In this document: one piece after another, positions 1-64,000 of the stretch
Layout of the letters: every line of letters starts with the position of its first letter
Numbering within the stretch: the first letter of the stretch is position 1
NCBI GenBank assembly: GCA_016218155.1
Contig: JACREQ010000046.1
Coordinates: 159,012-223,011 of the forward strand
DNA length: 64,000 bases
Source: Bacteroidia bacterium
Lineage (GTDB): Bacteria; Bacteroidota; Bacteroidia; Bacteroidales; GWA2-32-17
Reading direction: 5' to 3'
Notes under the pieces: generated by a model
What the model was told of the DNA's origin: nothing
Seen by the model: the letters and a program-made list of their open reading frames with translations, nothing else
Databases searched by the model: none
Program-made: the position numbers and the translations under genes

Positions 1-122
1 TAATGTTAATATTATGTTTAATGATATAAATTTAAGAATTATTATTCACATAATTTTATTTAACTTCGCTCAGTATTATTTTAATGTAAAATGTTCTGAT
101 AATCTGATAATAAGACAATAAA

Positions 123-1343
123 ATGAGTACAATAGCATCATCGGGAAATAAAGGTAAAGGAGTTCGGTCCGATTGTTTTGTAAGTATAGAAATTACTAAA
201 ACAGGTGGAATTGAAATAATTCTCGAAAGCAAGGTAAAGCTTATGTTTGGTAAGTCAATTTTGCAAATTACCAATGAAATTCTTGCTTTTTTTGAAATTA
301 AAAATGCCAAAATAACAATTGAAGATACCGGTGCTTTACTTTTTGTAATTGCTGCCAGAATTGAGGCAACAATAAAGCAACTAATAAAAACTGATAAAGA
401 ATTTTTGTTGCCATTTCTTGAGCAGAATAATTACCAGACAGCCAAAGATCAAAACAGGTTTTCGCGATTATATCTTCCGGGAAATAGCCCATCATTAATG
501 TTAAATGCTGGTGTTCATAAACCAAACGGAATTATTTTAGATTTGGAAGATGCAGTTGCACCTGATAAAAAATTTGAAGCCAGTTTTTTGGTAAGAAATG
601 CATTAAGAAATCTTGATTTTTACGGAGCCGAGAGAATGGTTAGAATTAATCAGGTTCCAAAAGGATTAGATGATCTTGATTTTATTGTGCCTCATAATGT
701 AAATTTGATTTTAGTGCCAAAGTGCGAGAGTGCCGATCAGATTCATCAGGTAAATAACAAAATAGAAAATATTAAGAAAAAATATAATGTTACCGGAAAT
801 ATATGGCTTATGCCAATTGTTGAAAGTGCATTAGGTGTTATTAAATCATTTGAAATTGCTACTGCTGCTTCAAATGTTGTTGCAATGGCAATTGGTTTGG
901 AAGATTATACAGCCGATCTAGGAACCAGAAGAACTGCAGATGGAATAGAATCTTTATTTGCAAGAAGTCAGGTTGTAAACGCTTGTCGTGCTGCAGGTAT
1001 TCAGCCCATCGATTCTGTTTTTTCTGATGTTATGGATATGGAAGGTCTTAAAAACAATGTGCTAAAATCAAAGGCTTTGGGTTTTGATGGAATGGGCTGT
1101 ATTCATCCACGTCAGATAAAAGTGATTCACGAAAATTATGCTCCTGCAACCGAAGAAATAGAAAAAGCAAAGAAGATTGTTATAGCTTTTGATGAAGCAA
1201 CAGCAAAAGGTTTGGGAGTTGTATCGCTAGGAACTAAAATGATTGATCCACCGGTAGTGAAACGTGCTCAGAATACTATAGATTTAGCTTTAAAAACAGG
1301 AAAAATTAACCAAAATTGGAAGGAAGAACAACATGTCAGCTAA
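123..1343 (+). CDS. citE: Citrate lyase acyl-carrier (CitD) - beta subunit (CitE) fusion
   Basis: Two citrate lyase subunits in one 406-residue chain. Residues about 1-95 resemble the gamma acyl-carrier subunit CitD (RSDCFVSIE near the N-terminus, IEDTGALLFVIAARIEA in the middle). Residues about 110-400 are the CitE lyase domain of the HpcH/HpaI aldolase fold (RLYLPGN, GIILDLEDAVAP, MAIGLEDYTADLG, GCIHPRQI). CitE cleaves citryl-thioester into oxaloacetate and acetyl-thioester, and CitD carries the phosphoribosyl-dephospho-CoA arm. In enterobacterial CitD the arm sits on Ser14 in an ESGD/ESSD motif; here the aligned stretch is VRSD, so the serine is shifted by one. The stop overlaps the start of citF by 11 bases, indicating translational coupling. 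No ligase (citC) or prosthetic-group genes (citG, citX) are visible; they could lie to the left. The leftmost 122 bases hold no gene. Confidence 0.88.
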   Translation: MSTIASSGNKGKGVRSDCFVSIEITKTGGIEIILESKVKLMFGKSILQITNEILAFFEIKNAKITIEDTGALLFVIAARIEATIKQLIKTDKEFLLPFLEQNNYQTAKDQNRFSRLYLPGNSPSLMLNAGVHKPNGIILDLEDAVAPDKKFEASFLVRNALRNLDFYGAERMVRINQVPKGLDDLDFIVPHNVNLILVPKCESADQIHQVNNKIENIKKKYNVTGNIWLMPIVESALGVIKSFEIATAASNVVAMAIGLEDYTADLGTRRTADGIESLFARSQVVNACRAAGIQPIDSVFSDVMDMEGLKNNVLKSKALGFDGMGCIHPRQIKVIHENYAPATEEIEKAKKIVIAFDEATAKGLGVVSLGTKMIDPPVVKRAQNTIDLALKTGKINQNWKEEQHVS

Positions 1344-2892
1344 TTTTGTAAAAAATGCATTGGGACGATTAGTTCCAACCGAAGTAAACGGAGTTCCACA
1401 GGTTCCATATATGGGTGTGGGCAAACATAAGCCAACAGGAAGAAAATATGCTCCTCAGATTGTTTCGTGTTCCGATTTTCCTGATGATGGAAACAAAACT
1501 GTTGCAACTTTAAAAGATGCCTTAATAAAATCCGGTTTGCGCGATGGTATGGTAATTTCTACACATCATCATTTTCGTAATGGAGATTTGGTTGCAATTC
1601 AGATTTTTGATATTGCAAAAGAACTTGGTGTAAAAGATTTGGTATGGGTTCCATCTGCTTCTTTTGAATGCCAGGCTGTTTTAATAAAATACCTTGAAGA
1701 TGGTACAATTCATCATATCGAAGGAAGTATGAATGGATCATTAGGTCGTTTTACTTCACAGGGGAAAATGAAAGGAATGGGAATTCTTCGTTCTCATGGT
1801 GGACGTTATCAGGCAATACAGGATGGCGAAGTTGTTATCGATATTGCTGTAATTGCTGCTCCAACTGCTGATGCTTTTGGTAATGCAACAGGTGATCGTG
1901 GTCCGGCTGCGTGTGGATTGTTAGGATTTGCATTAGCCGATTCACAATATGCAAATAAAGTTATTGTTGTAACTGATAATATTGTTCCTTTTCCTTGTTA
2001 CCCATGGCAGATTCAGGGAAATTATGTAGACCATGTTGTAGTTGTTGATAAAGTAGGTATTCCGGAGAAAATTGTTTCCGGTACAACAGAAGTTACAAAA
2101 AGCCCCGATCGTTTATTGTTAGCAGAGTGGACTGCACAATTTTGCGATGAAGCAGGAATTATAAAAGATGGTTTCTCATTTCAGGCAGGAGCTGGTGGTA
2201 CAGCACTTTCAATAGGTATTTATTTTGCCGAAATTCTTCGTGAGCGTGGCATGAAGTCGAGATGGGCGAGGGGAGGAAGTAATAAATATCTTGTAAAAAT
2301 GTTAGAAGACGGTCTTCTTGATTATATTCTTGATGGACAAACATTCGATTTAGAAGGCGTGCGTTCAATGCGTGAGAATGAAGGGCATGTAAATACCAGT
2401 CCGTTTACAAGCTATAATTACCACGGCAAAGGAAATTTCGCTTCAATGGTAGATGTTGTTATACTTGGTGCTACTGAAGTTGATGTAAACTTTAATGCAA
2501 ATGTTGTTACACATTCTGATGGTGTGTTGTTACATGGTATTGGCGGGTGGCAAAATTGTATTGCTTCAAAATGTACAATATTGCCAATTCCTCTTTTCCG
2601 TGATAGAATGCCAGTTGTACGTGATGAGGTTACAACAATTTGTGGTCCCGGTGAATTAATAGACGTAATTGTAACAGAACGTGGAATAGCAATTAACCCT
2701 TTACGCAAAGATTTAATCGAGAAAATGAAAAATTCCAAATTGCCTATTAAAACAATTGAACAGTTAAAACAGGAAGCTGAAGCTATCTGTGGTGTGCCCG
2801 ATAAGCCAAAGTTCACCAATAAGCCTGTAGCAGTTGTTAAATGGGTTGATGGAACTATAATTGACACAGTTTGGGAAATTGATAACACATAA
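1333..2892 (+). CDS. citF: Citrate lyase alpha subunit (citrate:acetyl-ACP transferase)
   Basis: CitF exchanges the acetyl group on the acyl-carrier domain for citrate, the first half-reaction of citrate lyase. The 519-residue protein is full length for the family. It shows the family N-terminus (GRLVPTEVNGVPQVPYMGV), ISTHHHFRNGDL, and a glycine-rich CoA-transferase-like stretch (GFSFQAGAGGTALSIGI). It starts inside the end of the CitD-CitE gene, so the two halves of the enzyme are probably made at equal amounts. The gene ends just before a stretch holding dispersed repeats. The pair would let the cell ferment citrate or recycle it to acetate and oxaloacetate. Which of these applies cannot be told without the transporter and the remaining cit genes. 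Confidence 0.92.
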   Translation: MSANFVKNALGRLVPTEVNGVPQVPYMGVGKHKPTGRKYAPQIVSCSDFPDDGNKTVATLKDALIKSGLRDGMVISTHHHFRNGDLVAIQIFDIAKELGVKDLVWVPSASFECQAVLIKYLEDGTIHHIEGSMNGSLGRFTSQGKMKGMGILRSHGGRYQAIQDGEVVIDIAVIAAPTADAFGNATGDRGPAACGLLGFALADSQYANKVIVVTDNIVPFPCYPWQIQGNYVDHVVVVDKVGIPEKIVSGTTEVTKSPDRLLLAEWTAQFCDEAGIIKDGFSFQAGAGGTALSIGIYFAEILRERGMKSRWARGGSNKYLVKMLEDGLLDYILDGQTFDLEGVRSMRENEGHVNTSPFTSYNYHGKGNFASMVDVVILGATEVDVNFNANVVTHSDGVLLHGIGGWQNCIASKCTILPIPLFRDRMPVVRDEVTTICGPGELIDVIVTERGIAINPLRKDLIEKMKNSKLPIKTIEQLKQEAEAICGVPDKPKFTNKPVAVVKWVDGTIIDTVWEIDNT

Positions 2893-2900
2893 TACCATTC

Positions 2901-2945
2901 TGTCATTCTGACTTTTCTGTCATTCTGAACGAAGTGAAGAATCTA
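2901..2945. repeat. Dispersed GTCATTCTG...GAAGAATCT intergenic repeat
   Basis: TGTCATTCTGA occurs at 2901 and again at 2919; the second copy continues through GAACGAAGTGAAGAATCT. Similar sequence lies at 28152-28190, and a more degenerate form at 42336-42374. All three are between genes. Repeats of this style are common between genes in Bacteroidota. Confidence 0.6.
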
Positions 2946-3009
2946 GTGTAGCATATTATAATCAGAGCCTTCGCTTTACTAAGGATGATAATATAAATAT
3001 CAAATCACT

Positions 3010-3663
3010 ATGAAACCTAAAAATCTTTTTCTTATTGTAACATTTGTTTTATTCTCAATAACTCTTAATGCTCAGGAAATTTCGGGACATTATTCATTTA
3101 CTGTAAGCTCAAATCCTCAATATAACAGAGCAATGGGTGTAGGTGGTGAATATATTCATAAATTTGGCAAAACACGTTTTGGAATTTGTTATGACTACTC
3201 TAATATTTATAAGACTGTAATTTATAGTTATAATGATGAGATTACCGGTGATTTGATTTATGATAATCAATATTCTAATATGCTTTGTAGTGAACTGGCT
3301 GTTTTTGGATTAAAGAATTTTTATGAAAATGATAACTCAAGAATTTCTTTTGGACCAATTATCGGAATTAATTATATTAGAAGGTTAGGCACTGTTCAAC
3401 GGTTTTATAATCCAAAAGATTTAAGATATAATACTTTTTTTAAGTACGATGACAAGAATTTTCAATCAGAATTCGGATTTGTATTTCAGGCTGAAATAAA
3501 AGATGTATTTATTAAAAATCTTTCATTTGTTACAGGAATTAAAGGAGTTGTTTCTGGTATTGAGTTTCTGGATTTTTCTGATCCACGCAACCCTAATACT
3601 TTTTTTAATATGAAAGTAGAATTAGGATTACGTTATTCTTTTAGCTGTAATAAGAAAAAATAA
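3010..3663 (+). CDS. Secreted outer-membrane beta-barrel-like protein
   Basis: A 217-residue protein with a clear N-terminal signal peptide (residues about 1-22, hydrophobic core LFLIVTFVLFSITLNAQ). The rest alternates aromatic and polar residues in short strands and ends with LGLRYSFSCNKKK, a pattern typical of small outer-membrane beta-barrel proteins of Bacteroidota. No specific family is recognised. It stands alone between the cit genes and a convergent gene, and is followed by a hairpin at 3670-3689. It may be a structural or porin-like protein; no enzymatic motif is seen. Confidence 0.6.
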   Translation: MKPKNLFLIVTFVLFSITLNAQEISGHYSFTVSSNPQYNRAMGVGGEYIHKFGKTRFGICYDYSNIYKTVIYSYNDEITGDLIYDNQYSNMLCSELAVFGLKNFYENDNSRISFGPIIGINYIRRLGTVQRFYNPKDLRYNTFFKYDDKNFQSEFGFVFQAEIKDVFIKNLSFVTGIKGVVSGIEFLDFSDPRNPNTFFNMKVELGLRYSFSCNKKK

Positions 3664-3669
3664 ATAAGA

Positions 3670-3689
3670 CGGTGCATTTTATTGCACCG
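3670..3689. terminator. Hairpin between convergent genes
   Basis: CGGTGCA and TGCACCG form a perfect 7-bp stem with a 6-base loop, placed between two genes that end facing each other. The T-tract is weak on both sides, so it may act as a bidirectional terminator with low efficiency. Confidence 0.55.
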
Positions 3690-3712
3690 CTTTATAACAT
3701 AATACTTAAAAA

Positions 3713-6700
3713 TTATTTACTCTTATCAGGAAACGCAGGTATCTTGCCTTTTTCCATTGGTTTGTCTTTTAATTCCTGCATAATAATTTCAATTGCTTTA
3801 TTTAGTTGTTCGTCTTCACCGGCAAATTCTTTTGCAGGATCATTATCAACAATAATATCAGGATCTACACCATGACCTTCAATTATCCAATTGCTTCCAT
3901 CAGCAGCGTAATGTCCGAATTCAGGCTTGGATAAATTACCACCATCAATAAAAGGTAAGGAACCGCGTATTCCAACTACACCACCCCATGTACGCACACC
4001 AATAATTTTTCCTAAACCTGTTTTTCTAAACTGATAAGGAAAAAGGTCACCATCGGAAGCCGAATAATTATTTACAAGTAAAACTTTTGGTCCGACTAAC
4101 ATTTGTTCAGGGTTGGTACTGCCTTCAGTCTGGTTTCTTGCCATTCCCATAAATGCAAGCTCTCGTTTTAATCTTTCAATAATCATAGGCGAAACATTAC
4201 CACCACCATTACCTCTGTCGTCAATAATTAAAGCTTTTTTTGCTAGTTGAGGGTAAAAATATTTCGCAAATTCGTTAAGTCCTTCAACTCCCATATCAGG
4301 AATATGAATATAACCAACCTGACCATTTGTTGCTTCATTAACTTTATTAATGTTTTCCTGAACCCAGTTGTAATAATAAAGAGGGTTTTCATCTTTAATA
4401 GGTATAACTAAAACCTTTCTTGTTGATGCTTCATTTGCAGCTGTGGATATTGTTAATTCAACTTCTTTTTCTGCAGTATTCCATAACATAGTATAAATGT
4501 CGGGAGTATTTTTTACCGATTTTCCGTTAACAGCTGTAATGAAATCGCCTGCTTTAATGTTTAAGCCTACTTCAGTTAAAGGTGATCGAAGATTATTATC
4601 CCAATTTTGCCCTTCAAGAATTTTATTTATTTTAAAGTATCCTGAAGCATCTTTTGTTATTTTAGCACCAAGTAATCCGGTATATATTTTATCTGATTTA
4701 GGTTTATCGCCACCACCTGTATATGCATGACCAATATTTAGTTCGCCAATTAATTCACCGATTAAAAAATTTAAATCGTTACGATTACTAACAAATGGTA
4801 CTAAAACTGCATATTTGTCGTGCATTTTTTTCCAGTCAACTCCTTGCATGTTTGGGTCATAGAAAAAGTCACGCATTTGCCTCCAAGCTTCAACATAAAT
4901 CTGTTTCCACTCAGCTTTGTTATCAACCATTGTAGACATCTCAGTAAGATCAACATGTTTTTCAGTTTTAATTTCTGAAGATGGAATGTCTATTATATAA
5001 TATTTGCCATCTTTACTGATTAACATTTTCTTATTGTTTGTTGTTATCTCATAGCTTCTAACTTGTCCTAATACAGTTTCCTTTTTTTCTTTTAAACTGA
5101 ATGATTTTAATGTATTGTCTGATTCTTCTGTTGATGAGTACTGATAATATAATTTGTCTCCAATCTGACTGATATTCCAATAATTTCCGCATTTTGTTGG
5201 TATTGCTACAATACGTTGTTGAATTCCATCAATTTCAATTTTTACATCAGGTGCAGATGTTTTTTCATCGGCTTTTTTATCAGGTATACTCATATCAACT
5301 TCGTCATTAGTTGGTGCAAGCGGATTAGGAGTGTTTTTTTGTAATGTTATAAGGTAAATACGTGACATGTCAGAATATGAATGATTCCATTCTGTCTGGC
5401 TATATGTAGGGTTGAAATCACGATCAGAAGTGAAAAACATATATTTACCGTCAACACTAAAATAAGGGTGATATGAATTATACCAACTGTCAGTTAATGC
5501 AGAAACAGACTTTGAAGTTATGTTATATAAAAATATCTGAGCCATTGTTGATGTAAGGGATTTGTCAGAAAATGAAATCCATTTACTGTCCGGAGACCAT
5601 GCAAAATCAGCTATTTCCCATGTTTTACTCTGGCTAACTTGAACAATGTTTTTAGAATCTATTTCAACATATTGTAAACGAAATTTCTTGTCGTTAAATA
5701 ATATTTTTTTACTATCCGGTGACCATAAAACAGAGAATTTGTATGTGTCAGCATTCTTTGTTAATTGAACAGGGTCTGCTGTTCCATCTGCTTTTTGAAT
5801 ATAAACTTCATATTCGCCACTTGCATCAGAAAGAAATGCAATCCATTTTCCGTCGGGTGACCATGCAGATGAACGTTCGTGTGACCCTGAACTCTGACTT
5901 AGATTTCTTGTTATTCCTTGCTTACCCGGAACAGTCCAGATATCGCCACGAGCCGAGAATACAATGCGATTCCCATCAGGCGAAATGCTGTAATCGTTAA
6001 TATTTTTTGAAGCATCTTTTAACTGGTTTCTGGCATTTAAATTATCATCATTTATGAAAATTGTGACCTTTGTTTGGGTTTGTGTTTTGATATCAAATAA
6101 GAAAATAAAACCACCATTCTCAAAAACTATTTTTCCGTCACCAAGCGTCGGAAATTTTATGTCGTATTCTGTGAACGATGTTACTTTGCGTGTCTGACGT
6201 GTGTCAAGATTTGCTGCAAAGAGATTCATTGTTCTGTCACGATCACTACAGAAATAAACTTCATTATTATACCACATAGGAAAAATATCCTGTGAAATGT
6301 TACCAGTAATGTTTTCTGTTTTCTTTGTGTCAAAATTATAAATCCATACATCATCAGCCATTCCTCCTTTATAGTATTTCCAGGTACGGAATTCGCGCAT
6401 TACTCGGTTAAAAGCTAGCTTTTTTCCATCAGCAGAAAAACTGTTGAAACCACCTGCAGGTAAAGGCAATTGTTCTGACATTCCTCCATCAATAGAAACT
6501 TGAAATAGCTGACCTATAAAATCATTCCATGATTGTTTGCGTGATCGATAAATGATTTTTTTACCATCATTTGTCCATGATGTTACGATATTGTTTGGTC
6601 CCATTCTGTCTGAAATATCATCACGTTCCAGAGTAGAAGTAAAAGTTAATCGTTTAGGTTCACCACCCTCAGAAGGCATTACGTAAACTTCAGTGTTTCC

Positions 6701-6946
6701 ATCATATTGTGCTGAAAAGGCAATCCATTTTCCATCCGGTGAAAAATGCGGAAACATTTCATATCCTTTATGAGTTGTAAGTTTTCTGGCAACACCACCT
6801 GTTGTTGAAACAGTATATAAATCACCAGCATATGTGAAAACTATTTTATCGCCATTTACTGCAGGAAATCTTAATAATCGGGCTTCTTGCTGACTCATTG
6901 CAACTAATGAGATAAAACATAAAATGCTTAAAATTATTTTTTTCAT
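3713..6946 (-). CDS. Tricorn-like protease with S41/PDZ domains
   Basis: A 1077-residue exported protease. Residues 1-19 form a signal peptide ending in AMSQQ. Residues about 25-650 hold repeated beta-propeller blades (FSPDGKWIAFSA, WSPDGKWIAFLSD, ISPDGNRIVFSARG). A PDZ domain follows at about 745-840 (AGDFITAVNGKSV), then an S41 serine-protease domain. The likely catalytic residues are His740 (NIGHAYTGG) and Ser964 (YSASDGDLFPY), matching the tricorn arrangement. Tricorn-type enzymes trim peptides produced by other proteases; here the signal peptide places it in the periplasm or outside. It is monocistronic with a convergent neighbour. The length and domain order are normal for Bacteroidota tricorn homologues. 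Confidence 0.9.
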   Translation of the reverse strand: MKKIILSILCFISLVAMSQQEARLLRFPAVNGDKIVFTYAGDLYTVSTTGGVARKLTTHKGYEMFPHFSPDGKWIAFSAQYDGNTEVYVMPSEGGEPKRLTFTSTLERDDISDRMGPNNIVTSWTNDGKKIIYRSRKQSWNDFIGQLFQVSIDGGMSEQLPLPAGGFNSFSADGKKLAFNRVMREFRTWKYYKGGMADDVWIYNFDTKKTENITGNISQDIFPMWYNNEVYFCSDRDRTMNLFAANLDTRQTRKVTSFTEYDIKFPTLGDGKIVFENGGFIFLFDIKTQTQTKVTIFINDDNLNARNQLKDASKNINDYSISPDGNRIVFSARGDIWTVPGKQGITRNLSQSSGSHERSSAWSPDGKWIAFLSDASGEYEVYIQKADGTADPVQLTKNADTYKFSVLWSPDSKKILFNDKKFRLQYVEIDSKNIVQVSQSKTWEIADFAWSPDSKWISFSDKSLTSTMAQIFLYNITSKSVSALTDSWYNSYHPYFSVDGKYMFFTSDRDFNPTYSQTEWNHSYSDMSRIYLITLQKNTPNPLAPTNDEVDMSIPDKKADEKTSAPDVKIEIDGIQQRIVAIPTKCGNYWNISQIGDKLYYQYSSTEESDNTLKSFSLKEKKETVLGQVRSYEITTNNKKMLISKDGKYYIIDIPSSEIKTEKHVDLTEMSTMVDNKAEWKQIYVEAWRQMRDFFYDPNMQGVDWKKMHDKYAVLVPFVSNRNDLNFLIGELIGELNIGHAYTGGGDKPKSDKIYTGLLGAKITKDASGYFKINKILEGQNWDNNLRSPLTEVGLNIKAGDFITAVNGKSVKNTPDIYTMLWNTAEKEVELTISTAANEASTRKVLVIPIKDENPLYYYNWVQENINKVNEATNGQVGYIHIPDMGVEGLNEFAKYFYPQLAKKALIIDDRGNGGGNVSPMIIERLKRELAFMGMARNQTEGSTNPEQMLVGPKVLLVNNYSASDGDLFPYQFRKTGLGKIIGVRTWGGVVGIRGSLPFIDGGNLSKPEFGHYAADGSNWIIEGHGVDPDIIVDNDPAKEFAGEDEQLNKAIEIIMQELKDKPMEKGKIPAFPDKSK

Positions 6947-7073
6947 GTTTTTAATTTTTATTTATACAAAGCTAAGTTTATTTATTATTATGATTTATGC
7001 TTAATCGATCAAATTGTAAAAAGTTTAAACAAACGGTATTTATTTAATAATAAATTCTTAATAGAGATTAATT

Positions 7074-9553
7074 TTAAATTCTGATTCCAATAACTAAAAT
7101 ATCGTCAGTTTGTTCGAAATTACCTTTCCATTTTTCAAATTCTGAGGAGATTATATCTTTTTGTTCTTTGCAATTTAAATTTGAACTATTTGTTATTAAT
7201 TCCTTAAGAGCTTTATATTTATATTTTTTATTGTTTTTTCCGCCAAACTGATCGGCGTAACCATCAGAGAATAAATAAACCATATCGTTTTTGGTAATTG
7301 TAACCTCTTTATTTGTAAAGACTTCGTAATTTTCACTGAAATATCCAATAGGCATTTTATCACCCTTAAGTTCATAAAGTTTAAAGTTGGAAATTGGCAA
7401 GTTTTGTTTTTCAATAATTTCTTCACTTTCTACTTTAAACTCTTCATTTTTGACTATATAAATAGGGTTATTTGCTCCGGCAAATTCAAGTTGCATTTCT
7501 ATTTTGTCAATGGAACATAATGAAATGTCCATTCCATCTTTTGTATCTCCCTCCATACCTCTTTGGTGAAGAGATAAAATTATTAATTCTTTTAGTTCGT
7601 TTAAAATTATGTCGGGCTTAACAATCCCTTTGTTAGTTATCTCTTTTAGAAATGCAATTCCTAACATGCTCATAAATGCTCCAGGAACTCCATGCCCAGT
7701 GCAATCTGCCGCTGCAATGATTGTTTTGTTTCCAATTTTTCTTGCCCAATAGAAATCACCGCTTACAATATTTCTTGGTTTAAAAAGAATAAAATAATCG
7801 TCAAGAATTTCGTTTAGGTAAATTGTTATAGGAAGCAATGCTTGCTGAATTCTTCTTGCATAATATATACTATCTGTTATCTCATTTTTTTGGTTAGAAA
7901 TCAAGTCCCGTTGTTCTGTTGCAATATCACGTTGTGCTTCTATTTCATCGCGCTGTGTGATGATTTCTTCTTTTTGCATTAATATTTCCTGATTTAAATC
8001 GGAAAGTTTTTTATTGGCTTTCTTTTTTTCTTTATATAATCTAAAAAGTAATATAGAGAATACTGAAATTAGTATTAAAACAATAACTATAGAATATATT
8101 AGTATACGTTGTTTATTAATTTCGTCCTGACTTTGCTTTATTTGTAATTTTGATAATTGTTTGTCTTTATTCAATAATTGTATTTCCTGTTCTTTTTTTC
8201 CAGTTTCGTATTTTGTCTGAATTTCATTTATTTGTTTTTGACTTTCAGTGGTGAATAATGTATCTTTTAAATTGTTATATTTTTCATAAAATTCAATAGC
8301 AGTGCTTAGCCTATTCTGTTTTTTGTATAATAAATACAGGTTTTTAAAATCTTCTAAAATAACTTGATTATAGTCAATTTTAGTAGCTACATCAATACTG
8401 TTTTTATAATATTTTTCTGCAATAGCATTATTCCCAATTGCCTGATATGTTTGTCCAATTTGTAATAAAACAAGAGACACTCTAATATTATTATTTATAC
8501 TTTTTACAATTTTTAATGCATTCTGGTAATTTGTTAAAGCTTTATAGTAATTTTCTTGATTAAAATAAACATCTCCCATATTTAATAAAGCCAGAGCTAT
8601 TCCTTCTGGATTATTATTATCTTTTTCTATTGCTAAAGAATTTTCATATGATTTTATGGCTTCGTTATCTTTTTTTTGTTGTTTGTAAACGTTTCCCATT
8701 CCAATCATAGCCGAAGACATAATATTATTTTTTCCAATATTTTTACTAATTTGAAAACAAATCTTATAATTTTCCAATGCTTTGTCGTAATTCTTCCAAT
8801 TTATAAATACATTGGCAATTCCAATATGTGCAATTGCTATACCTGAAGAATCTTTTATTTTCTCACAAAAATTTAAACTTTGATGATAATACTTTAATGC
8901 AATTTCATAATTACACTGAAATTTATATATATTGCCTATGGTATTTAATAATTTGCCTTTTCTTGTTTTATCAGAAATGGAATCGTAATAACAAATTGCT
9001 TTATTTAATTTATCAATTGCTTCAGGATACTTTTCATTTTCATAATATAATACTCCTAACAAATCATATGAATCGGCTAAGCCATTTTTGTTTTTTATTA
9101 AACCGTATAAGTAAATTGATTGATTTAAAGATTTAACAGTACCGTTAAAATCTCCTAATTTATTATTTAATTTACCTAGTTTTTGATATGTTTTTGCTTC
9201 TAAATTTTTGTCTTTTGCTTTCTTGCTTTCTTGCTTTCTGTTAGTGCCAAATTCATTGTTGATAAAGCTTCAGATTTCTTTTTGTTTCGGAACAGAATAG
9301 TTGCTTTAGATAATAATGACTTGTTTATTAATGTGTCATTTTTTAATTCTAATGATACTTTTAAAGCTTGGTCAATATAATTTAAACTTTGATTAAAGTC
9401 TGTTTCTGAGTATTCATCAGCTATTTTAATTGCAGTTTCAACTTTATTTATACCTTTTGAAATATTGTAAGCATTTTTTAAACTATCAATATTATATGCA
9501 TTTGCATTGGTGCAGAAAAGTATAAATATTAGGATGTAAATATATCGGTACAT
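7074..9553 (-). pseudogene. Frameshifted TPR - SpoIIE-type phosphatase sensor gene
   Basis: One gene split by a frameshift. The first piece (9553 down to a stop at 9200) has a signal peptide and TPR start. The second piece continues in another frame to 7074; its open frame reaches upstream past its first usable start at 9062, through TYQKLGKLNNKLG, up to the break. At the break lie three tandem copies of an 8-bp unit (9215-9238). Taking one copy away restores a single frame of 823 residues: signal peptide, TPR repeats to about 420, one membrane segment (about 480-503), a coiled coil, and a PP2C/SpoIIE phosphatase domain from about 565 (SGDFYW, AADCTGHGVPGAFMSM, FSDGYADQFGG). Such proteins dephosphorylate regulators in partner-switching signalling. 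It may be a dead gene, a phase-variable gene or an assembly error. The domain sequences show no other damage. Confidence 0.85.
9215..9238. repeat. Three tandem copies of TTGCTTTC inside the phosphatase gene
   Basis: Three perfect 8-bp units read GAAAGCAA on the coding strand. Because 8 is not a multiple of 3, each gain or loss of a unit changes frame. Two or five units keep the gene open; the three seen here shut it. Confidence 0.9.
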
Positions 9554-9594
9554 GTTTGTATAATTGAGCTTTGTATAAATAATAAATACAAAGA

Positions 9595-9996
9595 TTATAT
9601 TTTTTTTGCAAAAGCAACTATATGTCCATCTAAATCTGAAATATAAGCAACAATATCGCCCCAGTCGCGGATTGTAGCCATACTGATTTCTTTTGCTCCA
9701 TGTTGAATAGATTTATTAAATTCAAATTCAGGATCGTTAACATATAAATAAAGTTCGCAACGGGGTATTCCATTTCCACTTGCAGGATCTGGAGTTTTAT
9801 TTTCTAAAATTTTCACTATTCCTTTTTCTGGCATTAACCCTAATTTAACTTCAGGTGTTAATTGAAATTCAGTCATCCCGGCAACGTCAAGTATTGGAGT
9901 CTTATTAAGAATACCTGAATAAAAATCTCTGCTTTTTTGCTGGTCCTTACAGTATAATATTATTTCAAATTTGGTTTTATCCATTGAATTATGCAA
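9595..9996 (-). CDS. VOC/glyoxalase-family protein
   Basis: A 133-residue protein of the vicinal-oxygen-chelate fold (glyoxalase, bleomycin-resistance and PhnB-like family). Two beta-alpha-beta-beta-beta halves are visible: KFEIILYCKDQQKSRDFY at the start and CELYLYVNDPEF with DWGDIVAYISDLDGHIVAFA in the second half. The closing 'DLDGHIVAFAKK' is typical. Members bind metal and small molecules and include lyases, dioxygenases and resistance proteins; the substrate cannot be told from sequence. The start may be at residue 1 or at Met5 (MDKTKFE). It lies downstream of the Rrf2 regulator on the same strand and could be co-transcribed with it. Confidence 0.75.
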   Translation of the reverse strand: MHNSMDKTKFEIILYCKDQQKSRDFYSGILNKTPILDVAGMTEFQLTPEVKLGLMPEKGIVKILENKTPDPASGNGIPRCELYLYVNDPEFEFNKSIQHGAKEISMATIRDWGDIVAYISDLDGHIVAFAKKI

Positions 9997-10045
9997 ATAT
10001 GGAATAATTATATTATTTTTTTCTAAAACCTGTTAGGTCTTGGAA

Positions 10046-10474
10046 TCAAATATTATTTTTTTCTTTATCAATAATATCTTTGAGAGTAGTATTTTTTAGA
10101 ATTGCAACTGTTTTATCTCTTATCTCTTTAACAACACTTCTTACACCGCATGTGGTTTCATCCTTACAATGATTACATTCTTCATAGTAATTATAGGTAA
10201 CGCAAGGTAGTAAGGCTATAGCGCCGTCAAAAAATCGTATTATTTCTGCGAAATTTACATTTTCAGGTTTCTTAATTAAATAATATCCGCCGCCTTTTCC
10301 TTTTTTGCTGCTAACAATACCCATGTTTTTAAGCTCAAGCAGTATTGTCTCTAAAAATTTTTTCGGCAATTTTTCAGCTTCAGCTATCTCGCTTATTAAT
10401 ACTGGACCGTGCTCATATTTCTTTGCAAGGTATGTTAATGCATAAAGCGAATATTGTGCTTTCTTAGAAATCAT
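10046..10474 (-). CDS. Rrf2-family transcriptional regulator
   Basis: A 142-residue DNA-binding protein with the Rrf2 winged helix-turn-helix (MISKKAQYSLYALTYLA, then ISEIAEAEKLPKKFLETILLELK and SSKKGKGGGYYL). Cysteines at 91, 100, 103 and 109 lie in the region where IscR- and NsrR-type members bind an Fe-S cluster, so a redox, iron or nitric-oxide sensing role is plausible. It follows selD by 31 bases on the same strand. That could mean it regulates the selenium genes or simply shares their transcript. The target genes are unknown. Confidence 0.88.
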   Translation of the reverse strand: MISKKAQYSLYALTYLAKKYEHGPVLISEIAEAEKLPKKFLETILLELKNMGIVSSKKGKGGGYYLIKKPENVNFAEIIRFFDGAIALLPCVTYNYYEECNHCKDETTCGVRSVVKEIRDKTVAILKNTTLKDIIDKEKNNI

Positions 10475-10505
10475 TTTTAAATTCTTTAATCAAAAGTAAC
10501 TAAAA

Positions 10506-11549
10506 TTATTTAATGAAAATATAATGACTATCATCTTTTGTTTTTCTTTCAATAGTTCTTCCAATTTGTTTAATAAATATATTATTTGTTGCAGCAATCT
10601 TTAATACCTCGTTTTCTTTCGCTTCTTCAACAGCAATTAGTAAACCACCGCTAGTTTGAGGATCGCAAATAATTAATTTCTGAAATTCAGACATTGCAGA
10701 AATTTTACTTCCATAACTATTAAAATTTCTTGTTGTTCCTCCTGGAATAGTATTATTGTCGATATATTTTTCTATTCCTTCAAATATTGGTAATGAATTA
10801 AAATTTATTTCGGCATTTATATTACTTCCTTCACACATTTCAATTAAATGTCCACCAAGCCCGAAACCTGTAACATCAGTCATAGCTTTTATAGCATCTG
10901 TTTTTCCGAATTCAGAGCCAATGCTGTTTAATGTTTTCATTGAGTTTAAAGCAATTTTTAAGTCTTCATCTGTTAAAAGGTTCTTTTTTTGAGCTGTAGA
11001 AAGTATTCCTATTCCAAGTGGTTTAGTAATAAAAAGTGAGCAGTTTGATTTTGCAGTACAGTTTTGCTTAATGTTATTTTTATTTACCATACCATTAACT
11101 GCCAGGCCAAATACAGGAACTGGAATATCTATACTATGACCTCCGGAAATTGTTATACCGGCTTTAGCGCATGCTTCAGTAGCTCCTTTAATAACTTCTT
11201 TTGCAATATTGGCAGGAATTTTTGAAAGTGGCCAACCTAGAATTGCTATTGCTAATATTGGTGTTCCACCCATTGCGTAAATGTCGCTTAAAGCATTTAT
11301 AGCAGCTATGTATCCAAAGTCAAATGCATCATCAACAATTGGAGTAAAGAAATCGGTAGTACTAATTATTGCTGTATCATTTCCTAAATCAAAAACTGCT
11401 GCATCATCTTTTGTAGAATTTCCTACCAATAATCTATTGTCGTTAATTATTGGTGTTATATTTTTTAGAATTTCTTCTAAATCTTTTGGAGATATCTTGC
11501 ACCCACAACCGGAGCCAGGACTAAATTGTGTTAATTTAATTTCTTCCAT
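10506..11549 (-). CDS. selD: Selenide, water dikinase (selenophosphate synthase)
   Basis: SelD makes selenophosphate, the selenium donor, from selenide and ATP. The 347-residue protein has the family signature LTQFSPGSGCGCKISPK, with Cys15 and Lys18 matching the catalytic Cys17 and Lys20 of the E. coli enzyme. It uses cysteine, not selenocysteine, at this site (no in-frame TGA). Further motifs are DDAAVFDLGND, MGGTPILAIAILGWP, TDVTGFGLGGHL and CDPQTSGGLLIAV. It overlaps mnmH by 14 bases, so the two are translationally coupled, and the neighbour uses its product directly. No selA, selB or tRNA-Sec is present in the window. Confidence 0.95.
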   Translation of the reverse strand: MEEIKLTQFSPGSGCGCKISPKDLEEILKNITPIINDNRLLVGNSTKDDAAVFDLGNDTAIISTTDFFTPIVDDAFDFGYIAAINALSDIYAMGGTPILAIAILGWPLSKIPANIAKEVIKGATEACAKAGITISGGHSIDIPVPVFGLAVNGMVNKNNIKQNCTAKSNCSLFITKPLGIGILSTAQKKNLLTDEDLKIALNSMKTLNSIGSEFGKTDAIKAMTDVTGFGLGGHLIEMCEGSNINAEINFNSLPIFEGIEKYIDNNTIPGGTTRNFNSYGSKISAMSEFQKLIICDPQTSGGLLIAVEEAKENEVLKIAATNNIFIKQIGRTIERKTKDDSHYIFIK

Positions 11550-12567
11550 TATTTATTTTTTTGTAATTTACTAATTTGTTGCAAATTTCCTGAACAGAAA
11601 GATTATTTATGTTTAATTCTTTCACATTGTTATTTTTATGTCTTTTTAGGCTGAATAAATATTGTTTATCGTAATAATTTAATATTGTTAAAATAGCATT
11701 AAAAAAATCATTATTTATTAAATAGTTAACTATCACTTGAGCTTTGTCGCCACCAATTCTCCTCGAAATTCTTTGAACTGCACTTATCAATAAATCTTTT
11801 TCAAAATGTGCATATTCTTTTACTAATCTTTCGGCACGGTCGTTTATATTTCTTTCAAGTAAAATAAATTCTGTAGATTGCATTTGTTCATGAAATAGTC
11901 TGGGTATATAAATATTTCCAATAGTAAGGCTTTCATCTTCAATCCATATTGGCTTTTCTGTTTTCTGATTTTTTAGTTTTGTAAAAAGCAAATTTTCAAA
12001 ATGTTCTGTACTTGGTTGTTGCAATTGTCCAAAATGACCAAAAACGGAACCTTTATGATTAGCAAGTCCTTCAAGATCTATAACCTGTTCATTATTTTCT
12101 TTTAGGTAATGAAGAATCTCAGTTTTTCCCGATCCTGTCATACCACCAATAACAATTAATTTAAACTGTTTCTCAAAATAGGTTCTAACAAATTGTCTGT
12201 AATTTTTATAACCACCTTCAAGAATATAAACATTATAACCAGCAGTTTCAAGTAGCCATGCCATATTTTTACTGCGCATTCCTCCGCGCCAGCAATGAAG
12301 CCTAATATTATCACCCTTTGCAATATTGTTAACTGTTTCAACAAAAGAAACAAGTTTAGATTGAACCTTTTCTAAGCCAATTTTTATTGCTTCATCTTTA
12401 CCTTGATTAACATATGCTGTTCCTACTAATACTCTTTCTTCGTTAGAAAATAAAGGTAAATTAATTGCACCAGGAATATGTCCTTTATCAAATTCAATAG
12501 GTGATCTAACATCAAAAATCGGATATGAAAACGATAAAAATTCTTCGGTATTAACTCTTAAAGTCAT
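11536..12567 (-). CDS. mnmH: tRNA 2-selenouridine synthase (MnmH/SelU)
   Basis: MnmH replaces sulfur by selenium in 2-thiouridine at the wobble base of certain tRNAs, through a geranylated intermediate, using selenophosphate. The 343-residue protein has an N-terminal rhodanese domain with Cys92 in the loop HCWRGGMRSK and a C-terminal P-loop domain (GGMTGSGKT at 141-149) followed by DLEGLANHKGSVFG. Both are the family hallmarks, and the length is normal. It is the first gene of the selenium unit mnmH-selD, possibly continuing into the Rrf2 regulator. The pair implies that selenium is used here at least for tRNA. Confidence 0.95.
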   Translation of the reverse strand: MTLRVNTEEFLSFSYPIFDVRSPIEFDKGHIPGAINLPLFSNEERVLVGTAYVNQGKDEAIKIGLEKVQSKLVSFVETVNNIAKGDNIRLHCWRGGMRSKNMAWLLETAGYNVYILEGGYKNYRQFVRTYFEKQFKLIVIGGMTGSGKTEILHYLKENNEQVIDLEGLANHKGSVFGHFGQLQQPSTEHFENLLFTKLKNQKTEKPIWIEDESLTIGNIYIPRLFHEQMQSTEFILLERNINDRAERLVKEYAHFEKDLLISAVQRISRRIGGDKAQVIVNYLINNDFFNAILTILNYYDKQYLFSLKRHKNNNVKELNINNLSVQEICNKLVNYKKINNGRN

Positions 12568-12759
12568 TTTTATTTTACAATAAACTTTACAAAGATTGTA
12601 ATAATTAAATGAATTGCATTTAATAAATAATTAAGTTAATAAGATTTTTTGAATAGTTATATGTGTAATAAATACAGGTATATACATTGACTTATTTTGT
12701 ATTTCAATTCTGAATAAATTTATTAAACAATATTGCATTATTAATTGCATCTTAATTTC

Positions 12760-12767
12760 TACTTTTG
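12760..12767 (+). promoter_or_regulatory. Bacteroidota -7 box (TACTTTTG) upstream of purL
   Basis: TACTTTTG fits the TAnnTTTG -7 consensus and ends 27 bases before the purL start. No good -33 TTTG is seen at the usual 19-20 base spacing. The divergent space 12568-12794 holds nothing else recognisable. Confidence 0.45.
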
Positions 12768-12794
12768 TTTTCTAAATTAAGAATTAATTAGTTT

Positions 12795-15017
12795 ATGGCT
12801 GAAATGAAAGTTAACCTGGAAACTGCAAAGAAACTTGGAATATTACCGGAAGAGTTAGAGCAGATTAAGAAAAATCTTGGACGTATGCCAAATTTTACCG
12901 AATTAAGTATTTATTCGGTAATGTGGTCGGAACATGCATCTTACAAAAATTCAATAAAATTATTGAAAACCTTACCACGTAAAGGAAAACATTTACTTGC
13001 CGAAGCTGGCGAAGAAAATGCAGGTTTGGTTGATATTGGTGATGGTTTGGCTTGTGCCTTTAAAATAGAATCCCATAATCACCCATCTGCAGTTGAGCCA
13101 TATCAGGGAGCTGCTACAGGTGTTGGTGGAATTAATCGCGATATTTTTACAATGGGAGCCCGTCCTATTGCTCAGTTAAATTCATTAAGATTTGGTGATT
13201 TAAGTTTGGATCGTACAAAATGGTTACTTAAAGGAATTGTAAAAGGTATTGGTAATTATGGAAATGCTTTTGGTGTACCTGTAGTTGGTGGCGAAATTTA
13301 TTTTGATGAATGCTATAATGCTAATCCTTTAGTTAATGCAATGTCGGTTGGTATTGTAAAAAAAGGAAAAGTTATTTCTGCAACTTCAGGTGGTGTAGGT
13401 AACCCTGTTTATATTGTAGGTTCGTCAACTGGAAAAGATGGAATTCACGGTGCTACATTTGCAAGTGCCGATTTACACGAGAATTCTGCTGATGATATTC
13501 CAAGTGTACAGGTTGGTGATCCATTTATGGAAAAATTGCTTTTAGAAGCAAGTCTGGAGCTAAATGAAACTGATGCAATTGTTGGAATGCAGGATATGGG
13601 AGCCGCAGGAATTATTTGTTCAACTTCAGAAATGTCGGCTCGTGGAAAATGCGGAATGAAAATTTATCTGGATAAAGTTCCACTTCGTCAGAAAAATATT
13701 GAAGCCTGGGAAATTCTTCTTTCAGAATCTCAGGAAAGAATGCTTGTGGTTGTAAAAAAAGGACATGAAAGTGAAGTAGAAACTATTTTCAAAAAGTGGG
13801 ATTTACATTGTGCAATTATTGGAGAAGTAATTAAAGAAGACAGATTAAATTTTTATTTTCATGACGAATTAGTTGCTGATGTACCTGCCGATTCTCTCGT
13901 TCTTGGTGGTGGTGCTCCGGTTTATGAACGCGAAAGTAAAGAACCAAAATATTTTAAAGAACTTAAGAAATTTAAAATATCACAGGTTAAAGAACCTGAA
14001 GATTTAAGAGAAGTTGCTGAAATGTTAACAAATGAACCAACACTCGCATCTAAACGTTGGGTTTATGAGCAGTATGATACAATGGTTGGAACAAAAAATA
14101 TGGCAACAAATATTCCTTCTGATGCAGGTATTGTAAATATAAAAGGAACAAATAAAGCACTTGCCTTAACAGTTGACTGTAACTCAAGATATGTATATGC
14201 TGATCCTGAAAAAGGAACTGCTATTGCTGTGGCCGAAGCTGCAAGAAATATTGTTTGTGCCGGTGGAACTCCTGTTGCAATAACAAACTGCCTTAATTTT
14301 GGTAATCCTTATAATCCTGAAGTTTTTTGGCAATTCTCGGGTGCAATAAAAGGGATGAGCGCAGCATGTACAAAATTTGGAACACCTGTTACCGGTGGTA
14401 ATGTTAGTTTCTATAACCAGACATCAATTGGTGATACAATAGAGCCTGTTTTTCCAACGCCAACTATAGGAATGTTAGGTGTTTTGGAAGATAAAAATAA
14501 TGTAATGTCACTTGCATTTCAACGTAAAGGCGATATGATTTTCTTGCTTGGTCCTGTTGTTGAAGATATTTCTTCTTCAGAGTATCTTGTAAAATATCAT
14601 GGCATAAAAAAATCACCTTGTCCAGCTTTTGATTTAGAAATGGAATATAAAGTTCAGCAAGTTGTTGCTTATATTATTAAAAATAAAATGATAAGTTCTG
14701 CGCACGATGTTTCTGAAGGAGGTATTTATACTGCGCTCTTAGAATCAGCAATGCCAAATAATCTTGGTTTTGATATAACAACAGACGCTGAAATCCGTGC
14801 TGATGCATTTTTATTTGGTGAATCGCAAAGCAGAGTAATTGTGTCTGTAAACCCTGCGCATGAAGATGCATTTATTGATTTTATGATGGATCAGAAAATC
14901 GGGTTTATGGCTCTTGGTCACGTAACAAAATGCGAGTTAAGAGTTGATGATGTGTCATATGGATTTATTAGAGATCATAAAAAAGTGTACGATACTGCTA
15001 TCGAAAAGCTTATTTAA
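12795..15017 (+). CDS. purL: Phosphoribosylformylglycinamidine synthase, PurL subunit
   Basis: PurL converts formylglycinamide ribonucleotide to its amidine in step four of purine synthesis, using ammonia from a glutaminase partner. At 740 residues this is the small PurL type, which works with separate PurQ and PurS; neither is in the window. Motifs include [51 protein letters not shown] and [14 protein letters not shown], followed by the second repeat of the fold ([11 protein letters not shown] and SAHDVSEGG). The gene begins with ATG after a -7 box. It is followed after 2 bases by the methyltransferase gene, suggesting one transcript. Confidence 0.95.
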
Positions 15018-15019
15018 TA

Positions 15020-15733
15020 TTGGAACAAAAATTAATTGTTGAAAAAAACAAAGAAAATGTGGCAACAATGTTTGATGACATTGCGCCATCGTATGACTTT
15101 CTAAATCATTTTCTTTCTGCAAATACAGATAAGGTATGGAGAAAGAAAGCTGTTAAAATTCTATCAGCTTATTCTCCTAAAAAAATTCTTGATGTTGCTA
15201 CAGGTACTGGCGATTTAGCTATTGCTATGCTAAAACTTAACCCTGAAAAGATTACAGGAGTTGATATTTCAAAAGAAATGCTTGAGGTTGGCAAAAAGAA
15301 AATATTAGAATTGGGGAAGCAACAGATTGTTGATTTGCTTCAGGCTGATGCAGAAAACCTTCCTTTTGCTAATGATACTTATAATGCAGTAACTGTTGCT
15401 TTTGGGGTAAGAAATTTTGAGCATCTTAACAAAGGATTATTAGAAATTTATAGAGTTCTTGCTCCCAACGGGGTATTTTTAATACTGGAGTTTTCGAGGC
15501 CAAAAAATAATTTACTCGGTATATTATTTAGATTTTATTTTGGTCAGATTCTTCCTTTAATTGGCAGATTATTTTCAAAAAATAAGGTTGCTTATAAGTA
15601 CCTGTTTCAAAGTGTTCAGCAGTTTCCTAGCGGTGATGAGATGAAGAAGAATTTATCTTCTTTGGGATATAAAAATGTTACTGCAAAAACATTATCTATG
15701 GGAATTGCAACAATTTATACTGCATCAAAATAA
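15020..15733 (+). CDS. menG: Demethylmenaquinone methyltransferase (UbiE/MenG)
   Basis: MenG methylates demethylmenaquinone with S-adenosylmethionine in the last step of menaquinone synthesis; some homologues also act on ubiquinone precursors. The 237-residue protein has the UbiE signatures MFDDIAPSYDFLNHFLS, DVATGTGDLAIAML, GVDISKEML, AFGVRNFEHL and LEFSRP. The start is TTG at 15020, two bases after the purL stop. The next ATG (residue 17) would remove conserved N-terminal residues, so TTG is preferred. It lies next to porT, a common gene order in Bacteroidota. Menaquinone fits the quinone-linked Hdr/Dsr proteins elsewhere in the window. Confidence 0.92.
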   Translation: MEQKLIVEKNKENVATMFDDIAPSYDFLNHFLSANTDKVWRKKAVKILSAYSPKKILDVATGTGDLAIAMLKLNPEKITGVDISKEMLEVGKKKILELGKQQIVDLLQADAENLPFANDTYNAVTVAFGVRNFEHLNKGLLEIYRVLAPNGVFLILEFSRPKNNLLGILFRFYFGQILPLIGRLFSKNKVAYKYLFQSVQQFPSGDEMKKNLSSLGYKNVTAKTLSMGIATIYTASK

Positions 15734-15755
15734 TTTCGGATTATGTCCGTTTTAC

Positions 15756-15763
15756 TATCTTTG
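15756..15763 (+). promoter_or_regulatory. Bacteroidota -7 box (TATCTTTG) directly upstream of porT
   Basis: TATCTTTG matches TAnnTTTG and ends 7 bases before the porT ATG, with a TTTC 18 bases upstream as a possible -33 element. Transcription from it would give an almost leaderless mRNA, so porT could have its own promoter besides read-through from menG. Confidence 0.45.
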
Positions 15764-15770
15764 CTGAAAT

Positions 15771-16532
15771 ATGCGTAAGTATTCAAAATTCATAATATTA
15801 ATTCTTTGCTTATTCTCAGGTGGAATTTATGGTCAGACTATTAGACCATTAAATTTACCTAAGTATGATATAATGCCTTTGCACTTTGGTATGTCGCTTG
15901 GTATTAATCAAATGGATTTTACAATTCATAATTCCGGAAAATTTTTAACATCTGCAATAGATTCTGTTTATTCTATTGAAAATAAGCCTAATGTAGGTTT
16001 AAATATTAATATCGTATCTAATTATAATTTTTATAAAAGTTTTTCTCTTAGATTTTTACCAGGCTTAAATTTTGGTCAACGCGATTTACATTACTGGATT
16101 AAAAAAGATTCAGTAACATATATTGACCATGTAATGAAAATAGAATCTACTTATCTTGATTTACCATTATTGTTTCAATATAAAGGAAAAAGAATGACAA
16201 ACTTTCGTCCGTATTTAATTGGTGGTATGAGTTTTAAAATTGATCTTGCTGCACAAAAGAAAGTTAAGGAAGAGGATAAACCTAAAATTAAATTAAGCAG
16301 AACAAGTTATTATTATGAAGTTGGCTTTGGTACCGATTTTTTTCTTGAATATTTTAAGTTTGCGTTAGAAATAAAATATGTAGTTGGTATTAATAATGTA
16401 CTTGTACCTGATCCAACTCAGTATTCAAAGGCAATTGACAGAATGAACAGTAAAATGATTATGGTGTCTATGACTTTTGAAGGAAGTGATATTAGAGTAT
16501 TTAAATTTTTAAACCGAAGAAGTGGTAAATGA
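15771..16532 (+). CDS. porT: PorT-like outer-membrane protein of the type IX secretion system
   Basis: A 253-residue exported protein with signal peptide (residues 1-21, ending IYGQ), followed by the PorT-type pattern NLPKYDIMPLHFGMSLGINQMDF and membrane-strand-like repeats to the C-terminus. PorT is needed for secretion through the T9SS in Porphyromonas and gliding Bacteroidota. The assignment rests on this N-terminal pattern and on the position after ubiE/menG, a frequent order. Two proteins elsewhere in the window carry T9SS sorting tails (starts at 29103 and 42529), which fits a working system. The stop overlaps the next start by 4 bases. Confidence 0.8.
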   Translation: MRKYSKFIILILCLFSGGIYGQTIRPLNLPKYDIMPLHFGMSLGINQMDFTIHNSGKFLTSAIDSVYSIENKPNVGLNINIVSNYNFYKSFSLRFLPGLNFGQRDLHYWIKKDSVTYIDHVMKIESTYLDLPLLFQYKGKRMTNFRPYLIGGMSFKIDLAAQKKVKEEDKPKIKLSRTSYYYEVGFGTDFFLEYFKFALEIKYVVGINNVLVPDPTQYSKAIDRMNSKMIMVSMTFEGSDIRVFKFLNRRSGK

Positions 16533-18079
16533 TTCAGCAGGTTGATTTAGTTCTTTCTCCTTCAGATGCTTCAAAATCTGATTCTTATTCGGATTATGTT
16601 GCCAAGAAACTAAAAATAAACAAATCGCAAATTTCATTTATAAGATTGGAGAAGCGTTCTGTTGATGCCCGTCAGAGAGATATTAAAGTTCAGTTGCGAT
16701 TTGTTGTAGTTATTGATGAGCCTGGGTATTCTCCTGAGAAAATACTTTTTAATCAACAAATTGTAGAAAATGCAAAAGAAGTTGCGATTGTCGGAGCAGG
16801 TCCTGCCGGTTTGTTTGCTGCATTACAACTAATTGAATTAGGCTTAAAACCTGTAATATTTGAGAGAGGTAAAGATGTTTATGATAGAAAACGTGATATC
16901 GCAACAATGTACAGGAATAATGAAATAAATGCAGAATCTAATTATTGTTATGGAGAAGGTGGGGCTGGAACATTTTCTGATGGTAAATTATATACAAGAG
17001 CTTCAAAACGTGGAAATGTAAACAGAATTTTAGAATTGTTTTATTTGCATGGAGCCGATGAAAATATCCTTTATGAGGCGCATCCGCATATTGGCTCTGA
17101 TAAATTGCCAAAAGTAATTGAGAATATCAGAAAAAGGATTATTGAAGCTGGAGGAGAGTTTCATTTTAATACACAAGTAAAAGAAATTTTAATAAAAGAT
17201 GGAAAAGTTGATGGCATATTGTTAAATAATGATTCGATTTTTCCTGTTTCTGATATTATTTTGGCAACCGGACATTCTGCAAGAGATATTTACAGGATGT
17301 TATTTGCAAAAAACATTTTACTTGAATCTAAAGGTTTTGCAATGGGTGTCAGAATTGAACATCCTCAGAACATTATTGACAATATTCAATATCATGGCTT
17401 TAATCGTGGCGAATTACTTCCTGCAGCTTCTTACAGCATAGTTCAACAGGTAAGTGGGAGAGGAGTATATTCTTTTTGTATGTGCCCTGGAGGTTTTATT
17501 GTTCCTGCTGCAACTGCTGGTGGAGAAATAGTTGTTAATGGAATGTCAGCTTCAAAAAGAAATTCACCATATGCTAATTCGGGCTTTGTTACAGAAATAA
17601 AAGATGATGATTTGATAGAGTTTAAAAAGTTTGGAGTACTTGCAGGACTGGAGTTTCAGTCATATTTTGAGCAAATGGCTTTTTATTACGGAGGTGGCGG
17701 AATAGTAGCTCCGGCACAAAGAATAATTGATTTTATTCAGAAAAAAACATCATCTGATTTGCCCGAAACTTCTTATACTGCCGGAGTAAAATCTTCTGAC
17801 ATGCATAACTGGATTCCTAAAATTATTAGCGAAAATCTAAGCAAAGCTTTGCAGAATTATTCACAACGTGCAAAAGGTTTTTTAACAGAAAATGCAATTA
17901 TGGTTGGAGTTGAAAGCAGAACATCATCACCATTAAGAATTCCAAGAAATCCAGAAACACTGGAACATATTCAAATTAAAGGATTATACCCATGTGGTGA
18001 AGGTGCCGGATATGCAGGTGGAATAGTTTCTTCAGCAATGGATGGGATGAATGTTGCTCTGAAAATTGCAAATATGTGA
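16529..18079 (+). CDS. FAD-dependent oxidoreductase, COG2509 type
   Basis: A 516-residue flavoprotein. Residues about 1-75 form a small N-terminal domain (LVLSPSDASKSDSYSDYVAKKL). A Rossmann FAD-binding motif follows at about 90 (VAIVGAGPAGLFAALQL, ending with E in IFERGKD). Downstream are NYCYGEGGAGTFSDGKLYTR, ILATGHSARDIY, FCMCPGGFIVPA, and the C-terminal FAD contact GLYPCGEGAGYAGGIVSSAMDG. This is the conserved but biochemically undefined family annotated as NAD(FAD)-utilizing dehydrogenase. The start overlaps porT by ATGA, so translation is coupled. The reaction and partner are unknown. Confidence 0.85.
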   Translation: MIQQVDLVLSPSDASKSDSYSDYVAKKLKINKSQISFIRLEKRSVDARQRDIKVQLRFVVVIDEPGYSPEKILFNQQIVENAKEVAIVGAGPAGLFAALQLIELGLKPVIFERGKDVYDRKRDIATMYRNNEINAESNYCYGEGGAGTFSDGKLYTRASKRGNVNRILELFYLHGADENILYEAHPHIGSDKLPKVIENIRKRIIEAGGEFHFNTQVKEILIKDGKVDGILLNNDSIFPVSDIILATGHSARDIYRMLFAKNILLESKGFAMGVRIEHPQNIIDNIQYHGFNRGELLPAASYSIVQQVSGRGVYSFCMCPGGFIVPAATAGGEIVVNGMSASKRNSPYANSGFVTEIKDDDLIEFKKFGVLAGLEFQSYFEQMAFYYGGGGIVAPAQRIIDFIQKKTSSDLPETSYTAGVKSSDMHNWIPKIISENLSKALQNYSQRAKGFLTENAIMVGVESRTSSPLRIPRNPETLEHIQIKGLYPCGEGAGYAGGIVSSAMDGMNVALKIANM

Positions 18080-18116
18080 TTTTTGGTCACACCGTGCGAA
18101 TTAGAAGTGAAAATTA

Positions 18117-18818
18117 TTATGTGCGATTTATTAAATTTATTGCGAAGCATGCAGTTGTAGCAGCTGTTTCCGTTCTTAATCTGCTATTCCCAAGGCTGAT
18201 TCCGGTATAGTTATTTTTCAATGCAGATTCAATTTCTTTAGGAGAAAAATCACCTTCAGGTCCGATTAGAATTAAGCAATCAGAACCTTTTTTATACCAA
18301 TCTGCAATATGTTTGCGTTCATCTGTGCAATATGCTATTGCTTTTGTAATGTTATAATCTTTTTTAATAAAATCATTGAACTTTGTTAGCGGATTTAATA
18401 TTGGTAATTTTGCTTTAATACTTTGCTTCATTGCCGAAATCATTACTTTTTGAAGTCGATCAATATTTACATTTTTTCTTTCACTGCGTTCGCAAAGTAT
18501 GGGGGTTATTTCATCAATTCCTGATTCTGTAGCTTTTTCTATAAACCATTCTAATCTGTCGGCATGCTGAAGAGGTGAAATTGCAATGTGCAGTTTATAA
18601 GGTCTTGCTCCATAATTTTCGAATGTTTCTTCAATATTTAATATGCAAGCTTTTTGGTGATCGCTAATAATTGTTGTTTTATATAAATTTCCCTTACCGT
18701 TTGTAATCCATACTTCATCTTCAATTTTTAATCTGAGAACTCGGGTACAATGCTTGGATTCCTCTTCGCTTAGTTCAATAGTATTGCCCGAAATATCCGG
18801 ATTGTAAAATAGTTGCAT
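18117..18818 (-). CDS. rsmE: 16S rRNA m3U1498 methyltransferase
   Basis: RsmE methylates N3 of U1498 in the decoding region of 16S rRNA using S-adenosylmethionine. The 233-residue protein has the family order: an N-terminal PUA-like part (ELSEEESKHCTRVLRLKIEDEVWITNGKG), ISPLQHADRLEWFIEKATESGIDEITP, CERSER, and the SPOUT knot LIGPEGDFSPKEIE with ISLGNSRLRTETAA near the C-terminus. Length is normal. It faces the flavoprotein gene and is divergent from the phosphoesterase gene. Confidence 0.95.
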   Translation of the reverse strand: MQLFYNPDISGNTIELSEEESKHCTRVLRLKIEDEVWITNGKGNLYKTTIISDHQKACILNIEETFENYGARPYKLHIAISPLQHADRLEWFIEKATESGIDEITPILCERSERKNVNIDRLQKVMISAMKQSIKAKLPILNPLTKFNDFIKKDYNITKAIAYCTDERKHIADWYKKGSDCLILIGPEGDFSPKEIESALKNNYTGISLGNSRLRTETAATTACFAINLINRT

Positions 18819-18894
18819 GAATTATTTTTCTTTATGCGAAAATATTAAAAAAACATATTACATTTAACAGTTAAGTAAAAAAGTTTAAAATTAA

Positions 18895-19389
18895 TTGAAA
18901 ACAATTGGTTTAATCTCTGATACTCATGGTTCGGTTGACGAAGCTGTGTATACATTTTTTTTTAATTGTGATGAAATATGGCATGCAGGCGATTTTGGTA
19001 ATTTGCAAACTGCTGACAAGTTAGCTACTTTTAAGCCATTGCGTGGTGTTTATGGAAACATTGATGATCATAAATTAAGACTAGTTTACCCTGAAACTAT
19101 AAGATTTGTATGTGATGGCGTTGATACACTTATTACTCATGCAGGTGGATATCCTGCACATTATGATAAAAATTTGTTACCTGTTTTAAGAACAAATCCT
19201 CCAAAACTTCTAATTACCGGGCATTCTCATATTCTAAGAGTAATGTTCGACAAACAATTTAATTTTCTTTTTATGAACCCGGGTGCTGCAGGAAATTATG
19301 GATTTCACAAACAAATTACACTAATAAGATTTGTTATTGATAAAGGCGAAGTAAAAGATGTTGATGTTTATGACAGACCAAGGGGATAA
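18895..19389 (+). CDS. YfcE/MJ0936-family metallophosphoesterase
   Basis: A 164-residue calcineurin-like phosphoesterase with the metal-binding motifs in order: ISDTHG (residues 7-12), HAGDFG, GVYGNIDDH, ITHAGG and LITGHSH. Such proteins cleave phosphodiesters in vitro with two metal ions; the natural substrate is unclear. The start is TTG at 18895, which places DTHG at the usual distance from the N-terminus; no in-frame ATG lies between it and the first motif. It is divergent from rsmE. Confidence 0.9.
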   Translation: MKTIGLISDTHGSVDEAVYTFFFNCDEIWHAGDFGNLQTADKLATFKPLRGVYGNIDDHKLRLVYPETIRFVCDGVDTLITHAGGYPAHYDKNLLPVLRTNPPKLLITGHSHILRVMFDKQFNFLFMNPGAAGNYGFHKQITLIRFVIDKGEVKDVDVYDRPRG

Positions 19390-19458
19390 ATATAATTATT
19401 GAATCTTTAACTAAGTGAATAATGTTATTTAGATAAACTAAATGTAAATAATTTTTAT

Positions 19459-19466
19459 TATATTTG
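19459..19466 (+). promoter_or_regulatory. Possible -7 box (TATATTTG) of the lipoprotein gene
   Basis: TATATTTG fits TAnnTTTG and ends 48 bases before the ATG at 19515. No -33 element is seen at the usual distance. Confidence 0.35.
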
Positions 19467-19514
19467 TTTTGTGATAATTATAGAGTATAACTAATTTATA
19501 TTAATTATTAATAT

Positions 19515-20831
19515 ATGAAAAAGATAGTTTTAGTTTCAGTATTATTATTGTTTCTTTTAAATTGTAAGAAAGAAAACTCTAATGAAGTTGGAACGGGCAA
19601 AATTTATGGAAAAATTACAAATATTATTTCTACTGAACAGAGTGCGAATGTATGTTTATTCAATTCACAAAATGTTTATAATGTAGTGCCTACGATAACA
19701 GGAGAATATGAGATTCTAAATGTTTTAGCTGGAAATTATAAACTAAAAGTATCTCAAACTACTTCAGATGGAATCGTTGAGAGGACTGTTAGCGTTAATG
19801 TTACAAAATCAACACAAGAGGTAAATGTTAGTTTGCCAGATCCTGTAATACTTTATTGTAATTATCATACAAATTCTTCTGTAGCATTAAAATGGACATT
19901 GTCAATTGATACAGGATTTCGGGAATATAAGATATATAAAGGTTATAATTCTGGTTTAGATGAAACTACTGGTACCTTAATTCATGTTTCAACAAGTAGG
20001 GCAGATACTGCATATCTTGATACCAATAGCACAGTAATGGGCGGTGGTATTTCACCAAATAGTAATTATTATTATAGGGTATTTGTTATGGATGAAATGG
20101 GTAAAATTGCAGGGAGTAATGTACTTCATGTATTAACAGATTCAAATACCTTTATTTATAATTTAAATTTGGAATCAAATTTTGCAGGGCATTCTGATTT
20201 AGGTGTTATTAATGGTATTACATTCGATGGTAGTAATGTATGGTTGGCTTATAGATTAGATCTAGGAGGGTTTTATGATAATGATAAAATATCTTTAGTT
20301 AAATTGGATAACGTTAATTATAATATTATTGATACATTATTCTTTAATGACAGATATGAGCCTATAGGAGGTTTAACTTTTGATGGATCGAATTTATGGT
20401 TGCAATACTCTGCTTCAGGTACTGGAAGTAATTTTATTCGTGAGATAAATCCAGATAACGGTGCAATACTAAATAATTTTAATACAGATTATGGTGTATG
20501 GGGAATTTCATATTTTAATAGTGAAATATATCTAAATTACTATTGGCTTAAAATTGAAAAAATTAATCCAGTAAATGGTGGAATTACAAGTACAATTAAT
20601 ACTTATAGTAATGGGATAAATAGCTCTTTTGGTATTGCAGTAAAAAATGATGAAATATGGGTTTCAAATTCAATTTCAGATGGAAGTATATATGTGCTGA
20701 ATAATAATGGTTCATTAAAAGGATTTGTTAGCAACAATCTTGATCGTTCTCAATTATGTTTTATTCAAAATAAACTATTTGCTGCAACACCTAGTAGGGT
20801 ATACATATATAATATAACAGCTAAAAAATAA
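19515..20831 (+). CDS. Lipoprotein with carboxypeptidase-regulatory-like, fibronectin-type and propeller-like regions
   Basis: A 438-residue lipoprotein with signal peptide and lipobox LLNC (Cys17), followed by KKE. Residues about 28-110 form a carboxypeptidase-regulatory-like beta-sandwich (GKIYGKITNI, GEYEILNVLAGNYKLKVSQ). Residues about 115-215 look like a fibronectin type III domain. The rest holds repeated propeller-like strands (GITFDGSNVWLAY, GLTFDGSNLWLQY, GIAVKNDEIWVSNS). It is likely anchored in the outer membrane and may bind a ligand or other protein. No catalytic residues are recognised. It ends 4 bases from a convergent gene. Confidence 0.7.
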   Translation: MKKIVLVSVLLLFLLNCKKENSNEVGTGKIYGKITNIISTEQSANVCLFNSQNVYNVVPTITGEYEILNVLAGNYKLKVSQTTSDGIVERTVSVNVTKSTQEVNVSLPDPVILYCNYHTNSSVALKWTLSIDTGFREYKIYKGYNSGLDETTGTLIHVSTSRADTAYLDTNSTVMGGGISPNSNYYYRVFVMDEMGKIAGSNVLHVLTDSNTFIYNLNLESNFAGHSDLGVINGITFDGSNVWLAYRLDLGGFYDNDKISLVKLDNVNYNIIDTLFFNDRYEPIGGLTFDGSNLWLQYSASGTGSNFIREINPDNGAILNNFNTDYGVWGISYFNSEIYLNYYWLKIEKINPVNGGITSTINTYSNGINSSFGIAVKNDEIWVSNSISDGSIYVLNNNGSLKGFVSNNLDRSQLCFIQNKLFAATPSRVYIYNITAKK

Positions 20832-20835
20832 ATCT

Positions 20836-21633
20836 TTATTTAATTTCTTTTAACCACCTATTTGCACATTCTCTTGCAGTAGTAATTGTTTCTTTTCCGG
20901 AACGGAAGCACATTTTCCAGTATCCGCTTTTTTCCTGATATTCCGGATTTTCAAATTGCATTTTATTATTTACTTTCACAAGTTTTGCATTAAAATCTAT
21001 ATTTGAAGTTAAATCAAGAAAGGCTTGAATTCTTATTTTAAGCATGGTGTTTAGATCTTTTAATTTCTCCCATTCGGCAAGTTCAGTTTTGTATTCTGCT
21101 ATCTTTATATCATACTCTTCTTTTGCTGCTTTTTTCTGAACTTCTATTAATTGTGCACTTTGTTGTTTATATTCAGGACTTGAAGTGGTCTCTTTCATAG
21201 TTTCCATATTCTTTTTTAATTCTTCCTTTTGTTCTGGAGTAAGATATGGATTATTTAATTGTTCTTCCAACACCTTTTGTAACTGTATTGCCTGATCATC
21301 TAATGATTCAATCTGTTCCATTTTTGGTTCAGATGGCTTCATGTTTTCGTGTTCTATTTTATATTTTTCTTTAAAAGTATCAGAATTTACATATGCTTTA
21401 ATATATTCAAATAGTTGGTTAACCACAGCTGCCCGCTCATTAACAGGAATTGTTTTAAATACATTATTACAAAATGGAACATTTAAGTTTCCGAAAATAA
21501 AATTATCAGATATTGTGTTATTTGCTTCTTCAGTTGAGCAACCAATTTTTGTTATTACTTCATTTGAAAGAGTAAATGCAGAAATGAAACTAATTATTAA
21601 TACTGAAATTAAAAAAATATATGCCTTTTTCAT
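20836..21633 (-). CDS. Exported coiled-coil protein of unknown function
   Basis: A 265-residue protein with a signal peptide (residues 1-19, hydrophobic IFLISVLIISFISAF). Residues about 75-200 are rich in E, K and Q and are probably helical or coiled coil (EQIESLDDQAIQLQKVLEEQ). The C-terminal part has cysteines and aromatic residues (GYWKMCFRSGKETITTARECANRW). No family is recognised. It is read toward the convergent lipoprotein gene and stands apart from the next gene on its strand by about 50 bases. Confidence 0.55.
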   Translation of the reverse strand: MKKAYIFLISVLIISFISAFTLSNEVITKIGCSTEEANNTISDNFIFGNLNVPFCNNVFKTIPVNERAAVVNQLFEYIKAYVNSDTFKEKYKIEHENMKPSEPKMEQIESLDDQAIQLQKVLEEQLNNPYLTPEQKEELKKNMETMKETTSSPEYKQQSAQLIEVQKKAAKEEYDIKIAEYKTELAEWEKLKDLNTMLKIRIQAFLDLTSNIDFNAKLVKVNNKMQFENPEYQEKSGYWKMCFRSGKETITTARECANRWLKEIK

Positions 21634-21686
21634 AACGTAAATGTTTTATTGATACAAATATATAATTTTTGGAAATAAAACTCAAT

Positions 21687-22142
21687 TTATAAAAATGGAA
21701 AAAATCTTCCTGTTTTTAGCATATAATTATCGTAATCTTTATATTGTTTTTTAAGCAGAGATTCTTCATATTTTGATTTAAAATAAAAAAGAATATATAA
21801 TGCAATACTAATTGAGATATTCCATATACTTTCATTAAATATTCCAAAAAAAATCGAGAAAATAATTATTCCTGTATAAATAGGATGACGAATATATTTG
21901 TATAATCCAGCTTGAATTAATGTTCCTGATTCAATAGGAGTAGGAAATGGAGTGAGATTTTTGTTTAGTTGTATAAATGCAAAAAACATAATAATTAACC
22001 CAATAATTGATATTGATAAACTAGCAATTCTTAAAATAAAATTTAGCTGAAATTCAATCAGATTTAAAGGAATAAAATAAATTAATAAAAGCACTGCCTG
22101 AATTCCAACAAATATTAAATCCTTTATTGCTGTTTTGCCCAT
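21687..22142 (-). CDS. Isoprenylcysteine/phospholipid methyltransferase-like membrane protein
   Basis: A 151-residue integral membrane protein with about four hydrophobic segments and the ICMT/PEMT-family C-terminal signature: GLYKYIRHPIYTGIIIF (Arg-His-Pro) and SKYEESLLKKQYKDYDNYMLKTGRF. The family transfers methyl groups from S-adenosylmethionine to membrane-embedded substrates; bacterial members mostly lack a known substrate. It is followed upstream after 7 bases by the YdcF-like gene on the same strand, so the two are likely co-transcribed. Confidence 0.82.
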   Translation of the reverse strand: MGKTAIKDLIFVGIQAVLLLIYFIPLNLIEFQLNFILRIASLSISIIGLIIMFFAFIQLNKNLTPFPTPIESGTLIQAGLYKYIRHPIYTGIIIFSIFFGIFNESIWNISISIALYILFYFKSKYEESLLKKQYKDYDNYMLKTGRFFPFL

Positions 22143-22149
22143 AAATAAT

Positions 22150-22854
22150 TTATTTATAAGCGTTGTAATCTATGCTCAACCCGCGTGTGCCTTTCATTCT
22201 TACAAAAAAACTTTCGCGATCGGGTAAGGAAATAAAATTCTTAACAAAAGCTTTTTGGATGTCTATTGCAGGGTCAATCATTTTTGCTTCCATTGTCCTT
22301 AAACTGTCATAAACAATAGGTAAAAGCTTTACTTCAGGACTTACCTTTTCTTCTGTAAAACGTTTTAAAAGCTTTGTCTGAAAAGGATCTGAAGCAAGTG
22401 CGATTGTTGAATATTTAAGTTTTTTTGCTTTCATGTAAGAATAGTAAATATTCTCTGTACTATGTTCAGCTTTTGTTTCAACTAAAATATGTTCTTTGGG
22501 AATGCCAATAGCTTCGGCATATAAAGCCATTATCTCTGCTTCTACATATGGTGAATAAACTGCGGATCCTGAATACATAATGTTTTTTGCAATGCCTTTG
22601 TCGTATAAAAATTTTGACCAATAAACTCTTGCTTTCATTGTTAAACTCCATTTTTCGTTCTCTAATGGAACACCTGGAACAACAACAATATCATAGCTTT
22701 TATTAATCGATTCGTTTAATAATCTTTTACATGTTTTAGAAGAAAATGAACATGAATTAAAAACAATTATATTAATTAGTATAAATGAAATAATTGAATA
22801 ATAAAATATTATCTGAACAGGTTTATTTTGTGATATGTTTTTTATTTTTTTCAT
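22150..22854 (-). CDS. YdcF/SanA-like DUF218 membrane-anchored protein
   Basis: A 234-residue protein with one N-terminal membrane anchor (residues about 14-34) and the DUF218 fold. Visible motifs are IVVVPGVPL, AKNIMYSGSAVYSPYVEAEIMALYA, IPKEHILVETKAEHSTENI and ALASDPFQTKLLKR. The family includes ElyC, SanA and YdcF, linked to envelope integrity, but the chemistry is not settled. Same-strand neighbours lie 7 and 17 bases away, consistent with one operon from the gene starting at 24954 down to 21687. Confidence 0.82.
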   Translation of the reverse strand: MKKIKNISQNKPVQIIFYYSIISFILINIIVFNSCSFSSKTCKRLLNESINKSYDIVVVPGVPLENEKWSLTMKARVYWSKFLYDKGIAKNIMYSGSAVYSPYVEAEIMALYAEAIGIPKEHILVETKAEHSTENIYYSYMKAKKLKYSTIALASDPFQTKLLKRFTEEKVSPEVKLLPIVYDSLRTMEAKMIDPAIDIQKAFVKNFISLPDRESFFVRMKGTRGLSIDYNAYK

Positions 22855-22871
22855 TCAGAATATTATAACAA

Positions 22872-24140
22872 TTAGTAATTATTCACAAAATCTATCATCA
22901 GATTAGTTAATTCTTCGTATTTGCCTAGGCTAAGGTTTTCAGGTGTGTCGGCAGGGTTGTGGTAAGGACCGGTTTTTCCTTGAGCGTATATAAAAAAACA
23001 TTTTACTCCTGAATGATAAAAAGGTGCATGATCACTGTTGTCTGAAGCACCTCTTACTTTTACTACTGGTACATAATTTTTCTTATTGTTTAATTCTTTT
23101 AGTAATTCAAATTCGGTTTTGAATACAGAACCGTTTACCACTGTAATTCCATCTTCTCCACTGCCTAAAAGGTCCATATTTAATAGGAACTTTATTTTTT
23201 TAAGCTCAACAAGAGGATGGCTAACAAAATACTGAGAACCGACTAAACCAATTTCTTCTCCTGTAAAAAACATGAAAACTATTGTATAGCGTGGTTTTTC
23301 TTTAGAAAATGTTTTGCATAAATCTAACAACATTGTAACTCCACTAGCATTATCATTTGCACCAGGAAAGAAAGCGTTCCCTAATTCTCCAAGGTGATCA
23401 TAATGTGCTGAAAAAGCAATGATAGAATCGGATTTTCCGGGTATGACGGCAATAACATTTCTGGTTTTATATTTTTCAATATAATTTGATTTAAAGCTTA
23501 GCAAAATTTCTTTTGCATTTTCGGGAAAACTTGAGCAGGTAATTTCCATTTGCACCCAGCTTCTTTGTTCGCTATCTTCAACCTGAACAGTGTTTTTAGC
23601 AACTAAAGTAATAATTCCTTTAGCATTCATCGGGTTTTTATGACGAATTTCACTAATGATTTCTTTTAGCGATTTGTCATTTGTTAAACTTGTATCAATA
23701 ACAATAAAACTTTTGATTAGGTTTTTATTGTAAAGATCTTTTACACTTTGTTTGTCAATTCTGAATAATGGAAATTTACCGGAACAGCTTTTTGATCCAG
23801 GATAAATAACAAAGTCGGTACCGCAGTTAAGAGTATCAGAATCGATTTTTAAAATACCAAGGTCACTTATAGTGCATACCGGCATATAAAACTCCTGAAA
23901 ATACGATTTTGAAATTTTTGAGGCTTTAATATTTTTTAGTTCTGCAGCTATAAATTTTGCAGCTTTAAAATCACCATTGTTTGTATAGCCTCTGCCATGA
24001 AAATCTTCAGAACATAATTTGGCAAGAACTTGTTTTGCATATTTTATATCCTGTCCCGAAGCTGGGAATAAGTTTAAAAAGATGATACAACAAAATACAG
24101 AATAAAATAGTAAAGCAGAAAATGTTTTTTTTATTTGCAT
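22872..24140 (-). CDS. M28-family zinc aminopeptidase, exported
   Basis: A peptidase of about 422 residues. I chose the ATG at 24140, which gives the signal peptide MQIKKTFSALLFYSVFCC and follows the upstream stop by 4 bases; a longer frame from 24170 would overlap the upstream gene and spoil the signal. Zinc-binding and catalytic motifs of M28 are present: AHYDHLGE, GANDNASGVTMLL, FTGEEIGLVGS, MDLLGSGEDG and SDHAPFYHSG. The insertion between about residues 85 and 215 is the PA-like domain seen in many Bacteroidota members. It releases N-terminal amino acids from peptides, probably in the periplasm or at the surface. Confidence 0.9.
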   Translation of the reverse strand: MQIKKTFSALLFYSVFCCIIFLNLFPASGQDIKYAKQVLAKLCSEDFHGRGYTNNGDFKAAKFIAAELKNIKASKISKSYFQEFYMPVCTISDLGILKIDSDTLNCGTDFVIYPGSKSCSGKFPLFRIDKQSVKDLYNKNLIKSFIVIDTSLTNDKSLKEIISEIRHKNPMNAKGIITLVAKNTVQVEDSEQRSWVQMEITCSSFPENAKEILLSFKSNYIEKYKTRNVIAVIPGKSDSIIAFSAHYDHLGELGNAFFPGANDNASGVTMLLDLCKTFSKEKPRYTIVFMFFTGEEIGLVGSQYFVSHPLVELKKIKFLLNMDLLGSGEDGITVVNGSVFKTEFELLKELNNKKNYVPVVKVRGASDNSDHAPFYHSGVKCFFIYAQGKTGPYHNPADTPENLSLGKYEELTNLMIDFVNNY

Positions 24141-24144
24141 TGTA

Positions 24145-24954
24145 TTATTCAATAGGTGAACTGCCTGCAAAACGACGATAAATTAATTCAAGAAATTTAT
24201 TAAATGAGTCAGAGTCAGTTTTAAAGTTCAGTGTTTTATTTATAAATTCCATAGCTTCATCAAGATTACTCATTTCATTAATTTTGTCTATTGTTTCAGT
24301 GTATTTTGCCGAATCATTTGAAAATATATCGCGCATAAACATAACTCTGTCGTTTATACTTATTGCTGACTTAAGGTTTTTAATCGGTTTTAATTGTTGA
24401 GTAGTAGAAAAATCTTTAACAGTTTTTGTTAAACTTTCTGAAAGAGTTTTTGCTTTTGTTTCCTGATATTGGTCAGCAATAGTTTTTGAACCGGTAGATA
24501 TTGTTGTTTTTGTTTCTACAACTTTTTCAATTTGCTTTTTTTCAATAGAGGTTTCCTGAGTTACTGTTATATTAGTTTGCACAGGAGCTTGAATTTCTTC
24601 AATTTTCTTTTCTTCTTCAATCACAATAGGTTCAACTGTTTTTATTTCCTGTACTTTTTCAATAGATTTTTCTACAGGTTGATTAATAATTTCTTTTTCA
24701 ATTATTTCAACAACTGGCTTTTCTTCTACAGGAATAACTTTAATTTCTTTTTCGATTATTTTTTTTGGTTCTTCAATCTTAATAGCTGTTTCTTTTGTTT
24801 CAACCTTTAACAGGAAATCATAAGCCATTCTTATTTTTCCTAAAGCAAGGTCTTTGTCAATATTATTTATATTTTCGCAATTGTTATTAGCAATTAATGC
24901 TGTTGCTTCGTTAAGCGTTTCAATAATATGGCTGATTTTTTCGTTCTGGTTCAT
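24145..24954 (-). CDS. Conserved-looking acidic/lysine-rich protein of unknown function
   Basis: A 269-residue soluble protein without signal peptide. It has a short helical N-terminal part (SHIIETLNEATALIANNN), a long low-complexity middle (about 60-180) rich in E, K, I, V, P and T with repeats such as IEKEIK and EEKPVVEIIEKE, and a helical C-terminal part (DRVMFMRDIFSNDSAKYTETI, then LELIYRRFAG). The flanking ordered parts joined by a flexible linker suggest a scaffold or partner-binding protein. No family is recognised with certainty. It is the first gene of the downstream M28/DUF218/methyltransferase run. Confidence 0.6.
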   Translation of the reverse strand: MNQNEKISHIIETLNEATALIANNNCENINNIDKDLALGKIRMAYDFLLKVETKETAIKIEEPKKIIEKEIKVIPVEEKPVVEIIEKEIINQPVEKSIEKVQEIKTVEPIVIEEEKKIEEIQAPVQTNITVTQETSIEKKQIEKVVETKTTISTGSKTIADQYQETKAKTLSESLTKTVKDFSTTQQLKPIKNLKSAISINDRVMFMRDIFSNDSAKYTETIDKINEMSNLDEAMEFINKTLNFKTDSDSFNKFLELIYRRFAGSSPIE

Positions 24955-24995
24955 AATTTTAACATCTTAAAGTATCAATGGCTTTGTATTTCTTT

Positions 24996-25003
24996 TATTT
25001 TTG
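24996..25003 (+). promoter_or_regulatory. Possible -7 box (TATTTTTG) of tdk
   Basis: TATTTTTG fits TAnnTTTG and ends 39 bases before the tdk ATG. There is no -33 TTTG at 19-20 bases. Confidence 0.35.
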
Positions 25004-25042
25004 TAAAGTTAATCATTTGAAATAAACTGAGGAATTTTTAGC

Positions 25043-25624
25043 ATGTTTTTAGAAAAAACCGGAAGCGAAGGTCCAAAAAAGGGATGGATTGAAGTAGTTT
25101 GTGGGTCTATGTTTTCAGGTAAAACAGAGGAGTTGATTCGTAGGCTTAAAAGAGCAAAAATTGCGAAACAAAAAGTTGAGATTTTTAAACCTAAAATTGA
25201 CGTAAGATACTCCGTTGAGGAAGTTGTTTCACATGACGAAAATGTAATACACTCAACTCCTGTAGATACAGCTTCAAATATTCTTTTATTAGTTAGTGAT
25301 GTTGATGTTGTGGGAATTGACGAAGCTCAGTTTTTTGATAATGCTTTGGTTGATGTATGTAATGCGTTAGCAAATAATGGAGTAAGAGTAATTGTTGCCG
25401 GTCTTGATATGGACTTCCTTGGAAAACCATTTGGTCCAATGCCTGGTTTGTTAGCAGCAGCAGAGTATGTAACTAAAGTTCATGCAATTTGTATGCATTG
25501 TGGTAATTTAGCTCATTATTCTTACAGAAAAGTAGAAAGTGAAAAATTAGTTCTGTTAGGCGAAACTCAGGAATATGAGCCATTGTGTCGTGATTGCTAT
25601 GTAAAAATTACTCATAAAAAGTAG
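25043..25624 (+). CDS. tdk: Thymidine kinase, type II
   Basis: Tdk phosphorylates thymidine with ATP in the nucleoside salvage pathway. The 193-residue protein has the P-loop GSMFSGKT (21-28), the catalytic glutamate region GIDEAQFF (Glu94), the nucleoside lid region ([11 protein letters not shown]), and a zinc site from Cys150, Cys153, Cys182 and Cys185. All are complete and the length is normal. The murF-alr gene begins one base after its stop, so both are probably translated from one mRNA. Confidence 0.96.
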
Positions 25625-25625
25625 C

Positions 25626-28091
25626 ATGACAAATTATTCCGCAAGCGAGATTGCCTCAATAATAAGAGGAAAAGTTAATGGAAATGGTGATGTAATAATT
25701 AATCGACTTTTAATTGACAGCAGAAATCTTGCATTTCCATTAGAGAGTTTATTTATTGCAATTCGTGGTGATAGGCATGATGGAAATACTTTTATACCAG
25801 ATCTATATCAAAAAGGAGTTCGTTGTTTTATTGTCTCAAAAATTCCTGCTTGTTTGTGTACCGATGCTACTTTTATAGTTGTTTCTGACACACTACTTGC
25901 ACTTCAGGATTTGGTAGCTTTTCACAGGTCAAAATTTAATTACCCAGTAATTGGAATTACCGGCAGCAATGGTAAAACTGTTGTAAAAGAATGGCTTTTT
26001 GAATTGTTGAAAGAGGAAAAAATTATAGTCAGAAATCCAAGGAGTTATAATAGTCAGGTTGGTGTACCATTGTCGGTTTGGATGATGGATGAAACACATC
26101 AGCTGGGAATTTTTGAAGCTGGTATTTCTAAAGTAAATGAAATGGAGCGACTTGCAAAAGTAATTCGCCCTGATTTAGGAATTTTTACAAATGTAGGTCC
26201 TGCACATCAGGAAAATTTTGGAGATACACGACAAAAGGTTGTAGAAAAATTAAAGTTATTTGAGAAATCTAAAACACTTATTTTTTGTAATGACTATCCT
26301 GCTATTTCAGAATTGGTTCCTGCTTATTGCGAAAAAAATGGTATAAAACCATTTACATGGGGAAAAAGCAATGAAGCTGATCTGCAAATTTTAAAAATTG
26401 AAAAAGGAGAAAAAACAACTTTTATTGAGGGATTATTTAAAGGAGAAAATCAAAAAATAAAAATTTTATTTACAGATGATGCTTCAATAGAGAATTCAAT
26501 TATTTGCTGGGTAACTTTATTGGCTCTGGGTTATAATCATACATTTATTTCAACACAAATTCTTAATCTTGCTCCTGTTGCAATGCGTTTGCAAATGAAT
26601 GAAGGATTGAATAATTGTACAATTATTAATGATACATATAATTCAGATTTAGCTTCTTTACGAATTGCACTCCATCTTTTAAGTCAGCAGAATCAGCATC
26701 CTCATAGAATTTTAATTTTATCTGATATTTTGCAAAGCGGATATAACGAAGAAATTTTGTATTCAGAAGTTTCCGATATGGTAAACAATCATAAGGTAGA
26801 CATGGTTATTGGTATCGGAACAGCTATCTCAAGATTTTCAGATAAATTTAAAGTAAATAAGAAATTCTATTATTCGTCTTCTGAATTTATTCAGAATCTG
26901 GCATCATTAAAACTTCATAATTCAACAATACTACTTAAAGGTGCTAGAAAGTTTGAATTTGAAAAGATTTCTAAAAGATTACAACAAAAGGCACATGAAA
27001 CTGTTCTTGAAGTAAATTTAAATGCTTTTGTAAGTAATCTAAATGCATATAAATCATTGTTAAAACCAGGAACAGGAGTAATGGCAATGGTTAAAGCATT
27101 TTCATATGGCAGTGGTTTGTTTGAAATTGCAAATTTACTTCAGTTTGAGCATGTAAGTTACTTAACTGTGGCCTATGCTGATGAAGGTGTAGAGCTTCGT
27201 CAGGGTGGTATTTCAATGCCAATATTGGTAATGAGTCCAGAACCCGAGAGTTTTGAGGCAATGCTTGAATATAATTTAGAGCCTGAATTGTATAATTTAA
27301 GAATTATGCAGATGTTTCAGACTGAAGTTAAACGATTAGGAAAACAAAATGTAAATGTTCATATAAAACTTGATACTGGAATGAAACGGTTGGGTTTTGA
27401 GGAGTCTGAAATTGATTTACTTTTGTTTAAACTTAAAAAGAATCCATGGCTGAAAGTCAGATCTGTTTTTACTCACCTTACTTCCACTGATGATGTAAGA
27501 GATGATCATTTTACTTTCAGGCAGGTTGAACTTTTTAATTCGATGGTTAAACAAATTGAAAATTCATTAGATTATCCATTTTTAAAGCATGTGCTTAACT
27601 CGGCAGGAGTGGAGAGATTTCCAAATTATTCTTTCGATCTGGTAAGGCTGGGAATCGGGCTTTATGGTTTCTGTACTGGAAATGCATTAAAAGGAAAACT
27701 AACTAATGTTATTTCTTTGAAGACTGTTATTTCACAAATTAAATCTGTTCCAGCTGATGAAACAGTTGGTTATAACAGAAAAGGGGTATTGTTAAGAGAT
27801 TCTTTAATTGCTACAATTCCTATAGGTTATGCTGATGGTTTGGATAGAAAGTTAAGCAATGGCGCCGGTGTTTTTAAGGTAAATGGAGTTTCTGCACCAA
27901 CGGTTGGAAATGTCTGTATGGATATGTGTATGATTGATGTTACGGATGCTAATGCGCATGAGGGAGACGAAGTAATTATTTTTGATTCTGCAGCTGATGT
28001 TATGAAGATGTCAGAAATAATAGGAACAATTCCTTATGAAATTCTTACAGGAATTTCTAGAAGAGTAAAACGAATTTATTATCACGAATAA
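25626..28091 (+). CDS. murF: MurF - alanine racemase fusion
   Basis: One 821-residue protein with two cell-wall enzymes. Residues about 1-450 are MurF, which adds D-Ala-D-Ala to UDP-MurNAc-tripeptide: GITGSNGKT (110-118), NTYNSDLASLRIAL-like stretch (as NDTYNSDLASLR) and GARKFEFEKI. Residues about 458-821 are a PLP-dependent alanine racemase (EVNLNAFVSNLNAY, PLP lysine Lys490 in MVKAFSYGSG, KLDTGMKRLGF, IPIGYADGLDR). The fusion links D-alanine supply to its use and is typical of Bacteroidota. Both active-site motifs are intact in each half. The start is the ATG one base after the tdk stop. Confidence 0.95.
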   Translation: MTNYSASEIASIIRGKVNGNGDVIINRLLIDSRNLAFPLESLFIAIRGDRHDGNTFIPDLYQKGVRCFIVSKIPACLCTDATFIVVSDTLLALQDLVAFHRSKFNYPVIGITGSNGKTVVKEWLFELLKEEKIIVRNPRSYNSQVGVPLSVWMMDETHQLGIFEAGISKVNEMERLAKVIRPDLGIFTNVGPAHQENFGDTRQKVVEKLKLFEKSKTLIFCNDYPAISELVPAYCEKNGIKPFTWGKSNEADLQILKIEKGEKTTFIEGLFKGENQKIKILFTDDASIENSIICWVTLLALGYNHTFISTQILNLAPVAMRLQMNEGLNNCTIINDTYNSDLASLRIALHLLSQQNQHPHRILILSDILQSGYNEEILYSEVSDMVNNHKVDMVIGIGTAISRFSDKFKVNKKFYYSSSEFIQNLASLKLHNSTILLKGARKFEFEKISKRLQQKAHETVLEVNLNAFVSNLNAYKSLLKPGTGVMAMVKAFSYGSGLFEIANLLQFEHVSYLTVAYADEGVELRQGGISMPILVMSPEPESFEAMLEYNLEPELYNLRIMQMFQTEVKRLGKQNVNVHIKLDTGMKRLGFEESEIDLLLFKLKKNPWLKVRSVFTHLTSTDDVRDDHFTFRQVELFNSMVKQIENSLDYPFLKHVLNSAGVERFPNYSFDLVRLGIGLYGFCTGNALKGKLTNVISLKTVISQIKSVPADETVGYNRKGVLLRDSLIATIPIGYADGLDRKLSNGAGVFKVNGVSAPTVGNVCMDMCMIDVTDANAHEGDEVIIFDSAADVMKMSEIIGTIPYEILTGISRRVKRIYYHE

Positions 28092-28257
28092 AAAAGTGAC
28101 TAAAGTGACTAAAATGCCTAAAGTACTTAAAGTTGAAAGCGAATTTCTTTTTGTCATTCTGTCCGCCGCGGCGGAAAAGTGAAGAATCTAATATCAAAGT
28201 TTAAAATAATAGAATAAATAAAATCCAAAATCCTAATTCGTAAATCTTAAATAAATA
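28092..28257. repeat. Composite of three intergenic repeat types
   Basis: From left to right: GTGACTAAA-type short tandem repeats (about 28096-28134); a GTCATTCTG...GAAGAATCT element (28152-28190) carrying a perfect 14-bp palindrome TCCGCCGCGGCGGA (28162-28175); and an AAATCCTAATTC/TAAATC-type run (28221-28257) that resembles 45225-45270. Confidence 0.6.
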
Positions 28258-29010
28258 ATGATTTCACTATCTGTTGTTATAATTACCTTTAACGAAGAAA
28301 AAAATATTCAGCGATGTATCGAGGCAGTTAAGAATATTGCTGATGAAATCGTTGTGGTTGATTCTTTTTCAACAGATAAAACCGAAGATATTTGTAACAA
28401 ATTAAATGTAAAATTTGTAAAACATGCTTTTGAAGGTCATATTCAACAAAAGAACTGGGCTATAACACAGGCAACATCAAAATATATTCTTTCACTTGAT
28501 GCTGATGAAGTACTTTCACCTGAACTTGAAAAATCAATACTTGAAGCAAAATCAAACTGGCAATATGATGGTTATTATTTTAACCGTTTAACAAATTACT
28601 GTGGAAAATGGATTAAGCATTGCGGATGGTATCCTGATAAAAAATTAAGACTGTGGGATAGCTCAAAAGGCATGTGGACTGGCGTTAATCCTCATGATAA
28701 GTATGAATTACAACAAGGTGCAACAATTGGTTATTTAAGAGGAGATTTATTGCATTATTCTTATTATTCTATTTCTCAGCATATCGAACAAATAAATAAA
28801 TTTACAGAAATTTCTTCAAAAGCAGAATTTAAAAATGGTAGAAAAGTAAATTTATTAGGAATCTTATTTCAACCCGCATGGAAGTTCTTTCGCGATTTTA
28901 TAATTAAGGGAGGATTTTTGGATGGTTATTATGGTTATGTAATTTGCAAATTGTCGGCAAATGCAGCATTTGTGAAGTATTTAAAAATAAGAGAGCTATG
29001 TAAGAAATGA
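28258..29010 (+). CDS. Family 2 glycosyltransferase (WaaE/KdtX-like)
   Basis: A 250-residue GT-A glycosyltransferase with SVVIITFNEEKNIQRCIEAV at the start, EIVVVDSFSTDKTEDIC, and the metal-binding LSLDADEVLS. The closing region (GGFLDGYYGYVIC) is like LPS-core beta-glucosyltransferases of the WaaE group. It probably moves a sugar from a nucleotide donor to lipid A-core or another envelope glycan on the cytoplasmic face. No other LPS genes adjoin it; the upstream space is full of repeats, and a separate secreted protease gene follows. Confidence 0.85.
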   Translation: MISLSVVIITFNEEKNIQRCIEAVKNIADEIVVVDSFSTDKTEDICNKLNVKFVKHAFEGHIQQKNWAITQATSKYILSLDADEVLSPELEKSILEAKSNWQYDGYYFNRLTNYCGKWIKHCGWYPDKKLRLWDSSKGMWTGVNPHDKYELQQGATIGYLRGDLLHYSYYSISQHIEQINKFTEISSKAEFKNGRKVNLLGILFQPAWKFFRDFIIKGGFLDGYYGYVICKLSANAAFVKYLKIRELCKK

Positions 29011-29102
29011 AAATGCATGTTTATTAAGTCTTAGTTTTTTATACATAAATATTTAATTTTCAAAAAGATTTATAACTTTAACCCAACAAATAAATTTTAC
29101 AC

Positions 29103-32100
29103 ATGAAAAAATTATACTTTGTTTTATTTGCATGGTTTATTCTGTTTGTATCAAATACAGGATTTTCCCAAAAGAATGTAAATTCAACTCCGTCAATTTC
29201 AAAAATTGCATGGACAAAAGGAAGTCCCTCATGGATTACTTTTAAACCACAGGTTAATATGCCCGGAAACCAGATTTTGCTTGTATACAAAGCTGAGTTT
29301 GGCTTAGAAACTAACGACGAAATGAAAATGATCCGTCAGGAAAATGATAAAATTGGGTTTACTCATTATCGTTATCAACAATATTATAAGGGAGTACCGG
29401 TAGAAGGTGCTGTGTTTATTATTCATGATAAAGGTGGAAAAGCAAAATCTGCAAATGGCCAGATTGTTAAAGGTCTTAATGTTTCAAATAATGCTCAGAT
29501 TGTTCCATTGGTAGCTTTAAATAAAGCAATGCAGGAAGTTCCTTCTGAGAAATATGTCTGGCAGGATAACGAATCACAGAAAATGCTAAAACAATTAAAA
29601 AATGATCCGAATGCAAGTTATTATCCGATTCCTGAATTAATCGTTTTTGATAAGAAATTTTCAGGTAATGCATCTTCTTATAAATTAGCTTATAAGGTTG
29701 AAATTTATTCATTAAAACCATTGGTTCGTAAATATATTTATATTGATGCAAATAATGGCGAAGTTCTTCATAGTATTAACATGATTCAGCATACAGATGT
29801 TAATGCTGTTGGTGTAACAAAATATAATGGAAATCAGCCAATCGTTATTGATTCAACAGGTCCGGGAGCATATAGGCTAAGAGAAGCAGGAAGAGGTAAT
29901 GGAATTATAACAAAGAGTACACAGAATGGCGAAGATTATGTTCAGGCTATTGATGTAACAGATGATAGTGTGTTTTTTAATTCTGATGATGTTGCTGTAA
30001 ATGCACACTGGGCAGCCGAAATGACTTATGATTATTATTTGAATGTATTTGGCAGGAACAGTTTTGATAATAATGGAGCAGCTTTATTATCATACGTACA
30101 TTATAGTACTGGTTATGCAAATGCTTTTTGGGATGGTCAGCGAATGACATACGGTGATGGCGATGGAACGTATTCAGCATTTACTTCACTAGAAATTTGC
30201 GGACACGAAATTACGCACGCTGTTACAGAACATACTGCAAACTTAGTTTATCAGGATGAATCAGGTGCATTAAATGAAAGTTTTAGTGATATGTTTGGAA
30301 CTAGTATTGAGTTTATGGCAGATGCTACTCCAAATTGGTTAATAGGAGAAGATATCGGATCTGCATTTCGCTCAATGTCGAATCCAAACGATTATCAGAA
30401 TCCTGATACTTATCTTGGAACATATTGGGATTTAGATCCGAATAATATGGATAATGGTGGTGTACATACAAATTCAGGTGTTGCTAACTATTGGTTTTAT
30501 TTACTTTGCGAAGGAGGTTCGGGTACAAATGATAATGGTGATGCATTTAATGTTACAGCTTTAGGTCATGCAACAGCTGAGAATATTGCATACCAGACTT
30601 TAGCATACTTTTTAACACCTTCTGCAAATTATTATGATGCATACCAGGCAACATTACAGGCAGCACAGAATATTTATGGTAACTGTTCAAATGAAGCATA
30701 TCAGACAGCAAATGCATGGGCAGCTGTGGGAGTTGGCTATCCTTACGATCCTCAAAAAGTATATGTTGTAGATGTTACGGCACCAACAACTTCGTGTGGT
30801 TTGGGATTAGAAGCTGTTTCTGCATTGTTATTTTATAATGGATGTAATTCATCATTACCTGCAAATGATACAATTTCTTTAGCATATCAGTTTGATGGTG
30901 GTGCAATGGTATATGAATATTATAAATTGGTTAGTCCATGGATTGGTGGTGATTCATTAGCAGTTCAGTTTACTTTGCCAGTTGATGCTTCTGCACTAGG
31001 TAATCATACGTTAAATTGCTGGGTAAAATATGGCTCAGGAACTACAGGTTTTACTGATAGTCTGATGGGATATACTTTTCAAACATTACTTCAACAAAAT
31101 ATTGATGTAGGTGTTGTGGCAATTACAAGTCCATCATCATCATGTTCACTTACCGCAAATGAACCAGTAACTGTAAAAATTAAGTTCTTTGGATGCGATT
31201 CACTTGCTATTGGTGATACTATTGATGTTGCATACAGAGTAAACGGAGGTAGTCCACTAACAGAACAGTTTATTCTTCCTAATAATATGTACCCTACAGA
31301 TACTTTCACTTATGTTTTTAATCAGAAATTAGATGCTTCAGCAGATGGAACATTTATAATTGATGCATGGACAGATTTTAATGTTGATACCTTAAATACT
31401 AATGATATGAAATCTGGGTACGTTGTTAAAAATATAAAATCATTAGGAACAACGCTTCTTGGCTTTGAAGAATTAAATGCTTCGGATTTCTTTTTACCAA
31501 TTACAACAAGGTATTCTAATATCATTATTAAGACTCAGGCTCATGCTCCTGGTAGTGCAAAAGGTTTGTTAATGACTGGAGGAAATGCAATGACATATAT
31601 TAATTTGTTAGAAATGCCGAGTGGTTTTAACACTTGGCAGATAAATGCATTTTTATCAGCTAAAGCTAATTTCTGCATTGATGCAGTTGCATGGAATTCT
31701 GTTTATTTAAAATTCTCGTTAAAACAAACTCATGGTGGAACTCTTTATTCACAGTATCTTGGTGGTGTTGCAAGCGATTATACTATTGCAAGTAATTTAA
31801 GAATCTTAGCTGATGGTAACCAAATAGGAGGAACTTATAATCCTACAACTCCAGGTTCAGATCCTTTTGTTTCGCATTTAATTGATTTAAGTTCATATTC
31901 AGGAACAAATTTCGAGCTTACTTTTGAGACAAGAAATATTTCAAAAGACACTTCAATAATTATCCCGTTTATTCTTGATAATGCATATCTTGATAATGTC
32001 AGATTTTTTCCGGGACCTTCAGCAATAAATGATACTATCTATCTTCAAACTGATAGTTATATTGATATTCCTGTTTTAACAAATGACAATGATTATACTG

Positions 32101-32843
32101 TTTCTGCTCTAAATACATCTTTAGCAGATCTTCCTGTTCATGGAACAGCGGTTTTAAGTGGAAATACAATAACTTATACTCCAAATGCATCATTTAGCGG
32201 AATAGATTCTCTTACCTATAATGCTTGTTATACTTCAGATCCGACTGTTTGTGATCTTGCTAAAGTATATATACATGTTTTGCAAGGACCAATTGCAGTA
32301 ATTGATACAGCTGGTGTCAGAAATGATAGCTTAGTTAAGATTGATATTTTATCTAATGATCTTTTGTTTGGACTTCCAATTTCTAATCCCGTAATAAACC
32401 AGATACCTTTGCACGGTACTGCAATAATAAATGGCGATTTAACACTTACATATACTCCAACCGATAATATATTTTTAGGAAAAGATTCTTTAACATATTC
32501 AATTTGTTATTCAGAACATTCTGCAATTTGTGATGAAGCAAAAGTTTATTTCAGGGTACATAATGATCAGTCTGTTGCAGGAATTGATGGACTTGAATCA
32601 ATAAACTTATACCCAAATCCTTTAAAATCTAAATTAACAATCGAATATTCTTCGATAAATTCGGGTAAAGCAAATATTACAATTACAGATGTTGTAGGAA
32701 ATGTTATTTTGTCATCTGAAGAACATTTTACTTCAGGTAAAAACAGAAAAGTGTATAATTTAGAAAAAGAACCTGCAGGAACATATTTTGTAACAATAAA
32801 AACTGATAATCAAAGGAAGGTTTATAAAATTACAAAAGAATAG
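29103..32843 (+). CDS. M4 (thermolysin-like) metalloprotease with T9SS sorting tail
   Basis: A 1246-residue secreted protease. Signal peptide residues 1-22. Residues about 40-225 are the FTP/PepSY propeptide. The M4 domain follows at about 225-560, with the zinc motif HEITH (368-372) and third ligand Glu392 in NESFSD, 20 residues later as in thermolysin. Residues about 570-780 hold two repeated Ig-like modules, about 985-1155 two more with the GTAVLSGNTITYTP pattern, and about 1170-1246 a T9SS type A tail (SINLYPNPLKSKLTIEY, GTYFVTIKT). The tail predicts export through the T9SS and surface attachment or release. It is followed by a strong terminator. Confidence 0.93.
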   Translation: MKKLYFVLFAWFILFVSNTGFSQKNVNSTPSISKIAWTKGSPSWITFKPQVNMPGNQILLVYKAEFGLETNDEMKMIRQENDKIGFTHYRYQQYYKGVPVEGAVFIIHDKGGKAKSANGQIVKGLNVSNNAQIVPLVALNKAMQEVPSEKYVWQDNESQKMLKQLKNDPNASYYPIPELIVFDKKFSGNASSYKLAYKVEIYSLKPLVRKYIYIDANNGEVLHSINMIQHTDVNAVGVTKYNGNQPIVIDSTGPGAYRLREAGRGNGIITKSTQNGEDYVQAIDVTDDSVFFNSDDVAVNAHWAAEMTYDYYLNVFGRNSFDNNGAALLSYVHYSTGYANAFWDGQRMTYGDGDGTYSAFTSLEICGHEITHAVTEHTANLVYQDESGALNESFSDMFGTSIEFMADATPNWLIGEDIGSAFRSMSNPNDYQNPDTYLGTYWDLDPNNMDNGGVHTNSGVANYWFYLLCEGGSGTNDNGDAFNVTALGHATAENIAYQTLAYFLTPSANYYDAYQATLQAAQNIYGNCSNEAYQTANAWAAVGVGYPYDPQKVYVVDVTAPTTSCGLGLEAVSALLFYNGCNSSLPANDTISLAYQFDGGAMVYEYYKLVSPWIGGDSLAVQFTLPVDASALGNHTLNCWVKYGSGTTGFTDSLMGYTFQTLLQQNIDVGVVAITSPSSSCSLTANEPVTVKIKFFGCDSLAIGDTIDVAYRVNGGSPLTEQFILPNNMYPTDTFTYVFNQKLDASADGTFIIDAWTDFNVDTLNTNDMKSGYVVKNIKSLGTTLLGFEELNASDFFLPITTRYSNIIIKTQAHAPGSAKGLLMTGGNAMTYINLLEMPSGFNTWQINAFLSAKANFCIDAVAWNSVYLKFSLKQTHGGTLYSQYLGGVASDYTIASNLRILADGNQIGGTYNPTTPGSDPFVSHLIDLSSYSGTNFELTFETRNISKDTSIIIPFILDNAYLDNVRFFPGPSAINDTIYLQTDSYIDIPVLTNDNDYTVSALNTSLADLPVHGTAVLSGNTITYTPNASFSGIDSLTYNACYTSDPTVCDLAKVYIHVLQGPIAVIDTAGVRNDSLVKIDILSNDLLFGLPISNPVINQIPLHGTAIINGDLTLTYTPTDNIFLGKDSLTYSICYSEHSAICDEAKVYFRVHNDQSVAGIDGLESINLYPNPLKSKLTIEYSSINSGKANITITDVVGNVILSSEEHFTSGKNRKVYNLEKEPAGTYFVTIKTDNQRKVYKITKE

Positions 32844-32863
32844 TTTTAATATTCTAAATATTT

Positions 32864-32893
32864 AAAGTCCGTGATTTTATTACGGACTTTTTT
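32864..32893 (+). terminator. Rho-independent terminator after the M4 protease gene
   Basis: AAAGTCCGT and ACGGACTTT form a perfect 9-bp stem with a 9-base loop, followed by further Ts. It begins 20 bases after the stop codon. Confidence 0.8.
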
Positions 32894-32915
32894 ATTTAAA
32901 ATGCTACCCTTATTT

Positions 32916-32976
32916 CAGTGTAGTTTGTAACTACACTGTAGTTATTAAGTGCTTGAAGGTTGCACCTTCAAGTAAC
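32916..32976. repeat. Hairpin repeat, copy A
   Basis: CAGTGTAGTTTGTAACTACACTG is a near-perfect inverted repeat (10-bp arms, 3-base loop) followed by a second part ending ACCTTCAAGTA. The related copy B lies at 33817-33880. The rest of 32844-33148 holds a terminator and otherwise no recognisable feature. Confidence 0.6.
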
Positions 32977-33148
32977 AAAGTACAGCAAAATAACAAATTT
33001 ACAGATATTTTACTTTTTTATTGATAGCTTAAAATTTGACCAATGTAATTTAGAAGTGAGAACAAATGGATGGGTTTAAGTTTCTTAAAAGAAAAAGGAA
33101 ACCGACACAAATATTGTTATATGTTTTTTTATAGCATAACTAATAATA

Positions 33149-33514
33149 TTATTCTTTTTTCGGAATCGAAAAAGCACCTTCAAGAGCAGCTTTTTTTCCA
33201 GCTTCTGTGAGCTCTTTTAATTTAGCAAATTTGTCTTCTTGATTTTGTCCTTCATTATTCTCATCAATTAAATACACTATAACATTATTCTCACATTCTA
33301 TACTAAAGTTAGTGTAATTTTTAGTTGGGTCTATTGGCAATTCTAATAAATGTAATGGTGGAGAATCGTTGAATGTTTGAAAATGTGAATCTCCATTATT
33401 ATAAACTTTTATAGTTATATGCTCTTCTGTTACATTTTCTACTCTAATTGTTGTTCTGTTTCCAATTTTACCTTCATAAGGTTGGTTTGCCTTTAATTCA
33501 ATTTTTGTTTTCAT
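33149..33514 (-). CDS. Small hypothetical protein
   Basis: A 121-residue soluble protein without signal peptide or membrane segment. Residues about 1-85 look like beta strands (MKTKIELKANQPYEGKIG, TTIRVENVTEEHITIKVYN), and residues about 88-121 form an acidic then helical tail (KFAKLKELTEAGKKAALEG). No family is recognised. It stands alone between repeat-rich stretches. The codon and base composition are like those of its neighbours, so it is probably a real gene, though no homologue could be checked. Confidence 0.5.
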   Translation of the reverse strand: MKTKIELKANQPYEGKIGNRTTIRVENVTEEHITIKVYNNGDSHFQTFNDSPPLHLLELPIDPTKNYTNFSIECENNVIVYLIDENNEGQNQEDKFAKLKELTEAGKKAALEGAFSIPKKE

Positions 33515-33710
33515 TTTTTAATAGTTTTATGTAAATATTTTTATTGTGCAAATGTATGACGATTAGTGTGATATAAGGAAAAATGTTAAAAAGTATTTAT
33601 ATTTGTTAATCTTATGGTTTTCTTCAGTCTCAGTGTGGGTTCCATATTGTTAATCTTTTGTTAAAGATAAAATAAGCATAATATTAAACTCATTCCAATG
33701 ATAATTCCAT

Positions 33711-33984
33711 CTTTATTTAGGATTACCTTCGGTGATCACCTTTTTATCCGAATTCCGAAAGCAAAGCTAAAATCGTTACACGATTTTCCTTTTTTTGTTT
33801 TCATTCTCACACTCCTCAGTGTAGTTTTTAACTACACTGATATATTTATTATGCCTCTTTAAGATTACACCTTCAAGTACCTAAACCAATCCTTATTTGG
33901 GATTACCTTCGGTGATCGCCTTTTTATCCGAATTCCGAAAGCAAAGTTAAATTCGTTACACGATTTTACTTTTCTTGTTTTCAT
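33711..33984. repeat. Two direct repeats about 94 bp long, offset by exactly 180 bp
   Basis: 33711-33804 and 33891-33984 are closely alike, differing at a few positions. Each holds a GATTACCTTCGGTGATC hairpin-like motif, ATCCGAATTCCGAAAGCAAAG, and TCGTTACACGA. Copy B of the CAGTGTAG hairpin repeat sits between them. The stretch 33515-34017 has no gene. Confidence 0.8.
33817..33880. repeat. Hairpin repeat, copy B
   Basis: CAGTGTAGTT and AACTACACTG face each other around a short T-rich loop, and ACACCTTCAAGTAC follows, as in copy A at 32916-32976. Confidence 0.6.
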
Positions 33985-34019
33985 ACTCGCTCGGATAAAT
34001 CCGTCTCGTATGAAAACAA
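33975..34019. repeat. Nested inverted repeat beside the tRNA
   Basis: TTGTTTTCATAC (33975-33986) and GTATGAAAACAA (34008-34019) are exact complements; inside them CGGAT and ATCCG form a second hairpin. It lies just beyond the tRNA terminator. Confidence 0.65.
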
Positions 34020-34048
34020 AAAAAGTCCAATGCTTCGCATTGAACTTT
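34018..34048 (-). terminator. Terminator of tRNA-Arg
   Basis: Read on the minus strand, AAAGT-T-CAATGC and GCATTG-G-ACTTT pair around a GAA loop with one mismatch and run into a T-tract. It starts 10 bases after the 3' end of the tRNA. Confidence 0.75.
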
Positions 34049-34058
34049 GCTTTCTTAG

Positions 34059-34132
34059 TGACCTCGAAGGGATTCAAACCCATAACCTTCTGATCCGTAG
34101 TCAGATGCTCTATTCAGTTGAGCTACGAGGCC
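34059..34132 (-). tRNA. tRNA-Arg (anticodon ACG)
   Basis: Full cloverleaf on the minus strand: acceptor arms GGCCTCG and CGAGGTC (one G-T pair), D-loop TAGCTCA...TAGAGCA, anticodon stem TCTGA/TCAGA around loop CTACGGA (anticodon ACG), and T-loop GGTTTGAATCCC-type. The discriminator is A, and CCA is not encoded. It would read CGN arginine codons after A34 is converted to inosine. Confidence 0.95.
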
Positions 34133-34192
34133 GAAGTGCAAATATAAGAATAATAATTTTGAATTAAAATTTTGAAGAAATTAATTGAAATC

Positions 34193-36616
34193 TTATTTCT
34201 TTTTCTTTTTAAGGTATTGATAATCTAGGTAGTAAATTGCTTTTAATGAAAACGTATTCCATTGTGGCTGCTCAAATGTATTCGAGAAGTTTTTCGAGAA
34301 ATTATTAATTATTACGTCTGATTCGCTTAGAATTTCTTTTTTCCACACAAAGCTCAAATTACTTCCTGGGGCAAATTGCCAACTAATTACAAAATCGATA
34401 TTAAATGAATTATAATTAAAATTCTGTGCGTAATCATTTGTTAATTCTGCTAAGCTACCATCATTTAATAATTGAAAATACTGGTCGTATGCTCCTTTTG
34501 ACCAGTAATGTCTGGCTCTCAAACTTACAGATAAATCATTAACTACAATATATTTTCCTTCAAAAGTATTAGTAATTGTTGTAACATCCCTGTTCCCAAA
34601 TATTATTGTATCCTGAGCAAAAGTTGCAAAACCTTTAGCATTACTTTGTTCATTCCCGGCTAAAGAATATTTAAATAAGAAATGATTTGAAAGTCTTATT
34701 ATTGGTGAAATAGTAATTTCTTTGTATTCGTCGTTAAATGCAGGGGTTTCGTAAATTCCAAATTCTCCGTCTAAAGCAAAGGTTTTTCTATAATCAGATG
34801 AAAATCCAATAGAAATGCCATTTGTCTTTTTTGTTTTAAAATATCTTCCTTCAACTCTGGGCTCATAATAATCATACGCCTCACTTAAAGTAATCATTAC
34901 ATTAGACCAGATACTAAGATAATTTTTAAATGTTCCCCAGAAATTATAATTAAAGCCAAATCCCGAAATATCTTTTGTAGAATAATTAAAGCCGTTGTTA
35001 ATTGAAAAATTATTTGAAAGCTCAAGAAATTTCCAATAAGGCTCATAGACGCTATAGCTTACATTTATATTGTTATTGATAAAATTATTGTAGAGTGTTA
35101 ATCCAACATCATTAGCATTATAATTATTATTAACTATATTGTTAACTAATGAAAATTTAAATTTTCCATTTACTTTTCCGGCACTAATTGAATATTTAAA
35201 ACCCGGTACTGGTTTTTCAATTCCTGTTGGTATAGCACCACGGTAATATGTCTGACTAATGCCACCATTACCGTTTAATGACCAGGTATTTGTTTTATCA
35301 ACCAGATTAAAACCTGCAACTGTAACATTAGAGTTGTGAAATTCTTTATCGCGGGTAAAATTACTGTTTGACAAAAATATTGAACTGTTATTTTTTAGTG
35401 CCTGATCAAAAACCAATATGTTATAATTAGCCAATGGCTCAGTAAGAACCCTTCTTGTACCACCGTCGACTTTCTTAATAGTAGCCCATGTATCGTTAAC
35501 AATTGCGTTAAAGAATCCTATAGCAAGACCTTTTTTATTTCTTCCTGAGACCTTTGTTGCATTTAATAACTGAGATTGTGTGGGATTTGTTTTTATCGAT
35601 TCTCCGCTATCCAAAATACTCTCAACATTATAAAAACCTTGAGGAGTTCTGCCAATTCTTCTTGAATAAAATAAATTACCTTTTGTAAATAAATCAATAG
35701 CTTCATTAAAAAATGGCCTTTGTTCGTTGTAAACTGTTTCGAAAGCAGATAAGTTTTTTATTTTGTTATCAGATTGTACCTGGCTAAAATCAGGCATTAA
35801 AGTCATATCTAAAGTAAAGCTTTCATTAATACCATATTTTAAATCCAGCCCTCCGGCAAACGACCATGAGTTTGTAGAATTTTGTCTGGTGTCGTAAGTG
35901 TAGTTCTCTAAGCCTCCTGAAATATATGGGTTAAATGAAAGACGCATTGGTGCTTTAATGTTTTCAAGACCTTTTAATTTACCCCAATAAACTAAATCAT
36001 TTTCAGCGCCTTTTTTTAGTAAAGCCCAGTAATCCATTTCACGAATTCTTCTGATATTTCTGAATATTTCCATTCCCCAGGTCTGAATTTCAGTAGTCGG
36101 AAATCGTAAAGCAGAGTATGGTATTTTATATTCGGCAGTCCAGCCATTTTCTGTGATCTTTGTTTTACTTTCCCATACTGCATTATATGTGTCATCAAAT
36201 TCACGACTGTCACCTTGCACTCCTGATGCGTGTACTGCAAAGGTATATGCATCAAGTTGGTTGTTATAGGTGTCGAATTCTATTCCAAAATAATCAGCAT
36301 TTAAGTTTTCATCATCGCGGTTACCTAATTGTTTCAATATACTGTCAGGATGTGTATCATATAAATATGCAAAAACATAAATAGCATTGTCATCATAAAG
36401 AATTCTGACTTCTGTTTTCTGAGTTGTTGCAATATTATAGTGTGGGCTATATTGTGTGAAATCTGTTATGGGTTTTGCTGAACTCCATATTTCATCCATA
36501 GTTCCGTCAATCTTCGGTGGTTGCTGGGTTCTTACAGCATAAGCAACTTTTGTAGTATCAGCAGAAAATGCTGAATAAAATATAAAAACAAATAATAAAA
36601 TTAAATAAAATCTCAT
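34193..36616 (-). CDS. DUF5916 protein with CBM9-like N-terminal domain
   Basis: An 807-residue exported protein. Signal peptide residues 1-19 (LILLFVFIFYSAFSA). Residues about 25-220 form a family-9 carbohydrate-binding-like domain (PPKIDGTMDEIWSSAKPITDF, VRILYDDNAIYVFAYLYD, WTAEYKIPYSALRF). The remainder is DUF5916, with strand-rich repeats such as LSFNPYISGGLENY and a C-terminal outer-membrane-barrel pattern (SFVWKKEI, SLKAIYYLDYQYL). These proteins are widespread in Bacteroidota and lack a proven role; a surface or outer-membrane location is likely. It follows purA by 4 bases, so co-transcription is probable. Confidence 0.85.
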   Translation of the reverse strand: MRFYLILLFVFIFYSAFSADTTKVAYAVRTQQPPKIDGTMDEIWSSAKPITDFTQYSPHYNIATTQKTEVRILYDDNAIYVFAYLYDTHPDSILKQLGNRDDENLNADYFGIEFDTYNNQLDAYTFAVHASGVQGDSREFDDTYNAVWESKTKITENGWTAEYKIPYSALRFPTTEIQTWGMEIFRNIRRIREMDYWALLKKGAENDLVYWGKLKGLENIKAPMRLSFNPYISGGLENYTYDTRQNSTNSWSFAGGLDLKYGINESFTLDMTLMPDFSQVQSDNKIKNLSAFETVYNEQRPFFNEAIDLFTKGNLFYSRRIGRTPQGFYNVESILDSGESIKTNPTQSQLLNATKVSGRNKKGLAIGFFNAIVNDTWATIKKVDGGTRRVLTEPLANYNILVFDQALKNNSSIFLSNSNFTRDKEFHNSNVTVAGFNLVDKTNTWSLNGNGGISQTYYRGAIPTGIEKPVPGFKYSISAGKVNGKFKFSLVNNIVNNNYNANDVGLTLYNNFINNNINVSYSVYEPYWKFLELSNNFSINNGFNYSTKDISGFGFNYNFWGTFKNYLSIWSNVMITLSEAYDYYEPRVEGRYFKTKKTNGISIGFSSDYRKTFALDGEFGIYETPAFNDEYKEITISPIIRLSNHFLFKYSLAGNEQSNAKGFATFAQDTIIFGNRDVTTITNTFEGKYIVVNDLSVSLRARHYWSKGAYDQYFQLLNDGSLAELTNDYAQNFNYNSFNIDFVISWQFAPGSNLSFVWKKEILSESDVIINNFSKNFSNTFEQPQWNTFSLKAIYYLDYQYLKKKKK

Positions 36617-36620
36617 TTAT

Positions 36621-37886
36621 TTATCTTAGATCAACTATGGCCTTTCTGTCTGGTCCAACCGATACCATTATTACCGGAACTTTAACAAAGTCTTCAATAA
36701 ACTTTATATATTCTTTTAATTCCAAAGGGAGTTCATTTTTATTTGTGTTTTTTGAAATGTCTTTTTTCCAGCCTTTAAAAGATTTGTATTGTGGTAATAT
36801 GTTATGGGATAAATCGTAAGGGATATTTTCAAAAATTTCTCCGTCAATTGAATATGAAACAGCAGCTTTAATTTCATCAAATTCATTTAAAACATCTGCT
36901 TTTGTCATTATAAGACCAGTAACTCCATTTATCATTACAGAATATTTTAAGGCTACAAGATCAACCCAGCCACATCTACGTGGGCGACCAGTTGTTGAGC
37001 CAAATTCATTTCCGATTTTGCGAAGTTTTTCACCGTCAGAGTCGTTTAATTCTGTTGGAAACGGACCGCTACCAACTCTTGTGCAATATGCTTTAAATAA
37101 GCCATATACTTCACCAATTTTTGAAGGAGCGATGCCTAAGCCTGTACATGCTCCTGCGCAAACTGTATTTGAGGAAGTTACAAATGGATATGAACCGAAA
37201 TCTATGTCGAGCATAGTGCCCTGTGCTCCTTCTGCCAAAATCTTTTTACCTTTTGAAATTAAGTTATTTATCTCAATTTCGCTGTCGATTAAAGAGAATT
37301 TTTTAATTAATTCAATAGAATTGAATAATTTCTTTTCCTCTTCTTCTAGCTCAAATTTGAAATTAAGCATATTTAAAATCTGAATATGCTTGTTTTTTAA
37401 TTCTGTATATTTTTTTAGAAAATCAGAAGTTAAAATATCGCCAACCCTTAATCCGTTTCTTGAAATTTTATCGGTATATGTTGGTCCTATTCCTTTAAGC
37501 GTAGAGCCTATTTTAGCACATCCCTTTTCTGCCTCGTAAGCAGCATCTAGCAATTTGTGGGTAGGGAGTATTAATTGTGCACGTTTTGAGATGATAAGAT
37601 TCTTGAAAATATTTGGACAATAAGGGATTAGTCCGGTAATTTCTTTTTCAAATATAATCGGGTCAATTACAACACCATTGCCAATAATATTTATACAATC
37701 GTTACGGAAAACTCCGGATGGGATTATGTGTAAAACGTGTTTACGACCCTCAAATTCAAGTGTATGGCCGGCATTCGGACCGCCCTGAAAACGAGAAATA
37801 ATTTGGTACCCGGGTGCTAAAACATCAACTACTTTTCCTTTTCCTTCGTCGCCCCATTGTAAACCTAACAGAACATCAACATTCAT
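36621..37886 (-). CDS. purA: Adenylosuccinate synthetase
   Basis: PurA joins aspartate to IMP using GTP, the first step from IMP to AMP. The 421-residue protein has GLQWGDEGKGKVVD (GTP P-loop at residues 8-17), FQGGPNAGHTLEF, GPTYTDKISRNGLR, ILAEGAQGTMLDIDFGSYPFVTSSN and GRPRRCGWVDLVALKYS. All core motifs are present and length is normal. It is the first gene of a pair with the DUF5916 gene, and is divergent from the MORN-type gene at 37999. Confidence 0.96.
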   Translation of the reverse strand: MNVDVLLGLQWGDEGKGKVVDVLAPGYQIISRFQGGPNAGHTLEFEGRKHVLHIIPSGVFRNDCINIIGNGVVIDPIIFEKEITGLIPYCPNIFKNLIISKRAQLILPTHKLLDAAYEAEKGCAKIGSTLKGIGPTYTDKISRNGLRVGDILTSDFLKKYTELKNKHIQILNMLNFKFELEEEEKKLFNSIELIKKFSLIDSEIEINNLISKGKKILAEGAQGTMLDIDFGSYPFVTSSNTVCAGACTGLGIAPSKIGEVYGLFKAYCTRVGSGPFPTELNDSDGEKLRKIGNEFGSTTGRPRRCGWVDLVALKYSVMINGVTGLIMTKADVLNEFDEIKAAVSYSIDGEIFENIPYDLSHNILPQYKSFKGWKKDISKNTNKNELPLELKEYIKFIEDFVKVPVIMVSVGPDRKAIVDLR

Positions 37887-37941
37887 AGTATTATGGTGTA
37901 AATTATATTAAAAATCTTTGAACTTTTAAAAGTAGTAATAT

Positions 37942-37949
37942 TATTTTTG
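37942..37949 (+). promoter_or_regulatory. Possible -7 box (TATTTTTG) for the 37999 operon
   Basis: TATTTTTG fits TAnnTTTG and ends 49 bases before the first ATG of the secreted-protein run. No -33 element is clear. Confidence 0.35.
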
Positions 37950-37998
37950 TTTATGAAAAAATAAAACAATTTTGATAAGTTTGTAAATATTACTTAGA

Positions 37999-39063
37999 AT
38001 GAAATATTTATTTCAAATATTTATTATTATAATAGCTACAAATTCAGTATTTTGTCAAACTGATACTATAGATTATATTAATGTAAGACTTATTAACAAA
38101 AAGGTTTACTTAAAAACTGATACATTAAATCCTTTTTCTGGAATTGTTGTTGAGAATAATAATTTTACAAAATGTTATGTCAATGTTAAAAATGGATATA
38201 TTAAATCTAATTTTATTGTTAAATATTATCAAAATGGAAAGCTTAGAGAAAAGTATAGTACATTAAAAGACACTTCAGTTAAACATGGACTATTTGAAAA
38301 TTGGCTTGAGAATGGTAATCCGATTTCTAGTGGAACGTATTCAAAAGGAAAACAAATCGGATTTTGGGAATTTTATGATGATGGTAAAAAGATAATAAAA
38401 GAAATTATTCCTAATGTTACTAAATATGAAAATAAAAGTTTTATAATTAAAATAGCCCCTATTACAATTGTAGATCCTGTTTTTCCCAGTATTTTAATAG
38501 GTGTTGAAAAGCAATTGTCACGAAATGTAAATATTCAAACTGAATTTGGATATATTTTGCCAGAATGTATATTAGAAAATTATAAATTTAAGTCACCTGA
38601 TTTTAAGGGTGGTAAGGTTAGGGTAGAGGCAAAATATTTTTACAAACATGATAAACGGAATAAATTCGGACCATATGTATCTCTTGAAATATATTTTACA
38701 AATTGTAATTATGTTTATCCGGTTGGATTTGAATTAACAATTAAGGATTCCAGTCACTACTTAACTCAAATTGATGATATGCCTGATTATTACGATAACA
38801 TAAGTGTTAGCAAGAAAATCTCTGGAGTTAATCTAAAAGCTGGCTATCAAAGAAATTTTAAAAGATTTGTTATAGAGTCATATATTGGTGTTGGGTTAAA
38901 ATATAACGATATTTATATTTCGGGTAGAACTAATATGAATGATTATATGTTTTATGATAGGATAAATCATGATATTTCTGAAAATTTAATAATTCAAGGT
39001 AAATCTATGCATAGATTTTTATTTAACATTCCATTAAATTTAAAAATTGGCTATTTGTTTTAA
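37999..39063 (+). CDS. Secreted MORN-repeat / barrel-like protein, paralog 1
   Basis: A 354-residue protein with signal peptide (residues 1-19, ending SVFCQ). Residues about 70-135 resemble MORN_2 repeats (NGKLREKYST, HGLFENWLENGNPISSGTYSKGKQIGFWEF). The C-terminal two thirds alternate strands and end with LKIGYLF, suggesting a small outer-membrane barrel or beta-rich surface protein. It is the least similar of three adjacent paralogs; spacing to the next is 9 bases. Function is unknown. Confidence 0.6.
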   Translation: MKYLFQIFIIIIATNSVFCQTDTIDYINVRLINKKVYLKTDTLNPFSGIVVENNNFTKCYVNVKNGYIKSNFIVKYYQNGKLREKYSTLKDTSVKHGLFENWLENGNPISSGTYSKGKQIGFWEFYDDGKKIIKEIIPNVTKYENKSFIIKIAPITIVDPVFPSILIGVEKQLSRNVNIQTEFGYILPECILENYKFKSPDFKGGKVRVEAKYFYKHDKRNKFGPYVSLEIYFTNCNYVYPVGFELTIKDSSHYLTQIDDMPDYYDNISVSKKISGVNLKAGYQRNFKRFVIESYIGVGLKYNDIYISGRTNMNDYMFYDRINHDISENLIIQGKSMHRFLFNIPLNLKIGYLF

Positions 39064-39072
39064 TTATAAAAA

Positions 39073-40200
39073 ATGATTAATAAGCTATTTTATATTATTG
39101 TATTATGTTTTCCAATTGTGAGCTATGCTCAGGAGCTATTTAGTACTTTTACATCTGATAATGTTATATGCAAAAAGAATGATCATGAAGATATTTATTT
39201 TAATGTAAATGATACTATAAAACCTATCCAAAATGCTTTTATTATTTATTATAAGCAGGGTTGCAAGAATCAACCAGATTTGATAAAGGAAATAAAAGAT
39301 GGAAAGTTGTATAATAATAAGAATTTTACATTTTATGATGAATCATGCAATGTAAATGAAGTTTATTATTATAAAAAGCGTAGTTATATAAAAACGGGTG
39401 TGTATTTAAAGTATGACAAAGATGGTAAGAAAATAACAGATGGTTATTATAATTATAAAGGGAATAGAAATGGATTATTTGTTTATTATAAATATAAAAA
39501 AAACTTAACAATATATAAGAAATATTCTGATGGAAACAGAATTTTAAGATTTACAAGTAAGGATAGCATTTCAACTGAAGCAAAAATTACTAAAAATATT
39601 ATTTCTTTTGATTTGTTTTGTTTGTCTTATCAGGTATACAAAATTTATTATGAAAGATATTTGGGTAACCATAATTATCTAAAATTAGAATTTGAAACAA
39701 AACCAAAATCTGTTCATCACGCAACAGAAGTTTTGCGTCCTTTCGATACCGATAATCCATATATTGAATTTGCGCATAAGCGATACTTATTTGCAGTAGA
39801 TTATGAGAAATTATTTAGTAAAAAAAGACATCCGTATTACTTATCTGTAGGGCTTTATTATTTAAATAAATCTTATGATTCTTTATACTTTTATGATTAC
39901 CATGGTGATGGCGATCATCCCGTTTATCTACAGTCTGAGTATTCATATAATTACGGAGCCAGAGCTTTATTAGGAAGAAAAATATTTTTAGGAAATGTAA
40001 AACATAAAATAAATGAAGTTATTGATTTTTATGTTGGAATAGGTATTTGCAAGGCTGATTATAAGAAAACTATTTATGGTATTACTGGAGATGCTTATTA
40101 TCATCCTCATGTAACAATGTATCCCGAGCCTAAAATTAATAAAAGTAATGAATTAATGTTTTCTGCTTTTGCAGGCTTAAAAATAGGTGTTGGATGGTAG
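39073..40200 (+). CDS. Secreted MORN-repeat / barrel-like protein, paralog 2
   Basis: A 375-residue exported protein (signal residues 1-18, ending SYAQ). It shares with the next gene the blocks YYKQGC-N-IKEIKDGKL, a MORN-like part (TGVYLKYDKDGKKITDGYYNYKGNRNGLF), FCLSYQVYKIYYERY, and the ending SAFAGLKIGVGW. The latter is like a C-terminal membrane strand. Its stop overlaps the long reading frame of the next gene by 7 bases. No catalytic motif is seen; a role at the outer membrane is inferred only from the signal peptide and strand pattern. Confidence 0.6.
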   Translation: MINKLFYIIVLCFPIVSYAQELFSTFTSDNVICKKNDHEDIYFNVNDTIKPIQNAFIIYYKQGCKNQPDLIKEIKDGKLYNNKNFTFYDESCNVNEVYYYKKRSYIKTGVYLKYDKDGKKITDGYYNYKGNRNGLFVYYKYKKNLTIYKKYSDGNRILRFTSKDSISTEAKITKNIISFDLFCLSYQVYKIYYERYLGNHNYLKLEFETKPKSVHHATEVLRPFDTDNPYIEFAHKRYLFAVDYEKLFSKKRHPYYLSVGLYYLNKSYDSLYFYDYHGDGDHPVYLQSEYSYNYGARALLGRKIFLGNVKHKINEVIDFYVGIGICKADYKKTIYGITGDAYYHPHVTMYPEPKINKSNELMFSAFAGLKIGVGW

Positions 40201-40217
40201 AAAAAAATAATATATTT

Positions 40218-41378
40218 ATGAAATTATTAATGTGTATATTTATTTATCTTGCATTTTGTTCGCCATATATTATATATGGTCAAGCTGATATTGATACAAT
40301 TATTTCATATAATGTTATTGAGAAGAAGATTGATCGAAATGAATATGTTTATGTTAAGCGAAACGATCCTTTAAGTGCGATAAATAATGCTTTTATTGTT
40401 GATTATAAACAAGGGTGTGAGAATTCTATTAGTACAATAAAAGAAATAAAGGATGGAAAGTTAATAAAAACAAAGCGCTATAAATATTTTGATAATACCT
40501 GTATTTTAAGTGAGATGTTTTATACAACTAAAGGAAGTTTAAAGATTGGTAAATATACTAAATGGAACTTATTTGGTTTAAAAGAAGTTGAAGGTAATTT
40601 TGATATAAATGGAAATGAGGATGGTATTTTTAAATTCTATGATTATAATAAACAGACTACTTTTCATATTGATTATGATGGCGGTAAGAGAAGATTAAAA
40701 TATACAAAAGAGGATTCTTTAAATTCGGAAGTTAAAATTAAGAATATAGTCTCAATTGATGTGTTGTGTTTGTCAATTAAAGAGTTGAAGATATTTTATG
40801 AAAGGTATTACAAAAAAAAGAATATAATTAAATTTGAATTTGATTTTAAACCGAGTTTTGCTAAAGAAGGTACAATGGTTTTTAATATATTCTCTAAAAA
40901 TCCATATATTAGTATAGTACCAAGCAGATATTTATTTTCAATTGAAAACCAAAACTTGTTTGGTTATAAAAAACATCCATTTTATTTAAATCGAAATCCT
41001 TTTTATATCTCATATGGGTTATACTATTTATATAAATCGTATAATAAAATTAAATTTCATTATGTAATGGGCGATAATAGTTATGGAAATAATTATGATA
41101 GAATTCAATCTGTATTTTCTCATAATTATGGTTTTAGAGCTTTGTTAGGAAAGAAAAAAATATTTGGTAGTAGTAATAACAAATTAAACGAAATAATTGA
41201 TTGTTATATAGGCATTGGTGTATGTTATACTTCTGAAAAATTAATTATTTATGGTCGGAGTCTCCCAACTGTAAATTCTCAAAAGGAAATAGTTCTATTT
41301 AGTGAGCCAAAAGCCAGTATTAATGAGAAGTTAATGCCTTCTGCTTTTGCAGGTTTAAGAATAGGAATAGGATGGTAG
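40218..41378 (+). CDS. Secreted MORN-repeat / barrel-like protein, paralog 3
   Basis: About 386 residues from the ATG at 40218, which gives the signal peptide MKLLMCIFIYLAFCSPYIIYGQ. A longer frame from 40194 adds eight residues that overlap the previous gene and hide the signal. It is clearly a duplicate of paralog 2: DYKQGCENSISTIKEIKDGKL, EGNFDINGNEDGIFKFYDY, LCLSIKELKIFYERYY and the ending SAFAGLRIGIGW. Tandem duplication followed by drift fits. Function is unknown. Confidence 0.6.
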   Translation: MKLLMCIFIYLAFCSPYIIYGQADIDTIISYNVIEKKIDRNEYVYVKRNDPLSAINNAFIVDYKQGCENSISTIKEIKDGKLIKTKRYKYFDNTCILSEMFYTTKGSLKIGKYTKWNLFGLKEVEGNFDINGNEDGIFKFYDYNKQTTFHIDYDGGKRRLKYTKEDSLNSEVKIKNIVSIDVLCLSIKELKIFYERYYKKKNIIKFEFDFKPSFAKEGTMVFNIFSKNPYISIVPSRYLFSIENQNLFGYKKHPFYLNRNPFYISYGLYYLYKSYNKIKFHYVMGDNSYGNNYDRIQSVFSHNYGFRALLGKKKIFGSSNNKLNEIIDCYIGIGVCYTSEKLIIYGRSLPTVNSQKEIVLFSEPKASINEKLMPSAFAGLRIGIGW

Positions 41379-41382
41379 GAAT

Positions 41383-42315
41383 ATGAAAATTATATATAAA
41401 TACATAAAAAACTTTCTTAAGGAAGATTTTAGGTTAATTACATATCTGCCTGTTGTTATTTATCTTATAATTTGCTTAACTATTAATTATTATTTCGACT
41501 TTGAGCATAAAGTACTTGATAAATATGTAGGTACATTAAAAGGATTTATTTTTTTCTTTGTTTTTTATGGATTAGCTTATTTCCCGGTTGCAATATATGT
41601 TCTCTCGATTAATAAAAAACAAAATGTACTAAGTAAACCTGAATTCTGGATTAAAACTGTATTTGTAATAGCTTTACTAGCAGGGTCGGCTTTCTTTGCT
41701 TTTTATAAAGATATAATTGATCTTTTCTCAGATCTTTCTGAGCGATATTTTATTAGAAAGATACTTATTAACTCCAGAAATTTTTTAATGTTTTTGTTAC
41801 CGCTATTGTTTTTCTGGTATGTTTTAAAACCTTCAAAGTCCGGTTTTCTATGGATAAAACTTAAAGGATTTAACCCAATGCCATATTTTTATATATTGTT
41901 AATAATGCTGCCGATTATTTTTATGGCTTCGTTCTCTGTCGATTTTTTAGATACTTATCCTACATTTAAACCATGGACAATAAATAATATTTTTGGACTT
42001 GAAAAATGGCAGATGGGCGGAATTTATGAGATATTTTATGGGGTAGACTTTATTACTGTTGAGATGATATTTCGAGGTGCATTGGTTCTTGGATTAGTTA
42101 AATTACTTGGTAAAGATTGTATACTGCCAATGATTTCTGTATATTGTTTTTTGCATTTTGGTAAACCGGCAGGAGAAGCAATAAGCAGTATTTTTGGTGG
42201 GTATATTTTGGGAGTTATTGCAATAAATACCGAAAGTATTGTTGGAGGAAGCATGGTTCATATGGGTGTTGCATGGATGATGGAAATATTTGCATATAGC
42301 CAGCACGGGTTTTAA
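41383..42315 (+). CDS. CPBP-type intramembrane protease-like protein
   Basis: A 310-residue protein with about eight hydrophobic segments and the three CPBP/CAAX-protease motifs in order: VEMIFRG (a variant with one Glu before xxFR instead of EExxxR), FLHFGKP and HMGVAWMMEI. The group includes Rce1-like proteases and bacteriocin-immunity proteins that cut or shield membrane proteins. Position 4 bases after paralog 3, on the same strand, suggests it acts on or with those exported proteins. The variant first motif lowers confidence that it is an active protease. Confidence 0.72.
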   Translation: MKIIYKYIKNFLKEDFRLITYLPVVIYLIICLTINYYFDFEHKVLDKYVGTLKGFIFFFVFYGLAYFPVAIYVLSINKKQNVLSKPEFWIKTVFVIALLAGSAFFAFYKDIIDLFSDLSERYFIRKILINSRNFLMFLLPLLFFWYVLKPSKSGFLWIKLKGFNPMPYFYILLIMLPIIFMASFSVDFLDTYPTFKPWTINNIFGLEKWQMGGIYEIFYGVDFITVEMIFRGALVLGLVKLLGKDCILPMISVYCFLHFGKPAGEAISSIFGGYILGVIAINTESIVGGSMVHMGVAWMMEIFAYSQHGF

Positions 42316-42335
42316 ATATTTTAGAAATCCATATA

Positions 42336-42374
42336 TTGTCATGTTGTCCCCCACAGTGGAGTGAGAATCATCTT
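42336..42374. repeat. Degenerate GTCATTCTG-type repeat
   Basis: TTGTCATGTTGTCCCCCACAGTGGAGTGAGAATCATCTT fits the GTCATTCTG...GAAGAATCT family with a changed middle. It lies between a membrane-protein gene and the next secreted protein. Confidence 0.4.
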
Positions 42375-42528
42375 TTTTGACAAAAAAATATTCTAAATTT
42401 TAGGCAACCAATTATTAAAAAATTTGTCTTAGTGTAGAGAATTAATATTGTACAACATAAGGATTGTTTTTATCCTTGTTAAATTTGTTGTTTATTAAAT
42501 TATATCATAAATTTATAAAAAAAATACT

Positions 42529-44376
42529 ATGAAGAATTTCTTAATTATTGCAGTTTTTATATTTTGTTTTTTATGCAAAATAACTGAAGTTCGCTCACAG
42601 CTTGTTGTAAATGCAAATCAAACTCCAACGCAATTAGCCAATAATATTGTATGGGGAGGCATGACATTGGCTAATGTTTCAGTTACGTCACCATTAAATT
42701 GTGCAGGAACATTTCAAAATGGATCATCGACTAATCTTGGAATGTCTAATGGAGTAATCATGTCTACTGGTGGTATTGCCAGTGTTCCTAATTCTAATTC
42801 TTACTTTATTAGTAATTCACTGGGTGGTGCAGGTGATCCTTTGCTTGATGCTTTGTCAGGTGGATATACATCTTACGATGCAACTGTACTTGAATTTGAT
42901 TTTACTCCATTTACAACTCCTGTTAATTTTAGATATATTTTTGGTTCAGAAGAGTACCCAGAATATGTTTGTTCTAACTTTAATGATGTATTTGGGTTCT
43001 TTGTTACAGGTCAGAAACCAAGCGGTGGAAATTATTTAAACGAAAATGTTGCATTAATTCCCGGAACAACTCTTCCTGTCATGATAAATTCTGTAAACCC
43101 TGGTACGCCCGGCTCTTATGGTACTACATCCGGTTGTACTTCGCTTGCTAATTCTAATTATTATGTTGCAAACTCTGGTTCAACAATTTGTTTTGATGGG
43201 TTTACAACACCTATTAATGCTACTGTTGATGTTGTTCCTTTTACTACATATCATATGAAATTTGCTGTAAGCGATATTGGTGATGGTGCTTACGATTCAG
43301 GTGTTTTTCTGGAAGCCTATAGTTTTTTCTCTAACGCAGTAAGACTCCAGGCAGTAAATTCATCTCCCGGAAATAATAGTATTATTGAGAGTTGTGGCTC
43401 AGGAACATTTTTGTTTGAAATATATAATGATGCCACAACAAATGATACAATACGCTTTACTATTGATGGTACTGCTACAAATGGTGTAGATTATAATTAT
43501 CTTCCATCATATGTTGTTATTCCGGCTGGCAGTAGCTCTGCAACTTTAACAATTAACCCAATATCAGATGGGTTGATCGAAGGTAGTGAAAATGTCATCC
43601 TACGTGTCTGGGTTTCGTCATACGGAACGCAGGATATTTCGTTTAATATTTCAGATAATGGTATTTATAATGCAGCGGCTGTTGCTGATAAAACAATTTG
43701 TGAAGGTCAATCAGTTTTGTTAACTGCATGGGGTGGCTATTCGTATTTATGGAATACAACTTCTACAAATGATTCAATATTTGTTTCCCCAACAAATAGT
43801 ACATTATATACAGTTCAGATTTCTGATTCATTGGGTTGTAGTAAAACAGATACTGTAAATGTAACAGTTTTAAATCCTGCCATAGCCGGTTTCGGTTTTT
43901 CTGATAATGGTCAGGGAGTAGTTACTTTTAATGACCAATCATTAAACGGAACTTCATGGTACTGGGATTTTGGAAATGGAAATTATAGTTTTGAACAGAA
44001 TCCTGTTTTCTCTTATTTGTCGCAGGGAAATTATACTGTTATGCAAGTTGTTCAGAATTCTTGTGGTTCAGATACTTCTTATCAGACTATTAGTGTTCTG
44101 TTAAATGTTACTAACAATTATATCGCATCTAAAATCGAATTATTTCCTAATCCAAATGATGGTAATTTTTATATTGATTATAAATCTGAAAATAATAATG
44201 ATTTGTTAATTCAGATTATTAATACAAGCGGAAAAACTGTTTATTATCAGAATATTAGTAATAATAATTTATCTGGTAACAATCCGATTAATATGAAGAA
44301 CCTTTCTAAAGGACTTTATCAGCTTAAGATTAGTAGTAGTAATGATTATGATGTAGTAAGATTTATGGTTAAATAA
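42529..44376 (+). CDS. Choice-of-anchor-L protein with PKD domain and T9SS tail
   Basis: A 615-residue secreted protein. Signal residues about 1-24. A choice-of-anchor-L domain covers about 40-270 (NQTPTQLANNIVWGGMTLANVSV, GSEEYPEYVCSNFNDVFGFFVTG, FAVSDIGDGAYDSGVFLEA). Then come a Calx-beta-like part (TNGVDYNYLPSYVVIPAGSSS), an Ig-like part (TICEGQSVLLTAWGGYSYLWN), a PKD domain (VTFNDQSLNGTSWYWDFGNGN) and a T9SS type A tail (KIELFPNPNDGNFYI). It is probably a surface adhesin or matrix protein exported by the T9SS. It is monocistronic. Confidence 0.88.
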   Translation: MKNFLIIAVFIFCFLCKITEVRSQLVVNANQTPTQLANNIVWGGMTLANVSVTSPLNCAGTFQNGSSTNLGMSNGVIMSTGGIASVPNSNSYFISNSLGGAGDPLLDALSGGYTSYDATVLEFDFTPFTTPVNFRYIFGSEEYPEYVCSNFNDVFGFFVTGQKPSGGNYLNENVALIPGTTLPVMINSVNPGTPGSYGTTSGCTSLANSNYYVANSGSTICFDGFTTPINATVDVVPFTTYHMKFAVSDIGDGAYDSGVFLEAYSFFSNAVRLQAVNSSPGNNSIIESCGSGTFLFEIYNDATTNDTIRFTIDGTATNGVDYNYLPSYVVIPAGSSSATLTINPISDGLIEGSENVILRVWVSSYGTQDISFNISDNGIYNAAAVADKTICEGQSVLLTAWGGYSYLWNTTSTNDSIFVSPTNSTLYTVQISDSLGCSKTDTVNVTVLNPAIAGFGFSDNGQGVVTFNDQSLNGTSWYWDFGNGNYSFEQNPVFSYLSQGNYTVMQVVQNSCGSDTSYQTISVLLNVTNNYIASKIELFPNPNDGNFYIDYKSENNNDLLIQIINTSGKTVYYQNISNNNLSGNNPINMKNLSKGLYQLKISSSNDYDVVRFMVK

Positions 44377-44432
44377 ACTATTTTCTACATGTAATATTGG
44401 TTGAATAACATATTTTTAGAGTCTTATAGTAC

Positions 44433-44463
44433 TTTCAAAATATTTAAAAGATACTTACTTTTG
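44433..44463 (+). promoter_or_regulatory. Promoter of the hdr operon
   Basis: TTTC at 44433-44436 is separated by 19 bases from TACTTTTG at 44456-44463. This matches the Bacteroidota pattern TTTG-N19-20-TAnnTTTG with one mismatch in the -33 box. The ATG lies 25 bases further. Confidence 0.65.
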
Positions 44464-44481
44464 TCTACTAAATTGGTAGAC
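44463..44481. promoter_or_regulatory. Operator-like palindrome at the hdr transcript start
   Basis: GTCTAC and GTAGAC are exact inverted repeats around a 7-base spacer. They begin at the last base of the -7 box and cover the likely transcription start, so a bound repressor would block initiation. Its protein is unknown. Confidence 0.5.
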
Positions 44482-44488
44482 TAATAAA

Positions 44489-45190
44489 ATGAGTTCGTAC
44501 TACGAATTATTAAAAAAAGATGTACGTTTTGAAGAAGGCTTAAATGCTTGTATTAATTGTGGCACATGCACGGCAATATGTGCTGCATCAGAGTTCTATA
44601 ATTATGATCCGCGAATTATTGTTGATACAGTTCAGACAAAAAATAATGATGCAATTGAAGAATTATTAAAATCAGATTCAATATGGTATTGCGGTGAATG
44701 TATGTCGTGTAAAACTAGATGTCCGAGAGAAAATGTACCCGGATTAATAATTATGGCATTAAGATCCCTTTCTCAGGATTTAGGTTTTTTTGTTGAATCC
44801 GAAAAAGGGCGTCAACAATTAGCTATAAAAAGAACCGTAGGTGAGTGGACGTTAAAACATGGTTATTGTTTGTATCTTGAAGGTGTTGGAACCGGACTTC
44901 ATCCTGAGCAAGGTCCAATATGGGATTGGAAACAAAAAAACTGGGTTGATGTGTTTGATAGGTTAGGTGGAAACTATAAAGTGGAAGGTCCGGGAATACT
45001 AAGAAAAATTCCCGAAGAATCACTTGATGAATTACGCAGAATCTTTGATGTTACGGGAGGAACCGAAAGATTTAATAAAATAGAAGAGTTTTCTAAGGCT
45101 AAAGCCAGGGAAATGGGGTTAGAAGTAGGAACAGATATAAATAGCGACTATGTTAAACATATTTATACAACAAATAACAATAAACATTAA
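44489..45190 (+). CDS. hdrC: HdrC-like di-[4Fe-4S] subunit
   Basis: A 233-residue ferredoxin-type protein with two four-cysteine sites: C21-x2-C24-x2-C27-x3-C31 and C68-x2-C71-x2-C74-x3-C78. The layout and the following LIIMALRSLSQDLGFFVESEKGRQQ are those of heterodisulfide reductase subunit C. HdrC passes electrons between HdrA flavin and the HdrB active site. It opens a five-gene unit (hdrC-hdrB-hdrA-hdrC2-hdrED), separated from hdrB by 85 bases holding a dispersed repeat. The subunit family is clear; the substrate of this complex is not. Confidence 0.9.
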   Translation: MSSYYELLKKDVRFEEGLNACINCGTCTAICAASEFYNYDPRIIVDTVQTKNNDAIEELLKSDSIWYCGECMSCKTRCPRENVPGLIIMALRSLSQDLGFFVESEKGRQQLAIKRTVGEWTLKHGYCLYLEGVGTGLHPEQGPIWDWKQKNWVDVFDRLGGNYKVEGPGILRKIPEESLDELRRIFDVTGGTERFNKIEEFSKAKAREMGLEVGTDINSDYVKHIYTTNNNKH

Positions 45191-45224
45191 ATATCAATTT
45201 TCAATAAACAAATAACAAAATTTA

Positions 45225-45270
45225 AATCCTAATTCTTAAATCCAAAATCGTATATCCTAAATCCTAAATA
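45225..45270. repeat. AATCCTAATTC/TAAATCC-type dispersed repeat within the hdr operon
   Basis: A run of degenerate CCTAA(A/T)TC units between hdrC and hdrB. It resembles 28221-28257. It leaves the flanking genes intact but widens a space that is 5-10 bases elsewhere in the operon. Confidence 0.5.
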
Positions 45271-45275
45271 AAAAA

Positions 45276-46343
45276 ATGGAGTTAACCGGAAAACAAAATA
45301 TCTGGAAAGATTATCAAAAAGAAATAGCCAGTGATAAATATTTTTATGTAAGGAGTTGTGTGAGGCAGAACTTTTTTCCGGGTGCAGAAACAACATTTTT
45401 AAGAATATTAAAAGACGAATTACATAAAGATATTTACGAACATCCTTGTCATACAACCTGTACTGGTATTGGTTATCATGGAGATGTGGTTCCCTTTGAT
45501 ACTGCAATGACAGTAATTGCCCGTCAGTTTGCATTAATGACAGAAGCAGGATATGAAAATCTGGTTCCTTCATGTGTTACTTCATTCGGTTTATATTCAG
45601 AAGTGCTCGAAACATGGCATCATTTCCCCGATGTGCTAGCAAGAGTTCGTGAACATTTAAGAAAGGCTACCGGACGAGAATTTAATATTCCCAAAAATGT
45701 TGCACATGCTAGCGATGTTATTTTTAAATTCAGAAATGAAATTGCTGCAAAAGCAAAATATAAATTAGTGAATGTTGAAACCGGCAAACCTCTAAAAGTG
45801 GTAGAACATATAGGATGTCATTATTCAAAAATGTTTCCCGCAAAAGGAGTTGGAGGTGCTGAATTTCCTTATGTGTTAATTGGAATGGTTGAAGAGTGGG
45901 GAGGCGAAGTTATTGATTATCCTGAGAGGCGTCATTGTTGTGGTTTTGGTTTCAGACAATATCTTATTCAGGCAAACAGAGGTTATTCTGTAGGTTGTTC
46001 GCATAAAAAATTCGAATCTATGGAACCTTATGAACCTGATATGATAATAACAAATTGCCCTGGTTGTCCAATGTTTCTTGATAAATGGCAGTATGCAATA
46101 AGTGAAATGAATGGTAAAACATATGGTAAAAACGGACAGGGAATTCCTGTTTTTACTTTTGAAGAAGTTGCCGGAATGGTATTAGGATATGACCCATGGG
46201 ATATTGGCTTGCAGGTACATCAGATTTCTTGCGAACCAATTTTAAATAAAATGGGAATTAAATATGATCCTACTGCAAAGTATTTAGGTAAGAATGGAAA
46301 ATATTTAGGTGTGCCAGAGAAACCATCAGTACTAAAAGATTAA
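45276..46343 (+). CDS. hdrB: HdrB-like CCG-domain subunit
   Basis: A 355-residue protein of the heterodisulfide reductase B family. Two cysteine-rich sets that bind non-cubane Fe-S clusters are visible: Cys28, Cys58/62 and Cys100 in the first half, and Cys181 (IGCHYSK), Cys221-222 (HCCGFG), Cys261 and Cys264 (TNCPGC) in the second. In methanogens HdrB cleaves a disulfide; related proteins in bacteria act on other thiols. The gene is 10 bases from hdrA. No CoM-CoB disulfide is expected in a Bacteroidota, so the substrate here must be a different thiol or protein. Confidence 0.9.
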   Translation: MELTGKQNIWKDYQKEIASDKYFYVRSCVRQNFFPGAETTFLRILKDELHKDIYEHPCHTTCTGIGYHGDVVPFDTAMTVIARQFALMTEAGYENLVPSCVTSFGLYSEVLETWHHFPDVLARVREHLRKATGREFNIPKNVAHASDVIFKFRNEIAAKAKYKLVNVETGKPLKVVEHIGCHYSKMFPAKGVGGAEFPYVLIGMVEEWGGEVIDYPERRHCCGFGFRQYLIQANRGYSVGCSHKKFESMEPYEPDMIITNCPGCPMFLDKWQYAISEMNGKTYGKNGQGIPVFTFEEVAGMVLGYDPWDIGLQVHQISCEPILNKMGIKYDPTAKYLGKNGKYLGVPEKPSVLKD

Positions 46344-46353
46344 AATATTATTA

Positions 46354-47397
46354 ATGAGTAAAAGCGTAATAGTAATAGGCGGTGGAATAGCAGGAATGGA
46401 AGCTTCAGCTTACCTTTCTGCTATGGGATTTAATGTTACATTATTCGAAAAAGATGATAAACTTGGTGGTCACCTTTTAAACTGGGAAAGGCTTTTCCCT
46501 ACAAAGCGTTTAGGTAGCGAGGTTTTAACATTTCTTAAAAAAGGGATGGACGAAAAAATTAAAGTTTACACAAATACTAATATTACAGGAATTAATGAAG
46601 AAAATGGAAAGTATTTTGTAACAAATCATAATAATGAGATATTTGAATGTGACGCCTTACTTGTTACTACAGGATACGATTTGTTTGATGCCCGCAGAAA
46701 AGAAGAGTATGGTTATGGTATTTATGATAATGTTATTACATCGGCAGAACTCGAAACAATGTTTTTAAGCGGAAAACCGATATTGAATAAACAGGGAAAA
46801 ATTCCAAAAAGAATAGGATTTGTGCATTGTGTTGGATCTCGTGACAGAAAAGTAGGAAATGTTTATTGTTCAAAAGTGTGTTGTGTTACAGCAGTAAAGC
46901 AGGCAACTGAAATTCGTGAACACCTTCCTGATTGTGAAACATACTGTTTTTACATGGATCTTAGAATGTATGGTGCGAAATTCGAGGAGTTATACAACGA
47001 GGCTCAGGAAAAATATGGTGTAACATTTATCCGTGGAAGATTATCAGAAGCAAATGAGACATTAGATGGATCGTTGCTTGTAAAGGTTGAAGATACTTTA
47101 GTTGGTCGTCCGCTAAAAATGACTGTGGATTTATTAGTTTTAATGGTAGGATTCGAACCAAGTAAAGGTACTAAGGAGATTGCAGACATTTTAAAGCTTA
47201 GTACTAACTCCAATGGGTTTATTGAAGTTGCGGATGAGCATACATTAACAAATGTTACAAATAAGAAAGGTGTTTTTGTAGCTGGTACTACAACTTCGCC
47301 CAGAACAATTACAAATACTATTAACGATGCAAGAGCAGCTGCTGCTGAGATTGCCTGTTATCTGAATTTATATACTATTCAATCAAGGAATAATTAA
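46354..47397 (+). CDS. hdrA: HdrA-like flavoprotein
   Basis: A 347-residue FAD protein with GGGIAG (residues 9-14), the FAD acid in LFEKDDKLGG, VTTGYDLFDA, and the HdrA cysteine region VHCVGSRDRKVGNVYCSKVCC (Cys159, 172, 176, 177). It is short: it has no N-terminal thioredoxin-reductase insert or C-terminal ferredoxin domains seen in methanogen HdrA, and so resembles HdrA of bacterial sulfur-related clusters. It probably takes electrons from NADH or a ferredoxin-like partner and passes them to HdrC. It is followed after 5 bases by hdrC2. Confidence 0.9.
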   Translation: MSKSVIVIGGGIAGMEASAYLSAMGFNVTLFEKDDKLGGHLLNWERLFPTKRLGSEVLTFLKKGMDEKIKVYTNTNITGINEENGKYFVTNHNNEIFECDALLVTTGYDLFDARRKEEYGYGIYDNVITSAELETMFLSGKPILNKQGKIPKRIGFVHCVGSRDRKVGNVYCSKVCCVTAVKQATEIREHLPDCETYCFYMDLRMYGAKFEELYNEAQEKYGVTFIRGRLSEANETLDGSLLVKVEDTLVGRPLKMTVDLLVLMVGFEPSKGTKEIADILKLSTNSNGFIEVADEHTLTNVTNKKGVFVAGTTTSPRTITNTINDARAAAAEIACYLNLYTIQSRNN

Positions 47398-47402
47398 ACG
47401 AC

Positions 47403-47735
47403 ATGGCTGATTTTGGATATAAAATACAGGAAGACAGACAAATTAATTACGATTCAAATGATCGTACTTTATTTTATTTTTTAAAACGTGTTGAACCGTC
47501 AATTTCATTATGTATAGGATGTGGAACATGTTCTGCTACTTGCACAGCCGGTCAGTTTACTCAATTCGATTTGCATAAAATTATGCTTTATGTTAGGAGG
47601 GGTGAGAAGGTTCATATAGCTAATGAAATTAAAAAGTGTATGCTTTGTGGTAAATGTTCGTTGGCTTGCCCGAAAGGAGTAAACACAAGAAATATAATTT
47701 TTCAAACCAGAAAATTTCTTTATTCAAATAAATAA
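47403..47735 (+). CDS. Second HdrC-like di-[4Fe-4S] protein
   Basis: A 110-residue protein with cysteine sets C37-x2-C40-x2-C43-x3-C47 and C79-x2-C82-x2-C85-x3-C89, matching a short HdrC. It sits between HdrA and the membrane fusion protein, overlapping the latter by one base. In bacterial hdrC1-B1-A-hyp-C2-B2 clusters a second C/B pair occupies the same place; here the B2 part seems to be the large membrane protein that follows. It would wire the soluble HdrCBA proteins to the membrane. Confidence 0.85.
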   Translation: MADFGYKIQEDRQINYDSNDRTLFYFLKRVEPSISLCIGCGTCSATCTAGQFTQFDLHKIMLYVRRGEKVHIANEIKKCMLCGKCSLACPKGVNTRNIIFQTRKFLYSNK

Positions 47736-49540
47736 TGAGTTACGATCCTTTTGTTCTGCCTTTTAGTATTGGATTAGTAATAGTCATTATACTTATTTTG
47801 TGGAAATATTTCCGTTGGGTTTTCTTACATGATAAATCAGAGCGTATACAAATATTGAAAACAATTTTCAGTCTGAAATTATTTTCAATTGTGAAAGAAA
47901 TATTTATGGAAGTATTGTTACATAGAAGAATTTTTAGAATTAATCCTGTCTTAGGATATATGCATAGCAGTTTTGCATTTGGTTGGTTCCTTTTAATTTT
48001 AGGTGGAACTATAGAATCAAAATTGCATAATCATAATGCATTTAATATGTTTTACGAGCCTATATTCTTTAAATTCTTTAGTCATAATATTGATGGATTT
48101 CCTTTTGCAAGTGGTTTTAAGTTTATAATGGATTTTATTCTTTTGTATATTTTATCGGGTCTTGTGTTAGCAATGGCAAAAAGATTATACAAAAGAATGT
48201 TTGGAATGAAGCATACAACCAAACTAAAATTGGTTGACAGATTAGCACTAACATCACTTTGGTGTATTTTTCCATTAAGACTTTTAGCAGAAAGTTTTAC
48301 TTCTGCACAATACCATAATGGTGGATTTTTAACAGGAAATCTAGGTGATTTCTTAGTAACTTTTTTACCTGTTAATCAATTGGCTTATCCTACATGGTGG
48401 GCATATTCAATAGCTCTAGGTGTGTTCTTTGTTATGTTGCCATACAGCAGGTATATGCACATTCCAACCGAAATGGTTTTAATTATTCTTAGAAAAGCAG
48501 GATTTAAGACAGAAAAAAAATATACAGGTTTTTCAAGAGTTGAAGTTCAATCTTGTTCCCGCTGTGGTATTTGTTTAGATGCTTGTCAGGTTTATACTGC
48601 AACACAGCGCAATAAAATGTTGCCAGCTTATTTTTTGCAGTCTGTTCGCTTTAATAAAAAGGGAAAACAGGGATTAACCGATTGCCTTATGTGTGGTCGC
48701 TGCCAGGAGGTATGTCCTGTGGGTATTGGTGTAAATGCAATAAGAAGAGTAAAGCGTAATGAGCTTTTTGATGAGAAAGGTGCCGAATTTGGCTATCTTG
48801 AAGAAACAAAACACATATCAAAGAAGGCTGATGTTATATATTTTGCAGGTTGTATGACTCATTTAACTCCAACAATCAAGAAATCAATGATTGCTTTGTT
48901 AAAAAAGGCAGAAATTAATTTCTGGTTTATGGATGAAGATGCAAGTATTTGTTGTGGAAGACCATTACAGCTTTCCGGAAAGGAAAAGGATGCTAATATA
49001 CTTGCTGATAAAAACAGAGAATTAATTGCAAATAGCGGAGCTAAATTATTGGTTACTTCATGTCCAATATGCTATAAGATTTTTAAAGAAGATTACAAAC
49101 TCAATATAAAAATCCAACATCATACAGAATATTTGAATGAACTTGTAAATATAGGTAAATTAAAACCGGTTAATTTGAACTTCTCTGCAGTTTACCATGA
49201 TCCATGCGATTTAGGAAGAGGCTCTGGAATTTATAATCAGCCACGTGAACTTCTTGGTAAAATATCAGTTCTTACTAAAACAGAATCCGAAAAAAACATG
49301 GCACTATGTTGTGGTAATAGCTTAGCTAATCTACCTGCTGGTTTTGATGACAAAGAATTAATGGCTGCAAATGCTGCTGAGCAATTGTGCTTATCAAATC
49401 CAGATAAACTTATTACCTCTTGCCCATTATGTAAAAAAGCTTTTGCACAAGCTTGTAATGAAAAGAAAACTGCAAAGCAAGTAGAAGTTAAAGATATTGC
49501 AGAAGTGCTTGCAGAGGCCGTTAATATTAAAAATTTCTAA
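47735..49540 (+). CDS. Membrane Fe-S oxidoreductase: HdrE/DsrM-like plus HdrD/DsrK-like fusion
   Basis: A 601-residue protein. Residues about 1-260 have about six membrane segments with histidines (for example His77 and His242) that could bind heme b, as in NarI/DsrM/HdrE. Residues 274-327 hold two [4Fe-4S] sites (Cys274, 277, 280, 284 and 317, 320, 323, 327). Residues about 370-570 have two CCG domains: Cys373, 406-407, 443, 446, and Cys491, 525-526, 563, 566. It is built to link menaquinone in the membrane to a thiol/disulfide site in the cytoplasm. It is the last gene of the hdr operon and overlaps the convergent gene end by 14 bases. Confidence 0.88.
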   Translation: MSYDPFVLPFSIGLVIVIILILWKYFRWVFLHDKSERIQILKTIFSLKLFSIVKEIFMEVLLHRRIFRINPVLGYMHSSFAFGWFLLILGGTIESKLHNHNAFNMFYEPIFFKFFSHNIDGFPFASGFKFIMDFILLYILSGLVLAMAKRLYKRMFGMKHTTKLKLVDRLALTSLWCIFPLRLLAESFTSAQYHNGGFLTGNLGDFLVTFLPVNQLAYPTWWAYSIALGVFFVMLPYSRYMHIPTEMVLIILRKAGFKTEKKYTGFSRVEVQSCSRCGICLDACQVYTATQRNKMLPAYFLQSVRFNKKGKQGLTDCLMCGRCQEVCPVGIGVNAIRRVKRNELFDEKGAEFGYLEETKHISKKADVIYFAGCMTHLTPTIKKSMIALLKKAEINFWFMDEDASICCGRPLQLSGKEKDANILADKNRELIANSGAKLLVTSCPICYKIFKEDYKLNIKIQHHTEYLNELVNIGKLKPVNLNFSAVYHDPCDLGRGSGIYNQPRELLGKISVLTKTESEKNMALCCGNSLANLPAGFDDKELMAANAAEQLCLSNPDKLITSCPLCKKAFAQACNEKKTAKQVEVKDIAEVLAEAVNIKNF

Positions 49541-50408
49541 TTGCTCTTACGCAAAGTTCAGTGTGTGCTGACCATGAAGCGAATTTTCCTGTTTCAAAAT
49601 TAATTTTCCAAGCGTAAATAGAATCTTTCTGAGTGGATGACCAACAGTCAAATCTTAGATCAGAGTTTATAGTATTCTTATTTTTATATAAAATATATAA
49701 TTCATCGCGGCTTGGTAAATACCAGTCACTATATCCATTTAAAACAAGACTGTAACATACTTTAGCTGCATAGTTTCCCGAAAGACCGAGAGTTGATACA
49801 ATAGTGTTAGTATTAGTTAATCCAGTGCCTAATTCGTAAGAAGTAATAATATCTAAGTAAGCTAGACCATGCCATGTAAATAAAAATAAACCCGGGTTAC
49901 CTTGAATAGGAATATATATGTTTTCTGTTGCGACAATTAATCCATGATTTTGCCCTGCAATATAACCTGGGTCACCCGGTTGAAAGAAATATGCAATTTT
50001 ACCCCCCTGAAATTCTTTGCCAATTCCTTTAGAAAACTTAATAATTTCTCCATATCCGGTACCTTCGCTATTTGTCGCATATGCCCGTACATAATATGTT
50101 GTTCCAAAAGATAATCCTGTCATAATAGATGTGAAATTTACACTACCAATTCCATTATTTGTTTTGTTATCATTTATTGTAGGACTTTGTTGAGTACTCC
50201 AACACACACCTTTAGATGTTATTACCGGGATATCATTATTCATTATAATACCACCGCATTTAGAAATACTATCTGTGCTATCACTGACGGTAATTGTAGT
50301 TAATATAGGAATTTTGATTATCGTGTCATTAGTTTCTGATTTTTTACAGCTAATTATTGAGAATAAAAAAAATCCGATTATAGTTGTGGTTATAAATACT
50401 GTTTTCAT
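49527..50408 (-). CDS. DUF1566-type lipoprotein
   Basis: A 293-residue lipoprotein: lipobox IISC (Cys21), followed by a fibronectin-like part (about 40-130: GVCWSTQQSPTINDN, TTYYVRAYATNSEGTGYGE) and a C-terminal DUF1566/Lcl-type domain (NGYSDWYLPSRDELYILY, WSSTQKDSIYAWKINF, CVRAIRNF). It is likely outer-membrane attached, perhaps adhesive. Its end overlaps the hdr fusion gene by 14 bases, and it sits downstream of the AraC-type regulator on the same strand, 11 bases away. No link to sulfur chemistry can be seen. Confidence 0.8.
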   Translation of the reverse strand: MKTVFITTTIIGFFLFSIISCKKSETNDTIIKIPILTTITVSDSTDSISKCGGIIMNNDIPVITSKGVCWSTQQSPTINDNKTNNGIGSVNFTSIMTGLSFGTTYYVRAYATNSEGTGYGEIIKFSKGIGKEFQGGKIAYFFQPGDPGYIAGQNHGLIVATENIYIPIQGNPGLFLFTWHGLAYLDIITSYELGTGLTNTNTIVSTLGLSGNYAAKVCYSLVLNGYSDWYLPSRDELYILYKNKNTINSDLRFDCWSSTQKDSIYAWKINFETGKFASWSAHTELCVRAIRNF

Positions 50409-50419
50409 TACTTTTGTTA

Positions 50420-51004
50420 TTAATATAATTTATCCAATGGTTTCTTTAGTAGTTTACCATCTTTTTTATAATCGGTAACTGTTAATCCGGTAATTTTTCT
50501 GAAAGTATTTGAAAGATGTTGAACGCTGCTAAAATCCATCATATAGGCAATCTCACTTAAGGTATATTCTTTTTGAAACACCAGTTCTTTGCAACGCTCA
50601 ATTTTATGTAGTATAATAAACTTTTCGAGTGTAATTCTTTCATGTTTTGAAAAAAGCTTGGAAATATTCTGGTAGCTCATATTCATTTTTTCAATCAGAT
50701 AATCAGATTTTCTGATAATTGAGTTTACGTTATTTGAATAATGAACAAGTTCAATAATTGTACTTTTAATTTGTTCTACTAATATCTGGTCGCGATCTGA
50801 AACTAAATCAAAGCCATTATCTGCCAATAATCTTCTTATGAATTTTGAATCTACTTTTTCAGGATTGTAATTTATAGTTGCTTTACCTAATTCCATTGAA
50901 ATAACAAATATCTCATGTTTTGTAAATTCCTGGCTGATAACTTTAGCGCAGCAATTACAAACCATGTTTTTAATATAAATTATATCAGTTATATTATTAT
51001 TCAC
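50420..51004 (-). CDS. AraC-family regulator with metal-binding-like N-terminal domain
   Basis: A 194-residue protein. Residues about 1-75 look like a heavy-metal-associated (HMA) fold with a Cys-rich loop MVCNCC (Cys16, 18, 19) and a strand-helix pattern ending LADNGFDLVS. The C-terminal half is an AraC double helix-turn-helix (LEKFIILHKIERCKELV, YTLSEIAYMMDFSSVQHLSNTFRKITGLTVTDYKK). Such proteins in Bacteroidota may sense a metal or thiol. It lies between the two Hdr/Dsr operons and next to the Crp-type gene, so it is a candidate controller of one or both. Targets are not shown by the sequence. Confidence 0.8.
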   Translation of the reverse strand: MNNNITDIIYIKNMVCNCCAKVISQEFTKHEIFVISMELGKATINYNPEKVDSKFIRRLLADNGFDLVSDRDQILVEQIKSTIIELVHYSNNVNSIIRKSDYLIEKMNMSYQNISKLFSKHERITLEKFIILHKIERCKELVFQKEYTLSEIAYMMDFSSVQHLSNTFRKITGLTVTDYKKDGKLLKKPLDKLY

Positions 51005-51090
51005 TCAAATAGCCGAAAGTAGAACAAACTTAAATTATTTTAACAGTAAATCCAAGAAAAATTTATATTGTAAACTAAATCAGGTAGTTG

Positions 51091-51795
51091 TTAACCGTTT
51101 TTGCTGATTCTTTGTAGTAGTTCGATTTTAACTAATTCAATACTATTTCTTGATACGTTTATAATACCGTCTTTTTTAAATTTTGTAATTATTCTTGTTG
51201 TGCTTTCCCTTGATATACCTATTAAATCGGCAAGTTCCTGACGGGATAGTTGTAATTCGAATTTATTTTTTTCGTAAATTTTCTCGGATAAATATAAAAG
51301 GATATTTGCAAATCTGCCGTCGATATTGTTTTTGCTGTTGGCTATAAATCTATAATAATTATAAATGTTTTCTTTGCCGATATCTCTTAAAATCTGGTAA
51401 GCAAAGCTACCATTAGATTTAATCAGTTGTTTGAAAATATTTATATCGATATAACAAACCTTAAGATCTTCGAGAGCAGCATATGAGTAATGATTTATTT
51501 TATCACCGAATAATGAGTGTAATCCTAAATATGTGTGGTTTCTTAAAATCTGAATTATTCTGGTTTCCTTATTTTGATCAATTACAAACTCTTTAACATA
51601 ACCGGTTTTTAAATAAACAATATTTGAAATAAGTGAATCAGACCGAATTATAATTTCACCTTTTTTAATTTCAGATTCCAGACTATTGTTACTTAAAAGT
51701 GTGTACTGGGCTTTATTAAGTAATGAGACTGCGCATGACATGTCAACGCAATCACTGCAACTGCTTTTATTTAAATCATCAAATGTTTTTAACAT
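51091..51795 (-). CDS. Crp/Fnr-family transcription regulator
   Basis: A regulator of about 234 residues from the ATG at 51795. A longer TTG frame from 51825 would start upstream of, and overlap, a likely -7 box, so the ATG is preferred. It has an N-terminal Cys cluster (Cys13, 16, 21 in SSCSDCVDMSC), a cyclic-nucleotide-type beta roll (LESEIKKGEIIIRSDSLISNIVYLKTGYVKEFV) and a C-terminal winged HTH (LSRQELADLIGISRESTTRIITKFKKDGII). The Cys cluster is compatible with an Fe-S cluster, as in Fnr. The space to the divergent dsr operon holds matching operator motifs. Confidence 0.85.
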   Translation of the reverse strand: MLKTFDDLNKSSCSDCVDMSCAVSLLNKAQYTLLSNNSLESEIKKGEIIIRSDSLISNIVYLKTGYVKEFVIDQNKETRIIQILRNHTYLGLHSLFGDKINHYSYAALEDLKVCYIDINIFKQLIKSNGSFAYQILRDIGKENIYNYYRFIANSKNNIDGRFANILLYLSEKIYEKNKFELQLSRQELADLIGISRESTTRIITKFKKDGIINVSRNSIELVKIELLQRISKNG

Positions 51796-51814
51796 TCTTA
51801 ATTTTTTTGAAAAG

Positions 51815-51822
51815 CAAAAATA
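51815..51822 (-). promoter_or_regulatory. -7 box (TATTTTTG) of the Crp/Fnr gene
   Basis: On the minus strand TATTTTTG fits TAnnTTTG and ends 20 bases before the chosen ATG. It supports the ATG at 51795 over the longer TTG start. Confidence 0.45.
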
Positions 51823-51860
51823 CAAATAAAAATCAGCCTTTTAAGTATTATAGACATAAA

Positions 51861-51882
51861 AAATGTGATGTAGGTCACATTT
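51861..51882. promoter_or_regulatory. Crp/Fnr-type operator palindrome
   Basis: TGTGA (51864-51868), six bases, then TCACA (51875-51879), with matching AAA...TTT flanks. This is the classic Crp/Fnr/HcpR symmetric site. It lies upstream of the Crp/Fnr gene's -7 box and 140 bases before the first dsr-operon gene. Confidence 0.7.
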
Positions 51883-51948
51883 AATCCAATGATTTTATCA
51901 CAAAACCATCTTAGTTAATATCACAAACTGGTTAAGACAACTATCACG
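51875..51948. promoter_or_regulatory. Four TCAC half-sites at exact 23-bp intervals
   Basis: TCACA at 51875, 51898 and 51921 and TCACG at 51944. The three on the right share TATCAC. The 23-bp step is just over two helical turns. Confidence 0.55.
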
Positions 51949-52023
51949 TACTATTATTTTTCCTTGATATATAAAGGAATTAACTTCGTTTAGTATTTAA
52001 AATTATTTAAAATATACAAATAA

Positions 52024-52362
52024 ATGAAAATAGCTATTCCTACAAATAATATGATTCATGTTGCCGATGAGCTGATTACGGCAAAAATGATCAGATTTTT
52101 TCAGGTTGATAAAAATGCAATTGTTAATGAGGAGTATTTTGATTTGAAACTAATAAATGATAGAAAATTAATAGTTGATTATTTTAAGAGTTTTTCTGTT
52201 ACTGCAATTGTTTTAAAAGGTATTGATAAGGAAGTTGGCAAAGCTCTGAACGATAATGGAATTAATATAGTTCATTCAAATGAAATAATTATTACAAATA
52301 CCATAACAAATTATCTGAAGGAATTAAACTTAAGAGATAGTATTTTTTGTTGTTGCCCATAA
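52024..52362 (+). CDS. NifX/NifB-C-terminal-like small protein
   Basis: A 112-residue protein of the dinitrogenase iron-molybdenum cofactor biosynthesis fold (MKIAIPTNNMIHVADELITAKMIRFF, VTAIVLKGIDKEVGKALNDNGI). The ending IFCCCP adds three adjacent cysteines. In nitrogen fixers the fold carries Fe-S cofactor precursors; many relatives outside nif regions may bind Fe-S clusters or metals. It opens the dsr-type operon, so it may deliver or hold clusters for the Fe-S-rich subunits. That is inference. Confidence 0.7.
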   Translation: MKIAIPTNNMIHVADELITAKMIRFFQVDKNAIVNEEYFDLKLINDRKLIVDYFKSFSVTAIVLKGIDKEVGKALNDNGINIVHSNEIIITNTITNYLKELNLRDSIFCCCP

Positions 52363-52371
52363 TTGTTAATT

Positions 52372-52611
52372 ATGCAGAATAAAATTTGTCCAAATTATAA
52401 AGGTTGTCAGGTTGTTACAATTGAGGGATTTTCTGGCAGTGAAAAAAAGAAATTGTTTTATATTTCTAAATTCTGCAAATCTGATACAGGGTATTGGCAT
52501 AGTTGCAAAAGGTTTCAGACAAAAAATGAACTAAACCTATGTCCTGATTTTGTTATGCCCGACACAAAATTAAAAATTGACGAAATACTTGATAAATTAG
52601 AAAATAACTAA
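52372..52611 (+). CDS. Small Cys-rich protein of unknown function
   Basis: A 79-residue protein from the ATG at 52372. A TTG at 52363, directly after the previous stop, could add three residues. Cysteines occur at positions 5, 10, 28, 38 and 49 (ICPNYKGCQ, KFCKSD, WHSCKRF, NLCPDF). Their spacing could bind a metal or Fe-S cluster. The C-terminus is helical. It lies between the NifX-like gene and dsrC with 9 and 11 base gaps, so it is very likely part of this operon. No family is recognised. Confidence 0.6.
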   Translation: MQNKICPNYKGCQVVTIEGFSGSEKKKLFYISKFCKSDTGYWHSCKRFQTKNELNLCPDFVMPDTKLKIDEILDKLENN

Positions 52612-52622
52612 AATAAAATAAC

Positions 52623-52940
52623 ATGGCACTACTTGAAATTGAAGGGAAAGCTTTTGAAGTTGATGGAGATGGATTCTTATCAACACCTGAAATATGGAAT
52701 GATGAAGTTGCAAAACTTTTTGCAAAATACGATGGCATCGAAGAAATGTCGGATAAACATTGGGTAATTGTAAAATATATCAGAAAGAATTTCGAAGAAA
52801 AAGGTAATGCTCCAATGATCAGAAGTATTTGCCAGGAGACAGGTGTAAAGCTTCGCGAAATTTATGAGTTATTTCCTTTAGGACCTGCGCGTGGTGCTTG
52901 TCGTGTAGCCGGATTGCCTAAACCAGATGGATGTGTTTAG
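52623..52940 (+). CDS. dsrC: DsrC sulfur-carrier protein with both redox cysteines
   Basis: A 105-residue DsrC/TusE-family protein. It shows GKAFEVDGDGFL, HWVIVKYIRKNFEEKGNAPMIRSIC, FPLGPARGACRVAGLPKPDGCV. The C-terminal arm keeps both Cys93 and Cys104 (the penultimate residue), the same length and numbering as the dissimilatory DsrC of Desulfovibrio. TusE-type members of tRNA thiolation keep only the penultimate Cys. Both are needed for the DsrC trisulfide cycle in sulfite reducers and for exchange with DsrMK. No dsrAB is seen, so sulfur must be loaded another way; the desulfurase in this operon is a candidate. Confidence 0.93.
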   Translation: MALLEIEGKAFEVDGDGFLSTPEIWNDEVAKLFAKYDGIEEMSDKHWVIVKYIRKNFEEKGNAPMIRSICQETGVKLREIYELFPLGPARGACRVAGLPKPDGCV

Positions 52941-52950
52941 TATAATATAC

Positions 52951-53562
52951 ATGAATTGGTATATTACAATTTCAGAAATATTATTTGCATTATGTTTAGC
53001 ATTCTGCATTTATACTCTGATTAGATTAGTAATTCTGGGAAAGCCTACCGATTACTCTAAAACAAAAGGCAATGTAAATTCTGCTGTAAAATATTCTTAT
53101 ACAGGTGGTATGAGTCCTGCAAAAAAGGAATCGGCATATTTGCATTTGCCTACATATATTGCAGGAATGTTATTTCATGTGGGAACATTTTTGTCATTAG
53201 CATTATTCTTAATTAATTTATTTGAACCGGAATATAATCATATTCTTAAAATATTTATATCCGTTGTTTTATTATTATCAGGGAATAGTGGTTTGTTTAT
53301 ATTAATAAAGAGAATAGTTAAAACAGAATTAAGATCATTGTCAAATGCTGATGATTATATTTCTAATGTTATAGTTACATTATTTCAGTTTGCAACTATT
53401 ATATATTTATTTGTACCAAACTCGTTATATTTTGTTATATCTGGTACTTTGTTTCTGTATTTGCCAGTTGGTAAATTAAAACATACTATATATTTTTTTG
53501 CAGCCAGATATCATTTAGGATTGTTCTATGGAAAAAGAGGTGTTTGGCCTCCGCAAAATTAA
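52951..53562 (+). CDS. DsrM-like membrane subunit
   Basis: An integral membrane protein of about 203 residues (from ATG 52951; an ATG at 52927 overlapping dsrC by 14 bases adds eight). About five hydrophobic segments are visible: ITISEILFALCLAFCIYTL, LPTYIAGMLFHVGTFLSLALF, VVLLLSGNSGLFILI, VIVTLFQFATIIYLF and ISGTLFLYLPVGKL. Histidines in LHLPTY, LFHVGT and KLKHTIYF and YHLGLFYG could bind heme b. This matches the NarI/DsrM type that connects quinone to the DsrK subunit. It precedes the DsrK-like gene by 9 bases. Confidence 0.8.
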   Translation: MNWYITISEILFALCLAFCIYTLIRLVILGKPTDYSKTKGNVNSAVKYSYTGGMSPAKKESAYLHLPTYIAGMLFHVGTFLSLALFLINLFEPEYNHILKIFISVVLLLSGNSGLFILIKRIVKTELRSLSNADDYISNVIVTLFQFATIIYLFVPNSLYFVISGTLFLYLPVGKLKHTIYFFAARYHLGLFYGKRGVWPPQN

Positions 53563-53571
53563 ATCATTTGT

Positions 53572-54864
53572 ATGTCGGTAACAACAGAAACAATAAATAG
53601 AGGTATTGCAGTTCTTGAGAATTTTCAGGACAGTAAACTTTTAACGAATTTAAACAGCTGTGTTCATTGCGGGTTATGTGCCGAGAGTTGTGTTTACTAC
53701 TTAACATTTAAGCACCCATATTATGTTCCGGCAAAAAAAGTTGATTTAATTTCTTCTTTATATAAACGATATTTCACTTTTATTGGAAAAAATATTCCTT
53801 TTTTAGTAAATGCAAAAGATCTTAATGAGGAAAATACCAAAGAAATGGTTGATCTTTTTTTTGGTGCATGTACAATGTGCGGCAGATGTAATCTGCATTG
53901 CTCAATAGGTATTGATATCGCATTTCTTGTAAGAACCGGAAGAATTATGCTTGCGCAGATGGGAATGATTCCTGCCACAATTCAGTCAACAGTTGATGCA
54001 TCGATTAATTCGGGAAATAATATGGGAATTACAACCGAAGAGTTTGTTGATACAATAAAATGGCTTGAGGATGAATTGAAGGATGAAATGAATGATGAAA
54101 ACGCAAGAATTCCTTTGAATGATAGTAATGTAAATATTTTATATACTTTAAATCCCAGAGAACCTAAATTTTTCCCTTTGTCAATCTCGGCAATGGCAAA
54201 GATTTTTTATGCAGCCAAGGAAAGCTGGACTATCTCAACTAAAATGTATGATGTTACGAATTATGGTTTTTTTACCGGAAATGTAAAAGAAGCAACCATA
54301 ATTGCCAACAGATTATTTGATGAAGTGAAAAATATTGACGCCAAGGAATTAATACTCGCCGAATGTGGTCATGGCTCAAGAGCATTTCGTTGGGAGGCTC
54401 CAAATTATTTAAAACAATCTTTTGATTTTGATACTAATACCTCTGTTGAATTAATTGCAGAATATATTAGAACAGGCAGGATAAAAGTTGATAAAACAAA
54501 GCTGACTCAAAAAGTAACACTTCACGATCCTTGTAATTTGGTGAGAAATGGTGGTGTTTTTAAAGAGCAAAGATATATTCTTGAGCAAGTTGTTACAGAT
54601 TTTGTTGAAATGACTCCAAATGGAATTGATAATTATTGTTGTGGAGGAGGAGGTGGGCAACTTGCTATGAGTGAATATAATGAAAGGCGAATGAAGATAG
54701 GCGAAAGAAAAGCAATACAAATAAGAAATACAAATGCTAAAATTGTTGTAACGCCATGTCATAATTGTGTTGACCAGCTTATGCAGCTAAATTCATATTA
54801 TAAATTAAACGTACAAATAAAAACAATAGCCGAAATTGTTGCCGATGCAATAATATCTGATTAA
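53572..54864 (+). CDS. dsrK: DsrK/HdrD-like Fe-S subunit
   Basis: A 430-residue protein with two [4Fe-4S] sites (Cys30, 33, 36, 40 and Cys100, 103, 106, 110) and a C-terminal CCG domain with Cys265, Cys321 (LHDPCNLVR), Cys356-357 (NYCCGGGGG) and Cys396, 399 (TPCHNC). The first CCG domain is reduced, lacking the CCG pair, as in DsrK. In sulfate reducers DsrK exchanges electrons with DsrC through a special [4Fe-4S] site. Its place between the DsrM-like membrane subunit and a cysteine desulfurase, with dsrC two genes upstream, supports the same partner. Which direction electrons flow cannot be told. Confidence 0.87.
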   Translation: MSVTTETINRGIAVLENFQDSKLLTNLNSCVHCGLCAESCVYYLTFKHPYYVPAKKVDLISSLYKRYFTFIGKNIPFLVNAKDLNEENTKEMVDLFFGACTMCGRCNLHCSIGIDIAFLVRTGRIMLAQMGMIPATIQSTVDASINSGNNMGITTEEFVDTIKWLEDELKDEMNDENARIPLNDSNVNILYTLNPREPKFFPLSISAMAKIFYAAKESWTISTKMYDVTNYGFFTGNVKEATIIANRLFDEVKNIDAKELILAECGHGSRAFRWEAPNYLKQSFDFDTNTSVELIAEYIRTGRIKVDKTKLTQKVTLHDPCNLVRNGGVFKEQRYILEQVVTDFVEMTPNGIDNYCCGGGGGQLAMSEYNERRMKIGERKAIQIRNTNAKIVVTPCHNCVDQLMQLNSYYKLNVQIKTIAEIVADAIISD

Positions 54865-54875
54865 AAAATAACAAA

Positions 54876-56039
54876 ATGGAAAAACTTATTTATCTTGACA
54901 ATTCTGCAACTTCATTTCCGAAGCCTGATTTTGTGTATGATTTTATGAATGAATTTTACAGAACCAAAGGTGTAAGCCCTGGCAGAACCGGATTTGATGC
55001 AGCAATTGAAACTGAAGAGATGGTTACTGAAACAAGAAAAATGTTAACAGAATTGTTTAACGGTGATGGCGATTTTAACAGGTTAACATTTAGTTATAAT
55101 GCCAGCGATTCATTAAATATGATAATGCAGGGTTTGGCAGAAAAAGGCGATCATGTTGTAACAACTATGCTAGAGCATAATTCTGTTTTGCGCCCGTTAT
55201 ATCATATGACTCAATCAGGTTTAATTGAAACAACATATGTTCCTTTTAATAAATTAACAGGTTATGTTGATCCACTGGATATAAAAGCTGCAATAAAACC
55301 CAATACTAAATTTGTTATTGTTAATCATTGTTCAAATGTATTAGGTACTGTGCAACCTGTTACAGAAATAGGAAAAATATGCAAGGAAGCAGGTGTATAT
55401 TTTGTTGTTGACGGAAGTCAGAGTGCAGGTGCTGTAAATGTTGACATGCAGAAAATGAATATTGATGCTTATATTTTTACCGGACATAAATGTTTAATGG
55501 GACCAACAGGAATTGGTGGATCTTATGTTATGAAAGATGTTCCGGTAAGATATACACGTTTTGGTGGCACGGGAGTTCGTTCTGCACAGTTAACTCACCT
55601 TGATGAGTTTCCTTACAGACTTGAATGTGGTACTCTGAATTTACTAGGTGTTGCAGGATTAAATGCAGGTGTAAGGTGGATAAAGGAACAGGGAATTGAG
55701 AAAATTCATTCCGAAGAAATGCGACTATGGGATAAGCTCAGAAGAGGTGTTCATGAAATTGACAAGGTAACAACATATTGTGCATTGGATAAAGAAAATA
55801 AAAATCCTGTTTTAAGCCTGAATGTAAAGGGCTTTGAATCGGGTGATGTAGGCACAATGTTAGATGTTGATTATAATATTGCATGCAGAACAGGATTGCA
55901 ATGCGCACCAAAAGTTCACGAAACAATAGGTACTGATAAAATGCACGGAACAGTAAGATTGAGTATAGGACCTTTTAATACCGAAGATCATATTGATAAA
56001 GCTATTGAAGCAATAAAAGAAATTGCAGGATTAAGATAG
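54876..56039 (+). CDS. Cysteine desulfurase-like PLP enzyme
   Basis: A 387-residue aminotransferase class V enzyme. Motifs: YLDNSATSFPKP, LTFSYNASDSLNMI, VTTMLEHNSVLRP, VDGSQSAGA, FTGHK (PLP lysine Lys205), LECGTLNLLGVAGL and CRTGLQCAPKVHE (Cys343 is the likely active-site cysteine, in the position seen in SufS-type enzymes). It would take sulfur from cysteine as an enzyme-bound persulfide and hand it on. It is the last gene of the dsr operon, 11 bases after dsrK; DsrC is a plausible sulfur acceptor. Without an experiment a selenocysteine lyase role cannot be ruled out. Confidence 0.88.
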   Translation: MEKLIYLDNSATSFPKPDFVYDFMNEFYRTKGVSPGRTGFDAAIETEEMVTETRKMLTELFNGDGDFNRLTFSYNASDSLNMIMQGLAEKGDHVVTTMLEHNSVLRPLYHMTQSGLIETTYVPFNKLTGYVDPLDIKAAIKPNTKFVIVNHCSNVLGTVQPVTEIGKICKEAGVYFVVDGSQSAGAVNVDMQKMNIDAYIFTGHKCLMGPTGIGGSYVMKDVPVRYTRFGGTGVRSAQLTHLDEFPYRLECGTLNLLGVAGLNAGVRWIKEQGIEKIHSEEMRLWDKLRRGVHEIDKVTTYCALDKENKNPVLSLNVKGFESGDVGTMLDVDYNIACRTGLQCAPKVHETIGTDKMHGTVRLSIGPFNTEDHIDKAIEAIKEIAGLR

Positions 56040-56093
56040 TATTGCTGCTTTTCGTTGTTACTTGTTAAGTTTATTGAGAGTTATACTAGTCAA

Positions 56094-56490
56094 AATGCTA
56101 GTCCTCCGCCGCGGCGGAGCGGCGGAGAGTTTATCGAGAACTACATAACCATTACTTCTCGATACGCTACGCACTCGAAGAAGCAAAAGGTTTAACTTTC
56201 CAACTCCGCAATGCTAGTCTTCCGCAGCAGCGGACGAAGTAGCAAACGATTTTACTTAATACTACTCTAGGATGCTTGTCCTCCGCCGCGGCGGAGAGTT
56301 TATCGAGAACAACAGAAACTACATAACTATTACTTCTCGATACGCTACGCACTCGAAGTAGCAACAAGGTTTAACTTTACTGCTTAGCAATTCTAGTCCT
56401 CTGTCGCAGCGGACGAAGTAGCAAACGATTTTACTTAATACTACTCTAAGATGCTAGTCCGCCGCGGCGGAGAGTTTATCGAGAACTACA
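56094..56490. repeat. About 178-bp tandem repeat, two and a bit copies
   Basis: Units start near 56094, 56271 and 56450, with a period of 177-179 bp; the third is partial. Each begins with a perfect 14-bp palindrome TCCGCCGCGGCGGA (56105-56118, 56282-56295, 56458-56471) and contains CTTCTCGATACGCTACGCACTCGAAG and GCAGCGGACGAAGTAGCAAACG in part. A further piece lies at 63586-63650. The stretch 56040-56704 has no gene. Confidence 0.85.
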
Positions 56491-56704
56491 TGAACCACTA
56501 ATCTATAATACTTGCTTGCAAAATATGTTGAGTATGCTGTTATGGTAACACACTAGCCGCAAACAAGCGTGAGCATGTTTAAATTATTTTTTTGTGATAA
56601 TTATTAATTTTATTACTTTTATAGGATATTAAAATAATTATAATAAATATACTGCTAACTAGTTGGTGGTATATTAGTGTTAGCACACATTTATAAAATA
56701 AAAC

Positions 56705-57718
56705 ATGACTGAGGCTTTAGCTGAAAAAGGAATAAAATTATATTCTAATAGAGCTATTGGCATCGCAACATATTTTGGCGGACCAATTGCTGCTGGAATT
56801 CTTGTAAGAAGAAATTTTATTAATTTGGGCAATGCAAAATATGGCAAATATTCATTGTATATTGGAATACTTTCGACAATACTTCTATTTATAGGATTAT
56901 TTTCAATCCCTGAAGATATTATTAATCAAATTCCAAACGTGGTTATTCCAGTTATTTATACAGCAATTATTTTTGCAATAGTAAATAGACTGCAAGGAAA
57001 AGATCTAAAAAAGCATAAAGAAAATAAAGGCGAATTTTATTCTGCATGGAAAGCATTTGGTATTGGAGCAATAAATATGGGAATTATAATGGTTTCATTT
57101 ATAATTTACATTATTATAATTACTTTGTTTTCAGTTAATACTGTTGATCCAAACATTAATAAAGTTCCAACAAATGTAGAATATAAAGCAAAATATGTTA
57201 TGCCCAAACAATTGAAGGTAAACGATAAAATAATAATTATAGAAAATGCGAATTACTCATTGATTCGGCAAGTAGTAATTGATTTTACAAAAACCTATGA
57301 CAATTTACAACAATATAAAATAAAACCAATTTCCAAAATTTGGAAAATAAATAACACCAAAACCATAATTACATTTCCATGTGATATCGATTTTGAACTA
57401 TTTTGTTATTATATAAATTATTTAAAATATCCAATTAACATTAAATACTCACCAAAAATTACAGCTTGGACAACTGCTAAAAGTTCAGACAATTGGCTCA
57501 CTTCAGATTTTGAAGATAAAAAAGTAATGATGTTTCTTGACCCTTATGATATGGAATATGATAATGTTATGATTACAACAGAAGACAATTATCCTTATAA
57601 AATAAGCTTTGCTGTAGGTAAAGGCTTGAGTAAAGTTAAAAATATTATCTACGAATATCAAAAGTGCGAATATAATAATGATAGTATAAAAAGTGTGAGT
57701 AATGAGACAATTAAATAA
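56705..57718 (+). CDS. Hypothetical membrane protein
   Basis: A 337-residue protein with about four hydrophobic segments in the first half (GIATYFGGPIAAGILV, YSLYIGILSTILLFIGLFS, VVIPVIYTAIIFAIVN, INMGIIMVSFIIYIIIITLF) and a hydrophilic, strand-rich C-terminal domain (about 155-337) that would lie outside the membrane. No family is recognised. The gene is bracketed by an exact 12-bp inverted repeat (56677-56688 and 57721-57732), and a foldable element follows. Its setting beside repeats and away from operons suggests accessory DNA. Confidence 0.6.
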   Translation: MTEALAEKGIKLYSNRAIGIATYFGGPIAAGILVRRNFINLGNAKYGKYSLYIGILSTILLFIGLFSIPEDIINQIPNVVIPVIYTAIIFAIVNRLQGKDLKKHKENKGEFYSAWKAFGIGAINMGIIMVSFIIYIIIITLFSVNTVDPNINKVPTNVEYKAKYVMPKQLKVNDKIIIIENANYSLIRQVVIDFTKTYDNLQQYKIKPISKIWKINNTKTIITFPCDIDFELFCYYINYLKYPINIKYSPKITAWTTAKSSDNWLTSDFEDKKVMMFLDPYDMEYDNVMITTEDNYPYKISFAVGKGLSKVKNIIYEYQKCEYNNDSIKSVSNETIK

Positions 57719-57720
57719 AC

Positions 57721-57851
57721 GTGTGCTAACACCACCTACGATAACAACGAGCAGACATGGGCAACTTGACAATATTAACAAATAATAAAATATTTAACGG
57801 TTTGACACTGACTGCAAGTAAATGCACGTCGTTCCGTAGCTTAAACCGTTA
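57721..57851. repeat. Cassette-like foldable element 1
   Basis: Begins GTGTGCTAACACCACC right after the stop of the hypothetical gene. It holds GGTTTGACA (57799-57807) and GCAAGTAAATGC (57814-57825). TAACGGTTT (57795-57803) and AAACCGTTA (57843-57851) pair exactly, and CTACG/CGTAG and AACAACG/CGTCGTT can pair outside or beside them. Confidence 0.55.
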
Positions 57852-57875
57852 TCAAGCCTTTAATAAATTAAACGA

Positions 57876-58646
57876 ATGAGAAAAAATTTAACAATATTTT
57901 TTGTATTTATCTTTGCTCTATCTTCTTTTGGACAACAGGACTCAGTCCTATATAAGAATAGAGATAAGCTATGTGTTGGACTAAATATAGGAGGACTTTA
58001 TCCTTTTTATAAAAAATCTATTTTCAATATATCAAATCAATATTATGATCTGACTAATTATACAATAAGCAAGAACAAAGGTTTTTTTATAGGTTTAAAT
58101 TTAAATTTACAATCAAATCGAAGAAAGCATTTTATTGCTCAACTTGATATTAATTATTTTTATATTACTCAAAACTTAAAATTTTATAGTGTTTTAGATA
58201 CTAAGATTAATAGAGATATTAAAAACGGGAATTTTAACTTTTCAAACTTAGGTGCAAATATTTCTTTAATTCCAGAATTTATTGTTGGCAATAAAATTAA
58301 AACATTTATAGGTTTAGGAATATATTATAGCAATTCGTTTAATTTTAATTATAAAGGTCAATTAGAAACAATTAAATTAAAACAAGTAAATGATAGCTTA
58401 TCACCTATAGGTTATTATTTTAAAAATGACACAACATTTTACATCAATAATGAAATTAGTAAAGTATTAAAGACAAGTCATAATATTGGTTTAGTTTTTA
58501 ATCTTGGGTTTGAGATTCCTTTTAGAATGAATAAATTATTAATTATGGCAAGAATCTATCAAAGCAAAAATAATTATATAGAAATAACTGACTTAAGACA
58601 ATACCTAGTTTCAATAAGTCTGACTATACCATTAAACTATAAATAA
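57876..58646 (+). CDS. Exported beta-barrel-like hypothetical protein
   Basis: A 256-residue protein with signal peptide (residues 1-19, ending SSFGQ). The remainder alternates strands (VGLNIGGLYPFYKK, FFIGLNLNLQSNRRKHFIAQLDINYFYI, TFIGLGIYYSNSFNFNY), ending QYLVSISLTIPLNYK. This fits an outer-membrane beta-barrel. No family is recognised. It follows cassette-like element 1 and is itself followed by a related element. Confidence 0.6.
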   Translation: MRKNLTIFFVFIFALSSFGQQDSVLYKNRDKLCVGLNIGGLYPFYKKSIFNISNQYYDLTNYTISKNKGFFIGLNLNLQSNRRKHFIAQLDINYFYITQNLKFYSVLDTKINRDIKNGNFNFSNLGANISLIPEFIVGNKIKTFIGLGIYYSNSFNFNYKGQLETIKLKQVNDSLSPIGYYFKNDTTFYINNEISKVLKTSHNIGLVFNLGFEIPFRMNKLLIMARIYQSKNNYIEITDLRQYLVSISLTIPLNYK

Positions 58647-58654
58647 AATTGGTC

Positions 58655-58795
58655 GCTAACACCAGCTAAACCCAAACAGACAGTAGTAACAATATGACAA
58701 TGATGTGCAATTTAAAGTATTTATTGGTTTGACAATTTGCTTTGGTGGATTGCAAGAAAATGCTTGCCAAACTCAACTGTTACTGTTCAAGTAAT
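58655..58795. repeat. Cassette-like foldable element 2
   Basis: Starts GCTAACACCA (58655), has GGTTTGACA at 58726-58734 and GCAAGAAAATGC at 58752-58763. The order and spacing nearly match element 1 (74 and 71 bases between the first two blocks). GCAAG and CTTGC (58763-58767) form a hairpin. Confidence 0.55.
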
Positions 58796-58856
58796 AAAAA
58801 TGATTCTAAAAAAACATTGTTTTATTGTCCGTTCTAGCTACGTTTAATTATCTTTG

Positions 58857-61800
58857 TTACTTTAAAAACTTAACTCTTTCGCCCCAGCGGCTATCTGTGC
58901 CAAAGCCAAGTTTTTCGAAAAATCTTTTCTGATACAAATGAGTTTTTATAGTTTTGTAGTTAAGACTTTGCATTCTGCAAAAGAAATCTTCAACCATTGC
59001 AGTTCCTATTCCACGGTTTTTAAGGAGTGATGTTATAAGAACGGCATCAAGTAAAACTACATTTTTGTCCACTATCTTATAACAGATACCTCCAACAATT
59101 TTATTGTTACTGTCAATTAAAATATAATGTCTGTCAAGTGTTGAGGCTATTTTAGGATAATTTTCGAGATAAAATAATCTGTAAAGATTTCCAATTTCTA
59201 GAGGTTGGTCGGGATGGCGGAATGTGTAATTTAATCCGAATTTATCTGATATAACAGAGTGTACGGCAGTTTGTTCTTTGTCTTTTAATCCGATTTTCCG
59301 GATTTCCATTTTCTTTGTAACATTATATGCAGGAAAAACAAGGCGACTGAATATTAATTTGTCATGTTCTTCTACTAATACTTCCTGTAAATCTGATAGC
59401 TCTATACACTGCAAAGCAGGTTTATTGTTATCTGAAAACAAAGCATCCAATAATTTGTCAAATGCTAAACGGATAGGTTCATCAGCTCTTTTAAAATAAG
59501 TTTGCCTATATAAATAATACCTTGAAATTTCTGGTTGTAAATATAATCTGTATAGTCGTTGAAGTTCAATTATTGTTTGTTCACATGCAATTGCTGTTGC
59601 TTTTTTATTCAGTTTCTGCCAATCCCAGTATTCATCAATAGCAGTCATTAAAGTCAATGATGGGTTGAATTTCTCTTTCCTCATTCTTGTGTATTCCAAA
59701 AGTATTTCATGCATATTTTCACCATTAGGGCATAAAATATTTTCAGTTTTGAATGAATTTAACAAATCATTTAAAAAATTATCAGCATTAGTTTTTTCAA
59801 GAGCTTCGTAACATGAATGAAATATCCAGCGGATGTCGAGCTGTTTTTTTGTTTCGGGATAACAATTTACAGTTTTAATGTAAAAATTATGAACCATTGG
59901 TTTTACAAGAGAGAGAGGATTCTGATATTCTTTTATCTCAGACATAGTCTGCAAAATTGCACCTTCATGGTAATCAAGCTCGGATACCACAACATTTGAG
60001 GGGCTGATTAATGCAGGAACTATTTTATTTCCACTATTACTCCAGCTTCTATAGAATAAGGTAAACGATTCAACAAAAAGTCTTCTCCATCTGTTTCTTG
60101 TTTTTATTGCTTCCTCTTCCGGAGGCATTAAGGCAAGCTGGCATATTCTTTTCCATACATTTAATTCGCCTTTATATGCAACTGTTAATGCTTTTAATTC
60201 AGGACGGCAGCAACCTATTCTTGGCAGTATTCTAGGATAGAAAGGATACCCGGCCATTGATAATAGCCAGTAAATAGATTGTTGATAATCGTCAGAATTA
60301 ATATCTTCGCTAAGAATTAACAATAAGTCAAAATGCTTGTTGGTTGTTGTGTTAATACTTAATCGGTAATTCTTAAATTTGTTTGACGATTGAATTGCAT
60401 AAATCCATATGCCATTATCCGGTACATCTTCGAGCGAAAATGTTGCCTGGTCAAATGCAAGTAAAATAGATTGTTTTAAGAAAGTTTTATCTGATAGTAC
60501 ACTGAATATTTTCTCTGTTTCAATTTTGTCAAGAGCTTCATCGAAAATTATTTTTGACCTGGTTTCTGAATCAGAATATCTCAGAGTTTGGTTTTCAAGT
60601 TTCCCTTCGTATTCTTTATAAAGTTCTTCTATGTATTTTGTTGCAATTTCTTTAAGATAGTTGTCATGCTTTAATAATATCCATGCAGAAAGTTCTGCAC
60701 GAACAGAATTATAGTATTCTGGATGAACCGAGACAAAGTTTACGAGTAGTTCGAAAACATTATTTAATTGTTGATGTATAATGTTACTAGTAGGAAATTC
60801 AAGATTGTTCCGATAAGTATGCATTCTTTTACGTAAAGCCTCAAGTCTACGTTTTTCAAGCTGTGAGAATGCAAGGATTTCAATTGATTCATGATTTAAG
60901 AAATTCTTTCCCGAGTTCATAAACCATCCGAATAAATTATTGTAACTTTCTTCAGGTTCATCTAATAACAGGGTACGATAAGCTAAGCAACGGATATCTT
61001 CATTATCATGTTCTGAAAGAGCAAAAAGCTTTCTACGTATTAAATCTTCAATTCGTTTAGTGTTATCGCCTAACATTGTGCCTAATTCTTTAATTGAATT
61101 AATGGCTTTATCCGTTTCGTCGTTGTAAGCACTAATTGTTAAATAATGAGTTTTTGCAAGACTGCTATCTTTTACTTGTGAAATGTTTTTTATGTTATAA
61201 TTAGCAGATATTTGGTTGCTTATATGAACGTCAATAGAAATATTTCCGAAAGAAATATCCCAACCTTCTTTGCATGGGTAAAATGAAGATAATTCATAAT
61301 TGCCGCACCATAAAAGTGGTTGTCTGACAATAATTCCAAGATCAAGATAATTATTAGTTAAACTGTAGTTTAAGTTTCCAATCTGTAAATAACTTTCATG
61401 TTTTTTAATTGACAATATTTTAGAGTTAGCTCTGTTTTTTAAACCATTATCAACAACAAAAATATCATCATCAAGAATACGTAAATCGCGATAAAACCAG
61501 TGTGGTATTTTAATAGTAAGAGATTCGAAATAAAGTTCTACGAAATTATTTTTATATAAACCGTCAATTATTTCTGAAAAGTTTTTTAAAATATTTTTTC
61601 TGTTAAAAGTGTCTTTTGCGGTTAATTCATTTAGTTCATGAGAGAAATCTCTGTCTAAAATTTCAAAATTAATTATACGATCATATGGAGCAAGATTTTG
61701 ATTACAAAGTTCAACAATTTGCCTGAAGTAATCTCTTAGCATTTCTTTTGTTGTACACACTTGAAGTAGTGGTTCTTTTAAATTCGGAACAATAAACAGA

Positions 61801-63443
61801 ACATTATATGGTTTGCCATCACCAACTAAAAATGTTCTATTAATTCCTGCAACTCCTTCGAATTTTTGTTCAACTACTCTTGGAGCAACTGTTTGCCCTT
61901 TGTTATTTTTATAAATATCTTTTATTCTATCAACAATCTGATATTGCTCGTCGGGTAATAATTTAAAGATATCGCCTGTGCCTAATCTGTATTCATATTC
62001 ATGAGGATATTCTATTTCATTATCAAAATTAGCCTCTTCAAGATAATGAGCAATATAATGTCCAGATAATAATAGTTCGCTATTTTCACTTAACATTAAA
62101 TAAACACCGGGTAATGCCTTTCCAACAGAGTTTTCGGTATAATGTCCAGGCTTTGTCATTGTAATACCTCCTGTAGCTTCTGTCATCCCAAAACCACTAC
62201 ATAACATTATATTATGTTTTTCAAAGAACTTAAAAGAATCAGGACTTAAATAACCTGCAGCTGAAAGTCCCCATCTTAATCTTGCACCAACAACCTCTTT
62301 TATATCTGAACTTTCAATTATGCTTTTCTTATTTCTTTCAGAGTTTTCAATAATTCGTTCATGAATCTGTGACCATCTTAACGGAATACTAATAAACCCT
62401 GTTGGGTTAACAATAGGAAAATATTTTATTAATGTTTCGGTAGATGGATTTCCGCAGAACGTATATGTGCCTTTCCAATAAAGCATTCCAAGCATTTCAA
62501 GAAATCTTCCGAATGTATGATAAAGCGGTAAAAAGCAAAGTAATACTTCGTTGTTACCAACATCGGGCAATGCAGCAGCTCTTGCAAAACGTTTTGTTAC
62601 CAGATTGTACATAGAAAAAGATACTCCTTTTGGTAATCCTGTACTTCCTGAGGTAAACATTACTGTAGCAACTTGTTTAATGTCACGTTTAACACGATCT
62701 ACAAGTATCTCGGAAATTTCTAAACCATTTAATCTTTTATAAAATTCGCCAAAATGTGAAATATTGTTATCTTCAGAACCCGATTCACTGTTTATGAAAT
62801 ATAGTGTGATGTCAATTTGTGCATTGTTTTTTAATTGAATTAAACGTTCGTAAATGTTTTCAGAATCGGTTAAAACAATATTTATTTCTAATGTTTTAAA
62901 AATATGATCTAATATTTCGTTGTCAAAATGAGGATTTAATGGTGTTACAGGAATGTCGTATAATAAACATGCCAGATCACAACATGCGGATTCGTAACTA
63001 TTGTCGGAAATTATTGCAACTCTTGGTATATTGTTTTCTGCTGTTTTCCATAGTGCGGCAGCAATTTCACGTGTATGTAAAAAAACTTGTTTATAAGTCC
63101 ATGTCTGAGGTTTATCAGAAGAGTAATCCTGAAAATAAATATGATCAGGTGCGGTTTCTATACGATATTCAAGCATGTCGAGCAGATTGTAACCAGATGC
63201 CTGAATTACTTTAAAAACAGTTTCAGCCCATAAATTTCTATTTTCATCAGTTTCCAGCGATTTTAAATAAATGCTGGTTGAAGTATAATTCAAAAACTTT
63301 TTTAATACAACAATTTCAGTTTGTTCTAAAAGATATTGTTCCGTTTCTGTAAGAATTTCAAGGGCTAATTCAGGATTAAAAGTTTCTTTATTTTCTCTCC
63401 ATGTTGAAATAAGATTGTATAATAATTTTGAATTAGTTTCCAT
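58857..63443 (-). CDS. Large acyl-adenylate synthetase - GNAT fusion
   Basis: A 1528-residue protein. Residues about 95-560 are an AMP-binding (long-chain acyl-CoA-synthetase-like) domain: MFTSGSTGLPKGVSFS at about 262, FLPLYHTFGRFLEML, LCSGFGMTEATGG, YRLGTGDIF and VVEQKFEGVAGI. Residues about 600-1350 are helical or mixed and not recognised; a stretch near 780-860 looks like helical repeats. The last 150 residues are a GNAT acetyltransferase (LLKNRGIGTAMVEDFF, TIKTHLYQKRFFEKLGFGTD). It could activate a fatty acid or another carboxylate and pass it on, but the acceptor is unknown. No signal peptide. It is monocistronic between repeats. The length is unusual for either family. Confidence 0.82.
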   Translation of the reverse strand: METNSKLLYNLISTWRENKETFNPELALEILTETEQYLLEQTEIVVLKKFLNYTSTSIYLKSLETDENRNLWAETVFKVIQASGYNLLDMLEYRIETAPDHIYFQDYSSDKPQTWTYKQVFLHTREIAAALWKTAENNIPRVAIISDNSYESACCDLACLLYDIPVTPLNPHFDNEILDHIFKTLEINIVLTDSENIYERLIQLKNNAQIDITLYFINSESGSEDNNISHFGEFYKRLNGLEISEILVDRVKRDIKQVATVMFTSGSTGLPKGVSFSMYNLVTKRFARAAALPDVGNNEVLLCFLPLYHTFGRFLEMLGMLYWKGTYTFCGNPSTETLIKYFPIVNPTGFISIPLRWSQIHERIIENSERNKKSIIESSDIKEVVGARLRWGLSAAGYLSPDSFKFFEKHNIMLCSGFGMTEATGGITMTKPGHYTENSVGKALPGVYLMLSENSELLLSGHYIAHYLEEANFDNEIEYPHEYEYRLGTGDIFKLLPDEQYQIVDRIKDIYKNNKGQTVAPRVVEQKFEGVAGINRTFLVGDGKPYNVLFIVPNLKEPLLQVCTTKEMLRDYFRQIVELCNQNLAPYDRIINFEILDRDFSHELNELTAKDTFNRKNILKNFSEIIDGLYKNNFVELYFESLTIKIPHWFYRDLRILDDDIFVVDNGLKNRANSKILSIKKHESYLQIGNLNYSLTNNYLDLGIIVRQPLLWCGNYELSSFYPCKEGWDISFGNISIDVHISNQISANYNIKNISQVKDSSLAKTHYLTISAYNDETDKAINSIKELGTMLGDNTKRIEDLIRRKLFALSEHDNEDIRCLAYRTLLLDEPEESYNNLFGWFMNSGKNFLNHESIEILAFSQLEKRRLEALRKRMHTYRNNLEFPTSNIIHQQLNNVFELLVNFVSVHPEYYNSVRAELSAWILLKHDNYLKEIATKYIEELYKEYEGKLENQTLRYSDSETRSKIIFDEALDKIETEKIFSVLSDKTFLKQSILLAFDQATFSLEDVPDNGIWIYAIQSSNKFKNYRLSINTTTNKHFDLLLILSEDINSDDYQQSIYWLLSMAGYPFYPRILPRIGCCRPELKALTVAYKGELNVWKRICQLALMPPEEEAIKTRNRWRRLFVESFTLFYRSWSNSGNKIVPALISPSNVVVSELDYHEGAILQTMSEIKEYQNPLSLVKPMVHNFYIKTVNCYPETKKQLDIRWIFHSCYEALEKTNADNFLNDLLNSFKTENILCPNGENMHEILLEYTRMRKEKFNPSLTLMTAIDEYWDWQKLNKKATAIACEQTIIELQRLYRLYLQPEISRYYLYRQTYFKRADEPIRLAFDKLLDALFSDNNKPALQCIELSDLQEVLVEEHDKLIFSRLVFPAYNVTKKMEIRKIGLKDKEQTAVHSVISDKFGLNYTFRHPDQPLEIGNLYRLFYLENYPKIASTLDRHYILIDSNNKIVGGICYKIVDKNVVLLDAVLITSLLKNRGIGTAMVEDFFCRMQSLNYKTIKTHLYQKRFFEKLGFGTDSRWGERVKFLK

Positions 63444-63585
63444 AAATTCATTGAAAATTTAAACTATCACAAAATAAGAATTAAAAATATAAATATGTTT
63501 CTAATTTGATGAAAAAATATTTAAATATGTAAGTTTTTAAAATTGTTTAGTGTGGATATGAAACAAAGAAATGGATTAACATGCA

Positions 63586-63650
63586 ATTACTTCTCGATAT
63601 GCTTCGCCTCCTCCGCCGTGGCGGAGCGGCTGACGAAGTTGCATACTAAG
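63586..63650. repeat. Dispersed copy of the 56.1-kb repeat
   Basis: ATTACTTCTCGATATGCTTCGC, the one-mismatch palindrome TCCGCCGTGGCGGA (63612-63625), and GACGAAGTTGCA echo parts of the tandem repeat at 56094-56490. The remainder of 63444-63675 holds no recognisable gene. Confidence 0.7.
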
Positions 63651-63675
63651 TTATACTAATCAAATGGTAGAATGC

Positions 63676-63933
63676 TTAATGTTGAAAAACGTAGGAGATT
63701 AAATTAGCTCCCATTTTAAGTGCAAGAGTTCTTTTTTCTTCAGAGTCTTTATGAACATCTGCATCTTCCCAGCCATCACCCAGATCGCATTCGTAGCTAT
63801 AAAAGCAAACTAATCTGCCTTCATGAAAAATGCCAAAACCCTGCGCAGCTGCTCCATCATGTTCGTGAATTTTAGGTAATCCTTTAGGAAATTCAAATTT
63901 CTGATGATAGATATCCTGAGAAAAAGGGAGCTC
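63676..63933 (-). CDS. DUF4159 protein, C-terminal part only
   Basis: A reading frame of 85 codons plus stop on the minus strand, without a start. It reads ELPFSQDIYHQKFEFPKGLP, then KIHEHDGAAAQGFGIFHEGR and LVCFYSYECDLGDGWEDADV, then HKDSEEKRTLALKMGANLIS and the stop. This is the closing part of a DUF4159 domain, known from Bacteroidota and Planctomycetes proteins. Its upstream part is missing: an in-frame TGA (63934-63936) comes right at the point where base composition changes sharply. The gene is probably cut by a chimeric join rather than truly broken. Confidence 0.8.
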   Translation of the reverse strand, partial: ELPFSQDIYHQKFEFPKGLPKIHEHDGAAAQGFGIFHEGRLVCFYSYECDLGDGWEDADVHKDSEEKRTLALKMGANLISYVFQH

Positions 63934-64000
63934 TCAGGCGGATGAGGCCGTCAACGGCGGCGGCGGCGAGCGCCTCGACGTTGATCGAGTTGTAGGTGCT
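63934..64000. other. GC-rich foreign tail
   Basis: The last 67 bases have 45 G/C (about 67%), unlike anything else in the window outside the short GC-rich palindromes. On the minus strand one frame reads TYNSINVEALAAAAVDGLIR, typical of a high-GC organism. The change occurs at or next to GAGCTC (63928-63933). A chimeric assembly or clone end is the simplest explanation. Confidence 0.75.

What the first reader, a model, noticed from the sequence alone, without database searches (positions are those of the whole stretch)
44489..56039. Two-operon Hdr / DsrMK-like / DsrC / cysteine desulfurase system without dsrAB
Seen: ten sulfur- and Fe-S-related genes in two runs (hdrC-hdrB-hdrA-hdrC2-hdrED-like fusion; nifX-like, small Cys-rich, dsrC, dsrM-like, dsrK-like, desulfurase), flanking two regulators. 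Known: DsrC shuttles sulfur as a persulfide or trisulfide and exchanges with DsrMK; Hdr complexes act on disulfides; HdrC1-B1-A-hyp-C2-B2 clusters take part in sulfur oxidation with lipoate-binding proteins. Here the order C1-B1-A-C2-(membrane)D is similar, but the carrier seems to be DsrC and the sulfur source a desulfurase. Inference: a quinone-linked thiol/persulfide electron-transfer pathway in Bacteroidota, perhaps for cysteine sulfur use, redox balance or sulfur reduction. I cannot tell whether it is already described.
Basis: partly seen in the sequence, partly recalled or inferred. Interest (0 to 1): 0.85.

Follow-up and report, generated by a model that had tools for sequence, protein, structure and literature searches.

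The report
Cysteine-fed DsrC redox module without DsrAB
Across Bacteroidales, genes for a sulfur-carrier protein, its predicted membrane redox partner and a cysteine desulfurase occur together in genomes where no dissimilatory sulfite reductase (dsrA) gene was found, so the carrier likely takes its sulfur from cysteine, and the neighbouring heterodisulfide-reductase genes are probably a separate system.

Summary
Run 2 contains a tight unit: dsrC, dsrM-like, dsrK-like, cysteine desulfurase. In 247 Bacteroidales genomes, DsrK-like (30), the desulfurase orthologue (30) and high-scoring DsrC (31) occur in nearly the same genomes (29 shared), also where the desulfurase is unlinked (four genomes, two genera). 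None of the 247 has dsrA over cut-off; the home genome has no match to the siroheme sulfite reductase domain, TusA or DsrE2. This DsrC keeps both redox cysteines (61 of 61); a second DsrC type, mostly beside a sulfide:quinone reductase, has lost one (20 of 20). A published rule ties that cysteine to DsrAB, so this is a systematic exception. Likely mechanism: desulfurase persulfide to DsrC, internal disulfide plus H2S, re-reduction by DsrK/DsrM with menaquinol; sulfur flow and direction are inferred. Run 1 (HdrC1-B-A-C2-ED, sHdr-related with an HdrED fusion) has an HdrB match in 79 of 247 genomes, 45 of them without any DsrC, and was linked to run 2 in one of 80 related loci. I found neither arrangement in the papers searched. 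New variant of a known kind.

The parts
44489..45190 (+). hdrC1: HdrC-like protein with two [4Fe-4S] motifs (run 1, separate system)
   Evidence: Pfam Fer4_8, HdrC NCBIfam below cut-off; 8 cluster Cys plus C127 invariant 20/20
45276..46343 (+). hdrB: C-terminal CCG motif intact, N-terminal CCG motif degenerate
   Evidence: C181, C221-C222, C261, C264 and C28, C62, C100 invariant 21/21
46354..47397 (+). hdrA: short (347 aa) FAD protein of the sHdrA size
   Evidence: Best solved relative by sequence 6tjr, 349 aa, E 3.8e-67 over 3-332, near tie with a longer HdrA 9sfi at 4.9e-67 (I recall 6tjr as Hyphomicrobium sHdrA); C159, C172, C176, C177 invariant 20/20
47403..47735 (+). hdrC2: small two-cluster ferredoxin-like HdrC
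   Evidence: 8 Cys invariant 14/14
47735..49540 (+). hdrED fusion: hydrophobic N-terminal region with conserved His, Fer4_8, two intact CCG domains
   Evidence: hydropathy; both CCG motifs and H63, H77, H242 invariant 18/18
50420..51004 (-). AraC-type regulator with weak HMA-like N-terminus
   Evidence: HTH_18 6.4e-13; HMA 0.0053, below cut-off
51091..51825 (-). Crp/FNR-family regulator with FNR-like cysteines (start probably about 51795)
   Evidence: C23, C26, C31, C124 in 13/13, window plus 12 loci
51864..51879 (.). TGTGA-N6-TCACA palindrome in the crp / run 2 divergent promoter
   Evidence: Only match in the window even at 1 mismatch; exact in 9 of the 12 other loci with this crp gene
52024..52362 (+). 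NifX/NifB-like small protein with a C-terminal CCCP tail
   Evidence: relatives match PF02579 weakly, one over cut-off
52363..52611 (+). Small protein with five invariant cysteines, no Pfam family, no PDB match found (start probably 52372)
   Evidence: 5 Cys in 26/26; A2; model pLDDT 87; no Foldseek match at E<=0.001
52623..52940 (+). dsrC: two-cysteine DsrC (CysB C93, CysA C104) plus an extra invariant C70
   Evidence: PF04358 115.8 bits, TIGR03342 97.3 over 53.5; H46, C70, C93, C104 invariant 61/61
52927..53562 (+). dsrM-like membrane protein, predicted NarI-like cytochrome b (start probably about 52951)
   Evidence: H84, H186 69/69, H73 66/69, H196 55/69; model pLDDT 89; top eight structure rows are NarI
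53572..54864 (+). dsrK-like: two [4Fe-4S] motifs and one catalytic-type CCG motif
   Evidence: NCBIfam HmcF 290, TmcB 283, DsrK 242 bits, all below cut-off; 14 Cys invariant 80/80
54876..56039 (+). cysteine desulfurase (class V aminotransferase) that tracks DsrC/DsrK
   Evidence: TIGR01977 417 over 377; K205, C302 and C343 invariant 65/65; orthologue in 29 of 30 DsrK genomes

Best explanation
Run 2 is a unit of DsrC, a DsrM/DsrK-like pair and a cysteine desulfurase that occurs across Bacteroidales in genomes without dsrA over cut-off and likely carries sulfur from cysteine through DsrC, with DsrK predicted to re-reduce DsrC using menaquinol so that H2S would be released. Steps: (1) the desulfurase turns cysteine into alanine and a persulfide (inferred from family and invariant Lys/Cys); (2) the sulfur passes to the penultimate cysteine C104 of DsrC (inferred here; shown in vitro for A. 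vinosum DsrC with E. coli IscS); (3) C93 attacks, giving the internal disulfide and H2S (inferred); (4) the CCG cluster of DsrK reduces the disulfide with electrons from menaquinol through DsrM (inferred from family). A Crp/FNR-type regulator next door in this genome probably switches the unit under anoxia. Run 1 (HdrC1-B-A-C2-ED) is most likely an independent sHdr-related, membrane-coupled disulfide reductase. What is shown is co-occurrence, gene order, residues and absence of detected known partners; sulfur flow and its direction are not shown.
For: Co-occurrence in 247 order-level genomes: DsrK-like 30, desulfurase orthologue 30, high-scoring DsrC 31; DsrK and desulfurase share 29, Fisher p 2e-35 without tree correction; the 31 lie in 24 families. 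It holds where the desulfurase is unlinked: G010, G128, G225 (one genus) and G130. dsrA over cut-off in 0 of 247; home genome has no NIR_SIR, TusA or DsrE2 match. Natural control: DsrC of the unit has both Cys in 61/61, the second DsrC type has lost CysB in 20/20, 18 of those 20 beside an SQR-type gene. Order dsrC-dsrM-dsrK-desulfurase in 62 of 80 loci. In 8 loci a DsrE2-TusA-FlpD-HdrA-HdrA-QmoC-like run follows (clusters, one representative of each scanned), and all 8 carry the same Crp-type palindrome before it. Cluster cysteines of DsrK and K205/C343 of the desulfurase are invariant. Precedent: IscS plus cysteine persulfurates DsrC on the penultimate Cys (PMC3397948, section 7).
Against: No biochemistry or expression. 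Direction is not shown: persulfide/thiol couples lie below menaquinone (recalled), so menaquinol reduction would depend on the energy of cysteine C-S cleavage and on low sulfide. Five of 80 loci keep dsrC-dsrM-dsrK without the desulfurase beside them and seven have dsrK without the others nearby. G081 has DsrC and the desulfurase but no DsrK match at 1e-60; G156 lacks the desulfurase match, but its contig ends inside dsrK. The Crp gene is beside the unit in only 12 of 80 loci. The heme role of DsrM rests on a model with weak Foldseek E-values (0.03). The DsrC scoring split (108.7 bits and above against 102.4 and below) is my own cut, and the cysteines were read in the 61 aligned sequences, in five more from relatives (CysA, CysB) and in G081, not in each of the 31 genomes.
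Confidence: 0.5

Rival explanations
1. Same unit, opposite direction: DsrK oxidises reduced or persulfidated DsrC and DsrM passes the electrons to menaquinone, so that cysteine or sulfide sulfur acts as an electron donor or sulfide is turned into sulfane sulfur.
For: Potentials favour thiol to menaquinone (recalled). In 8 loci the unit is followed by DsrE2, TusA and a QmoC-like membrane subunit, and in 5 of 80 loci (L032, L036, L037, L045, L053) an SQR/DUF1641/DsrC-B/DsrE2 set lies just upstream, typical of sulfide oxidation.
Against: No sulfur-oxidising enzyme is visible in the run; a cysteine desulfurase delivers sulfur at the sulfane level, not thiol electrons; home genome lacks DsrE2 and TusA matches.
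Confidence: 0.2
2. Biosynthetic sulfur relay: the desulfurase and DsrC feed sulfur or sulfide to Fe-S, cofactor or tRNA thiolation, and DsrMK only resets DsrC.
For: The desulfurase-DsrC part resembles IscS-Tus-TusE; G081 has DsrC plus desulfurase without a DsrK match; NifX-like and five-Cys proteins lie alongside.
Against: TusE-type proteins lack CysB, this DsrC keeps it 61/61; the unit is in only 30 of 247 genomes, too patchy for core thiolation; an FNR-type regulator sits beside it in the window and 12 of 80 loci.
Confidence: 0.15
3. One reading: HdrCBA-C2-ED and DsrC/DsrMK/desulfurase work together, DsrC being the Hdr substrate.
For: Adjacent in the window and in L019; HdrB has a weak association with any DsrC (34 of 76 against 45 of 171, p 0.005); FlxABCD-HdrABC interacts with DsrC in Desulfovibrio (passage in PMC10504309).
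Against: 45 of 79 HdrB genomes have no DsrC match; HdrB with DsrK p 0.09; linkage in 1 of 80 loci; Crp-type palindrome absent before hdrC1.
Confidence: 0.1
4. Selenium rather than sulfur: the class V enzyme is a selenocysteine lyase and DsrC carries selenium.
For: SclA selenocysteine lyase model scores 309 bits (cut-off 525); a representative of the SQR operons matches a selenoprotein SQR model.
Against: SclA cut-off not met, TIGR01977 met; no selenium gene seen in the run.
Confidence: 0.05

Closest known systems
DsrC/DsrMK(JOP) of dissimilatory sulfite reduction and sulfur oxidation
   Same: Two-cysteine DsrC; DsrK-like CCG Fe-S protein; small membrane partner predicted to be cytochrome-b-like. 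DsrMK without DsrAB has been noted before: 7 assemblies of a basal clade and some Chloroflexi (passages in PMC10504309)
   Different: No dsrA found; DsrK equivalog cut-off not met; cysteine desulfurase, five-Cys and NifX-like genes in the run; no JOP
TmcBC / HmcEF of Desulfovibrio (postulated DsrC partners, PMC6470260 passages)
   Same: Highest-scoring NCBIfam models for DsrK-like (HmcF, TmcB) and DsrM-like (HmcE, TmcC)
   Different: All cut-offs missed; no multiheme cytochrome gene in the run
E. coli IscS-TusA-TusBCD-TusE relay
   Same: Cysteine desulfurase with a DsrC-family carrier
   Different: DsrC keeps CysB; no TusA or DsrE2 match in the home genome; a redox membrane pair instead of MnmA
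sHdr (hdrC1B1A-hyp-hdrC2B2)
   Same: C1-B-A-C2 order; short HdrA closest by sequence to 6tjr (near tie with a longer HdrA)
   Different: hyp and HdrB2 replaced by an HdrED fusion with two intact CCG domains; no lipoate-binding protein gene in the run
Mycobacterial EtfD (PDB 9ojn)
   Different: Single protein thought to link beta-oxidation to the respiratory chain (abstract start of PMC13083937 in the listing)

Membership tests
DsrC (two-cysteine) | TIGR03342/PF04358 match and both C-terminal cysteines | tested here: met
   97.3 over 53.5 and 115.8 over 24.9 bits; C93, C104 61/61
TusE | CysB replaced, TusE equivalog score | tested here: not met
   PRK11508 65 of 191 bits; CysB present 61/61
DsrMK complex | DsrK equivalog cut-off NF045796 | tested here: not met
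   242 of 400 bits
DsrMK complex | CCG catalytic cysteine motif plus two [4Fe-4S] motifs | tested here: met
   C321, C356-C357, C396, C399 and 8 cluster Cys, 80/80
DsrMK complex | DsrM is a NarI-like cytochrome b | tested here: inconclusive
Dsr pathway | dsrAB in the genome | tested here: not met
   dsrA over cut-off in 0 of 247; home genome no dsrA match and no NIR_SIR domain match; dsrB not searched apart from NIR_SIR
TmcBC / HmcEF | Equivalog cut-offs and multiheme cytochrome in the run | tested here: not met
   TmcB 283 of 735, HmcF 290 of 750 bits; no such ORF in the run
Cysteine desulfurase TIGR01977 | Model cut-off, PLP lysine, catalytic cysteine | tested here: met
   417 of 377 bits; K205, C343 65/65 (residue roles recalled)
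sHdr | hdrC1B1A-hyp-hdrC2B2 order | tested here: not met
   No hyp, no B2; HdrED instead, all five genes in 17 of 20 fetched regions
sHdr | Lipoate-binding protein LbpA | not tested
   None in the run; genome not searched
Methanogen HdrABC | NCBIfam HdrA/B/C cut-offs | tested here: not met
   HdrA2 283 of 1100, HdrB 131 of 450, HdrC 76 of 350 bits

The most novel reading that the evidence does not exclude
Cysteine respiration: Bacteroidales use cysteine as a terminal electron acceptor. A dedicated desulfurase loads DsrC, and a DsrMK-type menaquinol:DsrC reductase releases H2S and alanine, a Dsr pathway that runs with no sulfite reductase at all.
Probability: 0.25. Interest if true: 0.87.

Novelty: new variant of a known kind. 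Interest (0 to 1): 0.66.

Why it matters
A published rule (PMC3397948, passage) says the second DsrC cysteine is found only with DsrAB and is almost always replaced elsewhere, with exceptions in Methylococcaceae, Marinobacter and Lawsonia. Here a whole class of loci from an order in which no sampled genome had dsrA over cut-off keeps it, together with a DsrK-like protein and a co-occurring desulfurase, while the second DsrC type of the same order has lost it. That makes the old question of what DsrC and DsrMK can do apart from sulfite testable in small, clean gene sets. If the direction is as proposed, it would be a route to sulfide from cysteine in anaerobic Bacteroidales that dsrAB-based surveys would miss.

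Tried and rejected
Combined Hdr plus DsrC pathway: rejected as a general unit. Sulfite as the DsrC sulfur source in this genome: rejected for lack of any NIR_SIR match; an AprA hit was a weak match, 26 of 642 bits. TusA/DsrE2 relay in this genome: no match, although eight other loci have both. FNR boxes (TTGAT-N4-ATCAA): 103 matches at up to 2 mismatches against 119 expected, no signal. Bacteroidetes -33/-7 promoter pattern: chance level, none near the runs. Five-Cys protein fold: one PDB row, E 4.8, no use. DsrM in Pfam: nothing meaningful. My ORF caller hides genes under longer antisense ORFs (for instance dsrK in L088, dsrC in L140 and L143, hdrC2 in L123, L125 and L129); those that mattered were read by tblastn or direct translation. 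Paper searches for DsrC/DsrK/Hdr with Bacteroidales or a desulfurase gave no paper describing either arrangement as far as listings and read passages show; subscription papers and preprints are not held.
Full report
Observation. The ORFs, strands and spacing match the finding. Family scans support HdrC1, HdrB, short HdrA, HdrC2, an HdrE/HdrD-type fusion, DsrC, a DsrK-like protein and a TIGR01977 cysteine desulfurase. DsrM has only weak HmcE/TmcC matches; the nifX-like and small Cys proteins have no family at 0.001. A gene with an Lcl_C domain (49527-50408, minus) lies between the runs besides the two regulators.

Run 2 is a widespread unit. A scan of GTDB species contigs with a DsrK-like alignment found 250 encoding stretches and kept the best 80. 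In 62 of 80 the order dsrC-dsrM-dsrK-desulfurase is complete; 6 more agree as far as the contig goes; 5 have dsrC-dsrM-dsrK without the desulfurase beside them; 7 have dsrK without the others nearby. The small five-Cys gene was clustered in 25 loci and seen by tblastn in 32 of 80 (my count of the listing). Record titles are mostly Bacteroidales or Bacteroidetes; six say Ignavibacteria or similar and one says Alphaproteobacteria (L034, same layout as L033). In a phylum-wide sample of 395 genomes only the home genome and one other, outside the order, had a DsrK-like match at 1e-100, against 30 of 247 in the order, so the unit is concentrated in this order.

Co-occurrence. In 247 order-level genomes DsrK-like at 1e-60 is in 30, DsrC of any type in 76, the desulfurase at 1e-100 in 30, HdrB at 1e-40 in 79, dsrA over cut-off in 0, with two genomes showing weak matches that are not among the 31 with high-scoring DsrC. 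High-scoring DsrC (108.7 bits and above, my cut) is in 31. DsrK and desulfurase share 29 genomes; the exceptions are G156, whose contig ends inside dsrK, and G081, which has DsrC directly before the desulfurase near a contig end and no DsrK match. The desulfurase is unlinked from DsrK in G010, G128, G225 (one genus) and G130, and DsrC from DsrK in G010, G128, G225 and G195 (the last possibly a contig break), yet the set stays complete. The Fisher value (2e-35) takes no account of the tree; the 31 genomes fall in 24 families.

Two kinds of DsrC. In the unit DsrC has H46, C70, C93 and C104 in 61 of 61 aligned sequences; C93 and C104 correspond to CysB and CysA of DsrC, and C70 is not in 1ji8 or 2xsj. 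The other DsrC of the order (31-43% identity to this one) was fetched with its surroundings in 17 genomes: a type III SQR-type gene is there in 16, DsrE2 in 17 and a DUF1641 protein in 15 (SQR and DUF1641 identified on one representative each). It keeps CysA but has lost CysB in 20 of 20 aligned sequences, and has no C70; 15 of the 20 come from these regions and 5 from the 80 loci, and 18 of the 20 have the SQR beside them (L137 and L028 do not). So the second cysteine tracks the DsrK-like protein and the desulfurase. Stockdreher and others (PMC3397948, passages, section 7 read) state that CysB is found only in organisms with DsrAB, with few exceptions, and show that E. coli IscS with cysteine persulfurates A. 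vinosum DsrC on the penultimate cysteine only.

Home genome. One DsrC, no dsrA, no NIR_SIR domain match, no AprA over cut-off, no DsrE2, no TusA, at stated completeness 100. Of the donors known for DsrC-family proteins, the adjacent desulfurase is the one found here; dsrB by its own model, sat, qmo, lbpA, rhodaneses and other desulfurases were not searched.

Regulation. The minus-strand Crp-family protein has C23, C26, C31 and C124 in 13 of 13 (window plus 12 loci), the pattern of an FNR-type cluster (recalled). It lies beside the unit in only 12 of the 80 loci. The divergent promoter has one exact TGTGA-N6-TCACA at 51864-51879, the only match in the window even with one mismatch; 9 of those 12 loci have it exactly in the same gap, L029, L031 and L032 do not. 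In eight loci (L024, L025, L029, L035, L036, L037, L045, L096) the unit is followed by DsrE2, TusA, FlpD, two HdrA-like proteins and a QmoC-like protein (clusters, one representative of each scanned), and all eight have the palindrome in the gap before that run, against 0.001 regions expected from mononucleotide shuffles; L030, cut by its contig end after DsrE2, has it too. That ties classical sulfur carriers to the unit as a likely regulon. No such site lies before hdrC1.

Run 1 is separate. Of 20 HdrB regions fetched, 17 hold hdrC1, hdrB, hdrA, hdrC2 and hdrED (14 by ORF calls, in L123, L125 and L129 hdrC2 by tblastn); L118 (short contig), L132 and L133 are partial. No other gene family recurred beside it in four or more of these regions (clusters). 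HdrB occurs in 14 of 30 DsrK genomes and 65 of 217 others (p 0.09); there is a weak association with any DsrC (34 of 76 against 45 of 171, p 0.005); 45 of 79 HdrB genomes have no DsrC match. HdrB keeps only its C-terminal CCG motif; HdrED has both. HdrA is nearest to 6tjr, with a longer HdrA (9sfi) almost tied; I recall 6tjr as sHdrA. sHdr is described as hdrC1B1A-hyp-hdrC2B2 and was assigned mostly to Proteobacteria in one large survey (PMC12345210, passages). Another paper reports asr loci next to hdr loci in genomes that include Bacteroidota (PMC9040765, passages); the home genome has no NIR_SIR match, so that pairing is not seen here. The Bacteroidales form with HdrED in place of hyp-B2 is thus a membrane-coupled variant (inferred) whose substrate cannot generally be DsrC.

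Mechanism and limits. I commit to: cysteine, desulfurase persulfide, DsrC C104 persulfide, C93-C104 disulfide plus H2S, DsrK/DsrM re-reduction by menaquinol. All steps rest on family knowledge, residues and the in vitro precedent; none was tested here. The direction could be the reverse. DsrK, TmcABCD and HmcABCDEF as DsrC partners are stated or postulated in the literature read (PMC3397948, PMC6470260, PMC10504309 passages). The small five-Cys protein and the NifX-like protein have no assigned role; a metal or sulfur chaperone role is a guess.

Novelty. Nine paper searches and the passages read gave no description of a DsrC-DsrMK-desulfurase unit without DsrAB in Bacteroidales, nor of the HdrC1-B-A-C2-ED operon. 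DsrMK without DsrAB as such is not new: PMC10504309 mentions 7 such assemblies in a basal DsrK clade and Chloroflexi sequences. The library holds open-licence papers only.

Noticed in passing
L134-L150 (e.g. L135:8524-10103): A second, CysB-less DsrC sits in a conserved crp / type III SQR (selenoprotein-subtype model) / DUF1641 / DsrC / DsrE2 operon; SQR-type gene in 16 of 17 fetched regions, DsrE2 in 17 of 17.
   Followed up: partly
L024, L025, L029, L035, L036, L037, L045, L096: DsrE2-TusA-FlpD-GltD/HdrA fusion-HdrA-QmoC-like run directly after the unit, with a shared Crp-type palindrome; in L032, L036, L037, L045 and L053 an SQR / CysB-less DsrC / DsrE2 set lies just upstream of the unit, making a large sulfur island.
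   Followed up: partly
window 52363-52611 and alignment A2: Conserved 80-residue protein with five invariant cysteines, no Pfam family and no PDB fold match; function unknown.
   Followed up: partly
L114:117-1640 (G004): In a same-genus genome without a DsrC match, the Hdr run and AraC gene lie next to a ~500 aa SufS-like class V enzyme, about 60% identical to one found beside dsrC (often with nifX-like) in other loci.
   Followed up: partly
window 52623-52940 and L019: DsrC is 100% identical between window and L019 while the neighbouring NifX-like (45%), five-Cys (58%) and DsrM (69%) proteins have diverged strongly.
   Followed up: no
L084, L086, L088-L092: Seven loci, several from rumen and horse faeces by record title, have the dsrK-like gene without dsrC, dsrM or the desulfurase nearby; in one genus (G010, G128, G225) the parts are scattered over the genome.
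   Followed up: partly
window 50420-51004: AraC-type regulator with a weak HMA-like N-terminus and a CxCC motif beside the Hdr run, kept in G004 and L019.
   Followed up: no
window 42529-44376: Protein with PKD domain, weak Calx-beta match and a Por-type C-terminal sorting domain just before the Hdr run.
   Followed up: no
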